Under the pieces are notes generated by a model, which ran no database searches, had not been told where the DNA came from, and saw only the letters and a list, made by a program, of their open reading frames with translations. From assembly GCA_021730285.1 (NCBI GenBank), contig CP082962.1, positions 2,666,001-2,730,000 of the forward strand: a stretch of 64,000 nt of DNA, written 5' to 3'. Source of the DNA: Desulfovibrio sp. JY. Lineage in GTDB: Bacteria > Desulfobacterota > Desulfovibrionia > Desulfovibrionales > Desulfovibrionaceae. The position numbers were made by a program, and so were the translations under genes. Shown here one piece after another: positions 1-64,000 of the stretch. Numbering within the stretch: the first letter of the stretch is position 1; each line of letters begins with the position of its first letter.

Positions 1-115
1 GCAGCGCCGTTAGCAGCCGCGCCACGACATTGCCCTTGTTGGCCCCGCCGTCGACGATGACGGGCGCTCCCGGCAACGCCATCTCCAAAAGACGATCGAT
101 CCAGCTCTCCCGCAT
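1..115 (-). CDS. FkbM-like methyltransferase, N-terminal fragment
   Basis: Only the first 38 codons are inside the window; the gene continues past the left edge. The start is an ATG at 115-113 with an AAGGA ten bases upstream. The peptide contains VIVDGGANKGNVVARLL, which resembles the SAM-binding motif I at the beginning of FkbM-family methyltransferases (xDxGANxG). The plus strand is also open here in one frame up to a TAA in the hairpin at 144-184, but that frame carries no recognisable motif. The assignment rests on one motif, so the family is likely and the substrate unknown. Confidence 0.5.
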   Translation of the reverse strand, partial: MRESWIDRLLEMALPGAPVIVDGGANKGNVVARLLTAL

Positions 116-143
116 GAATGGGCATTCCTTTGGGAAAGACAGT

Positions 144-184
144 GCGAGAGGGGAAACCCTTTAAAAAGGGTTCTCCCCTCTCGC
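144..184 (+). repeat. Class A palindromic repeat (A1)
   Basis: Inverted repeat with stem GCGAGAGGGG...CCCCTCTCGC around a CCCTTT/AAAGGG inner stem. It is followed by the class A tail (GCTCTCCCTTTCCTAAATTTT) on the plus side, so it is oriented as a terminator for a plus-strand gene. No plus-strand gene is evident to its left, which makes it one of three repeats in the window not matched to a gene 3' end. Confidence 0.85.
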
Positions 185-233
185 GCTCTCCCTTTCCTAA
201 ATTTTATAAAGGGGGTTTGCTGTAACTATGGCC

Positions 234-1258
234 TGTCACCGTTAAAAGTTTTCCTGGTTACGCACAATCCTCAGCCAGTTTGAGCAGTCTGTAAGGCATG
301 GGCGGCGTCCGCAAGGAGACCCAGGCCAACCGCGTGAGCATTGTCGCCAAGTCATAACGGCGATTGAATCGATATCCGAACGAGGCCAGATAGCGCGACA
401 CATGTTTGCCTCTCACGGCACGATATGTTCCCAATAATGCTGACTTCACATTGCCAAGCATGGTGTTGACCCACTTAAATACTGAGTCCTGCACAGCCTT
501 GCGGCCACTGTCTTGAACGGGTTCGTGCCGACAGCCCGCAGCCTGGACCTCGGAAAAACATGGCAACCGGTCCGTCACCACCAATGTCCCGGAACGCAAG
601 ATTTTCTGAGATGCCCGCTGCACCTCATTACGCCGAAAACCTTTGACTCGGCACAGCTTCATCTTGTGTGGTTGTCCACTTTTTGTCGTTTCAACTGCCG
701 CAATAAACGGAATTTTTCCTGGGGCACCACGTCCACGTTTCCCACCACGTCGTTTACCGCCAAGGTAAGCATCGTCCATCTCTACGCGGCCGGTGAGACG
801 TTGCTGGTGTTCACGTTCGAGCATGACCTGCATCAGCTTGTGAGACATTTTCCAGGCCGTCGTTTGCGTGACACCAAGTCTGCGGGCTAATTCGACACTG
901 GAGATGCCGCCCTTGCTTTGAGTGAGGTGATAAATGGCGCGGAACCACTTCTTGAGGGGAACTTTGGTGGAAGCGAAGATTGTGCCAGCGGTCACCGAAG
1001 TCTGCGTACGGCAATGTGAGCACTGAAAGAGCCGTCGCCTGCCAACAATAAGCAGCGAGTACTTATCCCTGCCGCAAATTGGACAAACGAATCCTTCGGG
1101 CCAACGCCATTGCACGAGGTGTGCCCAGCATTTCTCCTCGGTGCCGAATTGCGCCTCAAACGCATCTTCGCTCATACCCTTCTGGAATTGCACAATGTTT
1201 CTTGCCATATCCAGCGCCTCCAACCCCCAGAAAATACACAAAACAATGACCGCTGACA
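234..1258 (-). mobile_element. IS1595-family insertion sequence
   Basis: About 1.03 kb bounded by imperfect 19-bp terminal inverted repeats. The left end at 234-252 begins TGTCACCGTTAAAAG and the right end at 1240-1258 reads TGTCAGCGGTCATTG on the opposite strand; the two agree at 14 of 19 positions. One transposase gene fills the element. The 8-bp flanks (CTATGGCC and ATTAGCTG) do not match, so I see no target duplication. The exact ends may be off by a few bases, or one junction may have changed since insertion. GC content is visibly lower than in the surrounding genes. Confidence 0.8.
258..1208 (-). CDS. IS1595-family transposase
   Basis: A 316-aa protein, full length for the family and without frameshifts. 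It moves the element by a DDE-type reaction. An N-terminal zinc ribbon has two CxxC knuckles (CPIC at 42-45, CSHC at 63-66). A helix-turn-helix follows at about 100-125 (SSVELARRLGVTQTTAWKM). The ISXO2-like catalytic core has the first aspartate in EMDDAYLGG (about 144-151) and a second in VVTDRL (about 211-215). It ends with the GTYRAVRGKH...FRFNRR-like C-terminal region. I chose the ATG at 1208, which gives MARNIV; an earlier in-frame start at 1259 would lie outside the inverted repeat. The product looks intact. Confidence 0.88.
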   Translation of the reverse strand: MARNIVQFQKGMSEDAFEAQFGTEEKCWAHLVQWRWPEGFVCPICGRDKYSLLIVGRRRLFQCSHCRTQTSVTAGTIFASTKVPLKKWFRAIYHLTQSKGGISSVELARRLGVTQTTAWKMSHKLMQVMLEREHQQRLTGRVEMDDAYLGGKRRGGKRGRGAPGKIPFIAAVETTKSGQPHKMKLCRVKGFRRNEVQRASQKILRSGTLVVTDRLPCFSEVQAAGCRHEPVQDSGRKAVQDSVFKWVNTMLGNVKSALLGTYRAVRGKHVSRYLASFGYRFNRRYDLATMLTRLAWVSLRTPPMPYRLLKLAEDCA

Positions 1259-1305
1259 ATTAGCTGATGATTGTGTGTAAGCAGGAAAGTTTTTGGAGAG
1301 GGGGT

Positions 1306-1343
1306 CCGGGGGAGAACCTTTTTTCAAAAAGGTTCTCCCCCGG
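1306..1343 (-). terminator. Class B palindromic terminator (B1)
   Basis: Stem CCGGGGGAGAACC / GGTTCTCCCCCGG with a T-rich/A-rich inner part. On the minus strand it is followed by ACCCCCTCTCCAAAAACTTT, the class B tail. It ends the minus-strand hybrid kinase gene, whose TGA stop (1326-1324) lies inside the hairpin. Confidence 0.8.
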
Positions 1344-2817
1344 TCTCTTCCTCCTCCTCATCATCCAGGTCCGGCGCCTGGTCGTAGGGCGCGCCGAGGG
1401 GCAGTTGCACGGTGAAGGCCGCCTCGCCGCCAAGCTGGAAAAAGGTGAGCGAGCCGCCCATATTCTTGACGATGCGGTAGGCCAGCGGCAGCCCGAGGCG
1501 TTCGGCGCCCTCCTCGAAGGGCAGGAAGAGCAGTTCCGGATCGGCCACCGGCATGGTCGTGGCGAAGGTCACGTCGAGGTGGATGAACCGGGCGTGGCGC
1601 GAGGTGGCGAGCGACACCCGGCCGCCCTGGGGCAGTCGATTGGACGCGTAGCGCACGAGGCTTGTGACCACCTGGGTGAGCAGTTCCGGGTCGAGCTGGA
1701 GATCGGGCAGCCCGGCGGCCAGTTTCGTCTCTGTGGTGACGCTCCGGGCGGAAAATTCCGGAGCCAGGAATTCCACCACGGCGGACACGATGGCCCCGAG
1801 CGAACACAGCCGGGGGCGCAGATCGACGGGGTGCAGGTAGGTGCTGATGCGGTCCAGGATGTCCTCGAGGCGTCTGGCTTCGGCCAGGATGATGCCCGCC
1901 TCGCGGTTGTCCGGCATCCGGGCTTGCAGGCGATGGGCGAAGCCGGCGATGGAAAAAAGCGGGTTGCGGATCTCGTGGGCCACTTCCGCCGAGATCGCGC
2001 CCAGGGTCTTGAGCTTTTCCTCCTGGACCACGAAGCGTTCCAGCTCCACCCGGTCGGTGATGTCCACCACGATGCCTTCGATCATGGTCGCGGCGTCGTC
2101 GTGGTTGGGCCGGGTCGAGGGCATGGCTCGCAGCAGCGCGTGGACCGTGGCGCCGTTTTTGTGGATGAACCGGCATTCCTCGGTGCGGGCGCGGCCCCGG
2201 GCCGGGAAATCCCGGGTGAGGCTTTCGACCACGCGTTCCCGGTCGCCCGGGTGCAGGCGCGTCACGAACCAATCCCGTTCGGTCAGGGCTTCGCCCCGGG
2301 AAAAACCGAGCAACGTGCGGCAAAATTTGTTAATGAAAGCTACACGCAGGTCCGCTTCCAGGACGAAGACCAAAAGCGGCAGGTTTTGCACCAGGTTGAA
2401 ATAGCGGGTCTCGGCCAGGCGCACGGCCTGGGACAGATGCTGCCGCTCGAGCACGGCTTCCAGGGCATGGGCGAGCAGGTCGAAGCTGACGATGGGTTTT
2501 TGCAGATAGTCCGTCGCGCCCAGGCGAAAGGCCTGGATCACGCCCTGGATTTCGTCCTGGCCGGAGATGACGATGACCGGCGGAGGCTCGCCGCCCTCCC
2601 GGGCCAGGGCTTTGAGCACCTCGAACCCGTCCAGGCCGGGCAGGCGCAGGTCGAGCAGCACGGCGTCGGGTTTCTGGGCGCGGATGGCGGCAAGCCCGGC
2701 CCGGCCGTCGCCGGCGGTGGCGACGGCGTAGCCAGAGGTCGTCAGCCAAAGGCTTATGGCTTGGCGGACGTCGGCGTCATCCTCGACAAGCAGGATTCTG
2801 GCGTTTGTGTCGGCCAT
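1324..2817 (-). CDS. Response regulator-PAS-histidine kinase-like hybrid
   Basis: A 497-aa cytoplasmic signalling protein with no membrane segment. The receiver domain spans about 6-120 with phospho-acceptor Asp56 (LLDLRLPG) and Lys108 (QKP). A PAS domain follows at about 135-258. The HisKA helix carries His281 in VAHEIRNP. The C-terminal ATPase domain looks degenerate. The N-box asparagine region reads SLVRYASN, no DxGxG is visible, and only a G2-like RLGLPLAYRIVKNMGG remains. It may therefore be an autokinase-dead adaptor or a phosphatase, although other members of the family also have weak boxes. The acidic C-terminus ends GGEPF, encoded by the class B hairpin itself. It lies divergent from amtB-glnK, so a nitrogen-linked role is possible but unproven. 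Confidence 0.8.
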   Translation of the reverse strand: MADTNARILLVEDDADVRQAISLWLTTSGYAVATAGDGRAGLAAIRAQKPDAVLLDLRLPGLDGFEVLKALAREGGEPPPVIVISGQDEIQGVIQAFRLGATDYLQKPIVSFDLLAHALEAVLERQHLSQAVRLAETRYFNLVQNLPLLVFVLEADLRVAFINKFCRTLLGFSRGEALTERDWFVTRLHPGDRERVVESLTRDFPARGRARTEECRFIHKNGATVHALLRAMPSTRPNHDDAATMIEGIVVDITDRVELERFVVQEEKLKTLGAISAEVAHEIRNPLFSIAGFAHRLQARMPDNREAGIILAEARRLEDILDRISTYLHPVDLRPRLCSLGAIVSAVVEFLAPEFSARSVTTETKLAAGLPDLQLDPELLTQVVTSLVRYASNRLPQGGRVSLATSRHARFIHLDVTFATTMPVADPELLFLPFEEGAERLGLPLAYRIVKNMGGSLTFFQLGGEAAFTVQLPLGAPYDQAPDLDDEEEEETGGEPF

Positions 2818-3087
2818 GGCGGTCTCCGCAGACTACTGCTTATGATGCCGAGCATAGATCATTTGGCTGCGTCTTGCCAGGGCCGCGTGGCTCTTCGGGC
2901 GGTCGGAACAAGGTTTTTTTGGAGTTGCAAAAATGTCAACTTCACACTAGTGGGAATGGCGCCGCGCCGCCTGCGGAGCGCGTCGGACCCTTGTGGAGAG
3001 AGGTCCGGCCTTGTTTGTCCCGGGGCGGATGGAGACACGGCATCGGCTGGGGCTTGGTACACAAAAACGTTACGAGAGGGGGAACCC

Positions 3088-4661
<1,574 letters not shown>

Positions 4662-4681
4662 TGCGATGAAGAGAAGACAGT

Positions 4682-4722
4682 GCGAGAGGGGAAACCCTTT
4701 GAAAAGGGTTGTCCCCTCTCGC
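4682..4722 (+). terminator. Class A palindromic terminator (A2)
   Basis: Stem GCGAGAGGGG...CCCCTCTCGC with inner AACCCTTT/AAAGGGTT, followed by GCTCTCCCTTTCCTAAACTTTT. It lies 20 bp after glnK on the same strand and separates amtB-glnK from glnD. Confidence 0.8.
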
Positions 4723-4799
4723 GCTCTCCCTTTCCTAAACTTTTCGCCGAATTGGGGAAATGACGGTTAATTTCGCTGTGTTATGAGAGAGATGAAGAT

Positions 4800-7505
4800 G
4801 TGGCCAAGGCTTCCCCTCCTTGGCGCCTGACGCCCCCGGAACCATCCATGCCCCTACAGGAAAAACCGCCGAGCGCGGCCCTGCTCGTCGAAGGCAAGGC
4901 CCTTCTGGACACGGCCTTGGCCGACGGTCAGGTGGACGTGTCCTACGTCGCGGCCCTGGCCGACGTCTTTGACCGCTATTTCCGCGAACGTCTGGCCGAG
5001 TACGAGGCGTCGGCAGCCGGCCGGCCGGCCTTTGCCCTGGTGGCCGTGGGCGGCTACGGCCGGCGGGAACTGTGCCCGGCCTCGGACATCGACGTGCTGG
5101 TGGTCTTCGGCGGCGAATGCCCCCCCGACGCGCCCGAACTGGCGCGGTTTCTTTTTTTCCCGCTGTGGGACCTGGGCGTGGACCTGGGCCATGGCGTGCG
5201 CACCATGGCCCAGTGCCTGGAACTGGCCCGCACGGACCAGCAAGTGCTGGCCTCGCTGCTCGACGCCCGGTTCATTGCCGGCGACGTCGGCGTGCACGAG
5301 GGCCTGGCCGCCCGGTTGGCCGCCGACGTGTTTCCGGACCGGGCCGCCGATTTCGCCCTGTGGCTCGATGCGGACAACAACGCACGCAAGGCGTCCTACG
5401 GCGACGCCGGGGCCATGCTCGAACCCAACCTCAAAAACGGCCTGGGCGGACTGCGCGCCGTCCATCAGGTGCGCTGGCTTCTGGCCCTTGACGCCGGGCG
5501 CGAACGCGATGCCGGGCTCCTGGCCCCGGAACTGGCCGCCCTGTCCGAGGATTTTCATTTCGTCCTGACCGCCCGGATGCATCTGCATCGCCTGTGCGGC
5601 CGCAAAAACGACAAGCTGTATTTCGAGTTCCAGGAGCGCGTGGCCGAGGCCATGGGCTTTGGGCCGCGCGGCGACCGGGCCGGGGTGGAGCGGTTTTTGG
5701 CAAAGCTTTTGCGCCGCATGGCCGACATCAAGGCCTTGCGCCTTTCCGCCTGGCCGCTTCTGGCCGGCTCTCTCGGGGCGCTCGATCTCGGCGCGCCGGC
5801 CAAGGCGCTGGGGGGCGGCGTGGAGCTCGCCCCGGAGGGCCTGCGCTTTGCGCCGGGACTCTCCGACGAGGCGGCCATGGAGGGGCTTTTCAACCTGCTA
5901 CTGGCCTGTGCCCGGACCGGCCGTGCGCCGTCCCACGAGACGCTGCGCCGGATGCGGGCCATGGCCGAAGCCTACGCCCGCCTGGCCGGGGTGTCCCCGC
6001 TTTCCGGGCGGCGGCTCTACGAGGGCCTTGGCGCGGTCATGCAGGCCGACGCCACCGGCGCGGCCATGGACGCGGTCATGGGCACCGGGCTTTTGCGGGC
6101 CGCGCTGCCGGAATTCGCCCGGGTCGAGGACATCGTCGCCTTCGACATCTACCACGTGCACCCCGTGGGCCGGCACACCCTGGAGGCGGTACGGCTTCTG
6201 GCCGGCATCCGGGCCGGGGAGCCGTCGCGCTACAAGGCGCTTCTGGCCGGCCTGCCCCGGCCGGAACTGGTCTTCTGGGGGCTTTTGCTCCACGACGTGG
6301 GCAAGGGCCTGGGCGGGGGCCATGCGGAAAAAGGGGCGCAGCTGGCCGAGGCCATGCTGGCCCGACTCGCCGCGCCGCTGGAGGTGCGCCATGCCGTGGC
6401 CGGACTCGTGCGCGAGCATCTGCTGTTGCCGGAAACGGCCACCGGGCGCGACCTGGCCGACCGGGACGTGGTGGCCGGGGTGGCGGCCCGGGTGGCCACG
6501 GTGGAAACCCTCGACATGCTGACGCTCATTGCCCGCTGCGACGGCCAGGCCACCGGGCCGCAGGCCTGGACCGGCTGGAAGGAATCGCTCATTTTCGAGC
6601 TCTACGACAAGGTCCGCGCCGCCATCGAGCAGGGGCGGCTTTTCGACGCCGGCGACGCCAAAATCATGCTGGCGACGCGGGAACGCGTGCGCGAGCTGGC
6701 CGGCGAGTGCATGGAGCCCGAGGCCCTGGAACGGGCGCTTTTGGCCATGCCGCCGCGCTACCTGGTGGTGGAATCGGCCGAGACCATCCTGTCCCACCTG
6801 GCTTTGCTCAGGGAACTGGACGCGGCCGAGGCCGAAGACAGGCGCATGCGCCCGAGCGCCCGATCGGCCCGCCGGGGCCGGGACGTGGCCGTTTTGCGCC
6901 ACGAGGCCTTGCCCGAGGCCGACGGCTTTCGCCTGACCGTGGCGGCACGGGGCGTGCGCGCCCTTTTCGCCACCGTGTGCGGGGCGCTGGCCCTCTATGA
7001 CCTGTCCATCCGCGACGCCGACGTGTTCGCCTGGGAGGGCGGGGTGACGATATTGTCGCTGCGCACCGCCAATCCGCCGGACCTGCTCTATGCCGACGAG
7101 GTCTTCGCCCGGGTCGCCCGGGCCGTGCATTATGCCCTTTCGGGCAAGCTCTTTCTCGCCTACCGGCTGGCCAAAAAACGGGAATCGTTTCTCTACCCGC
7201 CGGTCGCCAACCGTCCGCGAACCCCGCCCGAGGTGGTGCTCGACGACCGGGCCTCGGACCTCTACAGCGTGTTGGAGGTGACCTGCGACGACCGGGTGGG
7301 GCTTTTATACGACATCGCCCGCACGCTCTACGAGCTGCGCCTGGAGATGCATCTGGCCAAGGTGGTGACCCCCGCCGGCCGGGTGCGCGACGTGTTTTAC
7401 GTGCGCGGTCCCGACGGCCGAAGGGTGGAGGACCCGGAGCAGGCGGCGGAGATCAAAGCGGCGCTGTTGCATCGGCTGGCCGACGATTTGTACGGCCTCG
7501 ACTGA
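4800..7505 (+). CDS. glnD: GlnD, PII uridylyltransferase / uridylyl-removing enzyme
   Basis: A 901-aa bifunctional enzyme that uridylylates PII when glutamine is low and removes UMP when it is high. The nucleotidyltransferase motif GGYGRRELCPASDIDVLV (about 84-101) supplies Asp96 and Asp98. A central HD hydrolase domain at about 440-560 contains LLLHDVGKGLGGGHAEKG. Two C-terminal ACT domains lie at about 705-785 and 815-890; the second begins VTCDDRVGLLYDIA. The GTG at 4800 follows GAGAGAGATGAAG. An ATG 16 codons later (4848) is an alternative start. Placement directly after its substrate gene glnK gives a compact nitrogen-sensing unit. Confidence 0.95.
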   Translation: MAKASPPWRLTPPEPSMPLQEKPPSAALLVEGKALLDTALADGQVDVSYVAALADVFDRYFRERLAEYEASAAGRPAFALVAVGGYGRRELCPASDIDVLVVFGGECPPDAPELARFLFFPLWDLGVDLGHGVRTMAQCLELARTDQQVLASLLDARFIAGDVGVHEGLAARLAADVFPDRAADFALWLDADNNARKASYGDAGAMLEPNLKNGLGGLRAVHQVRWLLALDAGRERDAGLLAPELAALSEDFHFVLTARMHLHRLCGRKNDKLYFEFQERVAEAMGFGPRGDRAGVERFLAKLLRRMADIKALRLSAWPLLAGSLGALDLGAPAKALGGGVELAPEGLRFAPGLSDEAAMEGLFNLLLACARTGRAPSHETLRRMRAMAEAYARLAGVSPLSGRRLYEGLGAVMQADATGAAMDAVMGTGLLRAALPEFARVEDIVAFDIYHVHPVGRHTLEAVRLLAGIRAGEPSRYKALLAGLPRPELVFWGLLLHDVGKGLGGGHAEKGAQLAEAMLARLAAPLEVRHAVAGLVREHLLLPETATGRDLADRDVVAGVAARVATVETLDMLTLIARCDGQATGPQAWTGWKESLIFELYDKVRAAIEQGRLFDAGDAKIMLATRERVRELAGECMEPEALERALLAMPPRYLVVESAETILSHLALLRELDAAEAEDRRMRPSARSARRGRDVAVLRHEALPEADGFRLTVAARGVRALFATVCGALALYDLSIRDADVFAWEGGVTILSLRTANPPDLLYADEVFARVARAVHYALSGKLFLAYRLAKKRESFLYPPVANRPRTPPEVVLDDRASDLYSVLEVTCDDRVGLLYDIARTLYELRLEMHLAKVVTPAGRVRDVFYVRGPDGRRVEDPEQAAEIKAALLHRLADDLYGLD

Positions 7506-7619
7506 GGCCACAGGCCCCGCGCACGGCGCTCCGGCGCTTGACGCCGGCCTTGTATGCGGCGATACCTTGGGCATCTACGCCGTGTCGCGGCAGCTGTCCG
7601 CGACCGTCAAGGAGCCCGC

Positions 7620-8273
7620 ATGAGCGACAGTGAAGCCCTGTCCTTTCCTCCGCGCCTCGGGGAGCCCGCCCCGGATTTCGAGATCGAAACCACCCAGGGC
7701 ATCCTGCGTCTGGAAGACTTCCGGGGAAGCTGGCTGGTGCTTTTCTCCCATCCGGCGGACTTCACCCCGGTGTGCGCCACGGAGATCATCGCCTTCGCCG
7801 GCGTGCACGAGACGTTGCGCGCCAGCGGCTGCGAACTGCTCGGGCTGTCCGTGGATTCCATCTTTTCCCATATCGCCTGGGTGCGCTCCCTGGAATCGCG
7901 GTTTTCGGTCACCGTCGATTTCCCTCTGGGCGCGGACACCACCGGCGTGGTGGCGCGGCGCTACGGCATGCACATGCCCGCCGAATCACCGAACGAGCCC
8001 TCGCGTGTGACCTTCGTCATCGACGACCGCCAGATCGTGCGGGCTCAGCTTGCCTACCCCATGACCACCGGCCGCAATGTGGACGAGATCGTGCGGCTGG
8101 TCGCGGCCCTGCAGACGACCGACGCCCATGGCGTCGCCACCCCGGCCGGCTGGAAGCCGGGCGAGGCGGTGCTCGCCCCGCCACCGCGCACCAAGGCCAT
8201 GGCCGAGGAGCGGGTGAAGGCGGCTGGGCCGGGCTGCCCGGATTGGTATTTTTGCAAAAAGGAGACGGCATGA
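7620..8273 (+). CDS. Peroxiredoxin, Prx6/1-Cys-like
   Basis: A 217-aa thiol peroxidase of the AhpC/TSA superfamily that would reduce hydrogen peroxide and organic peroxides in the cytoplasm. The peroxidatic cysteine is Cys52 in the PxxxTxxC motif (PADFTPVC). The length and the long C-terminal arm are typical of the Prx6 group. Two further cysteines near the end (GCPDWYFCKK) resemble the C-terminal pair of archaeal-type enzymes and may act as resolving residues. The ATG at 7620 follows AAGGAGC. Its stop overlaps the start of the next gene (ATGA), so the two are translationally coupled. An oxygen-defence role fits an anaerobe. Confidence 0.9.
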   Translation: MSDSEALSFPPRLGEPAPDFEIETTQGILRLEDFRGSWLVLFSHPADFTPVCATEIIAFAGVHETLRASGCELLGLSVDSIFSHIAWVRSLESRFSVTVDFPLGADTTGVVARRYGMHMPAESPNEPSRVTFVIDDRQIVRAQLAYPMTTGRNVDEIVRLVAALQTTDAHGVATPAGWKPGEAVLAPPPRTKAMAEERVKAAGPGCPDWYFCKKETA

Positions 8274-8539
8274 CGTCCGAGGACAATCTACACGAACGTA
8301 TAGACGCCGATGAGAGCGTCGCCGCCATCAAACCCGACGGAGGACTGACCCAGACGGCCAAGGATATCCTGCGCGTCTGCGATCCGCCGGCGACCGAGGA
8401 GGATATCAGCCGGGCCTTGGTGCGCCATTTTTCCCAGGTCGAACCCATGGTGCGCGATCTGGTCAACCTGGGATTGCTCGTGGATGTCGAGGGCCGGCTG
8501 GCCCTGACCGACCTTGCCCGGGAAAAGCTGCCGCGTTAG
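8270..8539 (+). CDS. Small winged-helix-like protein coupled to peroxiredoxin
   Basis: An 89-aa protein whose ATG overlaps the peroxiredoxin stop by four bases and has its own Shine-Dalgarno (AAAAGGAGACGGC). Residues about 27-85 read like a small winged helix: AKDILRVCDPPATEEDISRA, then FSQVEPMVRDLVNLGLL and a short strand pair ending in DLAREKLPR. I do not recognise the family by name. It could be a local DNA-binding regulator or an adaptor for the peroxidase. No cysteines beyond the single one at about 37 suggest a redox switch. A terminator follows at 8593. Confidence 0.65.
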   Translation: MTSEDNLHERIDADESVAAIKPDGGLTQTAKDILRVCDPPATEEDISRALVRHFSQVEPMVRDLVNLGLLVDVEGRLALTDLAREKLPR

Positions 8540-8592
8540 GGCCGCGCCCTTAAACGCCGCAGTTTGAGAAGGGTAGGAAAGCGCGCGCGCGA

Positions 8593-8626
8593 GCGGGGCG
8601 AACCCTTTTTATAGGGGTTCCCCTGC
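8593..8626 (+). terminator. Degenerate class A hairpin
   Basis: GCGGGGCGAACCC pairs with GGGTTCCCCTGC around a T-rich loop. It is a diverged member of the class A repeat family and ends the peroxiredoxin transcript. It is preceded by a short GC-alternating run. Confidence 0.65.
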
Positions 8627-8764
8627 CGCCTCTTTGTCCGAAACGGAAGGCGTCCGCTGTACCGGCTCGGCCTTTACGGTCGCGTTTGGCGGTATTATGG
8701 TGTCCAGTATCGATGCGCCGGTCGTCTGCCGTCCGGCGACGGCCAAGCGCCTCTGGAGGTTACC

Positions 8765-9367
8765 GTGAACGCCTTTTCCCGGCCCGGGGAGATCCCCGCG
8801 CCGCCCAATCCGGAAAACTGCCGCCAATGCGCCGCGGCCGGTCCCACCTGCTGTTCGCTCACGCCCGGACATGAGGACCTGTGCTTCCCCATTTCCGAGA
8901 TGGAGCGCCACCGCATTGCCGAGCATGTGGGCCTTTCGCTCGGCGCGTTCACGCCGGAAGCCAATTCCGGGGCGTTTCTCTCCTGCATGCGCCGGCTTTT
9001 TCCCCGTGAGGGCAAGCTGGTCGAAAGCCTTTTCCCGGAATGGGGACGGCACCTGCGCCTGTCGGTCACGCCCGAGGGGCACTGCGTGTTTTTGCGGGAC
9101 GACGGATGCCGCTTGCCAAGGGAGGCCCGGCCGTATTATTGCCGCCTCTTCCCATTCTGGATGACCGACGGACGGGTCACGGCCTTTGCCGCCGCCGGTT
9201 GCCTCGTCCACCGCCAGGGCCGCACCGTCGCCGGGATGCTTGCGCTTCTTGTGGCGACCGAGGGGCAAGTCCGCGATCTCCACGGCCGACTGCGGCTGGC
9301 CTGGGGGCTTCCTCCACAGGAAGGCATGCCCGCGGTCACTCCCGCCCCAGCGAGATTTGGTACGTGA
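8765..9367 (+). CDS. CxxC...CC cysteine-cluster protein (YkgJ-like)
   Basis: A 200-aa protein with an N-terminal metal-binding motif CRQCAAAGPTCCS and further cysteines at CFPIS, SCMRR, HCVF, GCRLPR, YYCRLFPFW and GCLV. That spacing is typical of the YkgJ/UPF0153 group of proposed zinc or iron chelating proteins, whose biochemical role is not established. The GTG at 8765 has a strong GGAGG six bases upstream. Its stop overlaps the GTG start of the PBP gene by four bases (GTGA), so it is coupled to peptidoglycan synthesis at least at the level of translation. Confidence 0.75.
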   Translation: MNAFSRPGEIPAPPNPENCRQCAAAGPTCCSLTPGHEDLCFPISEMERHRIAEHVGLSLGAFTPEANSGAFLSCMRRLFPREGKLVESLFPEWGRHLRLSVTPEGHCVFLRDDGCRLPREARPYYCRLFPFWMTDGRVTAFAAAGCLVHRQGRTVAGMLALLVATEGQVRDLHGRLRLAWGLPPQEGMPAVTPAPARFGT

Positions 9368-11733
9368 AAAAACTCCTCATATTGCTTGTTCTGTTGTTGT
9401 TCGTTGGCGTCGTTTCCGGTGCCGCCGGCTTGATCGGCCTGTATTACTGGGCATCGAGCGATCTGCCGAGCTTTCGCAAAATCACCGACTACCGCCCGCC
9501 GCTGGTGACGACCATCTACACCCGCAACAACAAGGTGCTCGGCTACCTCTATTCCGAAAAGCGCTTTCTGGTGACGCTTTCGGAGATGCCCGACTTTTTG
9601 CCCAAGGCCTTTCTGGCCGCCGAGGACGCCACCTTTTATCAGCACGAGGGCGTGGACCTTTCGGCCATCGTCCGGGCCATGATCAAGAACCTCCAGCGCG
9701 GCGGCATCCGGCAGGGCGGCTCCACCATCACCCAGCAGGTCATCAAGCGGCTGCTTCTCTCTTCGGAAAAAAGCTACAAGCGCAAGATCAAGGAAGCCAT
9801 CCTGGCCTACCGCCTGGAAAAGTACCTGACCAAGGACGAGATCCTCACCATCTACCTCAACCAGATCTACCTCGGCTCCCGGGCTTACGGCGTGGAGGCG
9901 GCGGCGCGGACCTACTTCGGCGTCCACGTCGGCGACCTGACCCTGGCCCAGGCAGCGCTTCTGGCCGGCCTGCCCCAGGCGCCTTCGCGCTACAGCCCGT
10001 TTCGGGATTTCCAGGCGGCCAAGAACCGCCAGAAATACGTGCTCGGCCGCATGCTGGCCCAGGGCTGGATCACCCAGGCCCAGCACGACCAGGCCGTGGC
10101 CGAGCCGCTGGTGTTCAAAAGCATGCCCGACCCGTCCTGGGAGGTGGCCCCGTTCTACCTCGAGGAGGTGCGCCGGGAGCTCATCGACCGTTTCGGCGAG
10201 GATCAGGTCTACAACGGCGGCCTGCACGTGCACACGGCCGTGGACCTCAAGCACCAGGAGGCGGCCGAGCGGGCCCTGCGCGAGGGGCTGGTCGCCTCGG
10301 AGAAACGCCGGGGCTACAAGCCGACCCTGGAGAAGCTCGACAAGGACAAGTACGCGGATTTTCTGGCCCACAGCAACGTGCCGTCAGCGCTTTTGACCCC
10401 GGGTCGCTGGCTCAAGGCCCTGGTCACCGAGTCCGGCGCCCAGGGGCTGACCGTGCGTTTCGGCGACAAGTACGGTTTCATCCCGGCCGGCGAGATCGGC
10501 TGGGCCAAGGGCCGGGTGGAGGTCGGCGACCTCATCTGGGCCTCGGTGCTGGCCGAGCCGGAAAAGCCCGGTGCCCGCAAGGAAGAGGCCGAGGCCCCGG
10601 CTCCCAAGGGCAAAAAGGGCAAGGCCGCCGAAGCGAGGAAATCCGCCCCGGCCCCGTCCGCCCGGCCCATGTGGAAGCTGGCCATGCAGCTCGAGCCGCG
10701 CATCGAGGGGGCCATCGTGTCCATGGACCCGCGCACGGGCGAGGTGCTGGCCTGCGTCGGCGGTTTCTCCTTCGAAAAAAGCCAGTTCAACCGGGCCACC
10801 CAGTCGTTTCGCCAGCCCGGATCGTCGTTTAAGCCCATCGTCTATTCCGTGGCCATGGACAACGGCATGACCCCGGCCACCGTGGTCATGGACGCGCCTT
10901 TTTCCTATCGCGATCCCTGGAGCGGCCAGGTCTGGTCGCCGGGCAACTATGAGGGCAGCTATTCCGGGCCCATGACGCTGCGGGCCGCGCTGTCCAAGTC
11001 GAAGAACCTCGTCACGGTGCGGGTGGCCCAGCAGGTGGGCATGAAGAAGATCATCGCCCGGGCCCAGGAACTGGGGCTGCGCGGTGAATTCGTGCCGTAC
11101 CTGCCGGTGAGCCTGGGGGCTGTCGCCGTCAACCTGCTGGACATGATCCACGCCTATTCGGCCTTTGCCCGCGACGGTTCGACCATCACCCCGCGCTTCG
11201 TCCTGGACGTCAAAAGCCCCTGGGGCGAGGAACTCTACGTCAACAAGCCCGAGATCAAGCAGGTGCTCACGCCCCAGACCGCCTATATCATGGACTGCAT
11301 GCTCAAAGAGGTGGTGCGGGCCGGCACGGCCACGCGGATCAAGGTCCTGGGGCGGCCCCTCGCCGGCAAGACCGGCACCACCAACGACTTCCAGGACGCC
11401 TGGTTCATGGGCTTCTCGCCCTATCTGCTGACCGGCTGCTACGTCGGCTTCGACCAGCCCAAGCCCATGGGCAAGGGCGAGACCGGCGGACGGGCGGCGC
11501 TGCCCATCTGGCTGGCCTACCGCGAGGCCGTGGAAAACGATTATCCGGTCGAGGACTTCTCCCGGCCCCCGGGCATCGTCATGGCCAACGTGGACGGGGT
11601 GCCCATGGCCTTCAAGGAAGGCACCGAACGCGGCTCCATGGCCATCATGGACGAGGAGCAGGAAAAAGCCTTTTTCACCGACCCCAACGCGCCGCTCGGC
11701 AAGGGCGAGGACCTGCTCAAGCAGATGTTCTGA
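9364..11733 (+). CDS. mrcA: Class A penicillin-binding protein (PBP1A type)
   Basis: A 789-aa bifunctional peptidoglycan synthase. A single N-terminal membrane anchor spans about 5-27 (LLILLVLLLFVGVVSGAAG). The GT51 glycosyltransferase domain is at about 50-220, with EDATFYQHEGVD and GGSTITQQ. An OB-like insert containing an Ala/Lys/Pro-rich stretch lies near 400-440. The transpeptidase domain has the SxxK serine in GSSFKP (about 486), SKSKN and the KTG box in AGKTGTTNDFQDAW (about 668). It polymerises and cross-links glycan strands on the periplasmic face. The GTG start is set by the overlap with the upstream gene. A strong terminator lies about 150 bp downstream. Confidence 0.93.
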   Translation: MKKLLILLVLLLFVGVVSGAAGLIGLYYWASSDLPSFRKITDYRPPLVTTIYTRNNKVLGYLYSEKRFLVTLSEMPDFLPKAFLAAEDATFYQHEGVDLSAIVRAMIKNLQRGGIRQGGSTITQQVIKRLLLSSEKSYKRKIKEAILAYRLEKYLTKDEILTIYLNQIYLGSRAYGVEAAARTYFGVHVGDLTLAQAALLAGLPQAPSRYSPFRDFQAAKNRQKYVLGRMLAQGWITQAQHDQAVAEPLVFKSMPDPSWEVAPFYLEEVRRELIDRFGEDQVYNGGLHVHTAVDLKHQEAAERALREGLVASEKRRGYKPTLEKLDKDKYADFLAHSNVPSALLTPGRWLKALVTESGAQGLTVRFGDKYGFIPAGEIGWAKGRVEVGDLIWASVLAEPEKPGARKEEAEAPAPKGKKGKAAEARKSAPAPSARPMWKLAMQLEPRIEGAIVSMDPRTGEVLACVGGFSFEKSQFNRATQSFRQPGSSFKPIVYSVAMDNGMTPATVVMDAPFSYRDPWSGQVWSPGNYEGSYSGPMTLRAALSKSKNLVTVRVAQQVGMKKIIARAQELGLRGEFVPYLPVSLGAVAVNLLDMIHAYSAFARDGSTITPRFVLDVKSPWGEELYVNKPEIKQVLTPQTAYIMDCMLKEVVRAGTATRIKVLGRPLAGKTGTTNDFQDAWFMGFSPYLLTGCYVGFDQPKPMGKGETGGRAALPIWLAYREAVENDYPVEDFSRPPGIVMANVDGVPMAFKEGTERGSMAIMDEEQEKAFFTDPNAPLGKGEDLLKQMF

Positions 11734-11882
11734 TCGCGTGCGCCCGCGGCCGGTTCCCCTGGCCCGGGCGCGCGCGTTTTCCCACAGCCCATCCCTCCTA
11801 TCGCCTTCTGGCGCGGGGGCAGGGCGTCCGCTTTTTCTTGGCCGCCGCGGTGGCCGTCTTTTCCCGAACAGAGGGTATCCCG
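11734..11882. other. Intergenic segment after the PBP gene
   Basis: GC-rich non-coding sequence with small hairpins (for example around GGCCCGGGCGCGCG) leading to the terminator at 11883. No gene is supported. Confidence 0.5.
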
Positions 11883-11923
11883 CCGTCGCCCGGGCCGTTT
11901 TGGCTGCCGGGCGACGGTTTTTT
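11883..11923 (+). terminator. Rho-independent terminator
   Basis: A perfect 11-bp stem CCGTCGCCCGG / CCGGGCGACGG followed by six T. It is unrelated to the class A-C repeats and probably ends the transcript carrying the PBP gene. Confidence 0.85.
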
Positions 11924-12270
11924 GTCGTCGTCCCGGGCGCGGGACAGGGTTTGGTCCCGGACGTCTTTTGGGGATGTGGGTCCGGATTTTTTCGGGGGGC
12001 GGGGAGGCGGAGGTCGCGGAGTGATTATGGAAGCAGTGGTGGAAGATTAGGGGGAAATGTGTCTTTTATATGACGCCTCATGGATAAAATTATATCTGTG
12101 AAATGGATGGAATAACAGAGGCGTTGCTCAATAATACGCGGAGAGATGGAGTGCTTTATGGGAGGATTCGCTTTTGTATCGCAGAAGTCTTTCGGGGCGT
12201 TTTCGGGGATCGTTTTGATCTGACGCAATGTTAATAAAAAGGTTACGTCGAAATATTTTATTTTTTTCTC
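11924..12270. other. Intergenic region turning AT-rich toward the sigma-28 promoter
   Basis: The first half is G-rich. From about 12060 the sequence becomes strikingly AT-rich for this genome and leads up to the promoter at 12271. A distant ACGCCTC/GAGGCGT inverted pair lies near 12070-12125. I see no gene here. Confidence 0.5.
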
Positions 12271-12297
12271 TAAACTCATTTGTCCTTCGGCCGATAA
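12271..12297 (+). promoter_or_regulatory. Sigma-28 (FliA) promoter
   Basis: TAAACTCA at 12271-12278, an 11-base spacer, then GCCGATAA at 12290-12297. The flagellar sigma-28 consensus is TAAA-N15-GCCGATAA, and this matches all of its fixed positions. Transcription would start near 12304, about 35 bases before the ATG at 12339. Confidence 0.8.
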
Positions 12298-12338
12298 GAC
12301 CCGCAGGCAAGGTTGCACCAAACCAAAGGAGAAACGCC

Positions 12339-12851
12339 ATGTCTTCTGATCCTATCAGCCTTAGTTACGGCAGTGGCACCAATACGAGCCTGGGCACGCT
12401 GACCAGCTCCAGCAAATCCTCGACCGTGAACGCGGCTTCGGGCTCGAACGATAACTCCTCCGGGAGCCAGGGCATTCAGGGTGACGGCAAAAATTTTTCC
12501 AACGGCGCGGAAATGATGCAGAAACTCAACGATCTGCAAAGTTCCGATCCGGACAAGTTCAAGGAAGTGGCGCAGAAGATTTCGGACAGTCTGTCCGATG
12601 CGGCCAAGAATTCCACGGATTCCAAGGCCGCCGGCATGTACAGCGATATGGCCGGCAAGTTCGCCCAGGCCGCCAAATCGGGCAATATGTCTTCGCTGGG
12701 CCCCTCCGAGCCGCCGAGCAACGCTTCCGGCGCCCAGGGCCAGGCGGCCATGAAGTACGCCGCCCAGCAAAACGGCGGCAGTAATCCCATGGATAACGTC
12801 GACCACATCATTTCCGGCGCGCTTTCCGGCGTGGGCTCTTCCGAAGCCTAG
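12339..12851 (+). CDS. Ser/Gly/Asn-rich small protein under sigma-28 control
   Basis: A 170-aa protein I do not recognise by name. The first 50 residues are low-complexity (rich in S, G, N and T) with no signal peptide. Residues about 55-110 form a helical segment (MMQKLNDLQSSDPDKFKEVA, then SDSLSDAAKNS). The rest is Ala/Gly/Ser-rich and ends DHIISGALSGVGSSEA. AAAGGAG lies seven bases before the ATG. The flagellar-type promoter suggests a late motility-regulon product. The unstructured N-terminus without a Sec signal would fit a substrate of the flagellar export apparatus, but that is inference. There are no cysteines. Confidence 0.75.
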   Translation: MSSDPISLSYGSGTNTSLGTLTSSSKSSTVNAASGSNDNSSGSQGIQGDGKNFSNGAEMMQKLNDLQSSDPDKFKEVAQKISDSLSDAAKNSTDSKAAGMYSDMAGKFAQAAKSGNMSSLGPSEPPSNASGAQGQAAMKYAAQQNGGSNPMDNVDHIISGALSGVGSSEA

Positions 12852-12870
12852 CCATCGCACACCGTGGTCT

Positions 12871-12906
12871 CCCGCCGCCGGAACGTGTCGGGCACGCGGC
12901 GGCGGG
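12871..12906 (+). terminator. Hairpin after the sigma-28 gene
   Basis: A perfect 10-bp stem CCCGCCGCCG / CGGCGGCGGG, 19 bp after the stop. No T-run follows, so termination would be weak or factor-dependent. Confidence 0.5.
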
Positions 12907-13017
12907 AGGCGGGAATGACGCCCCGCCCGTTTCCGAAAGCCCGAGAGCCGACTTTCGAATGTAACAGTTCGGAAGAATTTATTTTTTTAAATACGCGCGT
13001 ATTTTTCAGGGATGCGG

Positions 13018-16000
13018 CTACCGGTCGCGCGACGACGCGTCGTGGCCGAATAGCGTGTTTTCCAGACTTTGCGTCTCGGCCGGCGGCAGGCGCATGGCGA
13101 GACGCTGGATATCCTCCAGGTAGCGCCGGGCGTTGCTTAAATAGAAGGCCAGGGCCGGCGCGAACGTCTTTCCCACCAGGCCGTCGATAAAAAGGCGGCT
13201 GATCTCCTTTTCCCGCAACAGCACGTACTGCGACAGCAGAAACACCCGGCGCTCCCGCAGCGACATGGCGCGCAAAGCCCGGGCCATGACCGTACGGGCG
13301 TGGGGCTGGTACATCCATAGATACATAAAATCCAAAGCGTTTGCGATAAAAATGGCTTGCAGGCCGCCCGGGCGCGCGTCCAGGTCGGACAGAAACCGTT
13401 TGGGCGACTCGAGCAGGCTCGCCGCATCGGCGTCGGGATGGAGCAGCTCGAGCCGCGTCTGCGCCTCCCGGAGCTGGCGGAATTTTTCCCGGTAGTCGCG
13501 GGCGCGCAGGCGCAGGTAGTGGCCCCGGTCGGCCAGCCCTTCGATGACGGCGGCCACGCAGTCCGAGGCGAACTTGGACACGATGGCCGCGAAAGGGTCC
13601 AGGAGCGCCTCGGGCGAGGCCGCGCCGGCCTGCCGCAAGGTCCAGGCCAGGACGAAATTGATGCCCACGGCCAGCGGGATGGAGAGCACCGACCGGAACA
13701 GGTTGCCCAGGGCCGCCGTTCGGGGAAGTCCCCGGAACAGGTTGTGGCTGGCCAGGTACAGCCCGTTGGCCACGGCCATGATGGTGAAAAGGGCGGTCGG
13801 GTTGGTGGTGGTGGTGATGTCGAACCCGTGGCCGAGGATGACCGAGCGCACCAGGACGTCGAGCAGGGGTACGGAAAAACCGGTGAAAAAAAGCGAGTCC
13901 GCGATGCGGTCGATGCTGACGTAGTCTTCCCAGCGCAGAAGCGGGCTTCGCCGCAGCCCGCCGCAGCCGAAAGCCGTCTGGATCAGGTTGCGCAGTCCCG
14001 TTATGCCGAACCAGATGAACGGGCCGCCATAGGCCAGGACCCACCACGAATGCGTGCTGGCGAAAGACACGGCGGCCACGGCGAAGCCGATGCCGATTTT
14101 CACGGCGTTTTTGAGCGCACCGTTGGCGTAGCGCCCCCGGAACCGCATGGGCCGGGCATCGGCGGCCGCCTGCAGAAAGCGTTCGGCGGCGCTTGGCTGC
14201 ATGCCGCCCAGGGTATGGATGTTGGCGGTTTTTCCGGTCGCCTTGAAGGCGCGGCCCACCATCCACGACAGTCGCCAGCGGTAGCCGCCAAGGCGCAGGG
14301 CCGGCCATTCGCCAAGACGGCGCCGCGCCCGGGTGACGGGTCCCGGCGGGCAGTCGTCGGGCAGGGCGGAAAGGCGCGGCGAGACGGCCAGTCCCACGGG
14401 GATGACCCGGCGCAGGCTCTCGTCCGGCTTCCTGGCCCGGGCGGCCAGGTGGCGTCGGGTGCGGTGGGGCAGGGTGTCGGCCACCGCCAGCCCCATGCCG
14501 TGGCAACGGATGGAATGGCCCGAGGAATCCGAACCCATGCGCACGCCAAGGGGGGCGCGACGGTAGGCGGCCGTGATTTTCCCCACGTCCGGGCGCAGTT
14601 CCCGCAGCCGCGCGGCCGTTGCCGCATCTCCGGCCGCCTCGGCCCGGTCGGCCGCCCGGGTGATGCGCTCCTTGAGCCCCACGGCATCACCGGCGTTGAG
14701 GATGGCCAAAAGCTCCAGCGTATCGGTCGCGTCGCGTTTTTCCGTTTCGAACAGCCGGAGGTTTAGGACCTCGATATGCGTGATCGCGCCCTGGCAGGCG
14801 AACAGCAGGCGCAGCACATCGGAAAGGGCCATGCCCGCCGCCACCAGCGTCAGGCGGTGCGCGCCGCACAGTTTGGCGAGCGTGTCGCAAAGTTCCCGTG
14901 GCGACACGCGCAGGCGCTTGGGCAGGGTTTCGCCGGGCGCGGCCTCCTCGGGCGGCGTGAGCTCCGGGTTGGCCCCGGGCGAGAGCCAGCCGTCCAGCAG
15001 CGCCTCCACGTCCAGGGCCTCCAGGGTGGCCAGGTAGTCCTTGAGCGTCGTGTCGCCCGGGGCCGCCCGGGCTGGCAAGGCCTTGCCCCGCGCGGCCAGA
15101 AGCGGTTCCAGCCGGTCGTGGATGAACCGGGCCAGATGCAGGGGACTGGGCTGGCCGTGCCCCACGGCTTCGAGAAAGGCGTCCGGGGACAGGGGCGGCA
15201 GGTCGAGCCCGAAGCGGGTGTTTATGGCCGGTCGGTGGCGGGTGTTGAAGGCGTCGAGCAGCGCCAGGGCGTGGCGCTTGAAGCGCAGGGAGACTTCCCG
15301 CCCCTGGCGCATGAAGGCCTCGATCTCGGGATCGCGCAGAAACGCGGCGCTCTCTTCGGGACGGGACAAGGCCTCCGGGGTCCACAGGAATTTGACCGGC
15401 CTGCCGTCGTGACGGGCCAGCAGTTCGATGCCGATGGCCACCTCCATTCCCATGACGGCGGCGGCGGCCAGCAGTTCGGCGGCGGTGTCCGGATGCACGT
15501 GGTGGTAGTGGACCACGGTGAGCCGGCGGATGCCCTTGATCCAGGCGTCGAGGATCAGGTGGGTGGGGGATTTGCGCCCTTTGGTCGCGGCGTCGTGGAC
15601 ATGGTCGTCGAAGGAAACCTGGTTCCATTCTTCCGGCATCTCGAGCAGGTGGTTCTCGGCGAGCAGGCGGCGCACCACCCGGGGATTGCCCGGCACGGCG
15701 GCGCGGAAGTCGTGGGCCAGCTCCAGCTGCCGCCGCCGGTCGTCGCCCGCCCGCACGAGCTGCTTCATGATTTCCACCAGCACCCGGGCCGTGTTCTTCT
15801 CCAGACCGGTGCCGGCGATGGCCGTGGCCTCGTCGCGCAGGCAGGCCAGCGCCCGCAACCGGTCGTCGGCCAGTCCGGCCTCCAGCGAGCCGATCAGGCG
15901 GATGATGGCGTAGGCTAGGCGCAGGGTGCGCGGGGCAGCCATTTCCTTGATGCCGTGGGGGTGCAGGTACGGTGCGAGCAATCCCCGCAGTCCCGGGGAA

Positions 16001-16167
16001 TCCCGCCGGGACCAGACGTCGGCGACGAGTCCCAGCAGTTCGTAATCCCCCTGGTCGAAACACAGCCGGGCCGGGCCGGACAGCGCCGGGGCGGACGGAA
16101 GCCGGGTGCTCGGGCTGGCCGGATCGAGCCTGGGCAAGGAATCGCCTGGGAAATCGCTGCGTTGCAT
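13018..16167 (-). CDS. Large membrane protein with PHP-like metal-site signature
   Basis: A 1049-aa protein. I know no named family for the full length. Residues about 185-250 resemble a PHP phosphoesterase core: FDDHVHD (His189, His191), then an alpha segment, LTVVHYHHVHPD (His220, 222, 223, 225), then MGMEVAIGIEL. This order matches the DxHxH...DH...GxExGIE pattern, with some ligands altered. A second conserved-looking island is RMGSDSSGHSIRCHGMG (about 543-559). From about 690 to 880 there are several hydrophobic segments (for example GIGFAVAAVSFA, SWWVLAYGGPFIWFG, GINFVLAWTL). The C-terminal 170 residues are charged and helical. The ATG at 16167 follows AAGGTGG. It is transcribed alone, divergent from 16318. 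Confidence 0.7.
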   Translation of the reverse strand: MQRSDFPGDSLPRLDPASPSTRLPSAPALSGPARLCFDQGDYELLGLVADVWSRRDSPGLRGLLAPYLHPHGIKEMAAPRTLRLAYAIIRLIGSLEAGLADDRLRALACLRDEATAIAGTGLEKNTARVLVEIMKQLVRAGDDRRRQLELAHDFRAAVPGNPRVVRRLLAENHLLEMPEEWNQVSFDDHVHDAATKGRKSPTHLILDAWIKGIRRLTVVHYHHVHPDTAAELLAAAAVMGMEVAIGIELLARHDGRPVKFLWTPEALSRPEESAAFLRDPEIEAFMRQGREVSLRFKRHALALLDAFNTRHRPAINTRFGLDLPPLSPDAFLEAVGHGQPSPLHLARFIHDRLEPLLAARGKALPARAAPGDTTLKDYLATLEALDVEALLDGWLSPGANPELTPPEEAAPGETLPKRLRVSPRELCDTLAKLCGAHRLTLVAAGMALSDVLRLLFACQGAITHIEVLNLRLFETEKRDATDTLELLAILNAGDAVGLKERITRAADRAEAAGDAATAARLRELRPDVGKITAAYRRAPLGVRMGSDSSGHSIRCHGMGLAVADTLPHRTRRHLAARARKPDESLRRVIPVGLAVSPRLSALPDDCPPGPVTRARRRLGEWPALRLGGYRWRLSWMVGRAFKATGKTANIHTLGGMQPSAAERFLQAAADARPMRFRGRYANGALKNAVKIGIGFAVAAVSFASTHSWWVLAYGGPFIWFGITGLRNLIQTAFGCGGLRRSPLLRWEDYVSIDRIADSLFFTGFSVPLLDVLVRSVILGHGFDITTTTNPTALFTIMAVANGLYLASHNLFRGLPRTAALGNLFRSVLSIPLAVGINFVLAWTLRQAGAASPEALLDPFAAIVSKFASDCVAAVIEGLADRGHYLRLRARDYREKFRQLREAQTRLELLHPDADAASLLESPKRFLSDLDARPGGLQAIFIANALDFMYLWMYQPHARTVMARALRAMSLRERRVFLLSQYVLLREKEISRLFIDGLVGKTFAPALAFYLSNARRYLEDIQRLAMRLPPAETQSLENTLFGHDASSRDR

Positions 16168-16317
16168 AACCACCTTTTTTCCTTGAACAACTCCTAGCGT
16201 CTGGCCGGGGCGGCCGTCAAGGGGCCTTGATCGGGGGCGCCGCTTGGCCTGGCAGGCCGGTTTTGTTATGCACGGGATTGGCAGTATGATACCGTCTGTC
16301 GCAACACGGGAGGAAAA

Positions 16318-16692
16318 ATGGGAAAACCCAAGGTTCCCCAGGCGGCCCTGGACATGGCCCGGCAAGCGGCCGTGGCGATCCGCCGCCTGGAAGCCGAGGC
16401 CGGCAGGGCCCTTCATGAGGCGGGCGACACCGCCGGTCACCGGAAGCTTCTGACCGACAAATGCCTGACCCTCGAAGGCCTGCCCGGGGAGGTTGCCGAT
16501 AGCCTGTCCGCCTCCGACGCGGATGGCGCGGCCGCCTTTGCTGCGGGGCTCGAGGATTTCGCCCGACGGGCCGGCATGGCCCTGTCCCTCGAGAGCATCT
16601 TCTTCATGGGCGCGCTGCTTTATCCCGAGGACTACCAGGACGGCGACCCCAATGATCTGGAACGGTTCCTGGATCGCTTCGAGGCGGCGTAA
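16318..16692 (+). CDS. Conserved small acidic protein
   Basis: A 124-aa soluble protein, mostly helical, with one cysteine (about 49) and a C-terminal LYPEDYQDGDPNDLERFLDRF segment. A strong Shine-Dalgarno (GGGAGG) precedes the ATG. Its stop lies three bases before the start of the oxidoreductase gene, so the two form an operon. I do not recognise the family and can give no function beyond a possible accessory role for the neighbouring flavoenzyme. Confidence 0.65.
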   Translation: MGKPKVPQAALDMARQAAVAIRRLEAEAGRALHEAGDTAGHRKLLTDKCLTLEGLPGEVADSLSASDADGAAAFAAGLEDFARRAGMALSLESIFFMGALLYPEDYQDGDPNDLERFLDRFEAA

Positions 16693-16695
16693 ACC

Positions 16696-17814
16696 ATGGG
16701 CGTTTTCGATCCCATCGTGATCAACGGCATGCGGGTCAAGAACCGTTTCGTGCGTTCGGCCACGGCCGAGGGCATGGCCGCTCCCGACGGCACGGTCACG
16801 GACAGGCTCGAGGCGGCGCTCAAAACCCTGGCCATCGGCGGGGTGGGGCTCGTCATCTCGGGCCATGCCTACGTGGAGAAGCGGGGACAGGCCGGCATCG
16901 GCCAGCTTGGCGTCCACAGGCCGGAGATGGAAGCGGGGGTGGCCAGGCTGGCCAGGGCCGTCCATGCCCATGGCGGCCGGTTCGTGGTCCAGCTTGCCCA
17001 CGCCGGCTGCCGGGCCGATCCGACCCTGTCCGGCGAGCCGGTGGTCGGGCCTTCGCCGCCCGCGACCCAGGACGCGCCGCCGTGCATGGCCATGAGCGCC
17101 GAGGATCTGGCCCGGTTCGAGGCCGCCTTTGGCGCGGCCGCCGCCCTGTGCCGTGACGCCGGGGCCGACGGTGTGCAGATCCACGCCGCCCACGGCTACG
17201 GCGTAAGCCAGTTTCTCTCCCCGCGCACCAACCGTCGCCTGGGGGCCTACGGCGGCGCTCTGGCCAACCGGGCCAGGCTTCTGCTCGAAACCATAGGCGC
17301 CATCCGGGGCCGGATCGGCAACGGTTATCCGGTCCTGGTCAAGATCAACAGCGAGGATTTCATCGAGGGCGGCATGACGGCCGAGGAAGGCCGGCAGGTC
17401 GTTTCCTGGCTCGAGGCCGCCGGCGCGGACGCGGTGGAACTTTCCGGCGGCACGCTGGATTCGGGCAAACTGGCGCCCGTGCGACCGGGGAAGCTCGCCA
17501 TTCCCGACGGCGAGGCCTATTACCGGGAACAGGCCGCCGCGCTCAAAGCCCAGGGGATCGGCATCCCGCTTATTCTGGTCGGCGGCATACGCAGCCTGGA
17601 AACCGCCGAGGGGATTGTCGCCTCGGGCACGGCCGACATGGTCGCCCTGTCCCGGCCGCTGATCCGCGAGCCGGGCCTTATCGCGCGCTGGGAGTCCGGC
17701 GATGCCGCCCCTTCCGCCTGCGTCAGCGACAACGCCTGCTTCGTGCCCCTGCGCCGGGGCGAAGGCGTCTCCTGCCTGACCGAGATCCGGGAGAAGCGAC
17801 GCAGGGCGTCGTAA
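16696..17814 (+). CDS. Old yellow enzyme-family NADH:flavin oxidoreductase
   Basis: A 372-aa FMN-dependent TIM-barrel protein. The signature HAAHGYGVSQFLSPRTNRR (about 156-174) carries the active-site His pair and the family arginine region. It is followed by YGGALANRARLL and VLVKINSEDFIEGG. LVGGIRSLETAE and GTADMVALSRPLI form the FMN phosphate site. The C-terminal cysteines (CVSDNACF and SCL) recall the Fe-S motif of the 2,4-dienoyl-CoA reductase subgroup, but the canonical CxxC is CxxD here and the FAD/NAD domains are absent. It would reduce an activated alkene or act with a partner. It is coupled to the small gene upstream and followed by a class B terminator. Confidence 0.88.
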   Translation: MGVFDPIVINGMRVKNRFVRSATAEGMAAPDGTVTDRLEAALKTLAIGGVGLVISGHAYVEKRGQAGIGQLGVHRPEMEAGVARLARAVHAHGGRFVVQLAHAGCRADPTLSGEPVVGPSPPATQDAPPCMAMSAEDLARFEAAFGAAAALCRDAGADGVQIHAAHGYGVSQFLSPRTNRRLGAYGGALANRARLLLETIGAIRGRIGNGYPVLVKINSEDFIEGGMTAEEGRQVVSWLEAAGADAVELSGGTLDSGKLAPVRPGKLAIPDGEAYYREQAAALKAQGIGIPLILVGGIRSLETAEGIVASGTADMVALSRPLIREPGLIARWESGDAAPSACVSDNACFVPLRRGEGVSCLTEIREKRRRAS

Positions 17815-17819
17815 TGAGA

Positions 17820-17855
17820 CTGGGGGGAACCTTTCTGTAGAAAGGTTCCCCCCAG
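17820..17855 (+). terminator. Class B palindromic terminator (B2)
   Basis: CTGGGGGGAACCTTTC pairs with GAAAGGTTCCCCCCAG; the tail ACCCCCTTCCCAAA follows. It ends the flavoenzyme gene 6 bp after its stop. The tail is interrupted at about 17869 by the IS110-type element and resumes as GACTTTT at 19322. Confidence 0.8.
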
Positions 17856-17951
17856 ACCCCCTTCCCAAATACCATGTTGGCCTCGACCCTCAAACTGGCT
17901 GATAGTGCCAGTAAATGTGCTCGTAGACACAAACGAGGCGAGGAGACCAAC

Positions 17952-19034
17952 ATGGCAGGACAAGCGTTATCCCAACTTCAAGCGTTTGTGGAGGCTTCAC
18001 AAGGTCGATCTTTTTTTGTCGGATTGGATGTCCATAAAAATAGTTATTTTGTTGCGTTACGTCGGTTTGATGGAGTCGTCCACACCTTGGTGATGTCGGC
18101 GAGCCCGCAGGCTCTGATCGACAAATTGGCCGCGGTGGGCGTCACCGTGGCCATGGCGGCCAGTGAATCCGGGCCGACCGGATTCACCCTGTCCAGAGCG
18201 CTCACAAAGGCAGGGATTCCCAATCTCGTGGCGGCTCCCAGTCGGATTCCCCGCCCCGTGGTCTGGGGCGCAAAAACAGACCGGCTCGATTGCGTCAAAC
18301 TGGCCGATTACGCCGCCAAGGGGATGCTGCGTCCCATCGCCGTGCCGACCGAGGAGCAAGAAGCCCAGAGGAGCCTGGAGCGCCGACGACACGATCTGGC
18401 CGACGACCTGCGTCGTGTGAAACTTCGCATCCATTCCCATCTGCTTTTTTTGGGCCTTACCGAACCACCCAATCTGAAATACTGGAGCAAGGTCGCTGTA
18501 GCATCCCTGCTTAAACTGCCCATGCATCAGGCTGCCCGGTATACGCTGGAAAGTTTTGTGCGGGAGATGCATGCCATCACCAGCGAATTGTCCCTCGTTG
18601 AACAGCAACTTGAGACAATTTGCCGCCAGGGAGAGCATGACAAAGTCATCAAGTGCCTGCGCACCGTGCCCGGTGTGGGGCCGCTCATCGCCGCGACCTT
18701 CCGTCTGGAGTTGTTTCAGCCGGAACGTTTCAGCCGGGCCGAAGAGGTGACAAGCTATCTGGGACTTGCGCCCATGGTGCGCCAGAGCGGCGAGAGCAAG
18801 GGCCGGGCCAGGTTACGGCCCGTGGGGCAGACCAAACTGCGAAGTCTTTTAGTGGAGGCGGCCTGGAAATGGCGCGCACACGATCCGAAGGCTCAGGCCT
18901 GGTATCACAAGTTGCTGGGGAAAAGCGGCCTGGCCCAAAAGGCCATCACAGCCTTAGCTCGAAAACTGGCCATCATTTTGTGGCGGCTGAGCCTGGAGAA
19001 ACGAGCGTACCGATTTGAGGCGGTTATGGCGTGA
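17952..19034 (+). CDS. IS110-family DEDD transposase
   Basis: A 360-aa recombinase, full length and intact. The N-terminal RuvC-like DEDD domain shows Asp26 (FFVGLDVHK), Glu72 (ASESGPTG), and Asp110 and Asp113 (KTDRLD). A C-terminal transposase_20 domain holds VPGVGPLIAATFRLEL with the serine region after YLGLAPMVRQSGESKG. Elements of this family integrate through an element-encoded guide (bridge/seek) RNA. The ATG at 17952 follows GGCGAGGAGACCAAC. An earlier in-frame start at 17874 would begin outside the subterminal repeat, so it was rejected. Confidence 0.92.
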   Translation: MAGQALSQLQAFVEASQGRSFFVGLDVHKNSYFVALRRFDGVVHTLVMSASPQALIDKLAAVGVTVAMAASESGPTGFTLSRALTKAGIPNLVAAPSRIPRPVVWGAKTDRLDCVKLADYAAKGMLRPIAVPTEEQEAQRSLERRRHDLADDLRRVKLRIHSHLLFLGLTEPPNLKYWSKVAVASLLKLPMHQAARYTLESFVREMHAITSELSLVEQQLETICRQGEHDKVIKCLRTVPGVGPLIAATFRLELFQPERFSRAEEVTSYLGLAPMVRQSGESKGRARLRPVGQTKLRSLLVEAAWKWRAHDPKAQAWYHKLLGKSGLAQKAITALARKLAIILWRLSLEKRAYRFEAVMA

Positions 19035-19289
19035 AACGGCGGCGGGCGAGGATCACGCCGGCTCTGGGAAGCCCCGTGCTCCTCGCCCGCCAAGAGGGTA
19101 TTGCAGCGCCAACAAGGACCTGTGGCAACGAGTAGGGAAGACTGAAAGCCTAACAGCCAACAATTTTTCGGATTGGTCGCGGAAAAGTCTGGCCGCATGG
19201 CGGCGTTTCTCAAATGGCGAAAATCCGAAAACTACCGAATCGGTACTTGGCGCTTCGGGCGCGAATAGGAAACGGGCGGTTAGACTGCG
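19035..19289 (+). ncRNA. Candidate bridge/seek RNA region of the IS110-type element
   Basis: About 255 bp between the transposase stop and the right subterminal repeat, too long to be a simple spacer. It opens with a perfect 12-bp stem (GGCGGGCGAGGA at 19041-19052, TCCTCGCCCGCC at 19080-19091) around a 27-base loop, followed by GC-poorer sequence with further short pairings. In IS1111-type elements the guide RNA is encoded at this 3' position. RNA boundaries and the guide loops are not determined here. Confidence 0.6.
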
Positions 19290-19392
19290 TCAGCCGGCTT
19301 GACTTTGGGCCACATAGGGAAGACTTTTAACGGTGAGGGGATGTTGCCCGCCAACAAGTCGTAAAAGTTAAAAAATTTAGGAAGGGGAGAGC

Positions 19393-19434
19393 GCGAGAGG
19401 GGAGAACCCTTTGCAAAAGGGTTTCCCCTCTCGC
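19393..19434 (-). terminator. Class A palindromic terminator (A4)
   Basis: The GCGAGAGGGG stem with inner AACCCTTT/AAAGGGTT, preceded on the plus strand by AAATTTAGGAAGGGGAGAGC, so it is oriented for the minus-strand gene at 19456. With B2 it once formed a B-linker-A module between convergent genes, now split by the IS. Confidence 0.8.
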
Positions 19435-19455
19435 ACTTTTTCTTCTTGCCTCTTC

Positions 19456-19965
19456 CTATTCTTCGTTCTTGTTCTGGATGAAGGCGATGGTTTTTTCGGG
19501 CAGGGCTTTTTGGCCGCCGGCGGCCGAGAGTTCCGTCAGGTCTTCGGTAATGGTGAGCATGAGGTTGGTGAAGCGCGTCTGCATCTGGAAGCGCTCCCGG
19601 GCGTCGGGGCTGTGCCAGGCCTGCTTGAGGAGTTCCGCCGCGTGGTGGTGGATCATCAGCGCAATGGGCTTGGGCATGCTGCCGTAGTATTCCAGCATAT
19701 TGGCCTTCATCTCGTCGATGCTCTCCAGGAATTCGGCGAACTGCTCGGTTTGCCGCTCCTCCTCCATGCGCGTCCGGCGACACTCTTCCTTGAAGCGGAT
19801 TTCCATGAGCTCCAGGCGTTTTTTGAGTTCCGCCGCGGCCACGAGCTTTTCTTCCTTGAGCCGGTCGAGCTCGGGCTGGTTTTTCTTGTGCCACTCGGCC
19901 GCCTCGCTCCGGACGGAGTAGCAAAGCCGGGTGATGGCCTTGGCGATGTTCTCGGGTATCGACAT
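19456..19965 (-). CDS. Coiled-coil protein of unknown function
   Basis: A 169-aa soluble, mostly helical protein. Residues about 20-80 are a highly charged coiled coil (ELDRLKEEKLVAAAELKKRL and onward). A histidine run, MIHHHAAELL, lies near 104-113. No signal peptide or catalytic motif is seen. It starts two bases after the stop of the upstream membrane gene, so both are in one operon and may form a membrane-tethered complex. I do not recognise a named family. Confidence 0.7.
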   Translation of the reverse strand: MSIPENIAKAITRLCYSVRSEAAEWHKKNQPELDRLKEEKLVAAAELKKRLELMEIRFKEECRRTRMEEERQTEQFAEFLESIDEMKANMLEYYGSMPKPIALMIHHHAAELLKQAWHSPDARERFQMQTRFTNLMLTITEDLTELSAAGGQKALPEKTIAFIQNKNEE

Positions 19966-19967
19966 GG

Positions 19968-20405
19968 TTACCTCGTTTGTTCGAAGAAAAGTTCCATCAC
20001 CGGCGGCGTGTCCGAGGCGCCCGCACTGGCGAAAAAGTGATTGAGCGCCGCGAGCCGGTCGAAGTCGACATCCGTGATCGCCTTTTCGATGAAAACCGAC
20101 GTGCGCTGGTGCATGTAGGGCGTCATTTTGCGTTTGTTGGCCTCGAGCTGTTCGCGCACGATGACCGCCATTTCGCGGATGTTGCGGCGCTGATGGCGAA
20201 GCGCCAGCTTGGTCCGCGCTTTTTGGCCCTTGGCCGCGATATTCTCCCGGATGCGACGGTGTTTTTCCAGTCGCCGCTCCAGCCGGGTTTTGCGGCCGAG
20301 CAGATAACGGTAGGCCAGAAAGGTTAAAAGGAGCGCCGGGCCGTACAGGGCGACCACGGAAAAAGAGACATAGATCAACGACGTCTGGGCGGGATTAGGC
20401 GGCAT
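19968..20405 (-). CDS. Single-pass membrane protein with basic cytoplasmic helix
   Basis: A 145-aa protein from the ATG at 20405. A hydrophobic segment at about 8-36 (IYVSFSVVALYGPALLLTF and onward) is followed by a very basic helical region (RKTRLERRLEKHRRIREN, then KARTKLALRHQRRN). The C-terminus DVDFDRLAALNHFFAS is more neutral. An in-frame start 32 codons earlier (20501) exists, but that extension is low-complexity and Arg/Pro-rich. It is the first gene of a two-gene operon with 19456-19965. The function is unknown; it could be a membrane anchor. Confidence 0.65.
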   Translation of the reverse strand: MPPNPAQTSLIYVSFSVVALYGPALLLTFLAYRYLLGRKTRLERRLEKHRRIRENIAAKGQKARTKLALRHQRRNIREMAVIVREQLEANKRKMTPYMHQRTSVFIEKAITDVDFDRLAALNHFFASAGASDTPPVMELFFEQTR

Positions 20406-20819
20406 GGCGGAAAATAAGGGCGTCCGGGAATCGGCCCGGGCTTTTGTGGGCCGCGTGCCGGTCGGAAGGAAAAAGGCGTTGTCGCGTACTCGTGGCTGCA
20501 CTCATGCGGCTGTGTGCCCGTATCGCCGGCCGGTGGCAGTGGCGCTCCCCGGCGGCCCAAGCGGGCGTCCATTTGCCCTGCTAGGCCAAAGCCCGGCCGG
20601 CGTCAAGCCGGCGCTCCCGCCCCCATTCGCGCCGGACAGGCCTCGCGCCAACCGGCCGGGACCACGGGGTTTTACCGGGTGCCCAAATCCGCATCACCCG
20701 GGAGGACGCCGGGCCGAAAACGGGCGGCAGCCGGGTTTTCAGAACTTTCGTGACTCTTCTTTGTTGGGAAAAACATTCTATCCTCCTGTGATGTCGATGG
20801 AAATGGCGGCAGTGTCAAA
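20406..20819. other. GC-rich intergenic region, hairpin-rich, no gene seen
   Basis: About 410 bp between divergent genes. It contains several small GC palindromes, such as GCCGGC-GTCAA-GCCGGC near 20595, and an ACCCGG/CCGGGT hairpin at 20696-20736 that encloses further GGC/GCC pairs. Open frames across it have no coding character. A structured leader or riboswitch was considered because the downstream gene is linked to mop, but I cannot match a known consensus. Confidence 0.45.
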
Positions 20820-20849
20820 TTGCCCGGGCCGCCGCCTCCGGCCTATACT
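20820..20849 (+). promoter_or_regulatory. Sigma-70-type promoter for the radical SAM gene
   Basis: TTGCCC (20820-20825), an 18-base spacer and TATACT (20844-20849). The predicted start near 20856 leaves a short leader before the Shine-Dalgarno TAGGAG and the ATG at 20890. Confidence 0.5.
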
Positions 20850-20889
20850 TCTGGCTTTCGCAGAAACGCCCAAGCTAGGAGCCTGACCC

Positions 20890-22722
20890 ATGCGCTGTCC
20901 CATTTGCGAACGCGGTTGTATCCTCGAACCCGGGAAAACGGGCCTTTGCGGCCGCTATACGCTGGAGGACGGCGGCGTCGGGGAGTGCTATCCGGACCGT
21001 TATCTGATCGCCAGCCCCATTTCCGTGGAGACCATCCCCTTGCTCCATTTCCATCCGGGCGCGCCGTTTTTCCAGATCAGCACCGTGGGCTGCAACTTCG
21101 ATTGCCCCGGTTGCATCGCCACGGTCACGGCCCGGGAGATGCGGCCGGACAGCCCGGCCCTGCGCCATATCCCGCCCGAGGCCGTGGTGGACATGGCCGT
21201 GGAGCAGGGCTGCCGTGGGATCGCCTTTTTGATGAACGACCCGCTGGCGTCCTATTTCACCTTTCTGGAGGTGGCCAGGGAGGCCAAGGCGCGGGGGCTT
21301 CTGGTCGGCTGCGCCAGCAACGCCTATTTCACCGAGGCGTCCCTGGAACCGTTTCTCGGGCTTCTCGACTGCATCAACATCGGCGTCAAGGGCATCAGCG
21401 CCGCGCGGTCCAGGCTGTGTGGCGGGGCGGACCCGGAGGTGGTGCTGCGTAACATCCGGGCGCTCGTCGCGGCGGGCGTGCACGTGGAGGTCGCCTGCAT
21501 GGACCGTCTGGACAACCGGGACGACACCCGGCTTCTGGCCGCGACCCTGGCGGATATTTCCCCCGACATGGTGCTCCAGATGATGCGCTTCGTGCCCATC
21601 GAGGACGCCGATCCGGCGCTTGAGCCGGCCATTGCCGACACCGAGGCCTTTGCCCGGGAACTGCGCCGGACACTGCCCTTCACCTACGTCTTCAACACGC
21701 CCGGCACACGCGGCCTGGACACGGTGTGCCCGTCGTGCGGCGCGCCGGTCGTTTCGCGCGATTTCTACGGCCCCATGGGGGCGCGGCTGGTCGAACTCGC
21801 CCCGGGCGTGTCGCCCGATTCCCTGCACTGCGCCGCCTGCGGGGCCGATGCGGCCCTGCGGGGGCCGGCGGAACCGCCGGTCATGCGCGAGGGGGCCTTT
21901 CAGGGCGGCTATCCGTTCACCCGGGCGCTCGAGATCGTGGAGTCCATGTGCCTGGCCATGGGCGTGGACGACCAGGCCGAGGTGGTCGCCGTATGGGAGC
22001 ATCTGCTGGCGGGGCGCATGCTGCACCAGCTCCACAAGGACATCCAGACCATCGACGGCTACATGCGGCTGATCCGCGAGTTCGGCGGCGTGCTCGGCCG
22101 CGACCGGGCGGCCGGGCGACTGGTGGATTTCCTGGCGGGGATGATCGCGCCGGTATGCGAAGGTGTGGCCAAGGCCGACAGGCGTCCCCGGACCTTTTAC
22201 GCCATGGGCAAGCCGCTGTTCGGCCTCAAGGGCGACCGGTTCGAAAATCATCTGGTGGGCGTGGCCGGCGGGGAAAGCCTCAACACCACCCTGGACCTCG
22301 ATGGCCGGCCCGGCCGCTCCATCACGGCGGAAACACTACGACAGCTCGATCCCGAAGTGATCTTCATCTCGTCTTTTATCTCGAACAACATTGGCGATTT
22401 TTGCCGGGAGTGCCGGGAGCTTGGGCTCGGCGACGTGGCGGCCGTGCGCGAGGGACGCGTTTATACCGCGCCGGTGCCGTCGAGCGACTTCGGCGCGCCC
22501 AAGTGGGTGCTGGGGCTGCGGTTTATCGCCAGCAAGCTGCACCCGGAGTGTTTCCAGTTCGACAGCGAGGCGGACGCGGCGGCCTACCATGGCCATGTTT
22601 TCGGCCGCAACTTCCCGCTCGCGAGCATCAATCGGTCCTTTGCCAAGCCGAGCCGCGATTGGAAATTTGTGAAGGCGGGGCCGGGGAGCAGAGAAGAAAA
22701 TGCGAGAGGGGAAACCCTTTAG
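20890..22722 (+). CDS. Radical SAM protein fused to a BtuF-like substrate-binding domain
   Basis: A 610-aa protein. The N-terminus has four cysteines (Cys3, 6, 10, 20). The radical SAM motif is Cys68-x3-Cys72-x2-Cys75 (GCNFDCPGC), similar to pyruvate formate-lyase activase-like enzymes. Two CxxC pairs, CPSC and CAAC, form a zinc-ribbon-like insert near 278-320. From about 430 to 600 the sequence follows the class III periplasmic binding fold (AGGESLNT, LDPEVIFISSF, AVREGRVYTAP, LGLRFIASKLHPE) used for cobalamin, siderophores or other metal complexes. No signal peptide is present, so that domain is cytoplasmic here. mop lies just downstream in the opposite orientation. The last residues (NARGETL) and the TAG stop are encoded by the class A hairpin. 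Confidence 0.8.
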   Translation: MRCPICERGCILEPGKTGLCGRYTLEDGGVGECYPDRYLIASPISVETIPLLHFHPGAPFFQISTVGCNFDCPGCIATVTAREMRPDSPALRHIPPEAVVDMAVEQGCRGIAFLMNDPLASYFTFLEVAREAKARGLLVGCASNAYFTEASLEPFLGLLDCINIGVKGISAARSRLCGGADPEVVLRNIRALVAAGVHVEVACMDRLDNRDDTRLLAATLADISPDMVLQMMRFVPIEDADPALEPAIADTEAFARELRRTLPFTYVFNTPGTRGLDTVCPSCGAPVVSRDFYGPMGARLVELAPGVSPDSLHCAACGADAALRGPAEPPVMREGAFQGGYPFTRALEIVESMCLAMGVDDQAEVVAVWEHLLAGRMLHQLHKDIQTIDGYMRLIREFGGVLGRDRAAGRLVDFLAGMIAPVCEGVAKADRRPRTFYAMGKPLFGLKGDRFENHLVGVAGGESLNTTLDLDGRPGRSITAETLRQLDPEVIFISSFISNNIGDFCRECRELGLGDVAAVREGRVYTAPVPSSDFGAPKWVLGLRFIASKLHPECFQFDSEADAAAYHGHVFGRNFPLASINRSFAKPSRDWKFVKAGPGSREENARGETL

Positions 22723-22745
22723 AAAAGGGCAGTATCCCCTCTCGC
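22702..22745 (+). terminator. Class A palindromic terminator (A5)
   Basis: The GCGAGAGGGG...CCCCTCTCGC stem with a slightly longer loop arm. The stop codon of the radical SAM gene (22720-22722) lies inside it. The plus-oriented tail GCTCTCCCTTTCCTCAACG follows. Confidence 0.8.
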
Positions 22746-22811
22746 GCTCTCCCTTTCCTCAACGTTTAGCCGGCACGGGTGCCACGCACGGGCATTTTTG
22801 GAGGAACGAGC

Positions 22812-22848
22812 CGGGGGCAAGGCTTTGGCGGGCCAAACCTTGCCCCCG
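22812..22848 (-). terminator. Hairpin after mop
   Basis: CGGGGGCAAGG-TTTGGC pairs with GCCAAA-CCTTGCCCCCG, about 16 bp past the mop stop on the minus strand. The stem is long but no T-run follows. Confidence 0.6.
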
Positions 22849-22864
22849 CAGGCGGAAGCGGCGG

Positions 22865-23071
22865 TTAGTCGGTGACGACCATGATGCTGGTGGCCTTGAT
22901 CATGGCCTTGACCGGGGCGCCGGCCTTGAGGCCCATGTTTTCGGCGGATTCCTTGGTGATGACGGAGACGATTTCCACGCCGCCGGCGTCGATGACGACT
23001 TCGGCGTTGACCATGCCGATGTTGACGGACTTCACGGTGCCGGGAATAAGATTGCGGGCGCTGACTTTCAT
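22865..23071 (-). CDS. mop: Molbindin, Mop-type molybdate-binding protein
   Basis: A 68-aa single Mop domain: SARNLIPGTVKSVNIGMVNA, then VVIDAGGVEIVSVITKESAE and LKAGAPVKAMIKATSIMV. Molbindins assemble as hexamers and bind molybdate or tungstate as a cytoplasmic store or buffer. The length is exactly that of single-domain molbindins. The ATG at 23071 follows CAGGAGAAAACCC. The converging neighbour is the radical SAM-BtuF fusion, which may hint at a shared metal theme. A small inverted repeat lies in its leader. Confidence 0.92.
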   Translation of the reverse strand: MKVSARNLIPGTVKSVNIGMVNAEVVIDAGGVEIVSVITKESAENMGLKAGAPVKAMIKATSIMVVTD

Positions 23072-23087
23072 GGGTTTTCTCCTGGTT

Positions 23088-23118
23088 GAAGGATGCTTGC
23101 AGAGTTTGCGAATCCTTC
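23088..23118 (-). promoter_or_regulatory. Inverted repeat in the mop leader
   Basis: GAAGGAT (23088-23094) and ATCCTTC (23112-23118) form a 7-bp hairpin or operator just upstream of the mop Shine-Dalgarno. A regulatory role is inference only. Confidence 0.35.
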
Positions 23119-23489
23119 ATAGCACAAAGATGAATTGTTTCCAGTCAGAGAAAGATTTTTTTCAAAGAAATTTTTCAGTCACACGGGGCGTTAAATTTTC
23201 ATGTGAGTGTAACGTTGCAGTCATATCGCATGCAAAGTCGATGGGAAAAGGTTTTCTTATTTGCGGTATCCCCCCGAGGATTGCGTATTTGCTGTGGAAC
23301 AACGTCCCGGAAACATGGGACGAGTTGGCTCACCTTACGCCGATTTTCGACCTTGGGCCTGTTTCGTACAAAAAGCGACCCCGGGAAATCGCGTTGAGCG
23401 GAACCGTTTCCTAGCCCGTCTTCTCTGATATTCTCCATGAATAAAATGTGTTAGCTCCCCCATGTTAGAAAGTTTAGGAAGGGGAGAGC
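23119..23489. other. AT-rich intergenic region, no gene seen
   Basis: About 370 bp of unusually AT-rich sequence between mop and the alcohol dehydrogenase terminator. Short open frames lack start signals and coding character. It presumably holds the mop promoter. Confidence 0.4.
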
Positions 23490-23530
23490 GCGAGAGGGGA
23501 GAACCCTTTTCAAAGGGTTTCCCCTCTCGC
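23490..23530 (-). terminator. Class A palindromic terminator (A6)
   Basis: The GCGAGAGGGG stem with inner AACCCTTT/AAAGGGTT, preceded on the plus strand by AGTTTAGGAAGGGGAGA. It is oriented to end the minus-strand alcohol dehydrogenase gene at 23562. Confidence 0.8.
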
Positions 23531-23561
23531 ATTCTCTTCCCCTCCCCTTCCCACTTCCCTC

Positions 23562-24761
23562 CTAAATCGAATTGCGGAAGATACGGGCGATCACGTCCTC
23601 GGTGACCGGGATGGGGGCCAGGGGCAGCAGCATTTTGGACAGGGACGAGCCCATGGTGGTTTTGACCAGGGCCGGGATGTCGGCCTCGGTGTAGTAGCCG
23701 GCCATGCTGGTGGACTGGCCCACGCCGTGGCACCAGTCGCGCAGCTTGGCCACCACGAAGTCGGTTTCGGAGGGCTTGCCGACGAGGCCCGGGATGATGG
23801 GCGAGAAGAGTTCCGCCACCACCTCGGGCACGGCCGGGTAGATTTCCTGGACCATGGCCGGCATGAGGATGCCGAGGCCGTCGCCGTGGGTGACGCCGGC
23901 GTTGAGCGTGCTCATGGCGTGCTCCATGGAGTGGGTGATGTGCAGCAGGCCCAGGTCGAAGCTGATGCCGGCGATGGCCGAGGCGTACATGAGCCAGTAG
24001 CGGGCGGTCAGGTTGCCGGGCTCCACGATGGCCGTGGGCAGATAGGTGGCCACGTGGCGGATGGCGTCGCGGGCCAGGCCGATGGAGTAGGGCGTGGTGG
24101 TGATGGTGGTGGCCGCTTCCAGGGCGTGGTTGATCGCGTCGATGGAGGTGGAGATGGTCTGCTTTTGCGGCATGGTGGCGGTGAGCGCCGGGTCCTCGAT
24201 GGTGAAGGTGGCGTAGATGTGGGGCGAATTGATGGCCGGCTTGTCCTCGCCGTCGGACTGGGCCACGGCGAAGGCGTCGCATTCCGAGCCCGTGCCGTGG
24301 GAGGTGTTGATGAGCACCAGCGGCGCGGCGTCTTCGATGGGCGTTCCTTTTTCATAGAAATCCACGGCTTTTTTGCCGGGATGCTTCATGAGCACGGCGG
24401 CCGTCTTGGCCGTGTCCATGGCGCTGCCGCCGCCGATGGCCAGGATGGCCCCGGCTCCGAAGTCCGTGCCCATGGCCGCGGCTTCCTCGCAGTTGGCGTA
24501 GGTGGGGTTGGGGCGGACCTTGTCGTAGTGTTTCCAGGCGACGTGGGCGTCCAGGGCCGGCTTGACGCTTTTCCAGGCGCCGCTGGCCGTGTAGGCGATG
24601 GAATCGGTGACGACGAGGACCTTGTCGATGCCTTTGGCTTTGAGGGCGGCGAGGATGTCGCCGACCTTGGCCACGGCGCCCACGCCGAAATAGGTGGTGG
24701 GCCGGGTGGGTTGGAGCACGAAAACCTTGCGGATATCGATTTTCTTTTCCCAGTCTGCCAT
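23562..24761 (-). CDS. Iron-containing alcohol dehydrogenase
   Basis: A 399-aa group III alcohol dehydrogenase. GGGSAMDTAK (about 110-119) binds NAD(P). Metal ligands fall in the Asp/His of SIDAINHALEA, HITHSMEHAM and GVTHGDGLG. SHGTGSECD follows the family pattern. Such enzymes interconvert ethanol or other primary alcohols and aldehydes, and are among the most expressed catabolic enzymes of desulfovibrios growing on ethanol, lactate or pyruvate. The ATG follows a strong AGGAGGGCTCAC. It is a single-gene unit with a class A terminator 31 bp past the stop and a long inverted repeat about 90 bp upstream. Confidence 0.92.
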   Translation of the reverse strand: MADWEKKIDIRKVFVLQPTRPTTYFGVGAVAKVGDILAALKAKGIDKVLVVTDSIAYTASGAWKSVKPALDAHVAWKHYDKVRPNPTYANCEEAAAMGTDFGAGAILAIGGGSAMDTAKTAAVLMKHPGKKAVDFYEKGTPIEDAAPLVLINTSHGTGSECDAFAVAQSDGEDKPAINSPHIYATFTIEDPALTATMPQKQTISTSIDAINHALEAATTITTTPYSIGLARDAIRHVATYLPTAIVEPGNLTARYWLMYASAIAGISFDLGLLHITHSMEHAMSTLNAGVTHGDGLGILMPAMVQEIYPAVPEVVAELFSPIIPGLVGKPSETDFVVAKLRDWCHGVGQSTSMAGYYTEADIPALVKTTMGSSLSKMLLPLAPIPVTEDVIARIFRNSI

Positions 24762-24847
24762 GTGAGCCCTCCTGGTGTAGCGTTGTTACACAGTACGGCT
24801 TCGCGCCAGACCCCATGCGATAAACCACGGCGCGACGCCGCAAGGCC

Positions 24848-24870
24848 TTGTCGCATCGTTATTGCGACAA
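24848..24870 (-). promoter_or_regulatory. Candidate operator upstream of the alcohol dehydrogenase
   Basis: A perfect inverted repeat TTGTCGCA-N7-TGCGACAA, 87-109 bp upstream of the ATG at 24761. The symmetry and spacing suit a dimeric regulator. It does not match the Rex consensus exactly, so the regulator is unknown. Confidence 0.5.
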
Positions 24871-25039
24871 TAGTAAGTTTGGGAAAATGTACCACGTATG
24901 ATCGGGAATGCAAGGGACGAAATGCCACCTCGTGCGTCTTCCGAGGGGAAGTCGCAGAGGGGAGGCGTTGTTTTCGGAAAGAAAACGGTCCGGTTGCGGG
25001 CCGGATGTTCCTGGATGCCAAATGGCGGCAGGGGGGACG

Positions 25040-25081
25040 GCGAGAGGAGAGGCCCCTTTTTAGCGGGGGTTCCCCTCTCGC
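25040..25081 (-). terminator. Variant class A terminator (A7)
   Basis: GCGAGAGGAGAGGCCCC pairs with GGGGTTCCCCTCTCGC. The stem is diverged and the usual tail is missing. It ends the PFKFB-like gene, 6 bp past its stop. Confidence 0.7.
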
Positions 25082-25087
25082 TTCGCG

Positions 25088-26305
25088 CTAGAATTTTCTG
25101 AGTTCGAACAGCTTTTTGGTCTGGGTCGAAACGATGTGGAAGTACTTGTCCTGGGGGATGAAGATGTAGGGAACGTCCTCGGCCCGGCGGAACAGGAAAT
25201 CCGAGAGGATCATGCGGTTGACGGCCTGGTGGCCGATAATCATGATGTACTCGGAATTGCCGCTTAGGTAGAGGGCCTTTTTCACGCCCCGGTAGACCCG
25301 GCCGGCCATGGTGGCATAGCCCTCGCCGTGGGGATACACGAAGTTGTATTTGTTGCGGGTCCGGGCCGCGAACAGATCCGGCCGGGTGCGTTCGATCTCG
25401 GCGTAGCTCATGCCGTCGCACTCGCCCACGTCGATCTCGTCGAATTCCGGGAAGGCGTGGTGGGTGGTCTGGCCCTTGCGCGTCTCCAGGAGCGGCTCGG
25501 CCATTTCCAGGGTGCGGGTCAGCGTGCTGGTGAAAATGTACGGGAGCGGCGTGCCGATGAAATGGCGCGAGAGCCCCCAGGCCTGCTTGCGCCCCTTGTC
25601 GGTCAGGCTCGAATTGCCGCCCACCATGTCGCGCACATTGTATTCGCTTTCGGCGTGGCGCACGAGAAACAGGTTCTTGATCCAGTCGGACATGAGCAGG
25701 TCGCGGATGCGGCCGTAGTAGGGCAGGCCGGCCGAGATGCGCTCGGACAGGATGCGGTTATTCAGCGTATCCAGCCGCACCAGATCGGGGGCCTCGTCCG
25801 GCGGTTCGTAGATGTGGCGGTAGTAGCCGATGCGGGTCACGAAGCTTTTCTTGGCTTCGGCCTCGGACAGGCCGGCGAATTCCGGGAGCCTGGCCTTGCG
25901 GGCGATGGACAGGGCCAGAAGCTCCGGGTCGTCGTTGATGCACTCGATGAATAAAATGGGATGGTTGGGCAGATGGGCCCGCAACGTCTCCCGCCGTTTG
26001 CGGGAGACGTTGGTGGCGTCGAGGATGGCGATGTCGCCTTCGGTGGACAGGTAGGCCTTGGCCTCGGCGAAATTGACCGCCGCGATGCGCTCCCGCAGCC
26101 CGGCCGCATGGGTGTTGGCCGGGTTGTAGAAATCGGGATTGGACGTGTTGCCCGGGATCATGCGCCGGCGCACGTCGCCGTTGTTGAAAATTCCGACCTT
26201 GATGTCGTCTTTTTCCAGGTTCTCCTTGATCTTGGCGCCCACAGTGGACTTGCCCATGGCCGGCAGCCCCACCATGGCGATGTAGAGCTTGCTCGGCCTG
26301 GCCAT
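25088..26305 (-). CDS. PFKFB-like 6-phosphofructo-2-kinase / fructose-2,6-bisphosphatase
   Basis: A 405-aa two-domain protein. The N-terminal kinase (about 1-215) has a Walker A GLPAMGKS (13-20), RRRMIPGN and ILDATNVSRKRRE. The C-terminal histidine phosphatase (about 216-400) has FLVRHAESEYN with the RH(A/G)E motif, STLTRTLEMAE, GECDGMSYAEI and IIGHQAV. Domain order and motifs match the eukaryotic bifunctional enzyme that makes and breaks fructose 2,6-bisphosphate. Bacterial homologues exist, but their substrate is seldom known. The ATG shares one base with the stop of the U32 gene (TAATG), so translation is coupled. The substrate here is unproven. Confidence 0.82.
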   Translation of the reverse strand: MARPSKLYIAMVGLPAMGKSTVGAKIKENLEKDDIKVGIFNNGDVRRRMIPGNTSNPDFYNPANTHAAGLRERIAAVNFAEAKAYLSTEGDIAILDATNVSRKRRETLRAHLPNHPILFIECINDDPELLALSIARKARLPEFAGLSEAEAKKSFVTRIGYYRHIYEPPDEAPDLVRLDTLNNRILSERISAGLPYYGRIRDLLMSDWIKNLFLVRHAESEYNVRDMVGGNSSLTDKGRKQAWGLSRHFIGTPLPYIFTSTLTRTLEMAEPLLETRKGQTTHHAFPEFDEIDVGECDGMSYAEIERTRPDLFAARTRNKYNFVYPHGEGYATMAGRVYRGVKKALYLSGNSEYIMIIGHQAVNRMILSDFLFRRAEDVPYIFIPQDKYFHIVSTQTKKLFELRKF

Positions 26306-28284
26306 TAGAGCAACCCTACTTCCCAGTTGAAATGGCTGGTGCGTTCGCGCCGCTCCACATCCCTGGGCATGGGCTCGCGCAGGTCCACGAACACGCTGTA
26401 GCCGGCCCTGACCAGCTCCTCGCGGTGCTTGTGCAGGTCGACCTCCCAGTTGGCGTAGAGCCAATAGGTGCGGTCGTACTTGACGGCCCAAAAGCCTTCT
26501 TCCTTGGGACTGATCACCGGCAGGCAGGTCTTGATCTCGCCGGAAAGCACCCGGGAAAGTCCGAGCGGCCAGGCCCCCTTGTGCACGATGCCGAGCGGCA
26601 AGGGCGAGAGCTTCGGCAGGGCGAGCATGTCCTCGCCGGAAAGTTCCGGCGAAACGAAGGCCCCGGCGAATCCGGCACGCCCCAGTTCGCCGATGGCGAT
26701 GGGGTTGGCGATGTTGCAAAACGGGCCGGCCCACAGCTCCAGTCCCTTGGCCCCGGTCGGGAAAAGCCCGGTCTGCCACGGCGCGCCGAGCACGAACCGC
26801 TTGCCGCCGCGCGAACAGATGGCCGCAACCAGGCTGACGAATTCGCTTTCCTCATCCGGCCACACAACAGGCGGCAGCCACCACCACACCGAGGCGGCCC
26901 GGCCGAGCGGCAGGTTGTGCGCCCGCTTGGTGGAAACCCAGACGCCAAACGGCCCCTTTTCCTTGCGCATGTCGGGATGCCGCCACACGCTTATGGAAAG
27001 CGGTTCGCCCCGGGCCGGCTTTCTGGGCTTCGGCATGGCGGGGGAGAATTCCACGGCTTTGGCCTCGCGCTCGGGCAGGCGTTCAAGCTCGGCCTGCAAG
27101 GGGCGCAGCTTGTCCATGAGCGCGGGTTCGCGGCGGTCGATGAGGTAGGCCGGCATGCCGGATTCGGGGCGCGGGGCGTCGCTTATGGTCAGGGTGAGCC
27201 GGCCGCCCTTGGGCACGGGCCGCGTCACCTTGATGATGCGGTGGCCGGGTTCGTCCTCGGTGCCGAGGCGCACCAGGTCGCCGGTCATGAGCGTCACCCG
27301 GGCCGACAGGTTCCATTGCCCGGGCTTCATGCCCCGGGTGAGCTTGCCGGCGGGCAGGCCCGAGCCGGTGCGCTCCTTGGCGTCGATGGGGTTCTTGGGG
27401 CGCTGGGGCAGGAAATTGTAGTTGGTGGTGGCCCGGCCGAGGGACTGTTCCAGAAATTCCAGGGCCATCTTCTTGGCCGAGGCGTCGTCGGCGAAGTCGC
27501 GCAACAGCTTGTAGGCCGCGACCGTATGGTAGACGTAGTGGGGGCCCTTTTTGCGGCCCTCGATCTTCCAAGACGTCACTTCCGGGATGGTCAAAAGCGC
27601 CTTGGTCAGGACGTCGAGGCTTAAGTCCTGGCAGGAGAAATAACGGCCCTTCTGGCCCCGGTGGGTGTAGATGCGGCGGCAGGGCTGGACGCAACGGCCG
27701 CGAAGCCCGGATTTGCCGCCGAGGAAGCTGCTCCAGTAGCAGCGGCCCGAGACGTTGTAGCACAGCGCGCCGTGGATGAAGACTTCCAGGCTAAGGCCCT
27801 GGGGCGCGGCCTCGGCCATCTCGCGGATCTCGTCCACGGAGAGTTCCCGGGGCAGGACCACGCGGGAAAAGGAGTAGCCGGGCAGGGCGCCAAGGCCGGT
27901 CGCGCTCGAGACGTTGGCCAGGGTGGACAGGTGCAGTTCGCCCTTGTAGCCGGCCTGCCGGGCGACCGCTGCCACGCCCAGGTCCTGGACGATGAGCGCT
28001 TCCGGGCCGACGTCGGCGACGAGGCGTTTGACCAGCCGGCCGGCCTTGTCCGCCTCGTCGGGCTTGAGCAGGGTGTTTATGGCCACGTAGGTGCGCACGC
28101 CGCGGCCCCGGGCCAGCTCGGCCAGGCCGGCCAGCTCGGAGATGGAAAAATTGCGGGCCAGCATGCGGGCGGAGAAGTGCTTGAGCCCGCAGTAGATAGC
28201 GTCGGCTCCGGCGGCCACGGCCGCCAGATACGAATAGGGATCCCCCGCAGGGGCCAGGATTTCAGGCTTTTTCGCCTCGGTCAT
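26305..28284 (-). CDS. Peptidase U32-family protein
   Basis: A 659-aa protein. The U32 core spans about 1-300: PEILAPAGDPYSYLAAVAAG, GVRTYVAINTLL, then the cysteine signature HGALCYNVSGRCYWSS, GLRGRCVQPCR and SCQDLSL. The four-cysteine arrangement is that of RlhA/TrhP-type enzymes, which hydroxylate rRNA or tRNA bases and carry an iron-sulfur cluster. Older annotations call the family collagenase-like protease. A long C-terminal region (about 400-659) resembles a second barrel-like domain with DxxE-like ends. It heads a two-gene unit with the PFKFB-like gene, an odd pairing. RNA hydroxylation is inferred from family only. Confidence 0.82.
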   Translation of the reverse strand: MTEAKKPEILAPAGDPYSYLAAVAAGADAIYCGLKHFSARMLARNFSISELAGLAELARGRGVRTYVAINTLLKPDEADKAGRLVKRLVADVGPEALIVQDLGVAAVARQAGYKGELHLSTLANVSSATGLGALPGYSFSRVVLPRELSVDEIREMAEAAPQGLSLEVFIHGALCYNVSGRCYWSSFLGGKSGLRGRCVQPCRRIYTHRGQKGRYFSCQDLSLDVLTKALLTIPEVTSWKIEGRKKGPHYVYHTVAAYKLLRDFADDASAKKMALEFLEQSLGRATTNYNFLPQRPKNPIDAKERTGSGLPAGKLTRGMKPGQWNLSARVTLMTGDLVRLGTEDEPGHRIIKVTRPVPKGGRLTLTISDAPRPESGMPAYLIDRREPALMDKLRPLQAELERLPEREAKAVEFSPAMPKPRKPARGEPLSISVWRHPDMRKEKGPFGVWVSTKRAHNLPLGRAASVWWWLPPVVWPDEESEFVSLVAAICSRGGKRFVLGAPWQTGLFPTGAKGLELWAGPFCNIANPIAIGELGRAGFAGAFVSPELSGEDMLALPKLSPLPLGIVHKGAWPLGLSRVLSGEIKTCLPVISPKEEGFWAVKYDRTYWLYANWEVDLHKHREELVRAGYSVFVDLREPMPRDVERRERTSHFNWEVGLL

Positions 28285-28494
28285 AGGGATACTCGTTTGC
28301 AGGAATTATGGGCGGGAGATGCCGCGAGGGGAACACCTTAGGACAAAGTCGAACGGGAGGGAATACTTTTTCCGCATCCCGGGCCGCCGGCCGGTCCCTG
28401 GGGCGGTTTTCGGCGCCAGATTCGTTACCATATTGCAACAGTTGGGATTTGGTGCAATGGTGACTGCCACGTTTTTTTACCGGAGGGGCGGAGC

Positions 28495-29682
28495 ATGCAA
28501 CTGGTGACCGAACAGATAGAGCGGTATTTGTCGGGCGGTGCCTGGATTCGCAAGATTTTCGAGCAGGGCCTGGAGCTCAAGAAGCGGTACGGCGAAGAGG
28601 CCGTCTGCGATTTTTCCCTGGGCAACCCCGACCTGCCGCCGCCGCCCGTCATCGGCCAGTGTCTGGCCGAATTGTCCGGCCAGATGGATAAGCCCTTTGC
28701 CCTGGGTTACATGCCCAACCCCGGCTATCCCGAGGTGCGGGCCGCCCTGGCCGAGCATCTGCGCAAGGAACAGGACGGCGCGCCCATAACCGCCGGCGAC
28801 GTGATCCTCACCTGCGGCGCGGCCGGCGGCATCAACGTTTTTTTCAGGACCGTGCTGACGCCCGGCGACGTGGTCCTTTGCCCCTCGCCGTATTTCGTGG
28901 AATACGACTTCTACGCCGCCAACCACGGCGCAACCCTGACCACCGTGCCGACCAAACCCGACACCTTCGAGCTGGACATCCCGGCCATGGAGGCGGCCAT
29001 CACCCCCCGCACCCAGGTGGTCATGATCAACTCCCCCAACAACCCCACCGGCCAGATCTATTCCAAGGAAACGCTGATCGAGCTTTCGGCCATGCTCACC
29101 CGCCAGAACGCGGGCCGCGACCGGCCGATCTATCTGCTGGCCGACGAGCCGTACCGCTTTCTGGCCTACGACGGCGCGACCGTGCCGTCGGTGCTGCCGC
29201 TCTATCCGTATTCCCTGGTCATCGGCTCCTTTTCCAAAAACATGTCCCTGCCGGGCGAGCGGGTCGGGTTCGTCGTGGTCTCGCCGGACATGCCGGGCCG
29301 GGAAAAGCTCGTGGCCGGCATGGTCTTCGCCAACCGCATCATGGGCTTCGTCAACGCCCCGGCCGTGGGCCAGGCGCTTTTGCTGCGCGCCCTTGGCCAG
29401 GAAGTGGACCGCGGCATCTACGAACGCCGGCGCAAGGCCATGGCCGGGGTGCTGACCCGGTCGGGGTATTCGTTTTTCATGCCGCGCGGGGCGTTTTATT
29501 TCTTTCCCAAATCGCCCATCCCGGACGAAGTGGCCTTCGTGGAACGCCTCGCGGCCGAGCGGGTGCTGGCCGTGCCGGGGCGCGGATTCGGGCTGCCGGG
29601 CCACTTCCGGCTGGCCTTTTGCGTGGACGAGGCGGTCATCAACCGGGCCGAGGCGGGCTTCGCCAAAGCCATGGCCGGATAA
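28495..29682 (+). CDS. Class I/II pyridoxal-phosphate aminotransferase
   Basis: A 395-aa fold-type I aminotransferase. SPNNPTGQIYS, ADEPYRFLAY and the PLP lysine in GSFSKNMSLPGERVGF (Lys near 248) are all visible, as is the C-terminal FRLAFCVDEA with the carboxylate-binding Arg. The sequence resembles aspartate/aromatic aminotransferases; the amino donor cannot be fixed from sequence. GGAGGGGCGGAGC precedes the ATG. It is a single gene, divergent from the U32 gene. Confidence 0.88.
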   Translation: MQLVTEQIERYLSGGAWIRKIFEQGLELKKRYGEEAVCDFSLGNPDLPPPPVIGQCLAELSGQMDKPFALGYMPNPGYPEVRAALAEHLRKEQDGAPITAGDVILTCGAAGGINVFFRTVLTPGDVVLCPSPYFVEYDFYAANHGATLTTVPTKPDTFELDIPAMEAAITPRTQVVMINSPNNPTGQIYSKETLIELSAMLTRQNAGRDRPIYLLADEPYRFLAYDGATVPSVLPLYPYSLVIGSFSKNMSLPGERVGFVVVSPDMPGREKLVAGMVFANRIMGFVNAPAVGQALLLRALGQEVDRGIYERRRKAMAGVLTRSGYSFFMPRGAFYFFPKSPIPDEVAFVERLAAERVLAVPGRGFGLPGHFRLAFCVDEAVINRAEAGFAKAMAG

Positions 29683-29710
29683 CGGGCGGGCTTTTTTTAC
29701 AAGATATCTG

Positions 29711-29738
29711 TTGACAGCCCCGGTGGGGCGGCATAGTT
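29711..29738 (+). promoter_or_regulatory. Promoter of the RRM protein gene
   Basis: Consensus -35 TTGACA at 29711-29716 and a -10-like CATAGTT at 29732-29738, leaving a leader of about 110 bases. The long leader is typical of RNA-binding or cold-responsive genes, but that link is inference. Confidence 0.45.
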
Positions 29739-29854
29739 GATTGCATCTCAACGTTGGCTAAGTCTTTGTAACCGTCTCCGAGGATCTTTGCGTTTGCCGA
29801 GCTCCCGTCGACCTTTGAAGAGTTAGCCCGAAAAAAAGTTTGGAGCTTTAGCGA

Positions 29855-30145
29855 ATGTCCAAGAAACTCTACGTCGGCAACCTTCCTTTTTCCACCAATG
29901 AAGACGAAATCCGCACTCTCTTCGCCAGCTATGGCGATGTGGAGTCGGTCAACCTGATCGTTGACCGCGAGACCGGCCGCCTGCGCGGCTTCGGCTTCGT
30001 GGAAATGACCCCTGAAGGTGCCGATGCCGCCATGGAAGCCCTTGACGGCAAGCCTTTCGGCGGCCGCGACCTGCGCGTCAACGAGGCGCAGGAGCGTCAG
30101 CCCCGTACCGGCGGTTCCGGCGGTCCCCGTCGCAACAGCTGGTAG
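29855..30145 (+). CDS. RRM-domain RNA-binding protein
   Basis: A 96-aa protein made of one RNA recognition motif (about 3-80) and a short Gly/Arg/Pro tail. RNP2 is LYVGNL and RNP1 is RGFGFVEM, with the aromatic residues that stack on RNA bases. Small glycine-tailed RRM proteins of this kind in bacteria are often cold- or stress-linked and bind single-stranded RNA without strong sequence preference. It has its own promoter and terminator, so it is monocistronic. Confidence 0.92.
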   Translation: MSKKLYVGNLPFSTNEDEIRTLFASYGDVESVNLIVDRETGRLRGFGFVEMTPEGADAAMEALDGKPFGGRDLRVNEAQERQPRTGGSGGPRRNSW

Positions 30146-30188
30146 TCGCCGTCAAGCCGGCGTCCGCGTCGGCTACGGAAGCAGCCAA

Positions 30189-30219
30189 GGCCCCGTCCGC
30201 GTGCGGACGGGGCCTTTTT
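30189..30219 (+). terminator. Rho-independent terminator of the RRM gene
   Basis: Stem GGCCCCGTCC / GGACGGGGCC with a six-base loop, followed by TTTTT. Confidence 0.88.
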
Positions 30220-30248
30220 CGTATACTCCCCGTCCACGGGGCTCTCGC

Positions 30249-30276
30249 TTGACGGCCGGATCAAAGGCGGTTAAGT
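30249..30276 (+). promoter_or_regulatory. Promoter of the ffh-rpsP operon
   Basis: TTGACG (30249-30254), a 16-base spacer, then TTAAGT (30271-30276), directly before ffh. Confidence 0.4.
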
Positions 30277-30313
30277 AGTCCAACTTTGCCCTTTACCGAG
30301 GTGCGCCAGGACC

Positions 30314-31846
30314 ATGTTCGACAGCCTAACCGACAGACTCGACGACGTCTTCCGCAAGATCAGGGGACACGCCCGCCTGACCGAGGAGAACGTCCAGACC
30401 GCCTTGCGCGAGGTGCGTCTGGCCCTGCTTGAGGCCGACGTCAACTTCAAGGTCGTCAAGGACTTCATCGAGCGCGTGCGCGAGCGGGCCATGGGCCAGG
30501 ACGTCCTCAAGAGCCTGACCCCGGGCCAGCAGGTCGTCAAGATCGTCCACGACGAAATGGTCGAACTGCTCGGCGGCCAGGCTCAGGAACTCGACCTCAA
30601 GGCCTCCCCGGCCGTCATCATGGTCGTGGGCCTGCAAGGCTCGGGCAAAACCACCACCTGCGCCAAGCTGGCCCTGAAGCTGCGGCGCGAACTCAAGCGC
30701 AAGCCCTATCTGGTGCCGGCCGACGTCTACCGCCCGGCGGCCATCGACCAGCTCCACAAGCTGGCGTCCCAGCTCGATATCGACGCTTTTCCGTCCACCA
30801 CGGACCAGAGCCCGGTGGATATCTGCACGGCCGCCCTGGAAGAGGCCAAGCGCACCGGCCACGACGTGGTGCTGCTCGACACCGCCGGCCGCCTGCACGT
30901 CGACGAAGCCCTCATGGAGGAGCTCTCGGCCATCAAGGCCAGGACCAACCCCGGCGAAATCCTGTTCGTGGCCGACGCCATGACCGGCCAGGACGCCGTC
31001 ACCGTCGCCTCCTCGTTTAATGACCGCCTGGGCGTCACCGGCGTGGTGCTCACCAAGATGGACGGCGACGCCCGGGGCGGCGCGGCCCTGTCCGTGCGCC
31101 AGGTCACGGGCAAGGCCATCAAGCTCGTGGGCACGGGCGAGAAGGTCGCCGACCTGGAAGTCTTCCATCCCGACCGGGTCGCCTCGCGCATCCTCGGCAT
31201 GGGCGATATCCTGACGCTCATCGAGAAGGCCCAGACCGACGTGGACGCCGAGGAAGCGGCGGCCATGGAGAAGAAACTGCGCAAGGCGCAGTTCACCCTG
31301 GAAGATTTCCGCACCCAGATGCGCCGGGTCAAAAAACTCGGCTCCATCGAAGGCCTGCTCAAGCTCATTCCCGGCATGTCCCAGATCCGCAAGCAGCTCG
31401 GCGAAGTCCAGATGCCGGAAAAGGAGATGGCCCGGGTCGAGGCCATCATCAGTTCCATGACCAAGGCCGAGCGGGCCACCCCCAAGCTTATAAACGTCAG
31501 CCGCAAGGAACGCATCGCCAGGGGTTCGGGCACCACGGTCCTGGAAGTCAGCCAGCTTCTGAAAAATTTCAGCCAGATGCAAAAGATGATGCAGCGCATG
31601 ATGGGCGGCAAGGGCATGCCGAGCATGCCCAAGATGCCCCCTGGCATGAAGATGCCCGGCGGTATGCCGGGGGGGATGCCGGGTATGCCCCCGGGAATGC
31701 CCGGTGGAATGCCTGGCGGTATGCCGGGCGGCATGCCGGGAGTCCCCGGCGGCGGCGATCCCGAAGCCATCCGCGCCGCCCGGGCCGCGGCCAAGGCCGC
31801 CGTCAAGAAGAAGAAGGAACAACGGAAAAAACGGAAAAAACGCTAG
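30314..31846 (+). CDS. ffh: Signal recognition particle protein Ffh
   Basis: A 510-aa GTPase that binds 4.5S RNA and hydrophobic signal sequences and delivers ribosomes to FtsY. The N domain is followed by the G domain with [10 protein letters not shown] (about 103-112), DTAGRLH and [10 protein letters not shown]. The M domain (about 330-450) carries methionine-rich signal-binding helices. The C-terminal tail is extended by a long Gly-Met-Pro repeat ([16 protein letters not shown] and further), unusual in length, before a basic [13 protein letters not shown] end. It heads an operon with rpsP. Confidence 0.97.
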
Positions 31847-31905
31847 CCGGACGGCGGGCGGTTATTCCACAACAGCTATCATCCCGAAGGACAGGAGAAT
31901 ACGTT

Positions 31906-32145
31906 ATGGCCATGAAACTGCGTCTGACCCGCATGGGTTCCAAGAAGCGCCCGTTTTACCGCATTGTCGCCATGGACTCCAAGACCCGCCGCGACGGCCG
32001 CGCCCTGGAGTATCTGGGCTACTACAACCCCATGGTTGACCCGGCGGAAATAAAAGTGGATAGTGAAAAAGTGCGGTCCTGGCTTGAGCGCGGAGCCAAG
32101 CCCTCGGATACCGTGCGCGCCCTGCTGCAGAAGGCTGACGTCTAG
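31906..32145 (+). CDS. rpsP: Ribosomal protein S16
   Basis: A 79-aa small-subunit protein of typical length with the family start [19 protein letters not shown] and [13 protein letters not shown]. It binds 16S rRNA early in assembly. A good Shine-Dalgarno (GGACAGGAG) precedes the ATG. It lies 60 bp after ffh, as in many delta- and gammaproteobacteria. Confidence 0.97.
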
Positions 32146-32293
32146 GCTCCTCCGGCACACGACGCTTTGAAGAAGAGGTCCGGGCCGGAAATCCCAGACG
32201 CCGCCGCTTCACCCCCGGGTACGGCCCGGGGGGTATACGGAAACGGAGGCGGGAGTCCTTCGCTTGCTCTTACGGTTACCTCAGGAGGTGCGT

Positions 32294-32527
32294 ATGTTGA
32301 AGGACTTGATTGAGTATGTGGCCAAATCCCTGGTGGACAACCCGGATCAGGTGCAGGTGTCGGAGATAGAGGGCGAACAGACCTCGGTCATCGAACTCAA
32401 GGTGGCCAAGGAAGACCTCGGCAAGGTTATCGGCAAACAGGGCCGGACCGCCCGTGCCATGCGCACTATCCTCGGCGCGGCCTCGACCAAGGCTCGCAAA
32501 CGTTCCGTGCTGGAGATCCTCGAATAG
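32294..32527 (+). CDS. khpA: KH-domain RNA-binding protein (KhpA/YlqC type)
   Basis: A 77-aa single KH domain with the GxxG loop in [13 protein letters not shown]. The ATG at 32294 has a consensus AGGAGGTG seven bases upstream; an upstream in-frame TTG at 32264 was rejected. Proteins of this family bind RNA, often with KhpB/Jag, and affect ribosome assembly or cell elongation. It sits between rpsP and rimM as in many genomes. Confidence 0.92.
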
Positions 32528-32556
32528 GACGTCCCGCACCTATCGAAACGACCGCC

Positions 32557-33108
32557 ATGGGCCCGGAAAAATACATTATCGTGGGTGACGTGGCGCGCCC
32601 ACACGGCATCCGAGGGGAGTTGTGCATCGACAGCCATGCCGACTCCCCTTCCTATTTCGGCCGGGGTGCCGTGGTGCGCCTGTGTCCGGCCGGGGCCCCG
32701 GGGCGCGGCCGCGACTACACCGTGCGCGCCGCCCGCGTCCATAAGGAACGGGTGCTCGTCAGCTTCGAGGGCGTTCCCGACCGCAATGCCGCCGAGGCCC
32801 TGCGGGGCTTGGCCATTTGCGTGCCGGCCTCGCGCCTTGCCCCGCCCGAACCCGACGAGGTCTTTCTCCACCAACTCCTCGGCCTGCGCGTGCGTCTGGC
32901 CCAATCAGCCCCCACCAGTCCCGACTTCGGCGTCATCGAAGACGTCCGCGACTCCGGCGGGGCCGAGCTCTGGGTCATCCGCGACGCCGCCGGCCATGAA
33001 ATCCTCTTTCCCGCCGCCGACGAACTGGTGCCCGACATCGACCTCGAGGCCGGTTTCGTGGTCATCGATCCGCCGCCCGGTCTGCTGGAACTCTACCAGA
33101 CCGACTAA
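32557..33108 (+). CDS. rimM: Ribosome maturation factor RimM
   Basis: A 183-aa 30S assembly factor that binds S19. The N-terminal domain contains VGDVARPHGIRGELCI, and the C-terminal PRC-barrel contains GVIEDVRDSGGAELWVI and ILFPAADELVPDIDLEAG. Length is normal. In most genomes trmD and rplS follow rimM; here the reading ends and about 600 bp of non-coding sequence follows. Confidence 0.95.
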   Translation: MGPEKYIIVGDVARPHGIRGELCIDSHADSPSYFGRGAVVRLCPAGAPGRGRDYTVRAARVHKERVLVSFEGVPDRNAAEALRGLAICVPASRLAPPEPDEVFLHQLLGLRVRLAQSAPTSPDFGVIEDVRDSGGAELWVIRDAAGHEILFPAADELVPDIDLEAGFVVIDPPPGLLELYQTD

Positions 33109-33614
33109 CACCGCGTTCGTTTGTCCGAGTATCGCCGGAGCGGCGATGCGGTTTCTCACGGCAAAGCCGACATAGTATCGGTTTTGTCTGGGGAGGTTGC
33201 CGTGTTGTCGTTGCACTGTTGCCGTTGTTTTGCTGTTGCTGTGGTCGCCGTTGTTGGTCGGGGCGGCTGAGGGCAGTGCGGCAGCCGTTGTAGGTCGGGC
33301 CGGCCGGGGGCAGGGCGGCCGCGCGCGGCGCATATTTGAAGAATACGCCTTCGCGTCCGTCCTGCCCCCAGCCGGCCCTGGTCGCGCGTCCCATCCCCGG
33401 GAGCGATGCGTACCGGACGTACGGAGCTTACAGCCGTTGGAAAGCAGGGGGTGTAGGTATTCGCAGGCTTTCCGGCGAGCGCCTCTGCGTACGACGCCAT
33501 AGCTGAAAGCAACCTTTGCTGCTGCATGTGTAGGCCCACCGCCGGCCGCCCGATGCGGACTCCTATTCGAGTGAGGGCGCGTTCCTCCATACGCCGCTCT
33601 TCCCTCTCGGATCT
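33109..33614. other. Non-coding, low-complexity region after rimM
   Basis: About 500 bp. The first part (33190-33260) is a GTT/GCTGTT-rich plus-strand run, then come two 37-bp tandem copies. The rest holds TTGAAGAATACGCC-like mixed sequence. Open frames on the minus strand have poor third-position GC and no known motif. I see no gene. trmD or rplS remnants are not recognisable. Confidence 0.5.
33247..33320. repeat. 37-bp imperfect tandem repeat, two copies
   Basis: Copies at 33247-33283 and 33284-33320 are directly adjacent and differ at about six positions. Each begins GCCGTTGT and contains GGTCGGG and GGGCAG. It may be slippage-derived. Confidence 0.7.
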
Positions 33615-33656
33615 AAAAGGGCTCTTCATTTCCTCTGGAAATGAAGAGCCCTTTTT
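33615..33656 (+). terminator. Strong bidirectional terminator
   Basis: A 19-bp perfect stem: AAAAGGGCTCTTCATTTCC pairs with GGAAATGAAGAGCCCTTTT around TCT, with T-runs on both strands. It is unrelated to classes A-C. No obvious gene ends immediately before it on either side, so it may end an unrecognised RNA or the rimM transcript. Confidence 0.88.
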
Positions 33657-33717
33657 CATGCTGCATCCGGTGAACCCTGAAGCCCATGCACCCCTTTGAA
33701 AGTTTTTGATGGGGGGT

Positions 33718-33753
33718 CCGGGGGGAAACTTTTTTCAAAAAGTTTCCCCCCGG
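33718..33753 (-). terminator. Class B palindromic terminator (B3)
   Basis: CCGGGGGGAAACTTTTTT pairs with AAAAAGTTTCCCCCCGG. The class B tail lies on the minus-strand downstream side (GAAAGTTTTTGATGGGGGGT as read on plus). It ends the BaiN-like gene. Confidence 0.8.
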
Positions 33754-33779
33754 CCGCCGGAGGCATCCTCACGCATCCC

Positions 33780-34940
33780 TCACACAACACCTCCTGCAGC
33801 AAAGCCCGAGGCCCAGGCCCAGTGCAGGTTGAAGCCGCCGAGGCGGCCGGTGACGTCGAGCAGTTCTCCGATGACGTAGAGGCCGGGGACGTCGCCGGCG
33901 GCCAGGGTTTTGGAGGAGATGCTGTCCACGGCGACGCCGCCGAGGGTCACTTCGGCCTTGGCGTAACCTTCGGCCCGGGCCGGGGTGAAGGGGAAGGCGG
34001 AAAGCGCCGTGGCGAGTTTGCGGCGGGCCTTGGGCGAAAGCCCGGCAGCGGGGCCTTGCGCGCCCAGGTGCTGGCACAGGGCGGTGGCCAGGCGCTTGGG
34101 CAGGCAGCCGGCCAAAGCGTTCTTGATTTCCTGGCGGCCGGCATCGGCCAGGATCGCCTCGGGGTCGCGACCGGGCAGCCAGTCGATGGTGAGCGTGTCG
34201 CCCTCGCGCCAGAAAAGCGAGGCGTCGAGCACGGCCGGGCCGGAGACGCCCTTGTGGGTGAAAAGCAGTTCTCCGGTCACGTCGCAGGGACCGGCAAGGT
34301 GCACGGGCAGGGACACGCCGGCCAGTTCGCGGCAAAGCGGGGTCATGTCCGCTCCGGCCAGAAGCGGGGTGAGGCCCGGGCGCAGTTCAGTGACCGGCAG
34401 GCCGAAGCCCCGGGCCAGGGCGTAGCCGCAATCCGTGGCCCCGAGTCCCGGCCAGGACCGCCCGCCCAGAGCCAGCACCAGGGAGGCGGCGCGCACGGGG
34501 CCGGCGCTGGTGTCGATAATGAAGGCGTCGCCGTCCTTGCGGGCCTCGAGCACCTTCGTGCCGAGCTGGATGCGGGCACCCGCACGAAGGGCCTCGGTCG
34601 AAAGAAACCGGGTCAGGGAGAGCGCGCCGTCGCGGCAGAAGACCTTGCCGCCGGGCTCCTCCACCGTGGCCACGCCGCCGGCATGAATCCAGTCCAGGAA
34701 ATCGGCGGGGGAAAAGCGGGCCAGGGCGGATTTGACGAAATGCGGGTTGGCGCAGCGATAATCCGCGGCCCGGATGTCGGTGTTGGTGCAGTTGGCCCGG
34801 CCGCCGCCGGCGGCCAGCACCTTGCGGGCGGCCTTGGGGCCATGGTCGATGACGAGGGTGTCGCGCCCCCTGCCGGCACAGGCAATGGCGCAGCAAAGGC
34901 CGGAGGCCCCGGCTCCCAGAATGACGACGTCGGTGTGCAT
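33780..34940 (-). CDS. BaiN/HI0933-family flavoprotein
   Basis: A 386-aa FAD-dependent protein. The N-terminal Rossmann motif is DVVILGAGASGLCCA (Gly9-Gly14). The family GGGRANCTNT motif follows near 46-55, and FTHKGVSGPAVLDAS near 225-240. The C-terminal GGFNLHWAWASGFAAG contacts FAD. Members include BaiN and YhiN; substrates are mostly unknown. The ATG at 34940 begins the FAD motif; an in-frame start 22 codons earlier runs into the class B repeat and was rejected. It is monocistronic. Confidence 0.88.
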   Translation of the reverse strand: MHTDVVILGAGASGLCCAIACAGRGRDTLVIDHGPKAARKVLAAGGGRANCTNTDIRAADYRCANPHFVKSALARFSPADFLDWIHAGGVATVEEPGGKVFCRDGALSLTRFLSTEALRAGARIQLGTKVLEARKDGDAFIIDTSAGPVRAASLVLALGGRSWPGLGATDCGYALARGFGLPVTELRPGLTPLLAGADMTPLCRELAGVSLPVHLAGPCDVTGELLFTHKGVSGPAVLDASLFWREGDTLTIDWLPGRDPEAILADAGRQEIKNALAGCLPKRLATALCQHLGAQGPAAGLSPKARRKLATALSAFPFTPARAEGYAKAEVTLGGVAVDSISSKTLAAGDVPGLYVIGELLDVTGRLGGFNLHWAWASGFAAGGVV

Positions 34941-34954
34941 AGTTATAACATGAT

Positions 34955-34993
34955 CCGGGGGGAAACCTTTCTGAAGAAAGGTTCTCCCCCCGG
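34955..34993 (+). repeat. Class B palindromic repeat (B4), not at a gene end
   Basis: CCGGGGGGAAACCTTTC pairs with GAAAGGTTCTCCCCCCGG, followed by ACCCCCTTTCCAAAGACTTTT. Its orientation fits a plus-strand gene on the left, but the left neighbour is on the minus strand and starts here. It forms a B-linker-A module with A8. Confidence 0.8.
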
Positions 34994-35077
34994 ACCCCCT
35001 TTCCAAAGACTTTTAGTAATACTGAAGTGTTAGATGTAACCTGTTGGCCAAGTCGTAAATTTGAGGAAGGGGAGGGT

Positions 35078-35120
35078 GCGAGAGGGGAGAACCCTTTTTT
35101 AAAAGGGTTTCCCCTCTCGC
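35078..35120 (-). terminator. Class A palindromic terminator (A8)
   Basis: The GCGAGAGGGG stem with inner AACCCTTTT/AAAAGGGTT. It is oriented to end the large hybrid kinase gene on the minus strand, 37 bp past its stop. Confidence 0.8.
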
Positions 35121-35156
35121 ACCCTCTTCTCCATTCTCCTCTCTGTTCTTTCTTCC

Positions 35157-38100
35157 CTACTTCCTGACCACGGTCATCCAGGTCTCGAGGGTATCGAGCA
35201 GCCGCGCCTTGGCGATGGGCTTGGTCTGGAAGTCGTCGCAGCCGGCGGCCAGCCCTTGCTGGCGATGTTGCTCGAAGGCGTGGGCGGTCAGGGCGATAAC
35301 CGGGGTGCGGGAACGTCCCAGTTCCATTTCCATGCGGCGCAGGGCCTTTGTCGTTTCCAATCCGTCCATCTCGGGCATTTCCATGTCCATGAGCACGATG
35401 TCGCAGGGCGTTTCGCGCAGGGCCTCGAGCCCGGCCTGACCGCTGGGGGCCCAGGTCAGGTCGAAGCGGCTGTCTTCGAGCATGAGCCGGATGACTTCGG
35501 CGTTGCCGGGGCTGTCCTCGATGAGCAGGACCGATGCCCGCCAGCCGGAGGAAAGGGCGGGCTGGGCCTTGGGCGGGGCGTCGTCCGGGATCGGCACGGC
35601 CATGGGGCGCAGCGGAAGGCGCACGGTGAAGGTCGACCCCCGGCCGACCGCGGTTTCCACCTGAATGCTGCCGCCCATCAGGTCCACGAGTTTCTTGCTG
35701 ATGGCGAGTCCCAGGCCGACTCCGCCGTAGAGGCGACTGGTGGAGGCGTCGGCCTGGGTGAAACGGTCGAAGATGACGGGCAGCTTGTCCTCGGGGATGC
35801 CGATGCCGGTGTCTCGCACGTCTAGGCGCAGCCAGGAACCGCCGGCGGGGTCGTTCTCCCGGCCGATGTGCAGGACGATGCTGCCCTGGTGGGTGAATTT
35901 GACGGCGTTGCCGAGCAGGTTGACCAGCACCTGTCGGATGCGGTCCGGGCTCAGGGATACGCGCGGGGGCAGCCCCTCGGCGACCACAAGGCGCAAGGTG
36001 ATGTTTTTCGCGGCGGCGTCCGGGCGCATCATGTCCACGATACGCCCGGCGAGCTCTTCGATGTCGCAGGGTTTTTCCTCAAGGATAAGGCCGCCGGAAT
36101 CGATCTGGGACAGGTCGAGGATGTCGTTTAAAAGGCCCAGCAGGCTTTCCCCGGCGCTCTCGATGGCCAGGATGGCCTGGGCCTGCTTCGGCGGCAGATC
36201 GGCGGCGGAAAGCGCCTGGGCCATGCCCAGAATGGTGTTCATGGGCGTGCGGATTTCATGGCTCATGGTGGAGAGGAATTCCGTCTTGGCCCGGTTGGCG
36301 GCCTCGGCGGCCTCCTTGGACCGGCGCAGGGACTGCTCCATGGCCTTGCGCTCGGTGATGTCCACCAGCACGGACAGGACGCAGCTTTCGCCGTACGCCT
36401 GGATGGGCACGGCGGAATAGAGCACCACCACGGTGGAGCCGTTTTGATGGAGCAGTTCGAGTTCCTTGCCGACGATGAAGCCTTTGGCGGTAAGCTCGTC
36501 CACCATCTCCCGGCGGCCCTCGGAGCGTGACCACAGCCCGAGGCCCGGGCTTTCGCGGCCGATCACGTCCGCCTTTTCGTAGCCGAACATGTGCGCACAG
36601 TTCTCATTGATGTCCATAATGCGGCCGGTGCCTTGGGTATTCACGCAAAGCCCGACCGGGGACAGTCGGAAAATCTTGGCCAGTTGGTCCTGACTTTCAC
36701 GCAGGGCCGTCTCGTCCTTTTTGCGGCGGGTGATGTCGGTATGGGAGCCGGCCATGCGCACGACCCGACCGCTGCTGTCCTTGAAATTCGCGCCCCGGCC
36801 GACGATCCACCGATAGGAGCCGTCGGCGTGGCGCAGCCGGTACTCCACGACGAAGCTGTCCGTCTCGCCGTCGGCGCAGCGCCTGTTTTCCCGCATGACG
36901 GCCTCGACATCGTCGGGATGGATGCGCTTGCTCCATTCGCTGACGGTCGGGGGCACCGCATTCGGGGACAGCCCGAGTATTTCCAGATAGCGGGGCGAAA
37001 AATAGACCGCATCCGTGAGCAGGTCCCAGTCCCAGATCCCGTCGTTGGAGGCGCGCACCACCAGGGCGTAGCGGGCTTCGCTGGCGGCCAGGGCGTCTTC
37101 GGCCTGCTTGCGCTTCGTGATTTCGTTGCCGACGCAAAGAAATTCGGCGGGATTCCCCCTGGGGTCGCGCAGGGCGATCACGGACCAGGCGATCCAGATG
37201 GAGCGGCCATGTTCCCCGATATGTCGCCTGTCCAGAGACCGCGCGCCATCCGGAGTCTCGACCAGGGCGGACAGGACCGCCTCCCACGATTCGGGGGCGT
37301 CGTCGTCCGACGCGTTCCCCAAAACGTCGATGCCGCGCCCGAGCATGCGCGCCAGGGGAATGCCGAAGGCCCGTTGCCCCCAAGCGTTACAGAACACCAC
37401 CCGGCCGAGGAGGTCGAGGCGCACGATGAGGCAGGTCGCGTTTTCGACCAGTTCGCGGTAGCGGCGTTCACTCTGGCCGACCGCCTCGAGCAGTTCCTCG
37501 AGCCTGGTCGTCTGGTGGCGGACGGTTCGCCGTAGCAGGGCGTTTATGGACAGCAAGACAAGCGCCGCCGCGGCCAGGGTCGCCACGGCCCACAGGGCGT
37601 AGCGTAGGCTGGACGAGGGGAACAGGGGCGTACCGCGCCATCTCTTGTCGATATCCGTGAGGCTTTTTGCCGGAATGCTGTCGAAGCCCGCTTCGACAAA
37701 GCGCAAAAGCGCCGCGTTTCCCTTGCGCACGGCGCGGTGCAACTCGCCGGTATAGAGGGTGAAGGCCAGCTTGAACTCGCCATCGATCCCCTGCTTGGAG
37801 AGGTGGTACATCGCCGGTGGCGCGTCCATGCAAAAGACCTTGACCTTGCCGTCCTTGGCGGCCTGGATCACGTCCTCGTAGGTGTCGTAGTACAAAAGCG
37901 GTCCGATGCCGTGCTGCAGCAATTTGTCGGCGCTGGCGTCGCCGCGTTTGACCGCCACCGGAAAGCCGCGCAGGGAGGAAAGGTCGGTTATGCCGGCCAG
38001 GTCCTTGTGCACGAAGACCGGTACGTCGATGGACGCGTAGGGCTTGGAGAAGAGGTAGTCCTTTTTGCGGGCCTCGTTTTCGAAAAGCAGGTCGATGACG

Positions 38101-38501
38101 TCGGCCTCACCCTGGCGCATGGCGTCCTGGGCCGCGTCCCAGGTCATGGGCACGAGGGTGACCGGCACGCCGGTGTGCTTTTCCCAGAGCTTCCAGTATT
38201 CGACCAGGATGCCGCGCACCTCGCCCGCAGGGGAGGTGATGACGTAAGGCGGGTAATCCTTGTCCACCACCACGGTGAGTTTTTTCGGGCGTTCCGGTTC
38301 GGCCGTGGGCGATTCCGCCAGGGGCGTCGGGACATCGGCCGGTGCGAGGGCGGGGAAAAGGGCAGCCGACAGCACGGCTGTGACCAAAAGCAGGAAGAAG
38401 GCGCGGACGGCCTGTGTCAGGGGCTGGCCGGCGGCTGCGGCCGGCGGAAAGGCATGGGAGGGGCGGCGGGGGGCTGTCGCTTTCGGTATTGGAAATCGCA
38501 T
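35157..38501 (-). CDS. Hybrid sensor kinase with periplasmic solute-binding domain
   Basis: A 1114-aa protein from the ATG at 38501 (an ATG at 38612 is possible but adds a basic, unlikely leader). A signal segment (AFFLLLVTAVLSAALFPALA) is followed by a family 3 solute-binding domain at about 70-290 (VVVDKDYPPYV, EVRGILVEYWKLW, GFPVAVKRGDA). One membrane helix lies near 299-321. Three PAS domains span about 345-720. The HisKA helix has His near 747 (STMSHEIRTPMN). The ATPase has an N-box (LLGNAVKF), DTGIGIPE and GLGLAISKKL. A C-terminal receiver has Asp near 1037 (VLMDMEMPEMDG). It would sense an amino acid-like ligand and phosphorelay to an unlinked output. Confidence 0.9.
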   Translation of the reverse strand: MRFPIPKATAPRRPSHAFPPAAAAGQPLTQAVRAFFLLLVTAVLSAALFPALAPADVPTPLAESPTAEPERPKKLTVVVDKDYPPYVITSPAGEVRGILVEYWKLWEKHTGVPVTLVPMTWDAAQDAMRQGEADVIDLLFENEARKKDYLFSKPYASIDVPVFVHKDLAGITDLSSLRGFPVAVKRGDASADKLLQHGIGPLLYYDTYEDVIQAAKDGKVKVFCMDAPPAMYHLSKQGIDGEFKLAFTLYTGELHRAVRKGNAALLRFVEAGFDSIPAKSLTDIDKRWRGTPLFPSSSLRYALWAVATLAAAALVLLSINALLRRTVRHQTTRLEELLEAVGQSERRYRELVENATCLIVRLDLLGRVVFCNAWGQRAFGIPLARMLGRGIDVLGNASDDDAPESWEAVLSALVETPDGARSLDRRHIGEHGRSIWIAWSVIALRDPRGNPAEFLCVGNEITKRKQAEDALAASEARYALVVRASNDGIWDWDLLTDAVYFSPRYLEILGLSPNAVPPTVSEWSKRIHPDDVEAVMRENRRCADGETDSFVVEYRLRHADGSYRWIVGRGANFKDSSGRVVRMAGSHTDITRRKKDETALRESQDQLAKIFRLSPVGLCVNTQGTGRIMDINENCAHMFGYEKADVIGRESPGLGLWSRSEGRREMVDELTAKGFIVGKELELLHQNGSTVVVLYSAVPIQAYGESCVLSVLVDITERKAMEQSLRRSKEAAEAANRAKTEFLSTMSHEIRTPMNTILGMAQALSAADLPPKQAQAILAIESAGESLLGLLNDILDLSQIDSGGLILEEKPCDIEELAGRIVDMMRPDAAAKNITLRLVVAEGLPPRVSLSPDRIRQVLVNLLGNAVKFTHQGSIVLHIGRENDPAGGSWLRLDVRDTGIGIPEDKLPVIFDRFTQADASTSRLYGGVGLGLAISKKLVDLMGGSIQVETAVGRGSTFTVRLPLRPMAVPIPDDAPPKAQPALSSGWRASVLLIEDSPGNAEVIRLMLEDSRFDLTWAPSGQAGLEALRETPCDIVLMDMEMPEMDGLETTKALRRMEMELGRSRTPVIALTAHAFEQHRQQGLAAGCDDFQTKPIAKARLLDTLETWMTVVRK

Positions 38502-38747
38502 TGCCGCTCTGTTGTTGAGGTCGCGCCGTCTTGCGGAAGCCCATGCCCGCAACTGCTTTCCTGTTACGCGAAAGCCCTGCGGGCGGCAATGCGACCTTTT
38601 GGGCGCCCGCACCGGGCCGGGTCGGGGAGAAGCGGTGCTTCGCGGCGTCGCGAACCGGCTGCTTTTTTAGCCTTTCGCATGATTTTGTTTGCCAGGGAAA
38701 GGGGATAAGGCGAATATGGGGGGCGAGCCAAAAAGGGAGGACGCGGC

Positions 38748-39845
38748 ATGATCAGCACCACGCTTTTTCCGGGACGGTATGTGCAGGGGCGCGGGGCGTT
38801 GTCCCGGCTGGGCGTCGAGCTGGCGCGGCTGGGCAAACGCCACTTCTGCCTGTGTTCCCCGCATGCGCTCGTGCAACTGCTGCCGCCCCTGCTGCCGGAG
38901 CTTAATCGGGCCGGGGAGGTGCACGCCGAGCGTTTCGGCCGGGAGTGCACGGACAGGGAGGTCGAACGCCTCGTCGCGGCGGTGACGGCCTTTGGCGCAC
39001 AGACCGTGACGGCCTTTGGCGGGGGCAAGACCCTGGATACGGCCAAGGCCGTGGCCGTGCGCGCGAATCTCCCCGTGGCCGTAGTGCCGACCATCGCCTC
39101 CACGGACGCGCCGTGCAGTTCGGTATGCATCATCTACACCCCGGACGGGGTGTTCGAACGCGTGGACGTCTTGCCGCGAAATCCCGACCTGGTGCTGGTG
39201 GACACGGCCGTTGTGGCCAAGGCTCCGCCCCGCTTTTTGGTCGCCGGCATGGGGGACGCGTTGGCCACCTGGTTCGAGGCCGATTCCTGCCGCCTGAGCC
39301 GCGGCCCCAACATCGCCGGCGATCCGGGGTCCATGACGGCGAACGCCCTGGCCCGGCTGTGCTACGAAACGATTCGGGACTACGGCCTTTCGGCGCGTAC
39401 CGCCTGCGAGGCCGGCGTGGTCACGCCCGCCCTGGAGCGGGTGGTGGAAGCCAATACGCTGTTAAGCGGCCTGGGATTCGAAAGCGGCGGCCTTGGCGCG
39501 GCCCACTCCATCCACAACGGCCTGACCGCGTTGGCCGGCGTCAGGGGCTGCTATCACGGGGAGAAGGTGGCCTTCGGCGTGCTGGCCTCGCTCTTTTTGC
39601 GGGAGTGGCCCATGGACCTTGTGGACGAGGTCTACGGCCTGTGCGCCCGGCTTGGTCTGCCGACGACCCTGGCCGACCTGGGACTCGCCGACGCCACCGA
39701 CGCCGACCTGTTCCGGGTGGCCGAAAAGACCTGCGCGGCCGGCGAATCCATCTTCAACGAGCCCGTGGAGATCCTGCCCGAGGCGGTCTTTGCCGCGCTC
39801 AAGGCCGGCGACGCCGAGGGACGACGTCGGAAAGGGGCGGCATAG
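38748..39845 (+). CDS. gldA: Glycerol dehydrogenase
   Basis: A 365-aa member of the iron/zinc polyol dehydrogenase group. GGGKTLDTAK binds NAD. PTIASTDAPCSS and the metal ligands Asp in GMGDALATWFEA, His in AAHSIHNGLT and His in CYHGEKVAFG follow the GldA pattern rather than the ethanol type. It would oxidise glycerol to dihydroxyacetone with NAD, or the reverse. GGAGGACGCGGC precedes the ATG. Its stop is 6 bp from the convergent gene at 39852 with no hairpin between. Confidence 0.9.
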   Translation: MISTTLFPGRYVQGRGALSRLGVELARLGKRHFCLCSPHALVQLLPPLLPELNRAGEVHAERFGRECTDREVERLVAAVTAFGAQTVTAFGGGKTLDTAKAVAVRANLPVAVVPTIASTDAPCSSVCIIYTPDGVFERVDVLPRNPDLVLVDTAVVAKAPPRFLVAGMGDALATWFEADSCRLSRGPNIAGDPGSMTANALARLCYETIRDYGLSARTACEAGVVTPALERVVEANTLLSGLGFESGGLGAAHSIHNGLTALAGVRGCYHGEKVAFGVLASLFLREWPMDLVDEVYGLCARLGLPTTLADLGLADATDADLFRVAEKTCAAGESIFNEPVEILPEAVFAALKAGDAEGRRRKGAA

Positions 39846-39851
39846 CGCCGC

Positions 39852-40325
39852 CTAGCTCCATTCCTTCATCGGCGGGTTGGACTTGCCGGTCATGGATTCG
39901 ATGTCGATGCGCACCACGGCCGTTTTGGTCACCACCTCGGGCCGGAACCCCTCTTCCGGGCCGGCGAAGTGGTGCATGATGACGCGCAGTCCCTCGAGTT
40001 TTTCCGCTTCGTCCTCGATGATGACGGCCGTGCCGAAGCCGATGACCGACTTGTAGTAGGCGGTGTAATCGCAGGGGCGTTCACCGGTGACGATTTCCAC
40101 GGCGCTGTCGATCTCGAAGCAGACCTTGGGATTTTGGCGCAGGATGTCCATCTTCTTGCCCTTAAGCGAGGAATGGAAATAGATGCTTCCCGGGGTATAG
40201 CCGATGTTGACGGGCACGACATAGGGCCACGCGCCGTCGTAGAGCCCGAGCCGGCACACCTTGGCCCGCATGAGCAGTTCTTCCAGTACGCCCCTGTCCG
40301 TGAGTTCCCGCTCTTTTTTGCGCAT
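39852..40325 (-). CDS. Pyridoxamine 5'-phosphate oxidase-like (NimA type) flavin-binding protein
   Basis: A 157-aa split-barrel protein. MRKKERELTDRGVLEELL, VCRLGLYDGAWPYVVPVNIGY, IYFHSSLKGKKMDILRQNP and VCFEID match the NimA/nitroimidazole-resistance group. Such proteins bind FMN or heme and reduce small aromatic substrates. I chose the ATG at 40325 (GGGAG six bases upstream) over the ATG two codons earlier. A class B terminator lies upstream of its start, belonging to the next gene. Confidence 0.82.
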   Translation of the reverse strand: MRKKERELTDRGVLEELLMRAKVCRLGLYDGAWPYVVPVNIGYTPGSIYFHSSLKGKKMDILRQNPKVCFEIDSAVEIVTGERPCDYTAYYKSVIGFGTAVIIEDEAEKLEGLRVIMHHFAGPEEGFRPEVVTKTAVVRIDIESMTGKSNPPMKEWS

Positions 40326-40403
40326 CGCCATCTCCCGGCAGCGTTCGATTCGTTTGTTTGGTTGGGGCCGGCCCTGGCCCCTTTGAACGTTTTTGAAGGG
40401 GGT

Positions 40404-40437
40404 CCGGGGGAAACTTTTTTCAAAAAGTTTCCCCCGG
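40404..40437 (-). terminator. Class B palindromic terminator (B5)
   Basis: CCGGGGGAAACTTTTTT pairs with AAAAAGTTTCCCCCGG, with the minus-oriented tail (GAACGTTTTTGAAGGGGGT as read on plus). It ends the glutamine amidotransferase gene 31 bp past its stop. Confidence 0.8.
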
Positions 40438-40468
40438 CCGCCGGAGGCTCTTCCTCCTCTCCTCCCCA

Positions 40469-41161
40469 CTAAACGATCATGGCCTCGCAGACCTTGTGCA
40501 TGAGCTCCTTGATGTCCTTGAAGGCTTCGCGGCCGGCGTGCATCTGCTTGGGGTGGTGGATGGTGGGGCCGGGGGTGGCCACATCGGCGGCGCAGTACTT
40601 GATGAGTTTTTGCATGTTCACCGGCTGGGTCTCCAGGTGGAACTGCAAGCCGACGACGTTTTGTTTATAGACGAAGGCCTGGTTGGCGCAGGCGGCCGAG
40701 GAGGCGGCGTGGACCGCTCCCGGCGGGATGGAGAAGGTGTCGCCGTGCCAATGGAAGGCATAAAACGACTGGGGGAATCCGGCGAAGACCGGTTCGGCCA
40801 GACCTTCCGGCGTCATTTCCACCTTGAACCAGCCGATTTCCGGCACCGGATTTTGGGTGACCGTGCCGCCGAGCACGACGGAGACGAGCTGGGCTCCCAG
40901 GCAGATGCCGAGCACCTTTTTGCCGGCGGCGATGGCCGCTTCGATGGCTTTTTTCTCCCCGGCCAGCCAGGGATATTCTTTCTCGTCGTAGACGCTCATG
41001 GGCCCGCCCATGACGATGAGTATGTCGTAGTCCGAGGCCGGAGGCGGGGTCTCGTCGGCGTAAAAGCTTGTGGCGGTCAGGGGATGGCCTTTCTCGGCGG
41101 CAAAGGATGCGATGGAGCCCACATCCTCGAAGGGGACATGGTAAAAGGCGTGCAGGCGCAT
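40469..41161 (-). CDS. Class I glutamine amidotransferase-like protein
   Basis: A 230-aa stand-alone GATase. The nucleophile Cys lies in VLGICLGAQLV, with MGGPMSVYDE before it and the catalytic His-x-Glu in LQFHLET. It resembles GuaA-type or gamma-glutamyl amidase domains (GMP synthase-like hydrolases). The ATG at 41161 follows GGGAGGTACC; an in-frame ATG at 41299 would overlap the neighbouring promoter region. Its acceptor is not evident from neighbours, so it may hydrolyse gamma-glutamyl compounds rather than feed a synthase. Confidence 0.82.
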   Translation of the reverse strand: MRLHAFYHVPFEDVGSIASFAAEKGHPLTATSFYADETPPPASDYDILIVMGGPMSVYDEKEYPWLAGEKKAIEAAIAAGKKVLGICLGAQLVSVVLGGTVTQNPVPEIGWFKVEMTPEGLAEPVFAGFPQSFYAFHWHGDTFSIPPGAVHAASSAACANQAFVYKQNVVGLQFHLETQPVNMQKLIKYCAADVATPGPTIHHPKQMHAGREAFKDIKELMHKVCEAMIV

Positions 41162-41361
41162 GGGTACCTCCCGAAGTGACGATGGAAGCCGGCGCGACGA
41201 AAGCGCCGATGCCGGTTGTCGGTTCCCCCCCGGGTTCTTGTCAAGGCCGGGGGACCGCAAACGCCGGCCGGGGCCTTCCACGGGGCGCGGGATTGGCATA
41301 TAGGGGCACCATGCCCGACGCCCCGCGCGGGCGGGGCATCAACACAAACGCGAGGAACTCC

Positions 41362-42669
41362 ATGACCAACCCCACGTGGCATGCCCAGACGCTGGCCCTG
41401 CATGCCGGCCATGCTCCGGACGAGGATACGCTTTCCCGGGCCGTGCCCATCTACCAGACCACAAGCTTTTTGTTCCGCGACGCCGCCCACGCGGCCAACC
41501 TGTTCGCGCTCAAGGAAGCCGGCTACATCTACACGCGGCTTGGCAACCCCACCACCGACGTGCTGGAAAAACGCCTGGCCGCCCTGCACGGCGCTCCGGC
41601 CTGCCTGTGCACCGCCTCGGGCATGTCCGCCATCTTCTACGCCGTGGCCGCCATCACCAAGGCCGGACAGAACATCGTTTCGGGCAGCAACCTCTACGGC
41701 GGCACCCACACGCTTTTCGAGCATACGCTGAAGCGCTTCGGCATCGAGGTGCGGTTCGTGGACTCTTCCGACCCGGCCAATTTCGCCCGGGCCATCGATG
41801 CCGACACGCGCCTCGTCTACACCGAATCCATCGGCAACCCGCGCTGCAACGTGGACGACCTGCCCGCCATCGCCAAGGTGGCCCACGACGCCGGCATCCC
41901 CTTTATCCTGGACAACACCGTGGCCGCGCCGCCCATCCTCAACCCCTTCGAGGTGGGGGCGGACATCGCCGTCTATTCCCTGACGAAAATCATCGGCGGC
42001 CACGGCACCTGCATCGGCGGGGCCATTGTCGAAAGCGGCGGCTTCGACTGGGCGGCGGGCGGAAAATTCCCGGAGATCACCGCGCCCGATCCCACCTACC
42101 ACGGGGCCAATTTCTGGGAGATGCTGTGCGAACTCGAAGGCACGCCGTGCTCGGCCTTTTGCACCAAGTTGCGCACCGGGCTCATGCGCGACATCGGCGC
42201 GACCCCGGCTCCCATGAACAGCTTCCTTATCATCCAGGGCCTGGAAACGCTGCCGCTTCGGGCCCGGGCGCACTGCGCCAATGCCCAGCGCGTGGCGGAA
42301 TTCCTGGAAGCCCATCCCAAGGTGGCCTGGGTCAATTACGCCGGCCTGCCAAGCCACAAGGACCACGCCCGGGCCAAGAAGTTCTTTCCCCTGGGGCCGG
42401 GTGCGGTGTTCGGTTTCGGACTCACGGGCGGCATCGAGGCCGGGCGCACGTTCATCGAATCGGTGAAGCTGTGCTCGCACCTGGCCAACATTCTCGACGC
42501 CAAGACCCTCGTCATCCATCCGGCCAGCACCACCCATTCCCAGCTCACCCCAGACGAGCTGGCGGCGGCCGGCGTGCCCCCGGACATGGTGCGCATCTCG
42601 GTCGGCATCGAAGACGTGCGCGACATCATCGCCGACCTGGATCAGGCCCTGGCCCAGGTCTCGGCGTAG
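41362..42669 (+). CDS. metY: O-acetylhomoserine sulfhydrylase (MetY-type)
   Basis: A 435-aa PLP enzyme of the Cys/Met metabolism family. The PLP lysine is Lys209 in VYSLTKIIGGHGT. YTRLGNPTTDVLEKRLAALHG and SGSNLYGGTHTLF match MetY rather than cystathionine synthase. It would make homocysteine from O-acetylhomoserine and sulfide, which suits an organism that produces sulfide. GAGGAACTCC precedes the ATG. A class B terminator lies 26 bp past the stop. Confidence 0.9.
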   Translation: MTNPTWHAQTLALHAGHAPDEDTLSRAVPIYQTTSFLFRDAAHAANLFALKEAGYIYTRLGNPTTDVLEKRLAALHGAPACLCTASGMSAIFYAVAAITKAGQNIVSGSNLYGGTHTLFEHTLKRFGIEVRFVDSSDPANFARAIDADTRLVYTESIGNPRCNVDDLPAIAKVAHDAGIPFILDNTVAAPPILNPFEVGADIAVYSLTKIIGGHGTCIGGAIVESGGFDWAAGGKFPEITAPDPTYHGANFWEMLCELEGTPCSAFCTKLRTGLMRDIGATPAPMNSFLIIQGLETLPLRARAHCANAQRVAEFLEAHPKVAWVNYAGLPSHKDHARAKKFFPLGPGAVFGFGLTGGIEAGRTFIESVKLCSHLANILDAKTLVIHPASTTHSQLTPDELAAAGVPPDMVRISVGIEDVRDIIADLDQALAQVSA

Positions 42670-42694
42670 GAGCGGGGAGAGGAAGAGAAGGCGG

Positions 42695-42740
42695 CCGGGG
42701 GAGGGAACCCCTTTTTTCAAAAAGGGGTTCCCTCCCCCGG
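42695..42740 (+). terminator. Class B palindromic terminator (B6), start of duplicated module copy 1
   Basis: CCGGGGGAGGGAACCCC pairs with GGGGTTCCCTCCCCCGG, with tail ACCCCCACCCTCCCGAAAAACTTT. It ends metY and starts a roughly 205-bp module that is repeated at 44885-45084. Confidence 0.85.
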
Positions 42741-42861
42741 ACCCCCACCCTCCCGAAAAACTTTAAAGGGGGGACGTCGGGACGTTTTCTCCACTGGTGT
42801 TGCGATCAAATTGAGATTGTTTTCTATAAGGAATAGTGAGGAAATTTAGGAAGGGGAGAGC

Positions 42862-42902
42862 GCGAGAGGGGGCAACCCTTTTTAAAGGGTTCCCCCTCTC
42901 GC
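42862..42902 (-). repeat. Class A palindromic repeat (A9), end of duplicated module copy 1
   Basis: GCGAGAGGGGGCAACCC pairs with GGGTTCCCCCTCTCGC. Its orientation is that of a minus-strand terminator, but no minus-strand gene lies to its right. It is one of three repeats in the window without a matching gene end. Confidence 0.8.
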
Positions 42903-43231
42903 ACGCTTTGTCTCGCTGAACGCGCCGTGGGTGACTGCGGCGCGTTTCCATTTTGTCGCACCAGGATGGCGTGGGGACGCATTTTCTCCTCGGTGGCGTT
43001 CCTCAAGCGTTCTTCTTTGAGAAATATATTTTACAATTTTGCAGTTTTTATGTTTCATACTCCATTGTGGAGATTTGAATGGGGCGGTGGATTGCAGCTT
43101 GCCCTCCATGGTGAGGCGCGCTATGCCGTAATTATCGCATCACATACGGTGATCGCTTCGGGTCTCATGTTTTACAGGCCTCATCCTCCCTGCATTGTAA
43201 CTCGCTTCCAACCTCAAGGAGATGCCAGCCC
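42903..43231. other. Intergenic region upstream of the Tat-exported aminotransferase
   Basis: About 330 bp. A hairpin AACGCGCC/GGCGCGTT at 42919-42946 is followed by AT-rich sequence near 43020-43080, unusual for this genome. The Shine-Dalgarno AAGGAG lies just before 43232. No gene is seen. Confidence 0.45.
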
Positions 43232-44860
43232 ATGAGCCAATTCAGCCGCCGCAAATTTATCGGAATCGCCCTGGGCGCCAGTAGCGTCGCCATGCTGCCC
43301 GGCGTGGCCTTCACCACCGCCCAGGCCGAAGCCAAAAAGACGCCCAAGCCCAAGGCCGAAACCGGGTCGGCCATGGACAGGATCAAAGCCGCCATCGCGC
43401 ATTGGGAAAAAGACGGCCGGCCGTTTGCCGCCGATGCCCTGGCCGCGGACAACGACGCCCAGTGGGACAAGCTGGTGCGCCACTATTTCGACCGGGACGC
43501 CTTCACCAGCATCTCGGTCAACGCCGCCAACCTGTGCCCGTCCATGAAGCCGGTGTCTTCCATGGTGGAGCTGGTCCAGAGCCTGCTTGCCGCGGACATC
43601 TCCTTTCCCATGCGCGGCGAGTTGGCCGACGCGAGCCTCGTCAACGGCCTTGGCGCGGTGAAGGACTGGTTCGGCTTGGGCCAGATCAAGAGCCCGGCCG
43701 ATTTTCTGCTGGCCCTGACCGCCAACTCCACCGAGGGCAACAACTTCATCAATAACGGCCTTGTGACCTCGGGCTTTTTCGATCCCCAAAAGGACAATGT
43801 CGTCGCCTGGGACGTCAACCATCCCACCAACTACGACGCCTGGTTCTACCGCAAGGCCACCCAGGGCTGGGGCAAGGATTCCGTGCGCGTGTTGCAGACC
43901 AAGATGTTCGCCAACACCGTCACCGACGCCGAGCGCGCCGCCGGCATCATTCCCTCCGATCCGGCCTCGGAAAAGGAAATCCTGGAAGCGCTACGCCGCA
44001 TGGTGGACAAGAACACCAAGATCGTGACGCTGTCCTGGCAGTCCAACGAATGCGGCATGCTGCTGCCCATGAAGCGCATCGTGGACGAACTGCGCACGAT
44101 CAACAAGGACATCTACATCCACGCCGACAGCGCCCAGACCTTCGGCGTGCTGGACTTGAACCTGGACAAGGTGGGTGTGGACAGCATCGCGGGGAGCTTT
44201 CACAAATGGCCCTGCGGCCCCAAGATGGTCGGTATCCTCTACATGAACAACCGTACCGGCGCGGCCGAAAAATTCACGCCGAGCATCTGGGGTTACGACG
44301 AGCACATCAATACCCCGGCCGACTATGGCTTCCCGGCCGAGTCCGGCAAGATCGACCCCAATGCCAAGCGGTTTTCCTACCTGGGCCAGCAAAACGACGC
44401 CACGCTGGTCTCCACCTGGATGGCGGCGCTGTTCCATACCGGCCATTTCCACCCCGGCGTGACCCCGGCCAAAATCGAGGCCCGCGTCCACGCCTTGGGC
44501 GACAAGGTCAAACAGGCGCTCTTCAAGCACCTGCCCAAGGTGTTCCCGGACTTCACCGCCAAAACGGCCTACAAGTGGATCACCACGCCGACCACCAACG
44601 ACGCGCTGCGCAGCTCCGTGTTCCTCTTCAAGACGCCCGAAGGCATCGGGGCCGGCGACGTCATGAAGCACGTCTACGAAAAGCACGGCTTCGCCATCGC
44701 CAACCTCAAGGTGAAAGGCCACGACCTCGTGCGCGTCTCGCCCACCTTCTGCAACCTGTCGTCCGACCCGGAAGCCGTGGTCGCGGCCGTTGTCGACGTC
44801 ATCAAGGCCATGCAGTCCAAGAAACTCGCCAGCAACGTCCACAATCGGTCGTATGCGTAG
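43232..44860 (+). CDS. Tat-exported class V aminotransferase
   Basis: A 542-aa protein with a twin-arginine signal: SRRKFIGIALGASSVAMLPG, then a cleavage-like AQAEA near 30-34. The mature part is a fold-type I class V PLP enzyme (isopenicillin N epimerase/cysteine desulfurase-like). The PLP lysine lies near 325 in GSFHKWPCGPKMVG and the cofactor-binding aspartate near 297 in HADSAQTFG. PLP enzymes are normally cytoplasmic, and Tat export would carry the folded, cofactor-loaded protein to the periplasm. The substrate is unknown. It stands alone between two copies of the B-linker-A module. Confidence 0.85.
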   Translation: MSQFSRRKFIGIALGASSVAMLPGVAFTTAQAEAKKTPKPKAETGSAMDRIKAAIAHWEKDGRPFAADALAADNDAQWDKLVRHYFDRDAFTSISVNAANLCPSMKPVSSMVELVQSLLAADISFPMRGELADASLVNGLGAVKDWFGLGQIKSPADFLLALTANSTEGNNFINNGLVTSGFFDPQKDNVVAWDVNHPTNYDAWFYRKATQGWGKDSVRVLQTKMFANTVTDAERAAGIIPSDPASEKEILEALRRMVDKNTKIVTLSWQSNECGMLLPMKRIVDELRTINKDIYIHADSAQTFGVLDLNLDKVGVDSIAGSFHKWPCGPKMVGILYMNNRTGAAEKFTPSIWGYDEHINTPADYGFPAESGKIDPNAKRFSYLGQQNDATLVSTWMAALFHTGHFHPGVTPAKIEARVHALGDKVKQALFKHLPKVFPDFTAKTAYKWITTPTTNDALRSSVFLFKTPEGIGAGDVMKHVYEKHGFAIANLKVKGHDLVRVSPTFCNLSSDPEAVVAAVVDVIKAMQSKKLASNVHNRSYA

Positions 44861-44884
44861 GAGGCGAGGATAGAGAGGAGGCAA

Positions 44885-44930
44885 CCGGGGGAGGGAACCC
44901 TTTTTTGAAAAAAAGGGTTCCCTCCCCCGG
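44885..44930 (+). terminator. Class B palindromic terminator (B7), start of duplicated module copy 2
   Basis: CCGGGGGAGGGAACCC pairs with GGGTTCCCTCCCCCGG; the tail ACCCCCACCCTCCCCAAAAACTTT is the same as in B6. It ends the aminotransferase gene. Confidence 0.85.
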
Positions 44931-45043
44931 ACCCCCACCCTCCCCAAAAACTTTAAAGGGGGGGTCTTTTCTCTGCTGGCGTTGCGATCAAGTCGAGATT
45001 GGTTTTTATAAGGAATAGTGAGGAAATTTAGGAAGGGGAGAGC
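44931..45043. repeat. Linker of duplicated module, copy 2 (copy 1 at 42741-42861)
   Basis: About 113 bp nearly identical to 42741-42861, including GTTGCGATCAA, GAGATTG and TATAAGGAATAGTGAGGAAA. The linker is far more conserved between these two copies than an ordinary terminator spacer. It has no open frame of its own and no recognised function. Confidence 0.85.
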
Positions 45044-45084
45044 GCGAGAGGGGGCAACCCTTTTTAAAGGGTTCCCCCTCTCGC
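45044..45084 (-). terminator. Class A palindromic terminator (A10), end of duplicated module copy 2
   Basis: The same stem as A9. Here it correctly ends a minus-strand gene, the succinate-semialdehyde dehydrogenase at 45114. Confidence 0.85.
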
Positions 45085-45113
45085 ATTCTCTTCCCCTTTC
45101 TCAATCTTCCTAC

Positions 45114-46568
45114 TTATCCAATATACGAGCAGACGTATTTGATCTCGAGGTACTCGTCGATGCCGTATTTGGAGCCTTCACGGCCGATGCCCGACTGTTT
45201 CATGCCGCCGAAGGGGGCGACTTCGTTGGACACGAGTCCGGTATTGTGGCCGACGAGGCCGTATTCCAGCGCCTCGGCCACCCGCCAGACGCGGCTGGCG
45301 TTTTCCGTATAGAAGTAGGCGGCCAGGCCGTATTCGGTAGCGTTGGCCGCGGCGATCACTTCTTCCTCGGTCTCGAAGCGGAAGATCGGGGCCAGCGGGC
45401 CGAAGGTTTCCTCGCGGGCCACGCGCATTTCGCTTGTCACGCCCGACAGGATGGTCGGTTCGAAGAACAGGCCGCCCAGGGCATGGCGCTTGCCGCCGAG
45501 CACCACCTTGGCGCCTTTGCCCAGTGCATCGGCGATGTGGCTCTCCACTTTTTCCACAGCCTTGGCATCGATCATGGGGCCGATGAGGACCCCGGGCTGG
45601 GTGCCCGGTCCCACGGGCATGGCGGCCACGGCTTCGGCAAGGCGTTTGGCAAAGGCGTCGTGGATGCCGGACTGGACATAGAGGCGGTTGGCGCACACGC
45701 AGGTCTGGCCGGCGTTGCGGTATTTGGAGGCGATGGCCCCGGCCACGGCCTGTTCCAGGTCGGCGTCGTCGAAGACGATGAAGGGCGCGTTGCCGCCGAG
45801 TTCCAGGGAGAGGCGCTTGATGGTCGGCGCGCACTGGGCCATGAGCTTGCGCCCGACCTCGGTCGAGCCGGTAAACGACAGTTTGCGCACGATAGGGCTG
45901 TCGGTCAGCACCTTGCCGATGAGGCTCGATTTGCCGGTGACGACCTGGAGCACGCCGGCCGGCACCCCGGCCTGCTCGGCCAGGACGCCGAGCGCCAGGG
46001 CGGTGAAAGGCGTCTTGGCGGCCGGGCGCACGATCATGGCGCAACCTGCGGCCAGCGCCGGTCCGGCCTTACGGGTGATCATGGCGGCCGGGAAGTTCCA
46101 GGGCGTGATGGCGGCGGTGACGCCGACGGGCTGCTTGAGCACGAGCAGGCGCTTGTCGGCGGTCGGCGCGGGAATCACGTCGCCGTATACGCGGCGGGCT
46201 TCCTCGGAGAACCATTTGATGAAAGACGCCGCGTACATGATCTCGCCCTTGGCCTCGGCCAGGGGCTTGCCCTGCTCGGTGGTCAGGATGGTGGCCAGAT
46301 CGTCGGCGGCCTCCAGGATCAGGGCGTGCCATTTTTCCAGCACCGCCGCGCGCTTGGGCGCGGCCAGGGCGGCCCAGGGCCTCCAGGCCGCGTCGGCGGC
46401 GGCGATGACGCCTTCGATTTCCGCGGCCGACAATTGCGGCGCCTTGCCGACCACGCTGCCATCGGCCGGGTTGGTGACGGTGTCGGTCTCGCCGCCTGCC
46501 GCCGCCACCCACTGGCCGTTCACCAGACAGGCTTCCTTGAACAGTTCCGGGTTTTTCAGATTCACCAT
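45114..46568 (-). CDS. gabD: Succinate-semialdehyde dehydrogenase
   Basis: A 484-aa aldehyde dehydrogenase. The catalytic Cys lies in NAGQTCVCANR (near 287), the general base Glu in LELGGNAPFIVFDDADL, and ITPWNFPAAMITRK and FTGSTEVGRKL bind the cofactor. The QTCVCANR context is typical of GabD-type enzymes, which oxidise succinate semialdehyde to succinate with NAD(P). It is the last gene of a minus-strand series with the lactonase and the alcohol dehydrogenase, so the expected substrate is the semialdehyde made from 4-hydroxybutyrate. AAGGGAG precedes the ATG. Confidence 0.92.
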   Translation of the reverse strand: MVNLKNPELFKEACLVNGQWVAAAGGETDTVTNPADGSVVGKAPQLSAAEIEGVIAAADAAWRPWAALAAPKRAAVLEKWHALILEAADDLATILTTEQGKPLAEAKGEIMYAASFIKWFSEEARRVYGDVIPAPTADKRLLVLKQPVGVTAAITPWNFPAAMITRKAGPALAAGCAMIVRPAAKTPFTALALGVLAEQAGVPAGVLQVVTGKSSLIGKVLTDSPIVRKLSFTGSTEVGRKLMAQCAPTIKRLSLELGGNAPFIVFDDADLEQAVAGAIASKYRNAGQTCVCANRLYVQSGIHDAFAKRLAEAVAAMPVGPGTQPGVLIGPMIDAKAVEKVESHIADALGKGAKVVLGGKRHALGGLFFEPTILSGVTSEMRVAREETFGPLAPIFRFETEEEVIAAANATEYGLAAYFYTENASRVWRVAEALEYGLVGHNTGLVSNEVAPFGGMKQSGIGREGSKYGIDEYLEIKYVCSYIG

Positions 46569-46649
46569 GCCGCTCCCTTGGCCCGCGACCGTGCGGACCG
46601 GTTTTTCATGGTTGGCGGTGGGGGATCTTTGCCGGCCCCCCGCGTCGGA

Positions 46650-47429
46650 TCAATCGTAGTAGGCCGGGGCCTGCTTGACGGATTTCCAGGCTTCGGGATC
46701 GTGGCCGGTCATGATGGTCACGCCGTGGGCGTCCTGGAGCAGGCGCATGCGTTCGACGCTGCGCACGGTGTCGCCGGCGTTCCACATGAGTCCCGGCAGG
46801 GTGCCGTTTTGCAGGTTGTCGGTGGTGTAGCAGGAGTCGGCGGCCAGGAAGGTGGGGCCGCTTTTTTCGAGATTGACGAGAATGGACTGGTGGCCGGGGG
46901 TGTGGCCGGGGGTGAAGTGGATGGTGATGGCCTTGTCGCCGAACAGGTCGAACCCCTCGTCGCGCCAGCCTTCGAGGATCACCCAGGGCACGTCCTTGTC
47001 GAAGTCCTTCCGGATGTAGGCGGCCTTCATGTAGGGGTCGGGCACGTAGGCGAAGTGGAGTTCGTCGCGCTGGACGATATATTTGGCGTTGGGGAAATGG
47101 CCCACGCCGCCGGCATGGTCGAGGTGCAGGTGGGACAGGATGACGTAGCTTACGTCTTCCGGGGCGCAGCCGACCTTTTTGATGGCGTTGGCGCACCACT
47201 GGTCTTCGGTCATGACCGGATCGTAGGCGGCCAGGATGGAGCCCCAGTGTTCTTCCTTGTGGTGGACGGTTTCGAGGGCGTTGCCCGTGTCGAAAAGCAC
47301 CTTGCCCTTGGGGTGGTCGATGAGCGCGAAGGGCACGGGGACGTCGAAATCCTTGTTTATCCCTTTGTTCAGGGTGAAGTACTGCTGTTTGCTTTTGAGG
47401 ATGCCCGCTTCGAACATGTACATTTTCAT
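46650..47429 (-). CDS. AHL/gamma-butyrolactone-type lactonase (metallo-beta-lactamase fold)
   Basis: A 259-aa dinuclear-zinc hydrolase. The HxHxDH motif is His100, His102, Asp104, His105 in LSHLHLDHAGG. Further ligands follow in TPGHTPGHQS, AADSCYTT and MTGHDPEA, the full set of AHL lactonase/AttM-like enzymes. The family opens homoserine lactone or gamma-butyrolactone rings. The neighbours convert 4-hydroxybutyrate onward, so gamma-butyrolactone or a related lactone is the more likely substrate than quorum signals. It lies 81 bp before gabD and 47 bp after the alcohol dehydrogenase, in the order expected for one transcript. Confidence 0.85.
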   Translation of the reverse strand: MKMYMFEAGILKSKQQYFTLNKGINKDFDVPVPFALIDHPKGKVLFDTGNALETVHHKEEHWGSILAAYDPVMTEDQWCANAIKKVGCAPEDVSYVILSHLHLDHAGGVGHFPNAKYIVQRDELHFAYVPDPYMKAAYIRKDFDKDVPWVILEGWRDEGFDLFGDKAITIHFTPGHTPGHQSILVNLEKSGPTFLAADSCYTTDNLQNGTLPGLMWNAGDTVRSVERMRLLQDAHGVTIMTGHDPEAWKSVKQAPAYYD

Positions 47430-47476
47430 GGGTATTCTCCGCGTTGGCTGCAGGTGTGCGAGGTATGTCGAGCCGC

Positions 47477-48631
47477 CTACAGGGCCTGCCGGTAGATGAC
47501 GGCGGCGTCTTCCTGGGTCATGTGGCGCGGGTTGTTGGCCAGAAGCCTTGTCACCAGCATGACGCTGGCGGCCAGCGTCGGCACGTGCTCCTCGGTGACG
47601 CCGTAGGCGGCCAGATGCTGGGGCACGGCCAGATCCTCGGCCAGCTCGGTCAGCGCCGTAACCGCGCTGGCGGCGGCCTGGCGCAGGCTCAGGCCCGCAA
47701 CCGGCTGGCCCAGGAAGGAGGCGAGATCGGCGAAGCGCGCGAGGTTGCCGGTCTGGTTGAAGCGCATCACCGGCACCAGCATGATGGTGTTGGCGATGCC
47801 GTGGGGGATGTGGAACTCGGCGCCGATGGGGTAGGCAAAGGCGTGCACGGCCGTGACCCCGGCGTTGGCGAAGGCCATGCCGGCCAGCATGGCCCCGCGC
47901 AGCATGTTTTCCCGGGCGGGCAGATTGTCGCCCTTGGCGTAGGCGGCGCGGATGTTGTTGTAGATCAGGTGGATGGCTTCCTTGGCCAGCATGTCCGTCG
48001 TGGGCGTGGCGTTGATGGAGGTGTAGGCCTCCAGGGCATGGATCAGCGCGTCCATGCCGGTCGCGGCCGTGACCTTGGGGGGGAGTCCGATGGTCAGCTC
48101 GGCGTCGAGCAGGGCCACGGCTGGGAAGATGTACGGGCTCACGATGCCCTTTTTGAGCTTTTCGTGGTGGTCCGAGAGGATGACGATGGGCGTCACCTCG
48201 CTGCCGGTGCCGGCCGTGGTGGGAATGAGGATGGTCTTGAGCCCGGGGGTGGGGATCAGGTCCGTACCGAAGTACTTGCCCACCGGCCCTTCATTGGTGG
48301 CCATGACGGCCGTGATCTTGGCCATGTCCAGCGACGAGCCGCCGCCGATGCCGATGATGACGTCCGCCTTGGCCCCCCTGGCCACGGCCAGGGCGTCCTC
48401 CACGATTTCGTAGCGCGGATCGGCCTCCACCTTGTCGAAGCGGACATGGGCCAGGCCGGCCGCATCGAGCAGGCCTTCCAGGCGTTCCACGATGCCGGAT
48501 GCCGCCACGCCCGGGTCGGTGATGATGCATACGGACGTTCCGCCGAGGCGGCGGACCTCGTCGCCCAGGCGGGCGATGGTTCCGGTTCCCAGGATGATGC
48601 GCGGGGTCGTGGCGAAAATCTCCTGATGCAT
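47477..48631 (-). CDS. Iron-containing alcohol dehydrogenase (4-hydroxybutyrate dehydrogenase-like)
   Basis: A 384-aa group III alcohol dehydrogenase with GGGSSLDMAK, GTGSEVTP, ligands in GMDALIHALEAY and AVHAFAYPIGAEFHIPHGIAN. The placement between a lactonase and an SSA dehydrogenase matches AttL/BlcB-type 4-hydroxybutyrate dehydrogenases, which oxidise 4-hydroxybutyrate to succinate semialdehyde. The ATG at 48631 follows CGGAGGCTTGTCTT; the longer open frame to 48796 lacks family similarity. A long palindrome lies about 100 bp upstream. Confidence 0.88.
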   Translation of the reverse strand: MHQEIFATTPRIILGTGTIARLGDEVRRLGGTSVCIITDPGVAASGIVERLEGLLDAAGLAHVRFDKVEADPRYEIVEDALAVARGAKADVIIGIGGGSSLDMAKITAVMATNEGPVGKYFGTDLIPTPGLKTILIPTTAGTGSEVTPIVILSDHHEKLKKGIVSPYIFPAVALLDAELTIGLPPKVTAATGMDALIHALEAYTSINATPTTDMLAKEAIHLIYNNIRAAYAKGDNLPARENMLRGAMLAGMAFANAGVTAVHAFAYPIGAEFHIPHGIANTIMLVPVMRFNQTGNLARFADLASFLGQPVAGLSLRQAAASAVTALTELAEDLAVPQHLAAYGVTEEHVPTLAASVMLVTRLLANNPRHMTQEDAAVIYRQAL

Positions 48632-48725
48632 AAGACAAGCCTCCGGGTAATACGGTGGTGGTTGAATATGGAGCGGCGACAGCTGGTCCGCCGTCGCATT
48701 CTGCCGTGTCCTGCCTCGTGTCGCG

Positions 48726-48757
48726 TTCTCGAAATTCGTGCATACGAATTTTGAGAA
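48726..48757. promoter_or_regulatory. 32-bp palindrome between permease and alcohol dehydrogenase
   Basis: TTCTC-x-AAATTCGT-GCAT-ACGAATTT-x-GAGAA: 13 of 14 arm positions pair. It is enclosed by a wider GCGTTCTC/GAGAACGC pair (48723-48730 and 48784-48791). The surrounding sequence is very AT-rich. It could be an operator for the enzyme genes or an attenuator after the permease. Confidence 0.55.
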
Positions 48758-48795
48758 TAATATGTTTAAATAATTATTTTTTAGAGAACGCCGCA

Positions 48796-50226
48796 CTAGA
48801 CGGAGGATTTCTCCCCGGCCAGGGCGTCGGCTTCGGCGTCAAGGGCGCGTTGCAGGTCCTCGGCCCAGATCGGGGCGGCGGTGGTGTCGCCGCGGAAGAA
48901 GTCCAGGGCGTAGATGATGAAGCAGACAACAAGCCCGGCCCCGAAGGCCCAGGCCGCGCCCTTGGAGATGAGGATGCCGGCCACCATGCCGCCGATGCCG
49001 AGGTCTTTTAGACTCTTGGCCTCGCGCGCGCCGATGTAGACCGACACGAAGCCCTGAATGATCATGGTCAGGGACAAGGCGGCCGGCAGGATGGGCCGCG
49101 TCATGGAGACGATGGGCAGCAGCCAGTAGCCGGTGAACGTGCCCCAGCGGAAGGCGGCCACGCCGCCGAAGATGGAGTCCATGCTCTCGCGGCCGGTCTT
49201 CCAGCGTTCGTAGGTGACCACGGTCATGGCCGCCCAGATGGGGCCGCACATGGAGACGTCGGGGCCCATGATGGACATGAAGGTGTTGCGGGCGCCGACG
49301 ATCAGGTGGGCCCGGTCGGGGTTGTAGTCCACGTGTTCGTCCGGGCGCTTGGCGTCGGCGTCGCGGATGATGCCCTGGGCCTGGACGGCGTCGCCGAAGA
49401 TCACGATATAGGCGGCCAACACCAGGGGGATGGACTTGAGGTACATGGAAAGCGACGGCCAGCCGAGGGTGCCCCAGGGAACCCAGTCGGTCCACAGGGT
49501 GGTGAAGGCGGGGTGGGAGAAGCCCCACTGGATTTCGAAAGGCGCTTCGCCGACCAGGGGGGCGATGATGATGGCCGCCACGATGGCCGGCAGGATGCCG
49601 AGGTTGGCCGCCAGCTTGACCACGGCGTTTTTCGTGGACCAGCCCCGAAACAGCGGGTTGTACATCATGAAAAGGGCCACCAGGGCGCAGACGCTGATGG
49701 TGATGGGCATGGTGTAGAACTTGCCGCCTTCCTTGAAGATGAGCTGGATGGCGGCGATGCCGGCGCCGAGGATGACGCCGGATTTGACGGCCCGGGGAAT
49801 GAGCCCGATGACCGTGCGGGCAAGGCCGGTGACGCCGAGGAAGAGGCACCAGATGCCGAGCATCAGCTCGAAGGCGATCAGCGCGTGCATGCGCTCCGGG
49901 CCCATGGGATAGGTGAGGCAGTAGGCGATCAGAAGCGGAATGGCCGGCGTGACCCAGCCGGGGACCACCGGGTCGCCGAACAGGGAATGCCAGAGGTAGA
50001 GGAAGCCGTTTAGGATGACGATGGCCAGGGCCACTTCGAAGGGCATGCCGAGGGTATCCTGGAGCACCGGGATGATCGACAGGCACACCGCGCACATGAC
50101 CAGGCCCTGCACATAGTCGGCCCATTCCCAGCGGTAATGAATGCCGGGAAGGCGCAGTTTCAGTTTCCACAGGGGAATGTAGGGCGCTTCGTTATCAGGT
50201 GTCCGTCTGACGCTTTGCACTGCCAT
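48796..50226 (-). CDS. NCS2-like permease
   Basis: A 476-aa integral membrane protein with about twelve hydrophobic segments (for example FEVALAIVILNGFLYLW, VILGAGIAAIQLIF, ILPAIVAAIIIAPLVG). The helix order and the GxVLGAG-like GVILGAGIAAI recall the uracil/xanthine (NCS2) and benzoate permease superfamily, but I cannot assign the substrate. It lies first in the minus-strand series, between a sigma-54-like promoter and the catabolic genes, so import of the lactone or 4-hydroxybutyrate is a reasonable guess. The ATG at 50226 has GGAGG seven bases upstream. Confidence 0.72.
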   Translation of the reverse strand: MAVQSVRRTPDNEAPYIPLWKLKLRLPGIHYRWEWADYVQGLVMCAVCLSIIPVLQDTLGMPFEVALAIVILNGFLYLWHSLFGDPVVPGWVTPAIPLLIAYCLTYPMGPERMHALIAFELMLGIWCLFLGVTGLARTVIGLIPRAVKSGVILGAGIAAIQLIFKEGGKFYTMPITISVCALVALFMMYNPLFRGWSTKNAVVKLAANLGILPAIVAAIIIAPLVGEAPFEIQWGFSHPAFTTLWTDWVPWGTLGWPSLSMYLKSIPLVLAAYIVIFGDAVQAQGIIRDADAKRPDEHVDYNPDRAHLIVGARNTFMSIMGPDVSMCGPIWAAMTVVTYERWKTGRESMDSIFGGVAAFRWGTFTGYWLLPIVSMTRPILPAALSLTMIIQGFVSVYIGAREAKSLKDLGIGGMVAGILISKGAAWAFGAGLVVCFIIYALDFFRGDTTAAPIWAEDLQRALDAEADALAGEKSSV

Positions 50227-50332
50227 GAAGTCCTCCAATCACTCGGTTCGACTGCATTGCCTTTGACGCCGGACGTCGTGTGCCAGGCGCGCCTATGTAG
50301 GCCCCAAAAAGCCACGCCGCCCGTTCCAAGAG

Positions 50333-50349
50333 ATCAATATCCATGCCAA
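50333..50349 (-). promoter_or_regulatory. Candidate sigma-54 promoter
   Basis: On the minus strand TTGGCATG-N4-TTGAT, against the consensus TTGGCACG-N4-TTGCT. The invariant GG is present; the -12 GC reads GA. It lies about 110 bp upstream of the permease ATG, directly downstream of the sigma-54 activator gene. Confidence 0.45.
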
Positions 50350-50434
50350 CGAGATGAAAAAAGGAATAAAAACAGGAAGGGCAGCAATGCCGGAGGGATG
50401 TCGTGCCGATTGACCGAAGCTGCCTACCCGCAAG

Positions 50435-50459
50435 TGATGATAATAAACATCAGGTGATG
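50435..50459. promoter_or_regulatory. Candidate upstream activator site
   Basis: TGATG-N8-CATCA-GG-TGATG, overlapping inverted repeats 86-126 bp upstream of the sigma-54-like promoter, a typical distance for an enhancer-binding protein. Confidence 0.45.
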
Positions 50460-50570
50460 CGGGCGCGCATCGACCCGAAAAGAGAACGCGCTACACGTTA
50501 TGTGATTCGTGAGAAAATAAAGAGGGATACAAAAGCGATGCCGTGGCGCATCGGATGATGCTCGGGGGCA

Positions 50571-52661
50571 TCAGGCTTCGGACAGCCCGTAGCGGCGCGC
50601 TTTGCGCACGATGGTCGACTGGTTGACCCCGAGAGCCCGCGCCGCCTTGCGCGTGGAACCATGGGTGGCCAGGGCCTGCCGGATGGCTTCCCGCTCGGCG
50701 GTTTCCAGAATGCCCCGCAGCCCGGTCTCCTCGGTCGTTTCGACTTCCCCACCGCCCCTGGCCGCGGCCAGGGCCCGGGTGGCCGCCCCGCGGGTGATCA
50801 CGTCGCCCTGACACAGGACCACCAGCCGCTCCATGGTGTTTTCAAGCTGGCGCACGTTGCCCGGCCAGGAACAGGCGGCCAGATAGTCGCAGGCTTCGGG
50901 ATCGATCTGGCGGCTGAGGCCGTACTTGCGGTTGAAGCTCCCCAGAAAGCGGTAGATGAAGTCGAAGATGGCCTCGCGTCGTTCCCGAAGCGGCGGCACG
51001 ACCAGCGGCACGACGCTTAAGCGGTAATAAAGGTCGCTGCGGAACAACCCTTGGCGCATCAGGGTTTCCAGGTCCCGGTTGCTGGCGGCCATGATGCGCA
51101 CGTTCACGGCGGTCGGGCGCACCTCGCCCAGGCGCAGCACCATCCGTTCCTGAAGCACGCGCAACAGCTTGGCCTGCAACCCCAGCGGCAGCTCGCCTAT
51201 CTCGTCGAGAAAAAGCGTGCCCTGGTGGGCCAGCTCGAACACCCCCGGCTTGCCGGCCCGGCAGGCCCCGGTAAAGGCCCCGTGGACATAGCCGAAAAGT
51301 TCGGATTCGAGCAGCGCTTCCGGGATGGCCGCGCAGCTGATCTTGACAAAGGGCCTGTCCTTGCGCGGGCTGTGCTCGTGGATGATGGAGGCCACCACCT
51401 CCTTGCCCACCCCGGATTCGCCGAGGATCAGCACCGTGGAGTCCACCTGGGCCAGGCGCAGCGCCTGCTCGTAGACGTCGCGCATGCGCTTGGAGCGCAC
51501 CACGATGCGCCCGCCCTGGCCGATGCTTTTGCGCAGCGAATCGAGCTCCATGCGGTAGCGGTCGTGCAGGGCGCTGATCTTTTCCAGTTCTTCCTGCAGC
51601 CGTTGCAGCTCGGTGACGTCGCGCACGTTGGTCACCACCCGCCACAGCTTGCCCTTTTCGTCCAGGATGGGGTTGCCCGTGACCACGATGGTTTTGCCGC
51701 GCTTGACCTTCTGGATAATGGTTTCGCTTCGCAGCGACTCCAGCACGAGCAGGGTGACGGACTGGTCGTAGAACCCCTCGCGCACCAGATCGCGCATGCT
51801 GCGCCCCACCACCTCGGCGGCGCGGATGCCGGTGATGCGTTCGTAGGCGCGGTTGATCTGCAAGGTGACGCCCTCGCCGTCGGTGATGAAAATACCGTCG
51901 AAGGAGGAGTCGATGATGGAGCGCAGTTCCCGGGACAGGTCGCGCAGGCTGCGCAGCTTGCCGAGCACGGCGTGGCGGTCGTTGACGTCGCGCAGCCAGA
52001 CCATGCGGCAGGGCGCGGCGTTTGGGCGATAGGGGTCCGGGACCTGCCAGCGCAGGGTCACGTAGCGGGAGTCGTCGCGCATGGCCAGCGCCACCGCCGC
52101 CGGTTCCACCGGGTCGTCCTCGACATCGAAGCCCGCGCCCACAAGCGCTTGCCGCAGGCCCACGCCCCGGCGGCCGGCATCGCCAAGCACCAGTCTGGCC
52201 GCGTCGTTGGCCCAGCCGATGATCCCGTCGCGGTCGCACAGGAGCAGCGGCTCGGGAAATCGGGCCAGGGCGCGGGCCCAGGGCTCGGCCGTATTGGTCC
52301 GGTTGGTTGCGATTTCGGGCAAAAGGCTCGATGCGTCCACGCAGCCCATGATCCGGTTGAGGCTGTCGACAACGGCCAGGAACCGGTTCTCGTACCAGGC
52401 GATCTCGTTGACCGGGGTGTCGGGCTGCACGGCGCAGATGTGGCGATGGGCGTGGTGGGAAACCGGGTCGGACAGATTGGCTCCGCCGGCCAGGGCGCGG
52501 ATGAGGTCGTCGCTGGTGAATATCGTTTCCGGATAGCCGGAGTCGCCAAGCACCTGCGCCCCGCCCACGCCGTTGCCGCGAAAAAGCGCGGCCGCCTCGC
52601 GCAGCGTGTCGTCCTTGCGCAGGAAATGCGCGTTGTGCTGCATGATGTCGTGGACTTTCAT
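50571..52661 (-). CDS. Sigma-54-dependent activator with CBS and PAS domains
   Basis: A 696-aa enhancer-binding protein. A CBS pair spans about 1-115 ([14 protein letters not shown], then [16 protein letters not shown]). Two PAS-like regions follow, the second near 250-370 ([15 protein letters not shown]). The AAA+ domain has Walker A GESGVGKE (about 413), the sigma-54 contact loop [16 protein letters not shown] and [13 protein letters not shown] Fis-type HTH ends the protein ([20 protein letters not shown]). PAS and CBS domains suggest control by a small ligand or adenylate. It probably drives the adjacent permease-catabolic genes. GGGAGCAGGTC precedes the ATG at 52661. Confidence 0.9.
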
Positions 52662-52814
52662 GACCTGCTCCCGTGTCGCCGGCGTGAGAAAATCCTCTGA
52701 ACCATGGTCACTATAGGAACAGTATCCGTTCGGGGTCAACTCGGAGCGAATATCGAATGGAAATCCTTCTCAAACGATAAAACAGGCTGTATATCGCTTG
52801 ATTCTTGTCTGATA

Positions 52815-52840
52815 CTGCCAATTGTGATAGAAAATGGCAG
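52815..52840. promoter_or_regulatory. Inverted repeat before the AraC gene
   Basis: CTGCCA-N14-TGGCAG in the spacer between the divergent sigma-54 activator and AraC genes; a possible autoregulatory site. Confidence 0.35.
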
Positions 52841-52888
52841 CCGTCACAGGGGCCGCAAGCCACGCGGCCGCGACGGCGGGGAGGCCCC

Positions 52889-53770
52889 ATGCGGGAAATC
52901 GCCGAACTCATGGGCCGGTTGGCCGTAAACGAAGGGGAAACCGCCACGGATGTCCCCGGCGTCGCCCTGCACAAGCGCACGGGAAGCATCTGCCGCACGC
53001 CGCTGCTCTACCAGCAAGGCGTTATCATCCTCGGCCAGGGCGCCAAGAAAGTGCATCTCGCTGACACCATCTACACCTACGACCCGGATCACTATCTGGT
53101 CTTGTCCGTGCCCCTGCCCGCCGAATGCGAGGCCGTGGTGCACCCCGGCGAGCCGCTCCTGTCGCTTAAGGTCGATATCGACCTGCACATGCTCACAAGC
53201 GTTATCGACCAGATGGACGAGGCCGCCCCGGGCAGCCCCGCGCGACCGTGCTGCTGCCGCCATCAGGGCCTCACCCTGGCCTTTGCCGACGCCCCCTTCA
53301 AGGAAACGGTTCGCAGACTCCTTTGCGCGCTCCTCTCTCCCCGCGAGGCCCGGGTGCTCGGCCGGGGACTGGTGCGCGAACTGCTCTTTCGCATCATGTG
53401 CGGCGAAAACGCCGCCTCCCTCTACGCCCTGGCCCACAAAAACACCGGACTCTCCCGCATCGACAAGGCGCTCAAGCAAATTCACTACAACTTCAGCCAG
53501 CCCTGTAGCGTCGAACAGCTCGCCGGCTCGGTCAACATGAGCACCTCGGCCTTTCACCGTGCCTTCAAGGACGTCACCTCGCTCTCGCCCATCCAATATC
53601 TGAAAAAAGTGCGCCTCAACAAAGCCAGAAGCCTGCTCGTCGAAGACGGCCTGCGCGCCAGCGACGCCGCCCGACAGGTCGGCTACGAAAGCGTCTCCCA
53701 GTTCAACCGCGAATTCAAACGCTACTTCGGCGCCAGCCCCCGCCAGCTGCCGGAGATCAACGGTCGGTAG
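52889..53770 (+). CDS. AraC-family transcriptional regulator
   Basis: A 293-aa regulator with an AraC_N-type N-terminal domain (RTPLLYQQGVIILGQGAKKV, then YLVLSVPLPAECE). The C-terminal double HTH contains VEQLAGSVNMSTSAFHRAFK and ASDAARQVGYESVSQFNREFKRYFG. The cysteine run RPCCCRH near 141-147 is unusual and could be redox-active or metal-binding. The ATG at 52889 has GGGGAGG just upstream. It is divergent from the sigma-54 activator and may control it or the cluster. Confidence 0.88.
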   Translation: MREIAELMGRLAVNEGETATDVPGVALHKRTGSICRTPLLYQQGVIILGQGAKKVHLADTIYTYDPDHYLVLSVPLPAECEAVVHPGEPLLSLKVDIDLHMLTSVIDQMDEAAPGSPARPCCCRHQGLTLAFADAPFKETVRRLLCALLSPREARVLGRGLVRELLFRIMCGENAASLYALAHKNTGLSRIDKALKQIHYNFSQPCSVEQLAGSVNMSTSAFHRAFKDVTSLSPIQYLKKVRLNKARSLLVEDGLRASDAARQVGYESVSQFNREFKRYFGASPRQLPEINGR

Positions 53771-53803
53771 AGCGGGGGGGAGTGGGATGCGCGCCTCCGG
53801 CGA

Positions 53804-53828
53804 CCAGGAGGGGCTTTGCCCCTCCTGG
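53804..53828 (+). repeat. Class C palindromic repeat, copy 1
   Basis: CCAGGAGGGGC-TTT-GCCCCTCCTGG, followed by a second small CCTCCC/GGGAGG hairpin and GGCCATGGGCCCCCCGGAC. The same composite appears at 61546. Confidence 0.85.
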
Positions 53829-53932
53829 ACCTCCCCACCGGGAGGCCATGGGCCCCCCGGACCCCCCGTCCGGTGTGCTTGGGCTGGACGGGGGCGGGGA
53901 TGGCTGGCGGGGATGCGGGGAGTGGAGAAGAT

Positions 53933-54001
53933 GGCGGCGGCATTTGCCTGGACGGTGCATGTCGCTTCGCGACAAGCTCGTCCCAGGCAAATGCCGCCGC
54001 C
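53933..54001 (+). repeat. Long variable hairpin between class C and class B repeats
   Basis: Arms of 19 bp (GGCGGCGGCATTTGCCTGG and its complement) enclose a smaller GTCGC-TTC-GCGAC hairpin. It occupies the same position between conserved repeats as the hairpin at 61615-61664, but its sequence is unrelated. Confidence 0.8.
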
Positions 54002-54109
54002 ACCACGCCGTCGCCCCTTCGGGGCGAACGAAGAAATTTCCCCTTGGTCTTGGAAGAACAACCGTTCCCCCTTTGCCCCCCCTTAAAAGTTTTGGGGGAG
54101 GGTGGGGGT

Positions 54110-54155
54110 CCGGGGGAGGGAACCCCTTTTTTCAAAAAGGGGTTCCCTCCCCCGG
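54110..54155 (-). terminator. Class B palindromic terminator (B8)
   Basis: CCGGGGGAGGGAACCCC pairs with GGGGTTCCCTCCCCCGG, with the minus-oriented tail. The larB stop lies inside it. Confidence 0.85.
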
Positions 54156-54920
54156 TTCCTTCCCCTCTTCCTCCACCATATTATTGATCTTGCACGCGGC
54201 GCAGGCGGCGCCGAAGCCATTGTCGATATTGACGACGCTGACGCCGCCGGCGCAGGAGGTCAGCATGCCGCACAGGGCGGCGAAGCCGGACAGGGCGGCT
54301 CCGTAGCCGACGGAGGTGGGCACGGCGATGATGGGTTGGGGGAGCAGTCCGCCGATGACGCTGGCCAGCGCGCCTTCCATGCCGGCCACGACGATGAGCA
54401 CCCGGGCCTTGCGCAGGGTATCGAGCCGGTCGAGCAGCCGGTGTAGTCCGGCCACACCCACGTCGGCGACGATGTTGGCGTGGCTGCCGAACATTTCGCA
54501 GGTGATGCGTGCTTCTTCGGCCACGGGCAGGTCGGAGGTGCCGGCGGTGACGATGCCGATTTCGCCGCTGCGCCAGTCGATGGGGCGGCGGATCAGGGTC
54601 AGGGTGCGGCCCAGGGTGTTGTGCTGCGCCTCGGGGCAGGCGGCGAGGACGTGCCGGGCGGTTTCCTCGGGCACACGGGTGGCCAGCACGTTGGAGCGCG
54701 CGCCCATGCGGCAAAAGATTTCGGCCACCTGGTCCGGGGTCTTGCCGGCGGCGTAGACCACTTCGGGCAGGCCGTTTCGCAGCGGCCGATGCAGGTCGAT
54801 GGTGGTGTGGCCGAGTTCCAGGCTAGTCAGGTCGCGCAGCCGCGCGATGCCGGCTTCAACGTCGATGTCGCCGGCCTTGACGCCGGTCAGAAGCGTTCGC
54901 AGATCGTCTTTGATATCCAT
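54132..54920 (-). CDS. larB: LarB, nickel-pincer cofactor biosynthesis carboxylase
   Basis: A 262-aa PurE-like protein that carboxylates and hydrolyses nicotinic acid adenine dinucleotide to pyridinium-3,5-biscarboxylic acid mononucleotide. The PurE-like core shows IVTAGTSDLPVAEEA, VAGMEGALASVIGGL and AVPTSVGYGA. The N-terminal helical part is typical of LarB. The last residues (EEGKEPGEGTPF) are encoded by the class B hairpin, and the TGA lies inside it. It is the last gene of larC-larE-larB. Confidence 0.9.
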   Translation of the reverse strand: MDIKDDLRTLLTGVKAGDIDVEAGIARLRDLTSLELGHTTIDLHRPLRNGLPEVVYAAGKTPDQVAEIFCRMGARSNVLATRVPEETARHVLAACPEAQHNTLGRTLTLIRRPIDWRSGEIGIVTAGTSDLPVAEEARITCEMFGSHANIVADVGVAGLHRLLDRLDTLRKARVLIVVAGMEGALASVIGGLLPQPIIAVPTSVGYGAALSGFAALCGMLTSCAGGVSVVNIDNGFGAACAACKINNMVEEEGKEPGEGTPF

Positions 54921-54932
54921 GGAATATAAGCT

Positions 54933-55754
54933 TCAGGACGTTTTCGGGTCCTGGTTCGGTTGTGCGTTGAGGCTGCCCATGCGGTAGCCGGAAAGATCCA
55001 CGGTCACGTAACGGTAGCCAAGGTGTTTGAATGTGCCGTCCACGTCGTGGGCGGCGCTTGCGGCGACGAGGGCGGCGACGTGGTCCGGGGCCACCTCGAT
55101 GCGGGCCAGTTCGCCGTGGCTGCGAAGCCGTGCCTCGGGGAAGCCGATGCTTCGCAGAAACTCCTCGCCCCCTGCGATGCGCGCCAGTTCCGCTTCGGTG
55201 ACGGTCACGCCGTGGGGAATGCGGGTGAGCAGGCAGGCTCCGGCCGGCCTGTCCCAGCCGGGCAGGCCCAGTTCCTGGGACAGCCGCCGGATATCGGCCT
55301 TGGCCAGCCCGGCGGCAAGCAGCGGGCTTATGATGCCGAGTTCGCAAACGGCCCGCAGGCCCGGCCGGTGATCGCCCAGGTCGTCGGCGTTGGTGCCGTC
55401 GAAAACGCTGCCCAGGCCCGACGCGGCGGCCCTGTCCACAAGGTGGCCGAAGAGCAGCCGCTTGCAGGTGTAGCAACGGTCGGGCGGATTGTCGCGTAGG
55501 GCCTCGGGAAAGGGGATGTCCAGGATTTCGTGCCCCACGCCCATGTCCCGGGCCGCCTGGCTTGCTGCCGCGACATCGTGGGGAGGGGTGTAGGGCGTGC
55601 GCAACGTCACGGCCAGGACCGCCTCCGGGGACAGCGCGTCCAGGGCCGCCCGCAGGACCAGCAGGCTGTCCACGCCCCCGGAAAAGGCCACGAGTGCCGT
55701 CCCGTAGGGTCGCATGACCGCCAGCAGCTGGTCGTAGTCGTTTCTGTCCGCCAT
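54933..55754 (-). CDS. larE: LarE, ATP-dependent sulfur insertase
   Basis: A 273-aa PP-loop enzyme with SGGVDS at 25-30. It activates the carboxylates of the LarB product and inserts sulfur. The sacrificial-cysteine position is Cys174 in AGACLLTRIPHG. A CxxC pair (Cys94, Cys97 in RCYTCKR) is also present, which would also suit a cluster-dependent LarE. It starts one base after the larC stop, so both are coupled. Confidence 0.9.
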   Translation of the reverse strand: MADRNDYDQLLAVMRPYGTALVAFSGGVDSLLVLRAALDALSPEAVLAVTLRTPYTPPHDVAAASQAARDMGVGHEILDIPFPEALRDNPPDRCYTCKRLLFGHLVDRAAASGLGSVFDGTNADDLGDHRPGLRAVCELGIISPLLAAGLAKADIRRLSQELGLPGWDRPAGACLLTRIPHGVTVTEAELARIAGGEEFLRSIGFPEARLRSHGELARIEVAPDHVAALVAASAAHDVDGTFKHLGYRYVTVDLSGYRMGSLNAQPNQDPKTS

Positions 55755-55755
55755 C

Positions 55756-57030
55756 TTACGCGTCCTTGTCCCGGCAGCGGTCGACCACGGCGTAGACTTC
55801 GGCCAGGGGTATGCCGTGTTTTTGGGCCAGGGCGCGACAGTCCTCGAATTCCGGCTTGGACCGCAGCACCGTGCCGTCGAGCAGGGCGTTTTTGAGGCGC
55901 ACCGGCCCAAGCGGCGTGGACAGCGTGGTGAAGGTCGTGGCCAGGAAGGTTTTTTCGAGCGGCAGGCTTTTGATGCCAAGGGTCGTGGTATGGCGGAAAA
56001 GCAGCTCCTTGAAGCGGTCTTCGTCTTCGGCCGCGCACAGCAGCGACAGGCAGGTGGCCGGGCGGTTTTTCTTCATGAGAATGGGCGTGAAGTGCACGTC
56101 CATGGCCCCGGCGGCCATGAGCGTCTCCATGACCGCGCCGAGGAGCTCGGCGGTCATGTCGTCGATGTTGCACTGGAGAAGCCTGGCTTCGGACACGGAC
56201 CAGTCGGCGGCTACGGCCTCGGCCAGGTGCACGCGCAACAGGTTCGGCAGTTCCGTCACCCGGTGGCCGACGCCGTAGCCGGTTTTGGCCACGGTCATTT
56301 GGGGCGAGGGCGTGAACCGGTCGGCCAGGGTGGCCACGATGGCCGCGCCTGTTGGGGTGGCGGTTTCTTCCCGCACGGCTCCCCGGGTGGTGGGGATGCC
56401 GGCCGTTATTTCCACCGTGGCCGGGGCGGGTACGGGAATCAGGCCATGGGCGCAGCGGACAAATCCGCCGCCGAGTTCCACCGGCGAGGCCCAGACCGCG
56501 TCCACGCCAAGGGCGTGGAAACAGATGGCCGCGCCCACGATGTCGACGATGGAGTCCACGGCCCCGATCTCGTGGAAATGGACTTCCTCGACAGGCTTGC
56601 CGTGCACCTTGGCCTCGGCGGCGGCGATGCGGCCAAAGATGGCCAGACTGGTGCGCCTGACGTCCTCGTCCAGGCCGCTGGCCTCGATGATGGCCTCGAT
56701 GGCGGCCAGATTGCGCTGGCCGTGATCGTGATGGTGCTCGTGCCCATGGTCATGGTGGTGATGTCCATGCTCGTGGTCATGATCATGGGCGTGATGTCCA
56801 TGCGGGTGGTCGTGGTCCGCCGGCTGTTGCCCGGCCAGGACCACATCCACGCGGGTGCCGGTGATGCCGTTTCGGGCGTCGCGGGTCACGCGCAGGGAAA
56901 ATTCCGTATCGAGCCCGAGCTTGGACAGCTCGGCGCGCAGGAAATCGGGATCGACGCCCAGGTCGATCATGGCGGCCAGGTTCATGTCGCCGCTGATGCC
57001 GGCCTGGCAGTCGTAGTAGAGGATACGCAT
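55756..57030 (-). CDS. larC: LarC, nickel insertase of the lar pathway
   Basis: A 424-aa nickel-insertion protein. RILYYDCQAGISGDMNL is the family start. The His/Asp-rich run at about 72-104 (DHDHPHGHHAHDHDHEHGHH and onward) should bind nickel. EVHFHEIGAVDSIVDIVG and LQCNIDDMTAE are conserved LarC motifs. It is one continuous frame, unlike the larC1/larC2 split of Lactobacillus. It heads larC-larE-larB. larA, the racemase that uses the cofactor, is not in the window. Confidence 0.92.
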   Translation of the reverse strand: MRILYYDCQAGISGDMNLAAMIDLGVDPDFLRAELSKLGLDTEFSLRVTRDARNGITGTRVDVVLAGQQPADHDHPHGHHAHDHDHEHGHHHHDHGHEHHHDHGQRNLAAIEAIIEASGLDEDVRRTSLAIFGRIAAAEAKVHGKPVEEVHFHEIGAVDSIVDIVGAAICFHALGVDAVWASPVELGGGFVRCAHGLIPVPAPATVEITAGIPTTRGAVREETATPTGAAIVATLADRFTPSPQMTVAKTGYGVGHRVTELPNLLRVHLAEAVAADWSVSEARLLQCNIDDMTAELLGAVMETLMAAGAMDVHFTPILMKKNRPATCLSLLCAAEDEDRFKELLFRHTTTLGIKSLPLEKTFLATTFTTLSTPLGPVRLKNALLDGTVLRSKPEFEDCRALAQKHGIPLAEVYAVVDRCRDKDA

Positions 57031-57147
57031 GGTGGTATTCCTGGTGTTACTGAAAAACAATTCGTATGCTTGTGTAGTGTTCACTTTCAAAAGATGAATA
57101 TTTCCATGTAACGCCCGGAAAGGCAAAAAGTTTAGGAAGGGGAGAGC

Positions 57148-57190
57148 GCGAGAGGGGAGAACCCTTTTCTTAAAGGGTTTCCCCTCTCGC
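57148..57190 (-). terminator. Class A palindromic terminator (A11)
   Basis: The GCGAGAGGGG stem with inner AACCCTTT/AAAGGGTT, preceded by AAAAAGTTTAGGAAGGGGAGA as read on plus. It ends the SDR gene at 57224. Confidence 0.8.
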
Positions 57191-57223
57191 ATTTCCTCCT
57201 CTCCTCTCCTCTTCCCTTACTCC

Positions 57224-58003
57224 CTATGGATACATCGCGCCGGTGGGGCGGATCATGATTTCGTTGACGTGGACGTGCTGGGGCAGGGTCAAAAGCCAGC
57301 GGATGCCTTCGGCGAGGTCTTCGGGTTCGAGCAGCTTGCCCATCTTTTCGGCGAACTTGGCGAAGTCGTCGCTATAGCCGGCCACCTTCTGGAAGCCGGA
57401 AAGGACCACGCCCGGCATGACGGTGGTGACGCGCACGCCGGCGGAGCAGATCTCCCGGCGCAGCGCCTCGGCCATGCCCGAGACGGCGAACTTGCTTGAA
57501 CCGTAAAAGCCGCTGACGGGCGAGATGTTGCGCCCGACCACGGAGCTGACCACCACGATGTCGCCCGTGCCGCGCTCCTTGAGATAGGTCCCGGCCCGGC
57601 GCATGAGATGGGCCGCGCCAAGGACGTTGATCTTGTAGAGCGCTTCCCACTGGGACTCGTCGCTGGTGAGCAGGCTGCCGGCCAGTCCCCGGCCGGCGTT
57701 GACCACCACGATGTCGTATTTGCCGCCGCTTTCGTCCCAGGCCAGGGCGGCCGCGAGCAGCTTTTCGATGCCCTCCACGGAACCGGCGTCCCCGGCTACG
57801 GCAAGCGCCTTGCCGCCGGCCTTGGCGATCTCGGCGGCCAGGGCATCGAGTTCCTCGCGGCGCCTGGCCGCCAGCACCACGCTTGCTCCCTCGCCGGCCA
57901 GGGCCAGAGCCGTCGCCCGGCCGATGCCGGAGCTGGCCCCGGTCACGATGGCGGTTTTGCCGGCAAGCAGCATGGGACGCTTCATCGGGCTTTCGTATGG
58001 CAT
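57224..58003 (-). CDS. Short-chain dehydrogenase/reductase
   Basis: A 259-aa classical SDR. The cofactor motif is TGASSGIG (about 21-28), NAG is followed by the catalytic serine region VVVSSVVG, and the catalytic pair is YGSSK. The substrate is unknown. AAGGAGG precedes the ATG. The Fe-S aldo/keto reductase lies 36 bp upstream on the same strand, so the two probably form a transcript. Confidence 0.88.
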   Translation of the reverse strand: MPYESPMKRPMLLAGKTAIVTGASSGIGRATALALAGEGASVVLAARRREELDALAAEIAKAGGKALAVAGDAGSVEGIEKLLAAALAWDESGGKYDIVVVNAGRGLAGSLLTSDESQWEALYKINVLGAAHLMRRAGTYLKERGTGDIVVVSSVVGRNISPVSGFYGSSKFAVSGMAEALRREICSAGVRVTTVMPGVVLSGFQKVAGYSDDFAKFAEKMGKLLEPEDLAEGIRWLLTLPQHVHVNEIMIRPTGAMYP

Positions 58004-58039
58004 GAGGCAACCTCCTTCGGACGGTTGTTCCGAATAGCG

Positions 58040-59260
58040 CTAAACGTTGGTCAGCCCCTCGTGGGCACGCACCTTGAAGAGTTTGAGCGCCATGGCCTTG
58101 CGCTCTTCGACGCGGTCGTCCTCCATCTCGGCGGCCACCTTTTCCAGGGTCTCCGGGATGGGCAGGTGCTGGGGACATTTTTCCTTGCACTCGCCGCAGG
58201 CCACGCACTGGGAGGCGAATCCCGGGTCGCTTGCGCCGATGACGCCGCTGACGCTGACCACATACTGGAACTTCGAGCCTTCGACATCCCCGAACATGTG
58301 CAGCTTGTTGTAGGCGTCGAGGCACTTGGGAATCTGCACCCCGGCCGGGCAGGGCATGCAGTAGCCGCAGCCCGTGCAGCCGATCTGCATCAGTTCCTTG
58401 TACGTGGCCCCGGCCCGGTCGATCATCTCCAGTTCGGCGACGCTCAAGGCCCCGGCCGTGGCCGTGTCGGCGATGGCCAGGTTTTGCGCGACCTGCTCCT
58501 CGTCGTTCATGCCGGAGAGCACCACCGTCACCTCGGGATGGTTCCATACCCAGCGCAGCGCCCATTCCACGGGCGGCCGTTTGGTTGCCGCCTCGTCCCA
58601 GATGGCGGCCACGGCCGGCGGGGCGGGCTGGGCCAGGCTGCCGCCGCGAAGCGGTTCCATGATGACGACCCCCAGGCCCTTCCCCGACGCGTACTGGAGG
58701 CCTTCGGTGCCGGCCTGGAACTGCTGGTCCAGGTAGTTATATTGGATCTGGCAGAAATCCCAGTCATAGGCGTCCACGATGCGCTTGAAATCCGGCAGCC
58801 AGCCGTGAAACGAGAAGCCGGCGTTTTTGATGCGTCCGTCGGCCTTGGCCGCGTCCAGGAATTCCCGCACGCCCTTGGCCGCCACGCTGTCCCACAGGTC
58901 GCCGTCCAGGGCATGGACGAGGTAGTAGTCGATGTGGTCCGTTTGGAGGCGGGTAAGCTGGGCGTCCAGGTAATGGTCCATGTCCTCGCGCTTTTCGATC
59001 ATCCACGACGGCAGCTTGGTGGCGAGTTTGACTTTTGCGCGGTAGCCGCCTTGCAAGGCGCGACCCACGAAGGGCTCGCTCGCCCCGCCGTGGTACGGCC
59101 AGGCCGTGTCCACGTAGTTGACGCCGGCGTCGATGGCGTTTCGGACCTGGCCGATGGCCCGGGCCTCGTCGATTTTGCCATCGACCATGGGCAGGCGCAT
59201 GCAGCCGAAGCCAAGGATGGACAGCTTGTCCCCGTTTTTGGGCATTTTCCTGTACAGCAT
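58040..59260 (-). CDS. Aldo/keto reductase with C-terminal 4Fe-4S ferredoxin domain
   Basis: A 406-aa protein. The AKR barrel is at about 1-280, with the tetrad D-Y-K-H in DTAWPYHGG, ATKLPSW and LVHAL. A two-cluster ferredoxin part follows: CTGCGYCMPCP and CVACGECKEKCP. Such fusions are common in anaerobes and probably link a carbonyl reductase to ferredoxin rather than NADPH. The ATG at 59260 follows AAAGGAG. It is transcribed with the SDR. Confidence 0.9.
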   Translation of the reverse strand: MLYRKMPKNGDKLSILGFGCMRLPMVDGKIDEARAIGQVRNAIDAGVNYVDTAWPYHGGASEPFVGRALQGGYRAKVKLATKLPSWMIEKREDMDHYLDAQLTRLQTDHIDYYLVHALDGDLWDSVAAKGVREFLDAAKADGRIKNAGFSFHGWLPDFKRIVDAYDWDFCQIQYNYLDQQFQAGTEGLQYASGKGLGVVIMEPLRGGSLAQPAPPAVAAIWDEAATKRPPVEWALRWVWNHPEVTVVLSGMNDEEQVAQNLAIADTATAGALSVAELEMIDRAGATYKELMQIGCTGCGYCMPCPAGVQIPKCLDAYNKLHMFGDVEGSKFQYVVSVSGVIGASDPGFASQCVACGECKEKCPQHLPIPETLEKVAAEMEDDRVEERKAMALKLFKVRAHEGLTNV

Positions 59261-59421
59261 GCTTTTTTCTCCTTTCACCGCCTGCGGCAACGCGGGACAT
59301 CGCGTCCCGGCCGATGGCGGCAGCATGGAATCAATACTCGAGCCGGCAGCGTGAAAGAACGCCTATTTCTACTCTTTTTTTGCCTGATTCTTTCATGCTC
59401 GCCAGAAACGTCATGGGATCA

Positions 59422-60636
59422 TCAGGCTTTTCCGGACCGGCGGCCGCCAAAAGCCTCGATGCCGAGAGCGGCCAGGGCGCAGCCCGCGCAAAGAAGCGAC
59501 AGGCCCCGCCAGCCGAAGCGGGCAAAAGCATGGGCCCCGACGGCCGAACCCAGCGCGCCCATGGCGAACATCACGGTCATAAACACCGTGTTGAGCCGGC
59601 TTCTGGCCGTGGCGTCCAGGGCGTAGACCCGGGACTGGTTGGAAATCATGGCCGCCTGCACGCCGATGTCCATGAGCACGATGCCGCCGAGCAGCGCGGC
59701 CCAGGAGGCGGGAAAAAAGGCGAAAAGGAGAAATGAGGCCGCAACCGCCCCGGCCCCGCCGATGATGATTTTCCCCTGACCGCCGCCCAATTTGTCCGAA
59801 ACCCAGCCGGCCAGGGGTGCGGCCAGGATGCCGGCCATGCCGAGGAGCCCCAGCAGTCCGGCCACGGCGCTGCCCTGGAGAAAGGGCGGCTGCTCCAGAT
59901 ACAGGGCCACGTCGGCCCAGAAGGCGATAAACGCGGCGAAGATCAGCCCCTGGGTCAACCCGGCCCGGCGCAGCACGGCATGGGCGCGGAAGAGTCCGAG
60001 CAGCGACAACAGCGTTTTCCGGTAGCTCAGGGGCGAGGTCGGCTCAGACCGGGGCAGGCGTATGGCCAGAAGCGCGGCCATGCCCAGGCAGGCGAAGGCG
60101 GCCAGGGCGAACATGGCCCGCCAGCTCACGTATTCCGATACCACGCCGCTTATGGTCCGGGCGAGCAGAATGCCCGAGAGCAGGCCGGCCATGACCACGC
60201 CCACCACCCGGCCGCGCTGGCGCTCCGGGGCCAGATGGGCGGCCATGGGCACCACCTGCTGGGCGACTGTCGAAAGGACTCCCAGGCACAGGCTGGCCGC
60301 GATCAGGACGGCCAGGCTCGGCGCTGCCGCCGCCCAGGCCAGGGACGCGGCCAGCCCCAGCGTGGTGATGACGATGAGCCGTCGTCGCTCGAAACAGTCG
60401 CCAAGCGAGGCCAGAAAGAGCAGCCCGACGGCATAGCCCACCTGGGTCAGCACGGCCACGGAGGCCACCTGCTCGGGACCCACGCCGAATTCCCGGGCCA
60501 GGATGCCGAGCATGGGCTGGTTGTAGTAGATGTTGGCCACGAACAGCCCGGCCGCCGCAGCCATGAGCAGCACCGTATTTCTGCCCAGCTCCGGGGCCAA
60601 AGCGTGGCCGGCGTTTTTTCCCACAGTCTTGGTCAT
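59422..60636 (-). CDS. MFS transporter
   Basis: A 404-aa major facilitator superfamily protein with about twelve hydrophobic segments. The cytoplasmic loop motif GDCFERRRLI lies after the second helix, and SLLGLFRAHAVLRRAG separates the two halves. The closest style is sugar-efflux or multidrug exporters; the substrate is unknown. GGAGG precedes the ATG. It is divergent from the phosphatase gene. Confidence 0.85.
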   Translation of the reverse strand: MTKTVGKNAGHALAPELGRNTVLLMAAAAGLFVANIYYNQPMLGILAREFGVGPEQVASVAVLTQVGYAVGLLFLASLGDCFERRRLIVITTLGLAASLAWAAAAPSLAVLIAASLCLGVLSTVAQQVVPMAAHLAPERQRGRVVGVVMAGLLSGILLARTISGVVSEYVSWRAMFALAAFACLGMAALLAIRLPRSEPTSPLSYRKTLLSLLGLFRAHAVLRRAGLTQGLIFAAFIAFWADVALYLEQPPFLQGSAVAGLLGLLGMAGILAAPLAGWVSDKLGGGQGKIIIGGAGAVAASFLLFAFFPASWAALLGGIVLMDIGVQAAMISNQSRVYALDATARSRLNTVFMTVMFAMGALGSAVGAHAFARFGWRGLSLLCAGCALAALGIEAFGGRRSGKA

Positions 60637-60840
60637 TGTCCCTCCTATCGGCCAAACCGGTCGACCATTGCACTATAAGCATCGGATGTGGGGGGAAACA
60701 TGTCCATTTCTGTAAAGAAGTTGCCCAATCCTGCCGCTGTCGGCATCCACTCGGGGCGAAGGGGGGCATTTGCCGTCCGGGTCGCAAGTGCTTACAGGTC
60801 GCGTGGGCGCGAAACCGTCGCGCCGGGAGGACCCCCACGC

Positions 60841-61530
60841 ATGGGTGAAGGAAACGACATGCCGCCGGCCGATGACGCGCGGCTTATCGCCGTGGGCGAT
60901 ATCCACGGCCAGGCCGACGCGCTGCGCCGGCTTCTCGACGACCTGCCGTACCGGCCGGGTACGGATCGTCTTATTTTTCTAGGCGATTACATCAACCGGG
61001 GACCGGACACCCGGGGCGTGCTGGATCTGCTGACCGATATCGCCCGGCAGGACCCCGGCGCGATTTTTTGCCTGGGCAACCACGAGGAAACCCTGCTGCG
61101 CTACGCCGACGAGGGCGAACCCGAGGACCTGCGGCTCCTTCGCGGACTCGGCATCGAAACCACCCTGCGCTGCTACGGCGATCCGCCGGCGGCGTCGCTT
61201 GTCGGCCTTTCCTTCCTGCCGCCCGAACACCAGGCGTTTCTGCGCGCGCTCGTGCCCTACGCGCGCATCGGCGACACGCTCTTCGTCCACGCCGGGCTGC
61301 CCGGCGGGCTGCCGCCCGAGGAATGCCCCACCGACTGCATGCTCTCGGTGCGGGGCGCGTTTCTGACCGGCCCCCTGCCGCGCGGCCTGACCGTGGTCTT
61401 CGGCCATACCACCGCCCGCACCCCCCTCGTCGCACCGGGCAAGATCGGCCTGGACACCGGCGCCGCCTGGGGCCGCGCACTCACCGCCTGCATCCTGCCC
61501 GACATGGAACTCCGCCACGTGTTTATTTGA
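60841..61530 (+). CDS. PPP-type serine/threonine metallophosphatase
   Basis: A 229-aa cytoplasmic phosphoesterase with the three PPP motifs GDIHG, GDYINRGPDT and GNHE, then FVHAGLPGG and FGHTTARTP. It resembles bacterial PrpA-like protein phosphatases. The ATG at 60841 follows GGGAGGACC; an ATG six codons later (60859) with AAGGAAA is an equal candidate. It stands alone, divergent from the MFS gene. Confidence 0.85.
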   Translation: MGEGNDMPPADDARLIAVGDIHGQADALRRLLDDLPYRPGTDRLIFLGDYINRGPDTRGVLDLLTDIARQDPGAIFCLGNHEETLLRYADEGEPEDLRLLRGLGIETTLRCYGDPPAASLVGLSFLPPEHQAFLRALVPYARIGDTLFVHAGLPGGLPPEECPTDCMLSVRGAFLTGPLPRGLTVVFGHTTARTPLVAPGKIGLDTGAAWGRALTACILPDMELRHVFI

Positions 61531-61545
61531 GTGTGCCTCCGGCGG

Positions 61546-61570
61546 CCAGGAGGGGCGTTGCCCCTCCTGG
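61546..61570 (+). repeat. Class C palindromic repeat, copy 2
   Basis: CCAGGAGGGGC-GTT-GCCCCTCCTGG, then GGGGCCATGGGCCCCCC and GGACCCCCC as at 53804. It follows the phosphatase gene by 15 bp. Confidence 0.85.
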
Positions 61571-61614
61571 ACCACCCCACCGAGGGGCCATGGGCCCCCC
61601 GGACCCCCCTTCCT

Positions 61615-61664
61615 CCGAGGTTCGTTTTCCCCGACGGCAAGCCGTCGGGGAAAACGAACCTCGG
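61615..61664 (+). repeat. Long variable hairpin, copy 2 position
   Basis: A perfect 23-bp stem (CCGAGGTTCGTTTTCCCCG and onward) around CAAG, between the class C and class B repeats. It is unrelated in sequence to 53933-54001. Confidence 0.85.
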
Positions 61665-61738
61665 GAAAAAGGGAGGGACGAGAGGAACCTCGCTGCAGCA
61701 TGCGAAGCCCGTGAAGAGTTTTTTGGGAGGGTGGGGGG

Positions 61739-61784
61739 CCGGGGGAGGGGACCTTTTTTTGCAAAAAAAGGTCCCCTCCCCCGG
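61739..61784 (-). terminator. Class B palindromic terminator (B9)
   Basis: CCGGGGGAGGGGACC pairs with GGTCCCCTCCCCCGG around T7/A7. The minus-oriented tail is AGTTTTTTGGGAGGGTGGGG as read on plus. It ends the response regulator gene. Confidence 0.85.
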
Positions 61785-61791
61785 TTCCTCC

Positions 61792-62172
61792 CTAGGCCAA
61801 CGGACGGCCCAGGGCGCGTTGGATGGATTCGATGAGGTCTTTGATCTTGAAGGGCTTGGGGAAGAAGTCGTGGACCTGTCCCCGGAAGGCTTCGATGGCG
61901 GTATCGAGGTGGGCGAAGGCGGTGATCATGATGACCTGGATGTCGGGGTAGAGGCTTTTGACGGTCTTGAGCAGTTCCATGCCGTCCATGCCTTTCATTT
62001 TGAAGTCCGTGACGACCAGGTCGAAGGGCGTTTCCTCGAGCCTGGCCAGGGCGGGGGCGGCGGACAGGAACGTCTCCACCACGCAGCCGTGCTTGGTCAG
62101 GTGGATGCGCAGCATGTCGCCGACCACTTTCTCGTCGTCGATAACCATGATTCTAGGCGGTTGTGCTTGCAT
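61792..62172 (-). CDS. Single-domain response regulator
   Basis: A 126-aa CheY-like receiver with Asp56 in VVTDFKMKGMDG and Lys in FPKPF. No output domain. It overlaps the kinase gene by 20 bases, so the two are coupled. Confidence 0.9.
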   Translation of the reverse strand: MQAQPPRIMVIDDEKVVGDMLRIHLTKHGCVVETFLSAAPALARLEETPFDLVVTDFKMKGMDGMELLKTVKSLYPDIQVIMITAFAHLDTAIEAFRGQVHDFFPKPFKIKDLIESIQRALGRPLA

Positions 62173-63571
62173 GGGATTCCTCCGTGGGGATCAGGGCCGG
62201 CAGGTCGATGAAGCAGGTGGTGCCGGCGCCGACCGTGCTTTCCACCCGCAGCCGTCCCTGATGGTTTTTGACGATGCCGTAGCTGACCGAGAGCCCGAGC
62301 CCGGTACCTTCGGTACCTTTGGTGCTGAAGAACGGATCGAAGATATGGGGCAGGATGTCGGGTGGGATGCCCTTGCCGGTATCGGACACCACGATGCGGG
62401 CCGTGCCGTCGTCGGCGCGCGTGGCGATGCGCAGGCTGCCGCCCGGGCTCATGGACTGGATGGCGTTGGTGATGCAGTTGATGAGCACCTGGTGCATTTG
62501 CGACACGTCGGCCTTGACCATGGGCGCGTCCGGGGCGAGGTCGAGGCGCAGGTCGATGTTGGAGACGTGGAGCATGTTGCGCACGAGCGGCAGCGTGCCC
62601 TGCACGAGGTCGTTGAGGCATATCTGGCGCATGCTGGCCGTCTTGGGCTTGGAGAAGTCGAGCAGGTTGGTGACGATGCCGTGGATGCGGCCGCATTCCT
62701 CCTGGATCTGGCGCATCATGTCCTTGCGGTCGGCCGGGGACAGGTCCTCGTCCATGGTCTCGAAGGTCTCGGCCATCATGGAGATGTTGTTGACAGGGTT
62801 GGTGATCTCGTGGGCCACGCCGGCGGTCAGGGTGCCGAGGGAGGCGAGTTTTTTCGATTGCAGGATCTCGGCCTCGCGGGAGCTCAGGCGCTGCGACATG
62901 CTGTTGACGGCCCGGATGACCGAGGCGAGCTCGTCCTTGCTGTGGGGCTCTTCGATGCTTTCGAACTTGCCTTCGGCGATGGCCCCGGCCAGCCGCTCGA
63001 CCTTGGCCAGGGAGAGCAGCACCTTGCGGAAAAGGAGCGGCGCGGCCAGCACGGCGGTGCAGACCACGGCGGCCAGGGACACGGTCATGGTGCGCCGGGA
63101 CAGGGCGATGATCTCGCTCACCTGCTCCCGTTCGCGGCTGACCAGGGCTGTGGAGAATTCCCGCAGGGCCCGGCCGGCCTCGCGCATGGACTGCTCCGAT
63201 TCCGGGCCGGCGTTGCCGCTGGCGGCGGCCGTGTCCACGGCGGCAGCGTAGGCGTCCAGGCGGCGGCGCAGGGCCAGGTAATTGGCCTCGCCGGCCCCGC
63301 GCACGATGCGGTCGCGCGATCTGGCCAGGGTGTCGCGGGTCTCCTCGATCTTGCTCGCGATCTCCCGAAGCGCGCCCTTGTCCTTGAAGAGAAACAGGTT
63401 TTTTTCCGAAAGCCGCATCTCCAGGAAATCGGCGTTGAGGTCGTCCTGGACTTCCACGAAGCGCAGCTTGTCCACCACCCGGTTCATGTCGTTTTGGGCC
63501 AGCAGGGCCAAGACGAGGATGAGCGCGAGGCTGACGCAACTGCCGACGATCAGCTTGGTCTTGATCTTCAT
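62153..63571 (-). CDS. Membrane histidine kinase
   Basis: A 472-aa kinase. Membrane helices lie at about 7-27 and 161-181, with a periplasmic helical-bundle sensor between them (LRFVEVQDDLNADFLEMRLS and onward). HAMP follows, then HisKA with His254 (GVAHEITNPVNN). The ATPase has ITNAIQSMS, DTGKGIPP and GTGLGLSVSYG. It phosphorylates the adjacent single-domain regulator. The start at 63571 overlaps the stop of the upstream gene (ATGA). Confidence 0.92.
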   Translation of the reverse strand: MKIKTKLIVGSCVSLALILVLALLAQNDMNRVVDKLRFVEVQDDLNADFLEMRLSEKNLFLFKDKGALREIASKIEETRDTLARSRDRIVRGAGEANYLALRRRLDAYAAAVDTAAASGNAGPESEQSMREAGRALREFSTALVSREREQVSEIIALSRRTMTVSLAAVVCTAVLAAPLLFRKVLLSLAKVERLAGAIAEGKFESIEEPHSKDELASVIRAVNSMSQRLSSREAEILQSKKLASLGTLTAGVAHEITNPVNNISMMAETFETMDEDLSPADRKDMMRQIQEECGRIHGIVTNLLDFSKPKTASMRQICLNDLVQGTLPLVRNMLHVSNIDLRLDLAPDAPMVKADVSQMHQVLINCITNAIQSMSPGGSLRIATRADDGTARIVVSDTGKGIPPDILPHIFDPFFSTKGTEGTGLGLSVSYGIVKNHQGRLRVESTVGAGTTCFIDLPALIPTEESHASTTA

Positions 63572-64000
63572 GCCGCGTCCCCTTCCGGGTCCATGCACCG
63601 GGGCGTGCGCACCGGCTCCTTGCGCACGGGCCAATACCAGAGCAGGCCATCGACGATCATGGCCACGCCGGCGACGACGAGCAGCCAGTCCACGATGGAC
63701 AGGGCGCTGGTCCCGAAATAGCGCAAAAGTCCGAGCCCGAGGCCCAGGATGGCCACGCCGGTGCGGATGAAGGCCAGGCCGGTGCGGGCCCGGGCGGCGA
63801 TGGTGCGGTAGCAGGCGCAGACCGTACGCTGGGCGGCCAGGACGTTGCGCTCCCGGGCCAGATGGATGCGTTCCGGCGCGCCGGAGGCGATTTCGAGGAT
63901 GGTGGCGTGGTTTTCGAGCATGTCGCCGAGGCGCGCCAGCATGGTGTGCTTGGACACCGGACGCGGCCTGCCGGGCTCCTCGATAAAGTGGTATTCCTCC
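63568..64000 (-). CDS. DUF202-domain membrane protein, 5' part outside the window
   Basis: The reading frame stays open to the right edge, so the N-terminus is missing. The visible 144 residues include a DUF202-like part: LARERNVLAAQRTVCACYRT, then ARTGLAFIRTGVAILGLGLG and a second helix near WLLVVAGVAMIVDGLLWYW. It overlaps the kinase start and heads the DUF202-kinase-regulator operon, so it may be the membrane partner of the sensor. Confidence 0.7.
   Translation of the reverse strand, partial: EEYHFIEEPGRPRPVSKHTMLARLGDMLENHATILEIASGAPERIHLARERNVLAAQRTVCACYRTIAARARTGLAFIRTGVAILGLGLGLLRYFGTSALSIVDWLLVVAGVAMIVDGLLWYWPVRKEPVRTPRCMDPEGDAA

Follow-up and report, generated by a model that had tools for sequence, protein, structure and literature searches.

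The window, by which we mean the whole 64,000-nucleotide stretch of DNA that was analyzed, comes from a Solidesulfovibrio genome and carries at its positions 45114-52661 a cluster of five open reading frames, all on the minus strand, in the order sigma-54 activator, NCS2-type permease, iron-containing alcohol dehydrogenase (Fe-ADH), AttM-like lactonase, and GabD. Its features are as follows (4HB, 4-hydroxybutyrate; GBL, gamma-butyrolactone).

50571..52661, minus strand: sigma-54-dependent activator, CBS - PAS - AAA+ - HTH, 696 aa (Pfam; similar activators adjoin other 4HB modules in relatives)
50556..50573, no strand: palindromic site 1, TGATGC-N6-GCATCA; predicted enhancer site that overlaps the stop codon of the activator
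50536..50553, no strand: palindromic site 2, CGATGC-N6-GCATCG; predicted enhancer site
50455..50472, no strand: palindromic site 3, [TC]GATGC-N6-GCATC[AG]; predicted enhancer site
50333..50348, minus strand: sigma-54 -24/-12-like element TGGCATGGATATTGAT, GG-N10-GA, imperfect; 108 bp 5' of the permease start
48796..50226, minus strand: NCS2/NAT-type permease, predicted 4HB transporter (PDB 7tak PurT; gene neighborhoods)
47477..48631, minus strand: Fe-ADH, predicted 4HB dehydrogenase (families; clade sister to BlcB; shared HAxAYP[IL]G motif)
46650..47429, minus strand: AttM/BlcC-like metallo-beta-lactamase-fold lactonase, predicted GBL hydrolase (families, motifs, neighborhoods)
45114..46568, minus strand: succinate-semialdehyde dehydrogenase (SSADH), GabD type (TIGR01780; PDB 3ek1, 3jz4; near-copy beside GabT)

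The first-pass annotation had described five same-strand genes in this order and at these positions, and the open reading frames, domains, and motifs bear it out, with the Fe-ADH start corrected to the ATG at 48631. The intergenic gaps measure 81 bp (GabD/lactonase), 47 bp (lactonase/Fe-ADH), 164 bp (Fe-ADH/permease), and 344 bp (permease/activator), so the activator is probably a unit of its own, the last of these gaps holding a promoter region. The five-gene order recurs in 4 of 14 Solidesulfovibrio genomes, which are all of those with the lactonase (in one of the four, G268, GabD is cut by a contig end), and its presence in the three besides the genome described here argues against chance. 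Solidesulfovibrio alcoholivorans DSM 5433 carries all five genes as well. Sought in other Desulfovibrionaceae, the exact order was found in these four genomes and in no other genus. The proposal of a single pathway had been set against scattering of the genes in relatives; in other genera they are rearranged, lack the permease, or are represented by functional equivalents, which is not random scatter.

The lactonase has the metallo-beta-lactamase fold, with HxHxDH and downstream His, Asp, and His ligands as in the AHL-lactonase-like members of that fold (AHL, acyl-homoserine lactone). The active-site motifs claimed earlier were found both in this protein (SHLHLDH at 99, TPGHTPGH at 173, AADSCYTT at 196, and TGHDPE at 241) and in the SSADH, in which QTCVCAN lies at 288 and the catalytic Cys and Glu motifs are both present. 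The best NCBIfam model for the lactonase is AttM (NF045700, an equivalog), and its score of 329.6 bits, below the cut-off of 390, makes it a relative of AttM rather than an AttM equivalog. Its clade is sister to BlcC in a tree in which four long branches (L040, L017, L024, and L018) are of unsure placement.

Of the 32 usable loci with a lactonase relative (identity of about 54% or higher), 28 have a 4HB-consuming gene close to it. This gene is an Fe-ADH in 9, a hydroxyacid-oxoacid transhydrogenase (HOT) in 4, and a CoA-transferase and/or 4-hydroxybutyryl-CoA dehydratase in 15, these enzyme kinds having been identified through one or two examples each; in the other 4 loci a 4HB enzyme was not recognized. 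The 32 include two contigs of one MAG (L018 and L019, the dehydratase of L018 lying about 3 kb from the lactonase), three contigs of one genome (L037, L041, and L042), and three loci at contig edges with partial genes (L013, L019, and L038). Left outside the count were L020 (a 46-residue fragment at a contig edge), L021 (32%), L040/L048 (48%, 4HB enzyme not recognized), L024 (47%, Klebsiella plasmid, no module), and the Blc loci L022, L023, and L074. In the Fe-ADH loci the aldehyde step varies, being represented by GabD, a Sad-like ALDH, or a Mop-like molybdenum oxidoreductase.

From these gene families, conserved sites, and the company of 4HB enzymes we infer the substrates, direction, and cofactors of the pathway, and we consider it very probable that the cluster is a dedicated locus for GBL/4HB utilization, with 4HB import, lactone opening, oxidation to succinate, and sigma-54 control. 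The permease would import 4HB, whereas GBL would probably cross the membrane unaided and be opened to 4HB by the lactonase; the Fe-ADH would then convert 4HB to succinate semialdehyde, and GabD would convert the semialdehyde to succinate, where the proposed route ends. The first-pass annotation had suggested the same course from lactone to succinate, and this predicted route gains independent support because lactonase relatives adjoin relatives of known 4HB enzymes and because the Fe-ADH is sister to BlcB.

The step most open to another reading is import. The permease scores 24.1 bits against Pfam NCS2 (PF00860), under the gathering cut-off of 27, and is homologous across residues 4-439 to PurT (PDB 7tak; 4.5e-92), which we take to be a purine transporter; the NCS2 fold is known for nucleobases and vitamin C. 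Given this strong match, the permease could be a purine or nucleobase carrier that stands in the operon by chance, the 4HB pathway being fed by diffusing GBL or internal 4HB. Such a reading would also suit genome G002, which has the cluster without the permease, and G118, one of two members of the permease clade without 4HB neighbors, in which the permease adjoins a YgeY-family gene (384.7 bits, cut-off 321), a family linked to purine/ureide genes. We nevertheless regard it as unlikely, given that 14 of 16 rows in the permease clade have a 4HB-type or Fe-ADH neighbor, that the 4HB enzymes concerned are of differing kinds (4HB-CoA dehydratase among them) and occur in Desulfobacterota and two alphaproteobacterial genera, and that a non-systematic look by eye at the printed permease neighbors recognized no purine gene besides the YgeY-like one. 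The tree leaves out two partial permeases of G117 (61 and 71%, coverage filter; its locus L072 has no 4HB gene), and the survey leaves out matches in two further Thioclava plasmids, Fusobacterium vincentii, and Stutzerimonas. Since the permease tracks 4HB genes even where the lactonase is absent, and does so in two clusters from Alphaproteobacteria, it probably carries 4HB, and on these genomic associations 4HB is its most likely substrate.

The Fe-ADH has Pfam matches of 2.3e-60 and 5.6e-49 and reaches the cut-off of none of the 17 NCBIfam families listed. The best of these is the SarD sulfoacetaldehyde reductase (361.5 bits, cut-off 700), as might be expected if the substrate were another omega-hydroxy acid or its lactone, or if the Fe-ADH and GabD served organosulfonate metabolism of the sulfoacetaldehyde type. 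We find this very improbable. GabD exceeds the TIGR01780 SSADH cut-off (721.9 bits, cut-off 646), matches PDB 3ek1 and 3jz4, and is 88% identical to a copy adjoining GabT, at the GABA locus of its own genome. Relatives of both the lactonase and the permease adjoin 4HB-CoA dehydratase, an enzyme specific to C4 chemistry. Furthermore, the Fe-ADH clade is sister to BlcB and stands apart from nine own-genome paralogs, in a tree of 20 rows that does not include SarD and from which identical copies were removed, so that several cluster Fe-ADHs (62-78%) are missing.

Still less probable is quorum quenching, in which the lactonase would degrade AHLs and its neighbors would be incidental. AHL-lactonase names do attach to its best family model and to the solved structures nearest to it, and BlcC is reported (PMC5924552) to cleave many AHLs besides GBL. 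However, an acyl-chain or homoserine function was recognized in none of the five cluster proteins, and lactonase relatives adjoin 4HB CoA-transferase, 4HB-CoA dehydratase, and transhydrogenase. AHL cleavage may be a side activity of the lactonase. Least probable of all is the reductive direction, in which the cluster would make 4HB as an electron sink and the lactonase would clear GBL formed from it: many Fe-ADHs work as reductases and the host is an anaerobe, but the GabD-type dehydrogenase reaction is practically irreversible, and Mo- or W-type aldehyde oxidoreductases occur in equivalent positions.

With respect to control of the GBL/4HB locus, Pfam matches in the activator (CBS at residues 3-58, PAS, Sigma54_activat at 6.6e-67, and HTH) agree with the earlier description of a sigma-54 activator with CBS and PAS domains, and its AAA+ sigma-54 interaction domain and Fis-type HTH are those of sigma-54 enhancer-binding activators. 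Three copies of the palindrome [TC]GATGC-N6-GCATC[AG] lie between activator and permease. The arms occur at 65 sites with a spacing of 6, versus 0-4 sites at any of the other spacings between 0 and 15, in a count that includes redundant loci. In a reduced list of 41 loci, several of them short and with the upstream region not covered, the exact palindrome is present in 15 of 20 loci with this activator type (at least 42% identity) and in 0 of 6 with the other type; it is missing from the remaining 5 and from 2 with more distant activators (34 and 39%). Near-palindromes, scored without a shuffle control, are found in the five exceptions (at best two mismatches in L015 and L016, three in L078 and L082, and four in L070), and two loci, L051 and L081, have palindromic sites and, within their stretch, no activator of this type. 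The palindrome occurs 20 times in the own genome, with several copies inside 250 bp at this locus only, and the 17 further sites are single, versus 2 for a reversed control pattern. On this distribution the palindrome is probably the enhancer site of the activator. The -24/-12-like element aligns across all 5 upstream regions compared; its score is reached in 9% of shuffles, which is not significant alone, and its GA at -12 is off consensus. The activator would sense a pathway metabolite as inducer and/or the energy state, bind the three TGATGC-N6-GCATCA-like palindromes, and fire a sigma-54 promoter 5' of the permease.

We lean, with less assurance, toward a broader hypothesis in which anaerobes share a 4HB/GBL regulon consisting of one sigma-54 activator family with its TGATGC-N6-GCATCA site, one lactonase clade, one 4HB permease clade, and interchangeable exit modules. 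The latter would comprise Fe-ADH with ALDH; Mo- or W-type aldehyde oxidoreductases; HOT with a GlcD-like flavoenzyme and ETF; and CoA-transferase/dehydratase. The blcABC-like set of this cluster would then be, at least in part, a product of reassembly within that shared system.

The open PMC literature, from which subscription papers are mostly absent, gave no match for a 4-hydroxybutyrate transporter, for 4HB with an NCS2 permease, for Desulfovibrio alcoholovorans on butanediol, or for PurTCp, and just an engineering review for an anaerobic GBL/4HB lactonase pathway. For butyrolactone in Desulfovibrio there was none on topic by title, nor was there for 4-hydroxybutyrate in sulfate-reducing bacteria among the matches listed. 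On our interpretation, some sulfate reducers should grow on GBL and 4HB, and the permease becomes a specific candidate for a bacterial transporter of 4HB with the nucleobase/vitamin C transporter fold. The palindrome offers a DNA handle for finding such loci and testing their regulation, and the neighborhoods argue for a role of AttM-like lactonases in the use of carbon sources by anaerobes, rather than in quorum quenching. Because 4HB serves both as a drug and as a monomer for bioplastics, its transporters, sensors, and dehydrogenases are practically useful.

The CoA-transferase and dehydratase of the Clostridium aminobutyricum-type 4HB route (PDB 3gk7 and 1u8v) adjoin relatives of the lactonase, permease, and activator in other anaerobes, whereas the Solidesulfovibrio cluster has dehydrogenases in their place; a search of the own genome for AbfD, run without a positive control, gave no match. 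The HOT/ADHFE1 route likewise acts on gamma-hydroxybutyrate through an Fe-ADH superfamily enzyme, which adjoins this lactonase type in 4 loci and is about 32% identical there to the Fe-ADH of the cluster; its acceptor is 2-oxoglutarate (PMC5125639). PurT-type NCS2/NAT permeases (7tak) are homologous to the cluster permease, which differs by its 4HB-enzyme company and predicted substrate, 4HB.

With Agrobacterium blcABC (attKLM) the cluster shares three enzyme types and the inferred route, and the lactonase, Fe-ADH, and SSADH genes lie together as in a blcABC-type GBL operon (47%, 43%, and 70% identity, respectively, to the C58 proteins). However, the C58 order is SSADH, ADH, lactonase, its operon as annotated has no permease, and Agrobacterium uses the IclR-type repressor BlcR in contrast to the sigma-54 activator with palindromic sites; among the seven proteins scanned here there is no IclR-family repressor, the regulators being the activator and a divergent AraC-type protein. 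The lactonase and SSADH fall in clades separate from the Agrobacterium Blc ones. The sister relationships of the lactonase and Fe-ADH clades to BlcC and BlcB are compatible with or without a shared ancestral pair. In a tree that lacks the planned outgroup and is rooted at the midpoint, the GabD of the cluster falls among those of the host genus and apart from the Blc SSADHs (99/100), and it was thus probably recruited separately. Given that GabD is nearer to host-genus GabDs than to the Blc enzymes, the blcABC-like set looks, on these phylogenies, at least partly reassembled rather than a simply transplanted blcABC.

The window lies in a 4.69-Mb, single-contig genome (G000:C1:2666001-2730000), and we assign the host to Solidesulfovibrio because G259, a genome of the same genus, has a locus identical in sequence to one from Solidesulfovibrio alcoholivorans DSM 5433 (L027 inside L001). 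The first-pass annotation had described five minus-strand genes, encoding a CBS-PAS sigma-54 activator, an NCS2-type permease, an iron alcohol dehydrogenase (Fe-ADH), an AttM-like lactonase and the succinate semialdehyde dehydrogenase (SSADH) GabD, and gene and domain checks bore out that description. What the cluster acts on, which cofactors it uses, its direction and its inducer are inferred, as are transport and enhancer binding; 4-hydroxybutyrate (4HB) is the proposed intermediate. Many neighboring genes were identified visually or through tblastn searches with a single example of each kind, and examples were afterwards compared with libraries.

Features of the locus, and the GABA locus elsewhere in the genome
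43232-44860, convergent with the cluster: class V aminotransferase-like gene
44890-44925, between GabD and the convergent gene: terminator-like palindrome, AACCC-T-run / A-run-GGGTT
45114-52661, minus strand: the five-gene cluster
50455-50472, 50536-50553 and 50556-50573: predicted enhancer palindromes, the last overlapping the activator stop codon
~52886-53770, divergent from the cluster: AraC-type gene
G000:C1:4430400-4435700 (L054): GABA locus with GabT, ABC-transporter-like genes, a sigma-54 activator and an SSADH

The aminotransferase-like protein has, by eye, a twin-arginine-like start (SRRKFIG) and matches PvdN weakly (NCBIfam, 47.4 bits, cut-off 650); translations near 42720 and 54135 resemble, by eye, that of the terminator-like palindrome. 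At the GABA locus GabT exceeds the TIGR00700 cut-off and the second SSADH is 88% identical to the window's GabD; the ABC-transporter-like genes were named by eye, and the activator is a different one from the window's.

Of 288 family genomes, 16 have the lactonase, including 4 of the 14 of the window's genus; the 395 genomes sampled over the phylum yield two cases, one being the host itself. The five-gene order for which the first-pass annotation had suggested a search in relatives is complete in the window, G262, G259 and G268 (GabD truncated at a contig end in the last), and other genomes vary in content or order. G002 keeps the order but lacks the permease. In G196 and G208 the activator, lactonase and ADH genes, in that order, precede one for a Mop-like molybdenum aldehyde oxidoreductase (PDB 1sij, 8.6e-178, and NF045668, 790.9 bits vs. 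a cut-off of 1100, respectively), and G237 has activator-ADH-Sad-like aldehyde dehydrogenase-lactonase (NF006915, 556.4 bits vs. 730). Because GabD, a Mop-like or a Sad-like enzyme occurs in different relatives, the aldehyde step is retained and the enzyme filling it is exchanged.

In other anaerobes, lactonases of 54-78% identity lie near 4-hydroxybutyryl-CoA dehydratase (L004: PDB 1u8v, 1.2e-204) and 4HB CoA-transferase (PDB 3eh7, 2.5e-141; PDB 3gk7, 3.1e-130), or beside a hydroxyacid-oxoacid transhydrogenase (HOT). The transhydrogenase of L003 is ~48% identical to plasmid proteins of that name, and the mammalian members of the family oxidize gamma-hydroxybutyrate (PMC5125639). In a deltaproteobacterial MAG (L008, 7671-13433), genes for a GlcD-like FAD enzyme and for ETF subunits come after those for transhydrogenase and lactonase, an arrangement that would suit D-2-hydroxyglutarate reoxidation; this set is a possible NAD-independent bacterial route of 4HB oxidation. 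The 32 usable lactonase loci (~54% identity or more) comprise 9 with Fe-ADH, 4 with transhydrogenase, 15 with CoA-transferase and/or dehydratase, and 4 in which no 4HB-consuming gene was recognized (L005, L039, L041 and L042).

Several loci merit separate mention. At L005 (7743-9780) a 76% identical lactonase adjoins a glycerol-dehydrogenase-like gene on a contig binned as Verrucomicrobia, reflecting either horizontal transfer or a binning error. At L014/L034, contig WRKB01000068, labeled Betaproteobacteria, matches in protein and place G286, which the genome collection assigns to the window's family; it is probably a mislabeled MAG. Loci L049, L050 and L051, from g21 genomes, carry lactonases of 56-57% identity with the same palindromes upstream; no 4HB enzyme was recognized in these neighborhoods, and in two of them enoyl-CoA-hydratase-like genes, by eye, adjoin the lactonase. 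The 48% identical lactonase of L048 (5829-6608), which by eye lies beside dihydrolipoamide-dehydrogenase-, SDR- and Zn-ADH-like genes, probably acts on a different lactone.

The permease is best read as a 4HB carrier of the NCS2/NAT fold. Ten of the 288 family genomes and ten of the 395 from across the phylum have it, the host counted in both. On stretches where the lactonase was undetected, the neighbors of the permease are Fe-ADH together with an aldehyde:ferredoxin-oxidoreductase-type enzyme (G134, G141 and G004, the last also with an SSADH over cut-off), CoA-transferase together with 4HB-CoA dehydratase (G324, G415, G323 and G559; G559 dehydratase: PDB 1u8v, 1.6e-216), or more distant homologs of these two (G126). 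It adjoins SSADH, IclR, Fe-ADH and lactonase genes on an Agrobacterium MWF001 plasmid, and SSADH and Fe-ADH on a Thioclava plasmid. The window's permease falls in a 16-row clade (100/99) in which 14 rows have a 4HB-type or Fe-ADH neighbor, the Fusobacteria row weakly so, with Fe-ADH its sole such neighbor, near a glycyl-radical enzyme. The other two, G118 and G429 (contig of 6.8 kb), form a pair (100/100), and the G118 permease adjoins a gene of the YgeY family, which we take to be purine/ureide-linked. The sole solved relative found is PurT, presumably a purine carrier, and the pair may keep such a role. At L068 (7145-10044) a permease of the same clade (62%) adjoins a YgeY-family hydrolase gene instead of 4HB genes. 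Among outer loci of the tree, no 4HB gene was recognized near L083, L077, L084 or L086, and the link at L085 is limited to a dehydratase-like gene (35%) accompanied by ETF genes.

Three copies of [TC]GATGC-N6-GCATC[AG] are common to five genomes, in the activator-permease gap (activator-Fe-ADH in L043), one copy being degenerate in L044. Across the collected loci, redundant copies included, a 6-nt gap separates the arms in 65 cases, and any other gap length between 0 and 15 in 0-4 cases. In a reduced locus list the exact palindrome is found in 15 of 20 loci with the window's activator type (42% identity or more), and in none of two with more distant activators, six with another activator type or four alphaproteobacterial loci; among the five exceptions, L015 and L016 have a 2-mismatch version and two more a 3-mismatch version, scored without a shuffle control. 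The host genome has 20 sites vs. 2 for the reversed pattern, and nowhere except at the window's three does a 250-bp span contain more than one (17 sites lie elsewhere). The permease start is preceded, at a distance of 108 bp, by a -24/-12-like element, TGGCATGGATATTGAT, which aligns in all five upstream regions; its -12 GA departs from consensus, and its score was matched in 9% of shuffles. Better matches occur at loci of other anaerobes (e.g., TGGCACGCAACTTGCT in L015), with weak ones in L047 and L070.

The cluster's enzymes were placed in trees with their Blc counterparts (blcABC of Agrobacterium). In the lactonase tree, 31 rows separate from the Blc rows and a Klebsiella row (100/100), and loci of the GabD, Mop and Sad types form a nested group with one HOT locus (96/89); over the labeled rows the module label takes 8 changes, the minimum for 7 labels being 6. 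The cluster Fe-ADH is sister to BlcB (97/96), separate from nine own-genome paralogs in the tree, the closest paralog being 41% identical. The tyrosine of the HAxAYP[IL]G motif common to BlcB and the cluster Fe-ADH is present in all cluster and Blc Fe-ADHs examined and in none of six own-genome paralogs in which the motif was read. Both trees lack a characterized outgroup, and ADH and lactonase may or may not have been recruited separately. The cluster GabD groups with Solidesulfovibrio GabDs, including the own-genome copy beside GabT, apart from the Blc SSADHs (99/100), so that GabD probably joined the cluster separately.
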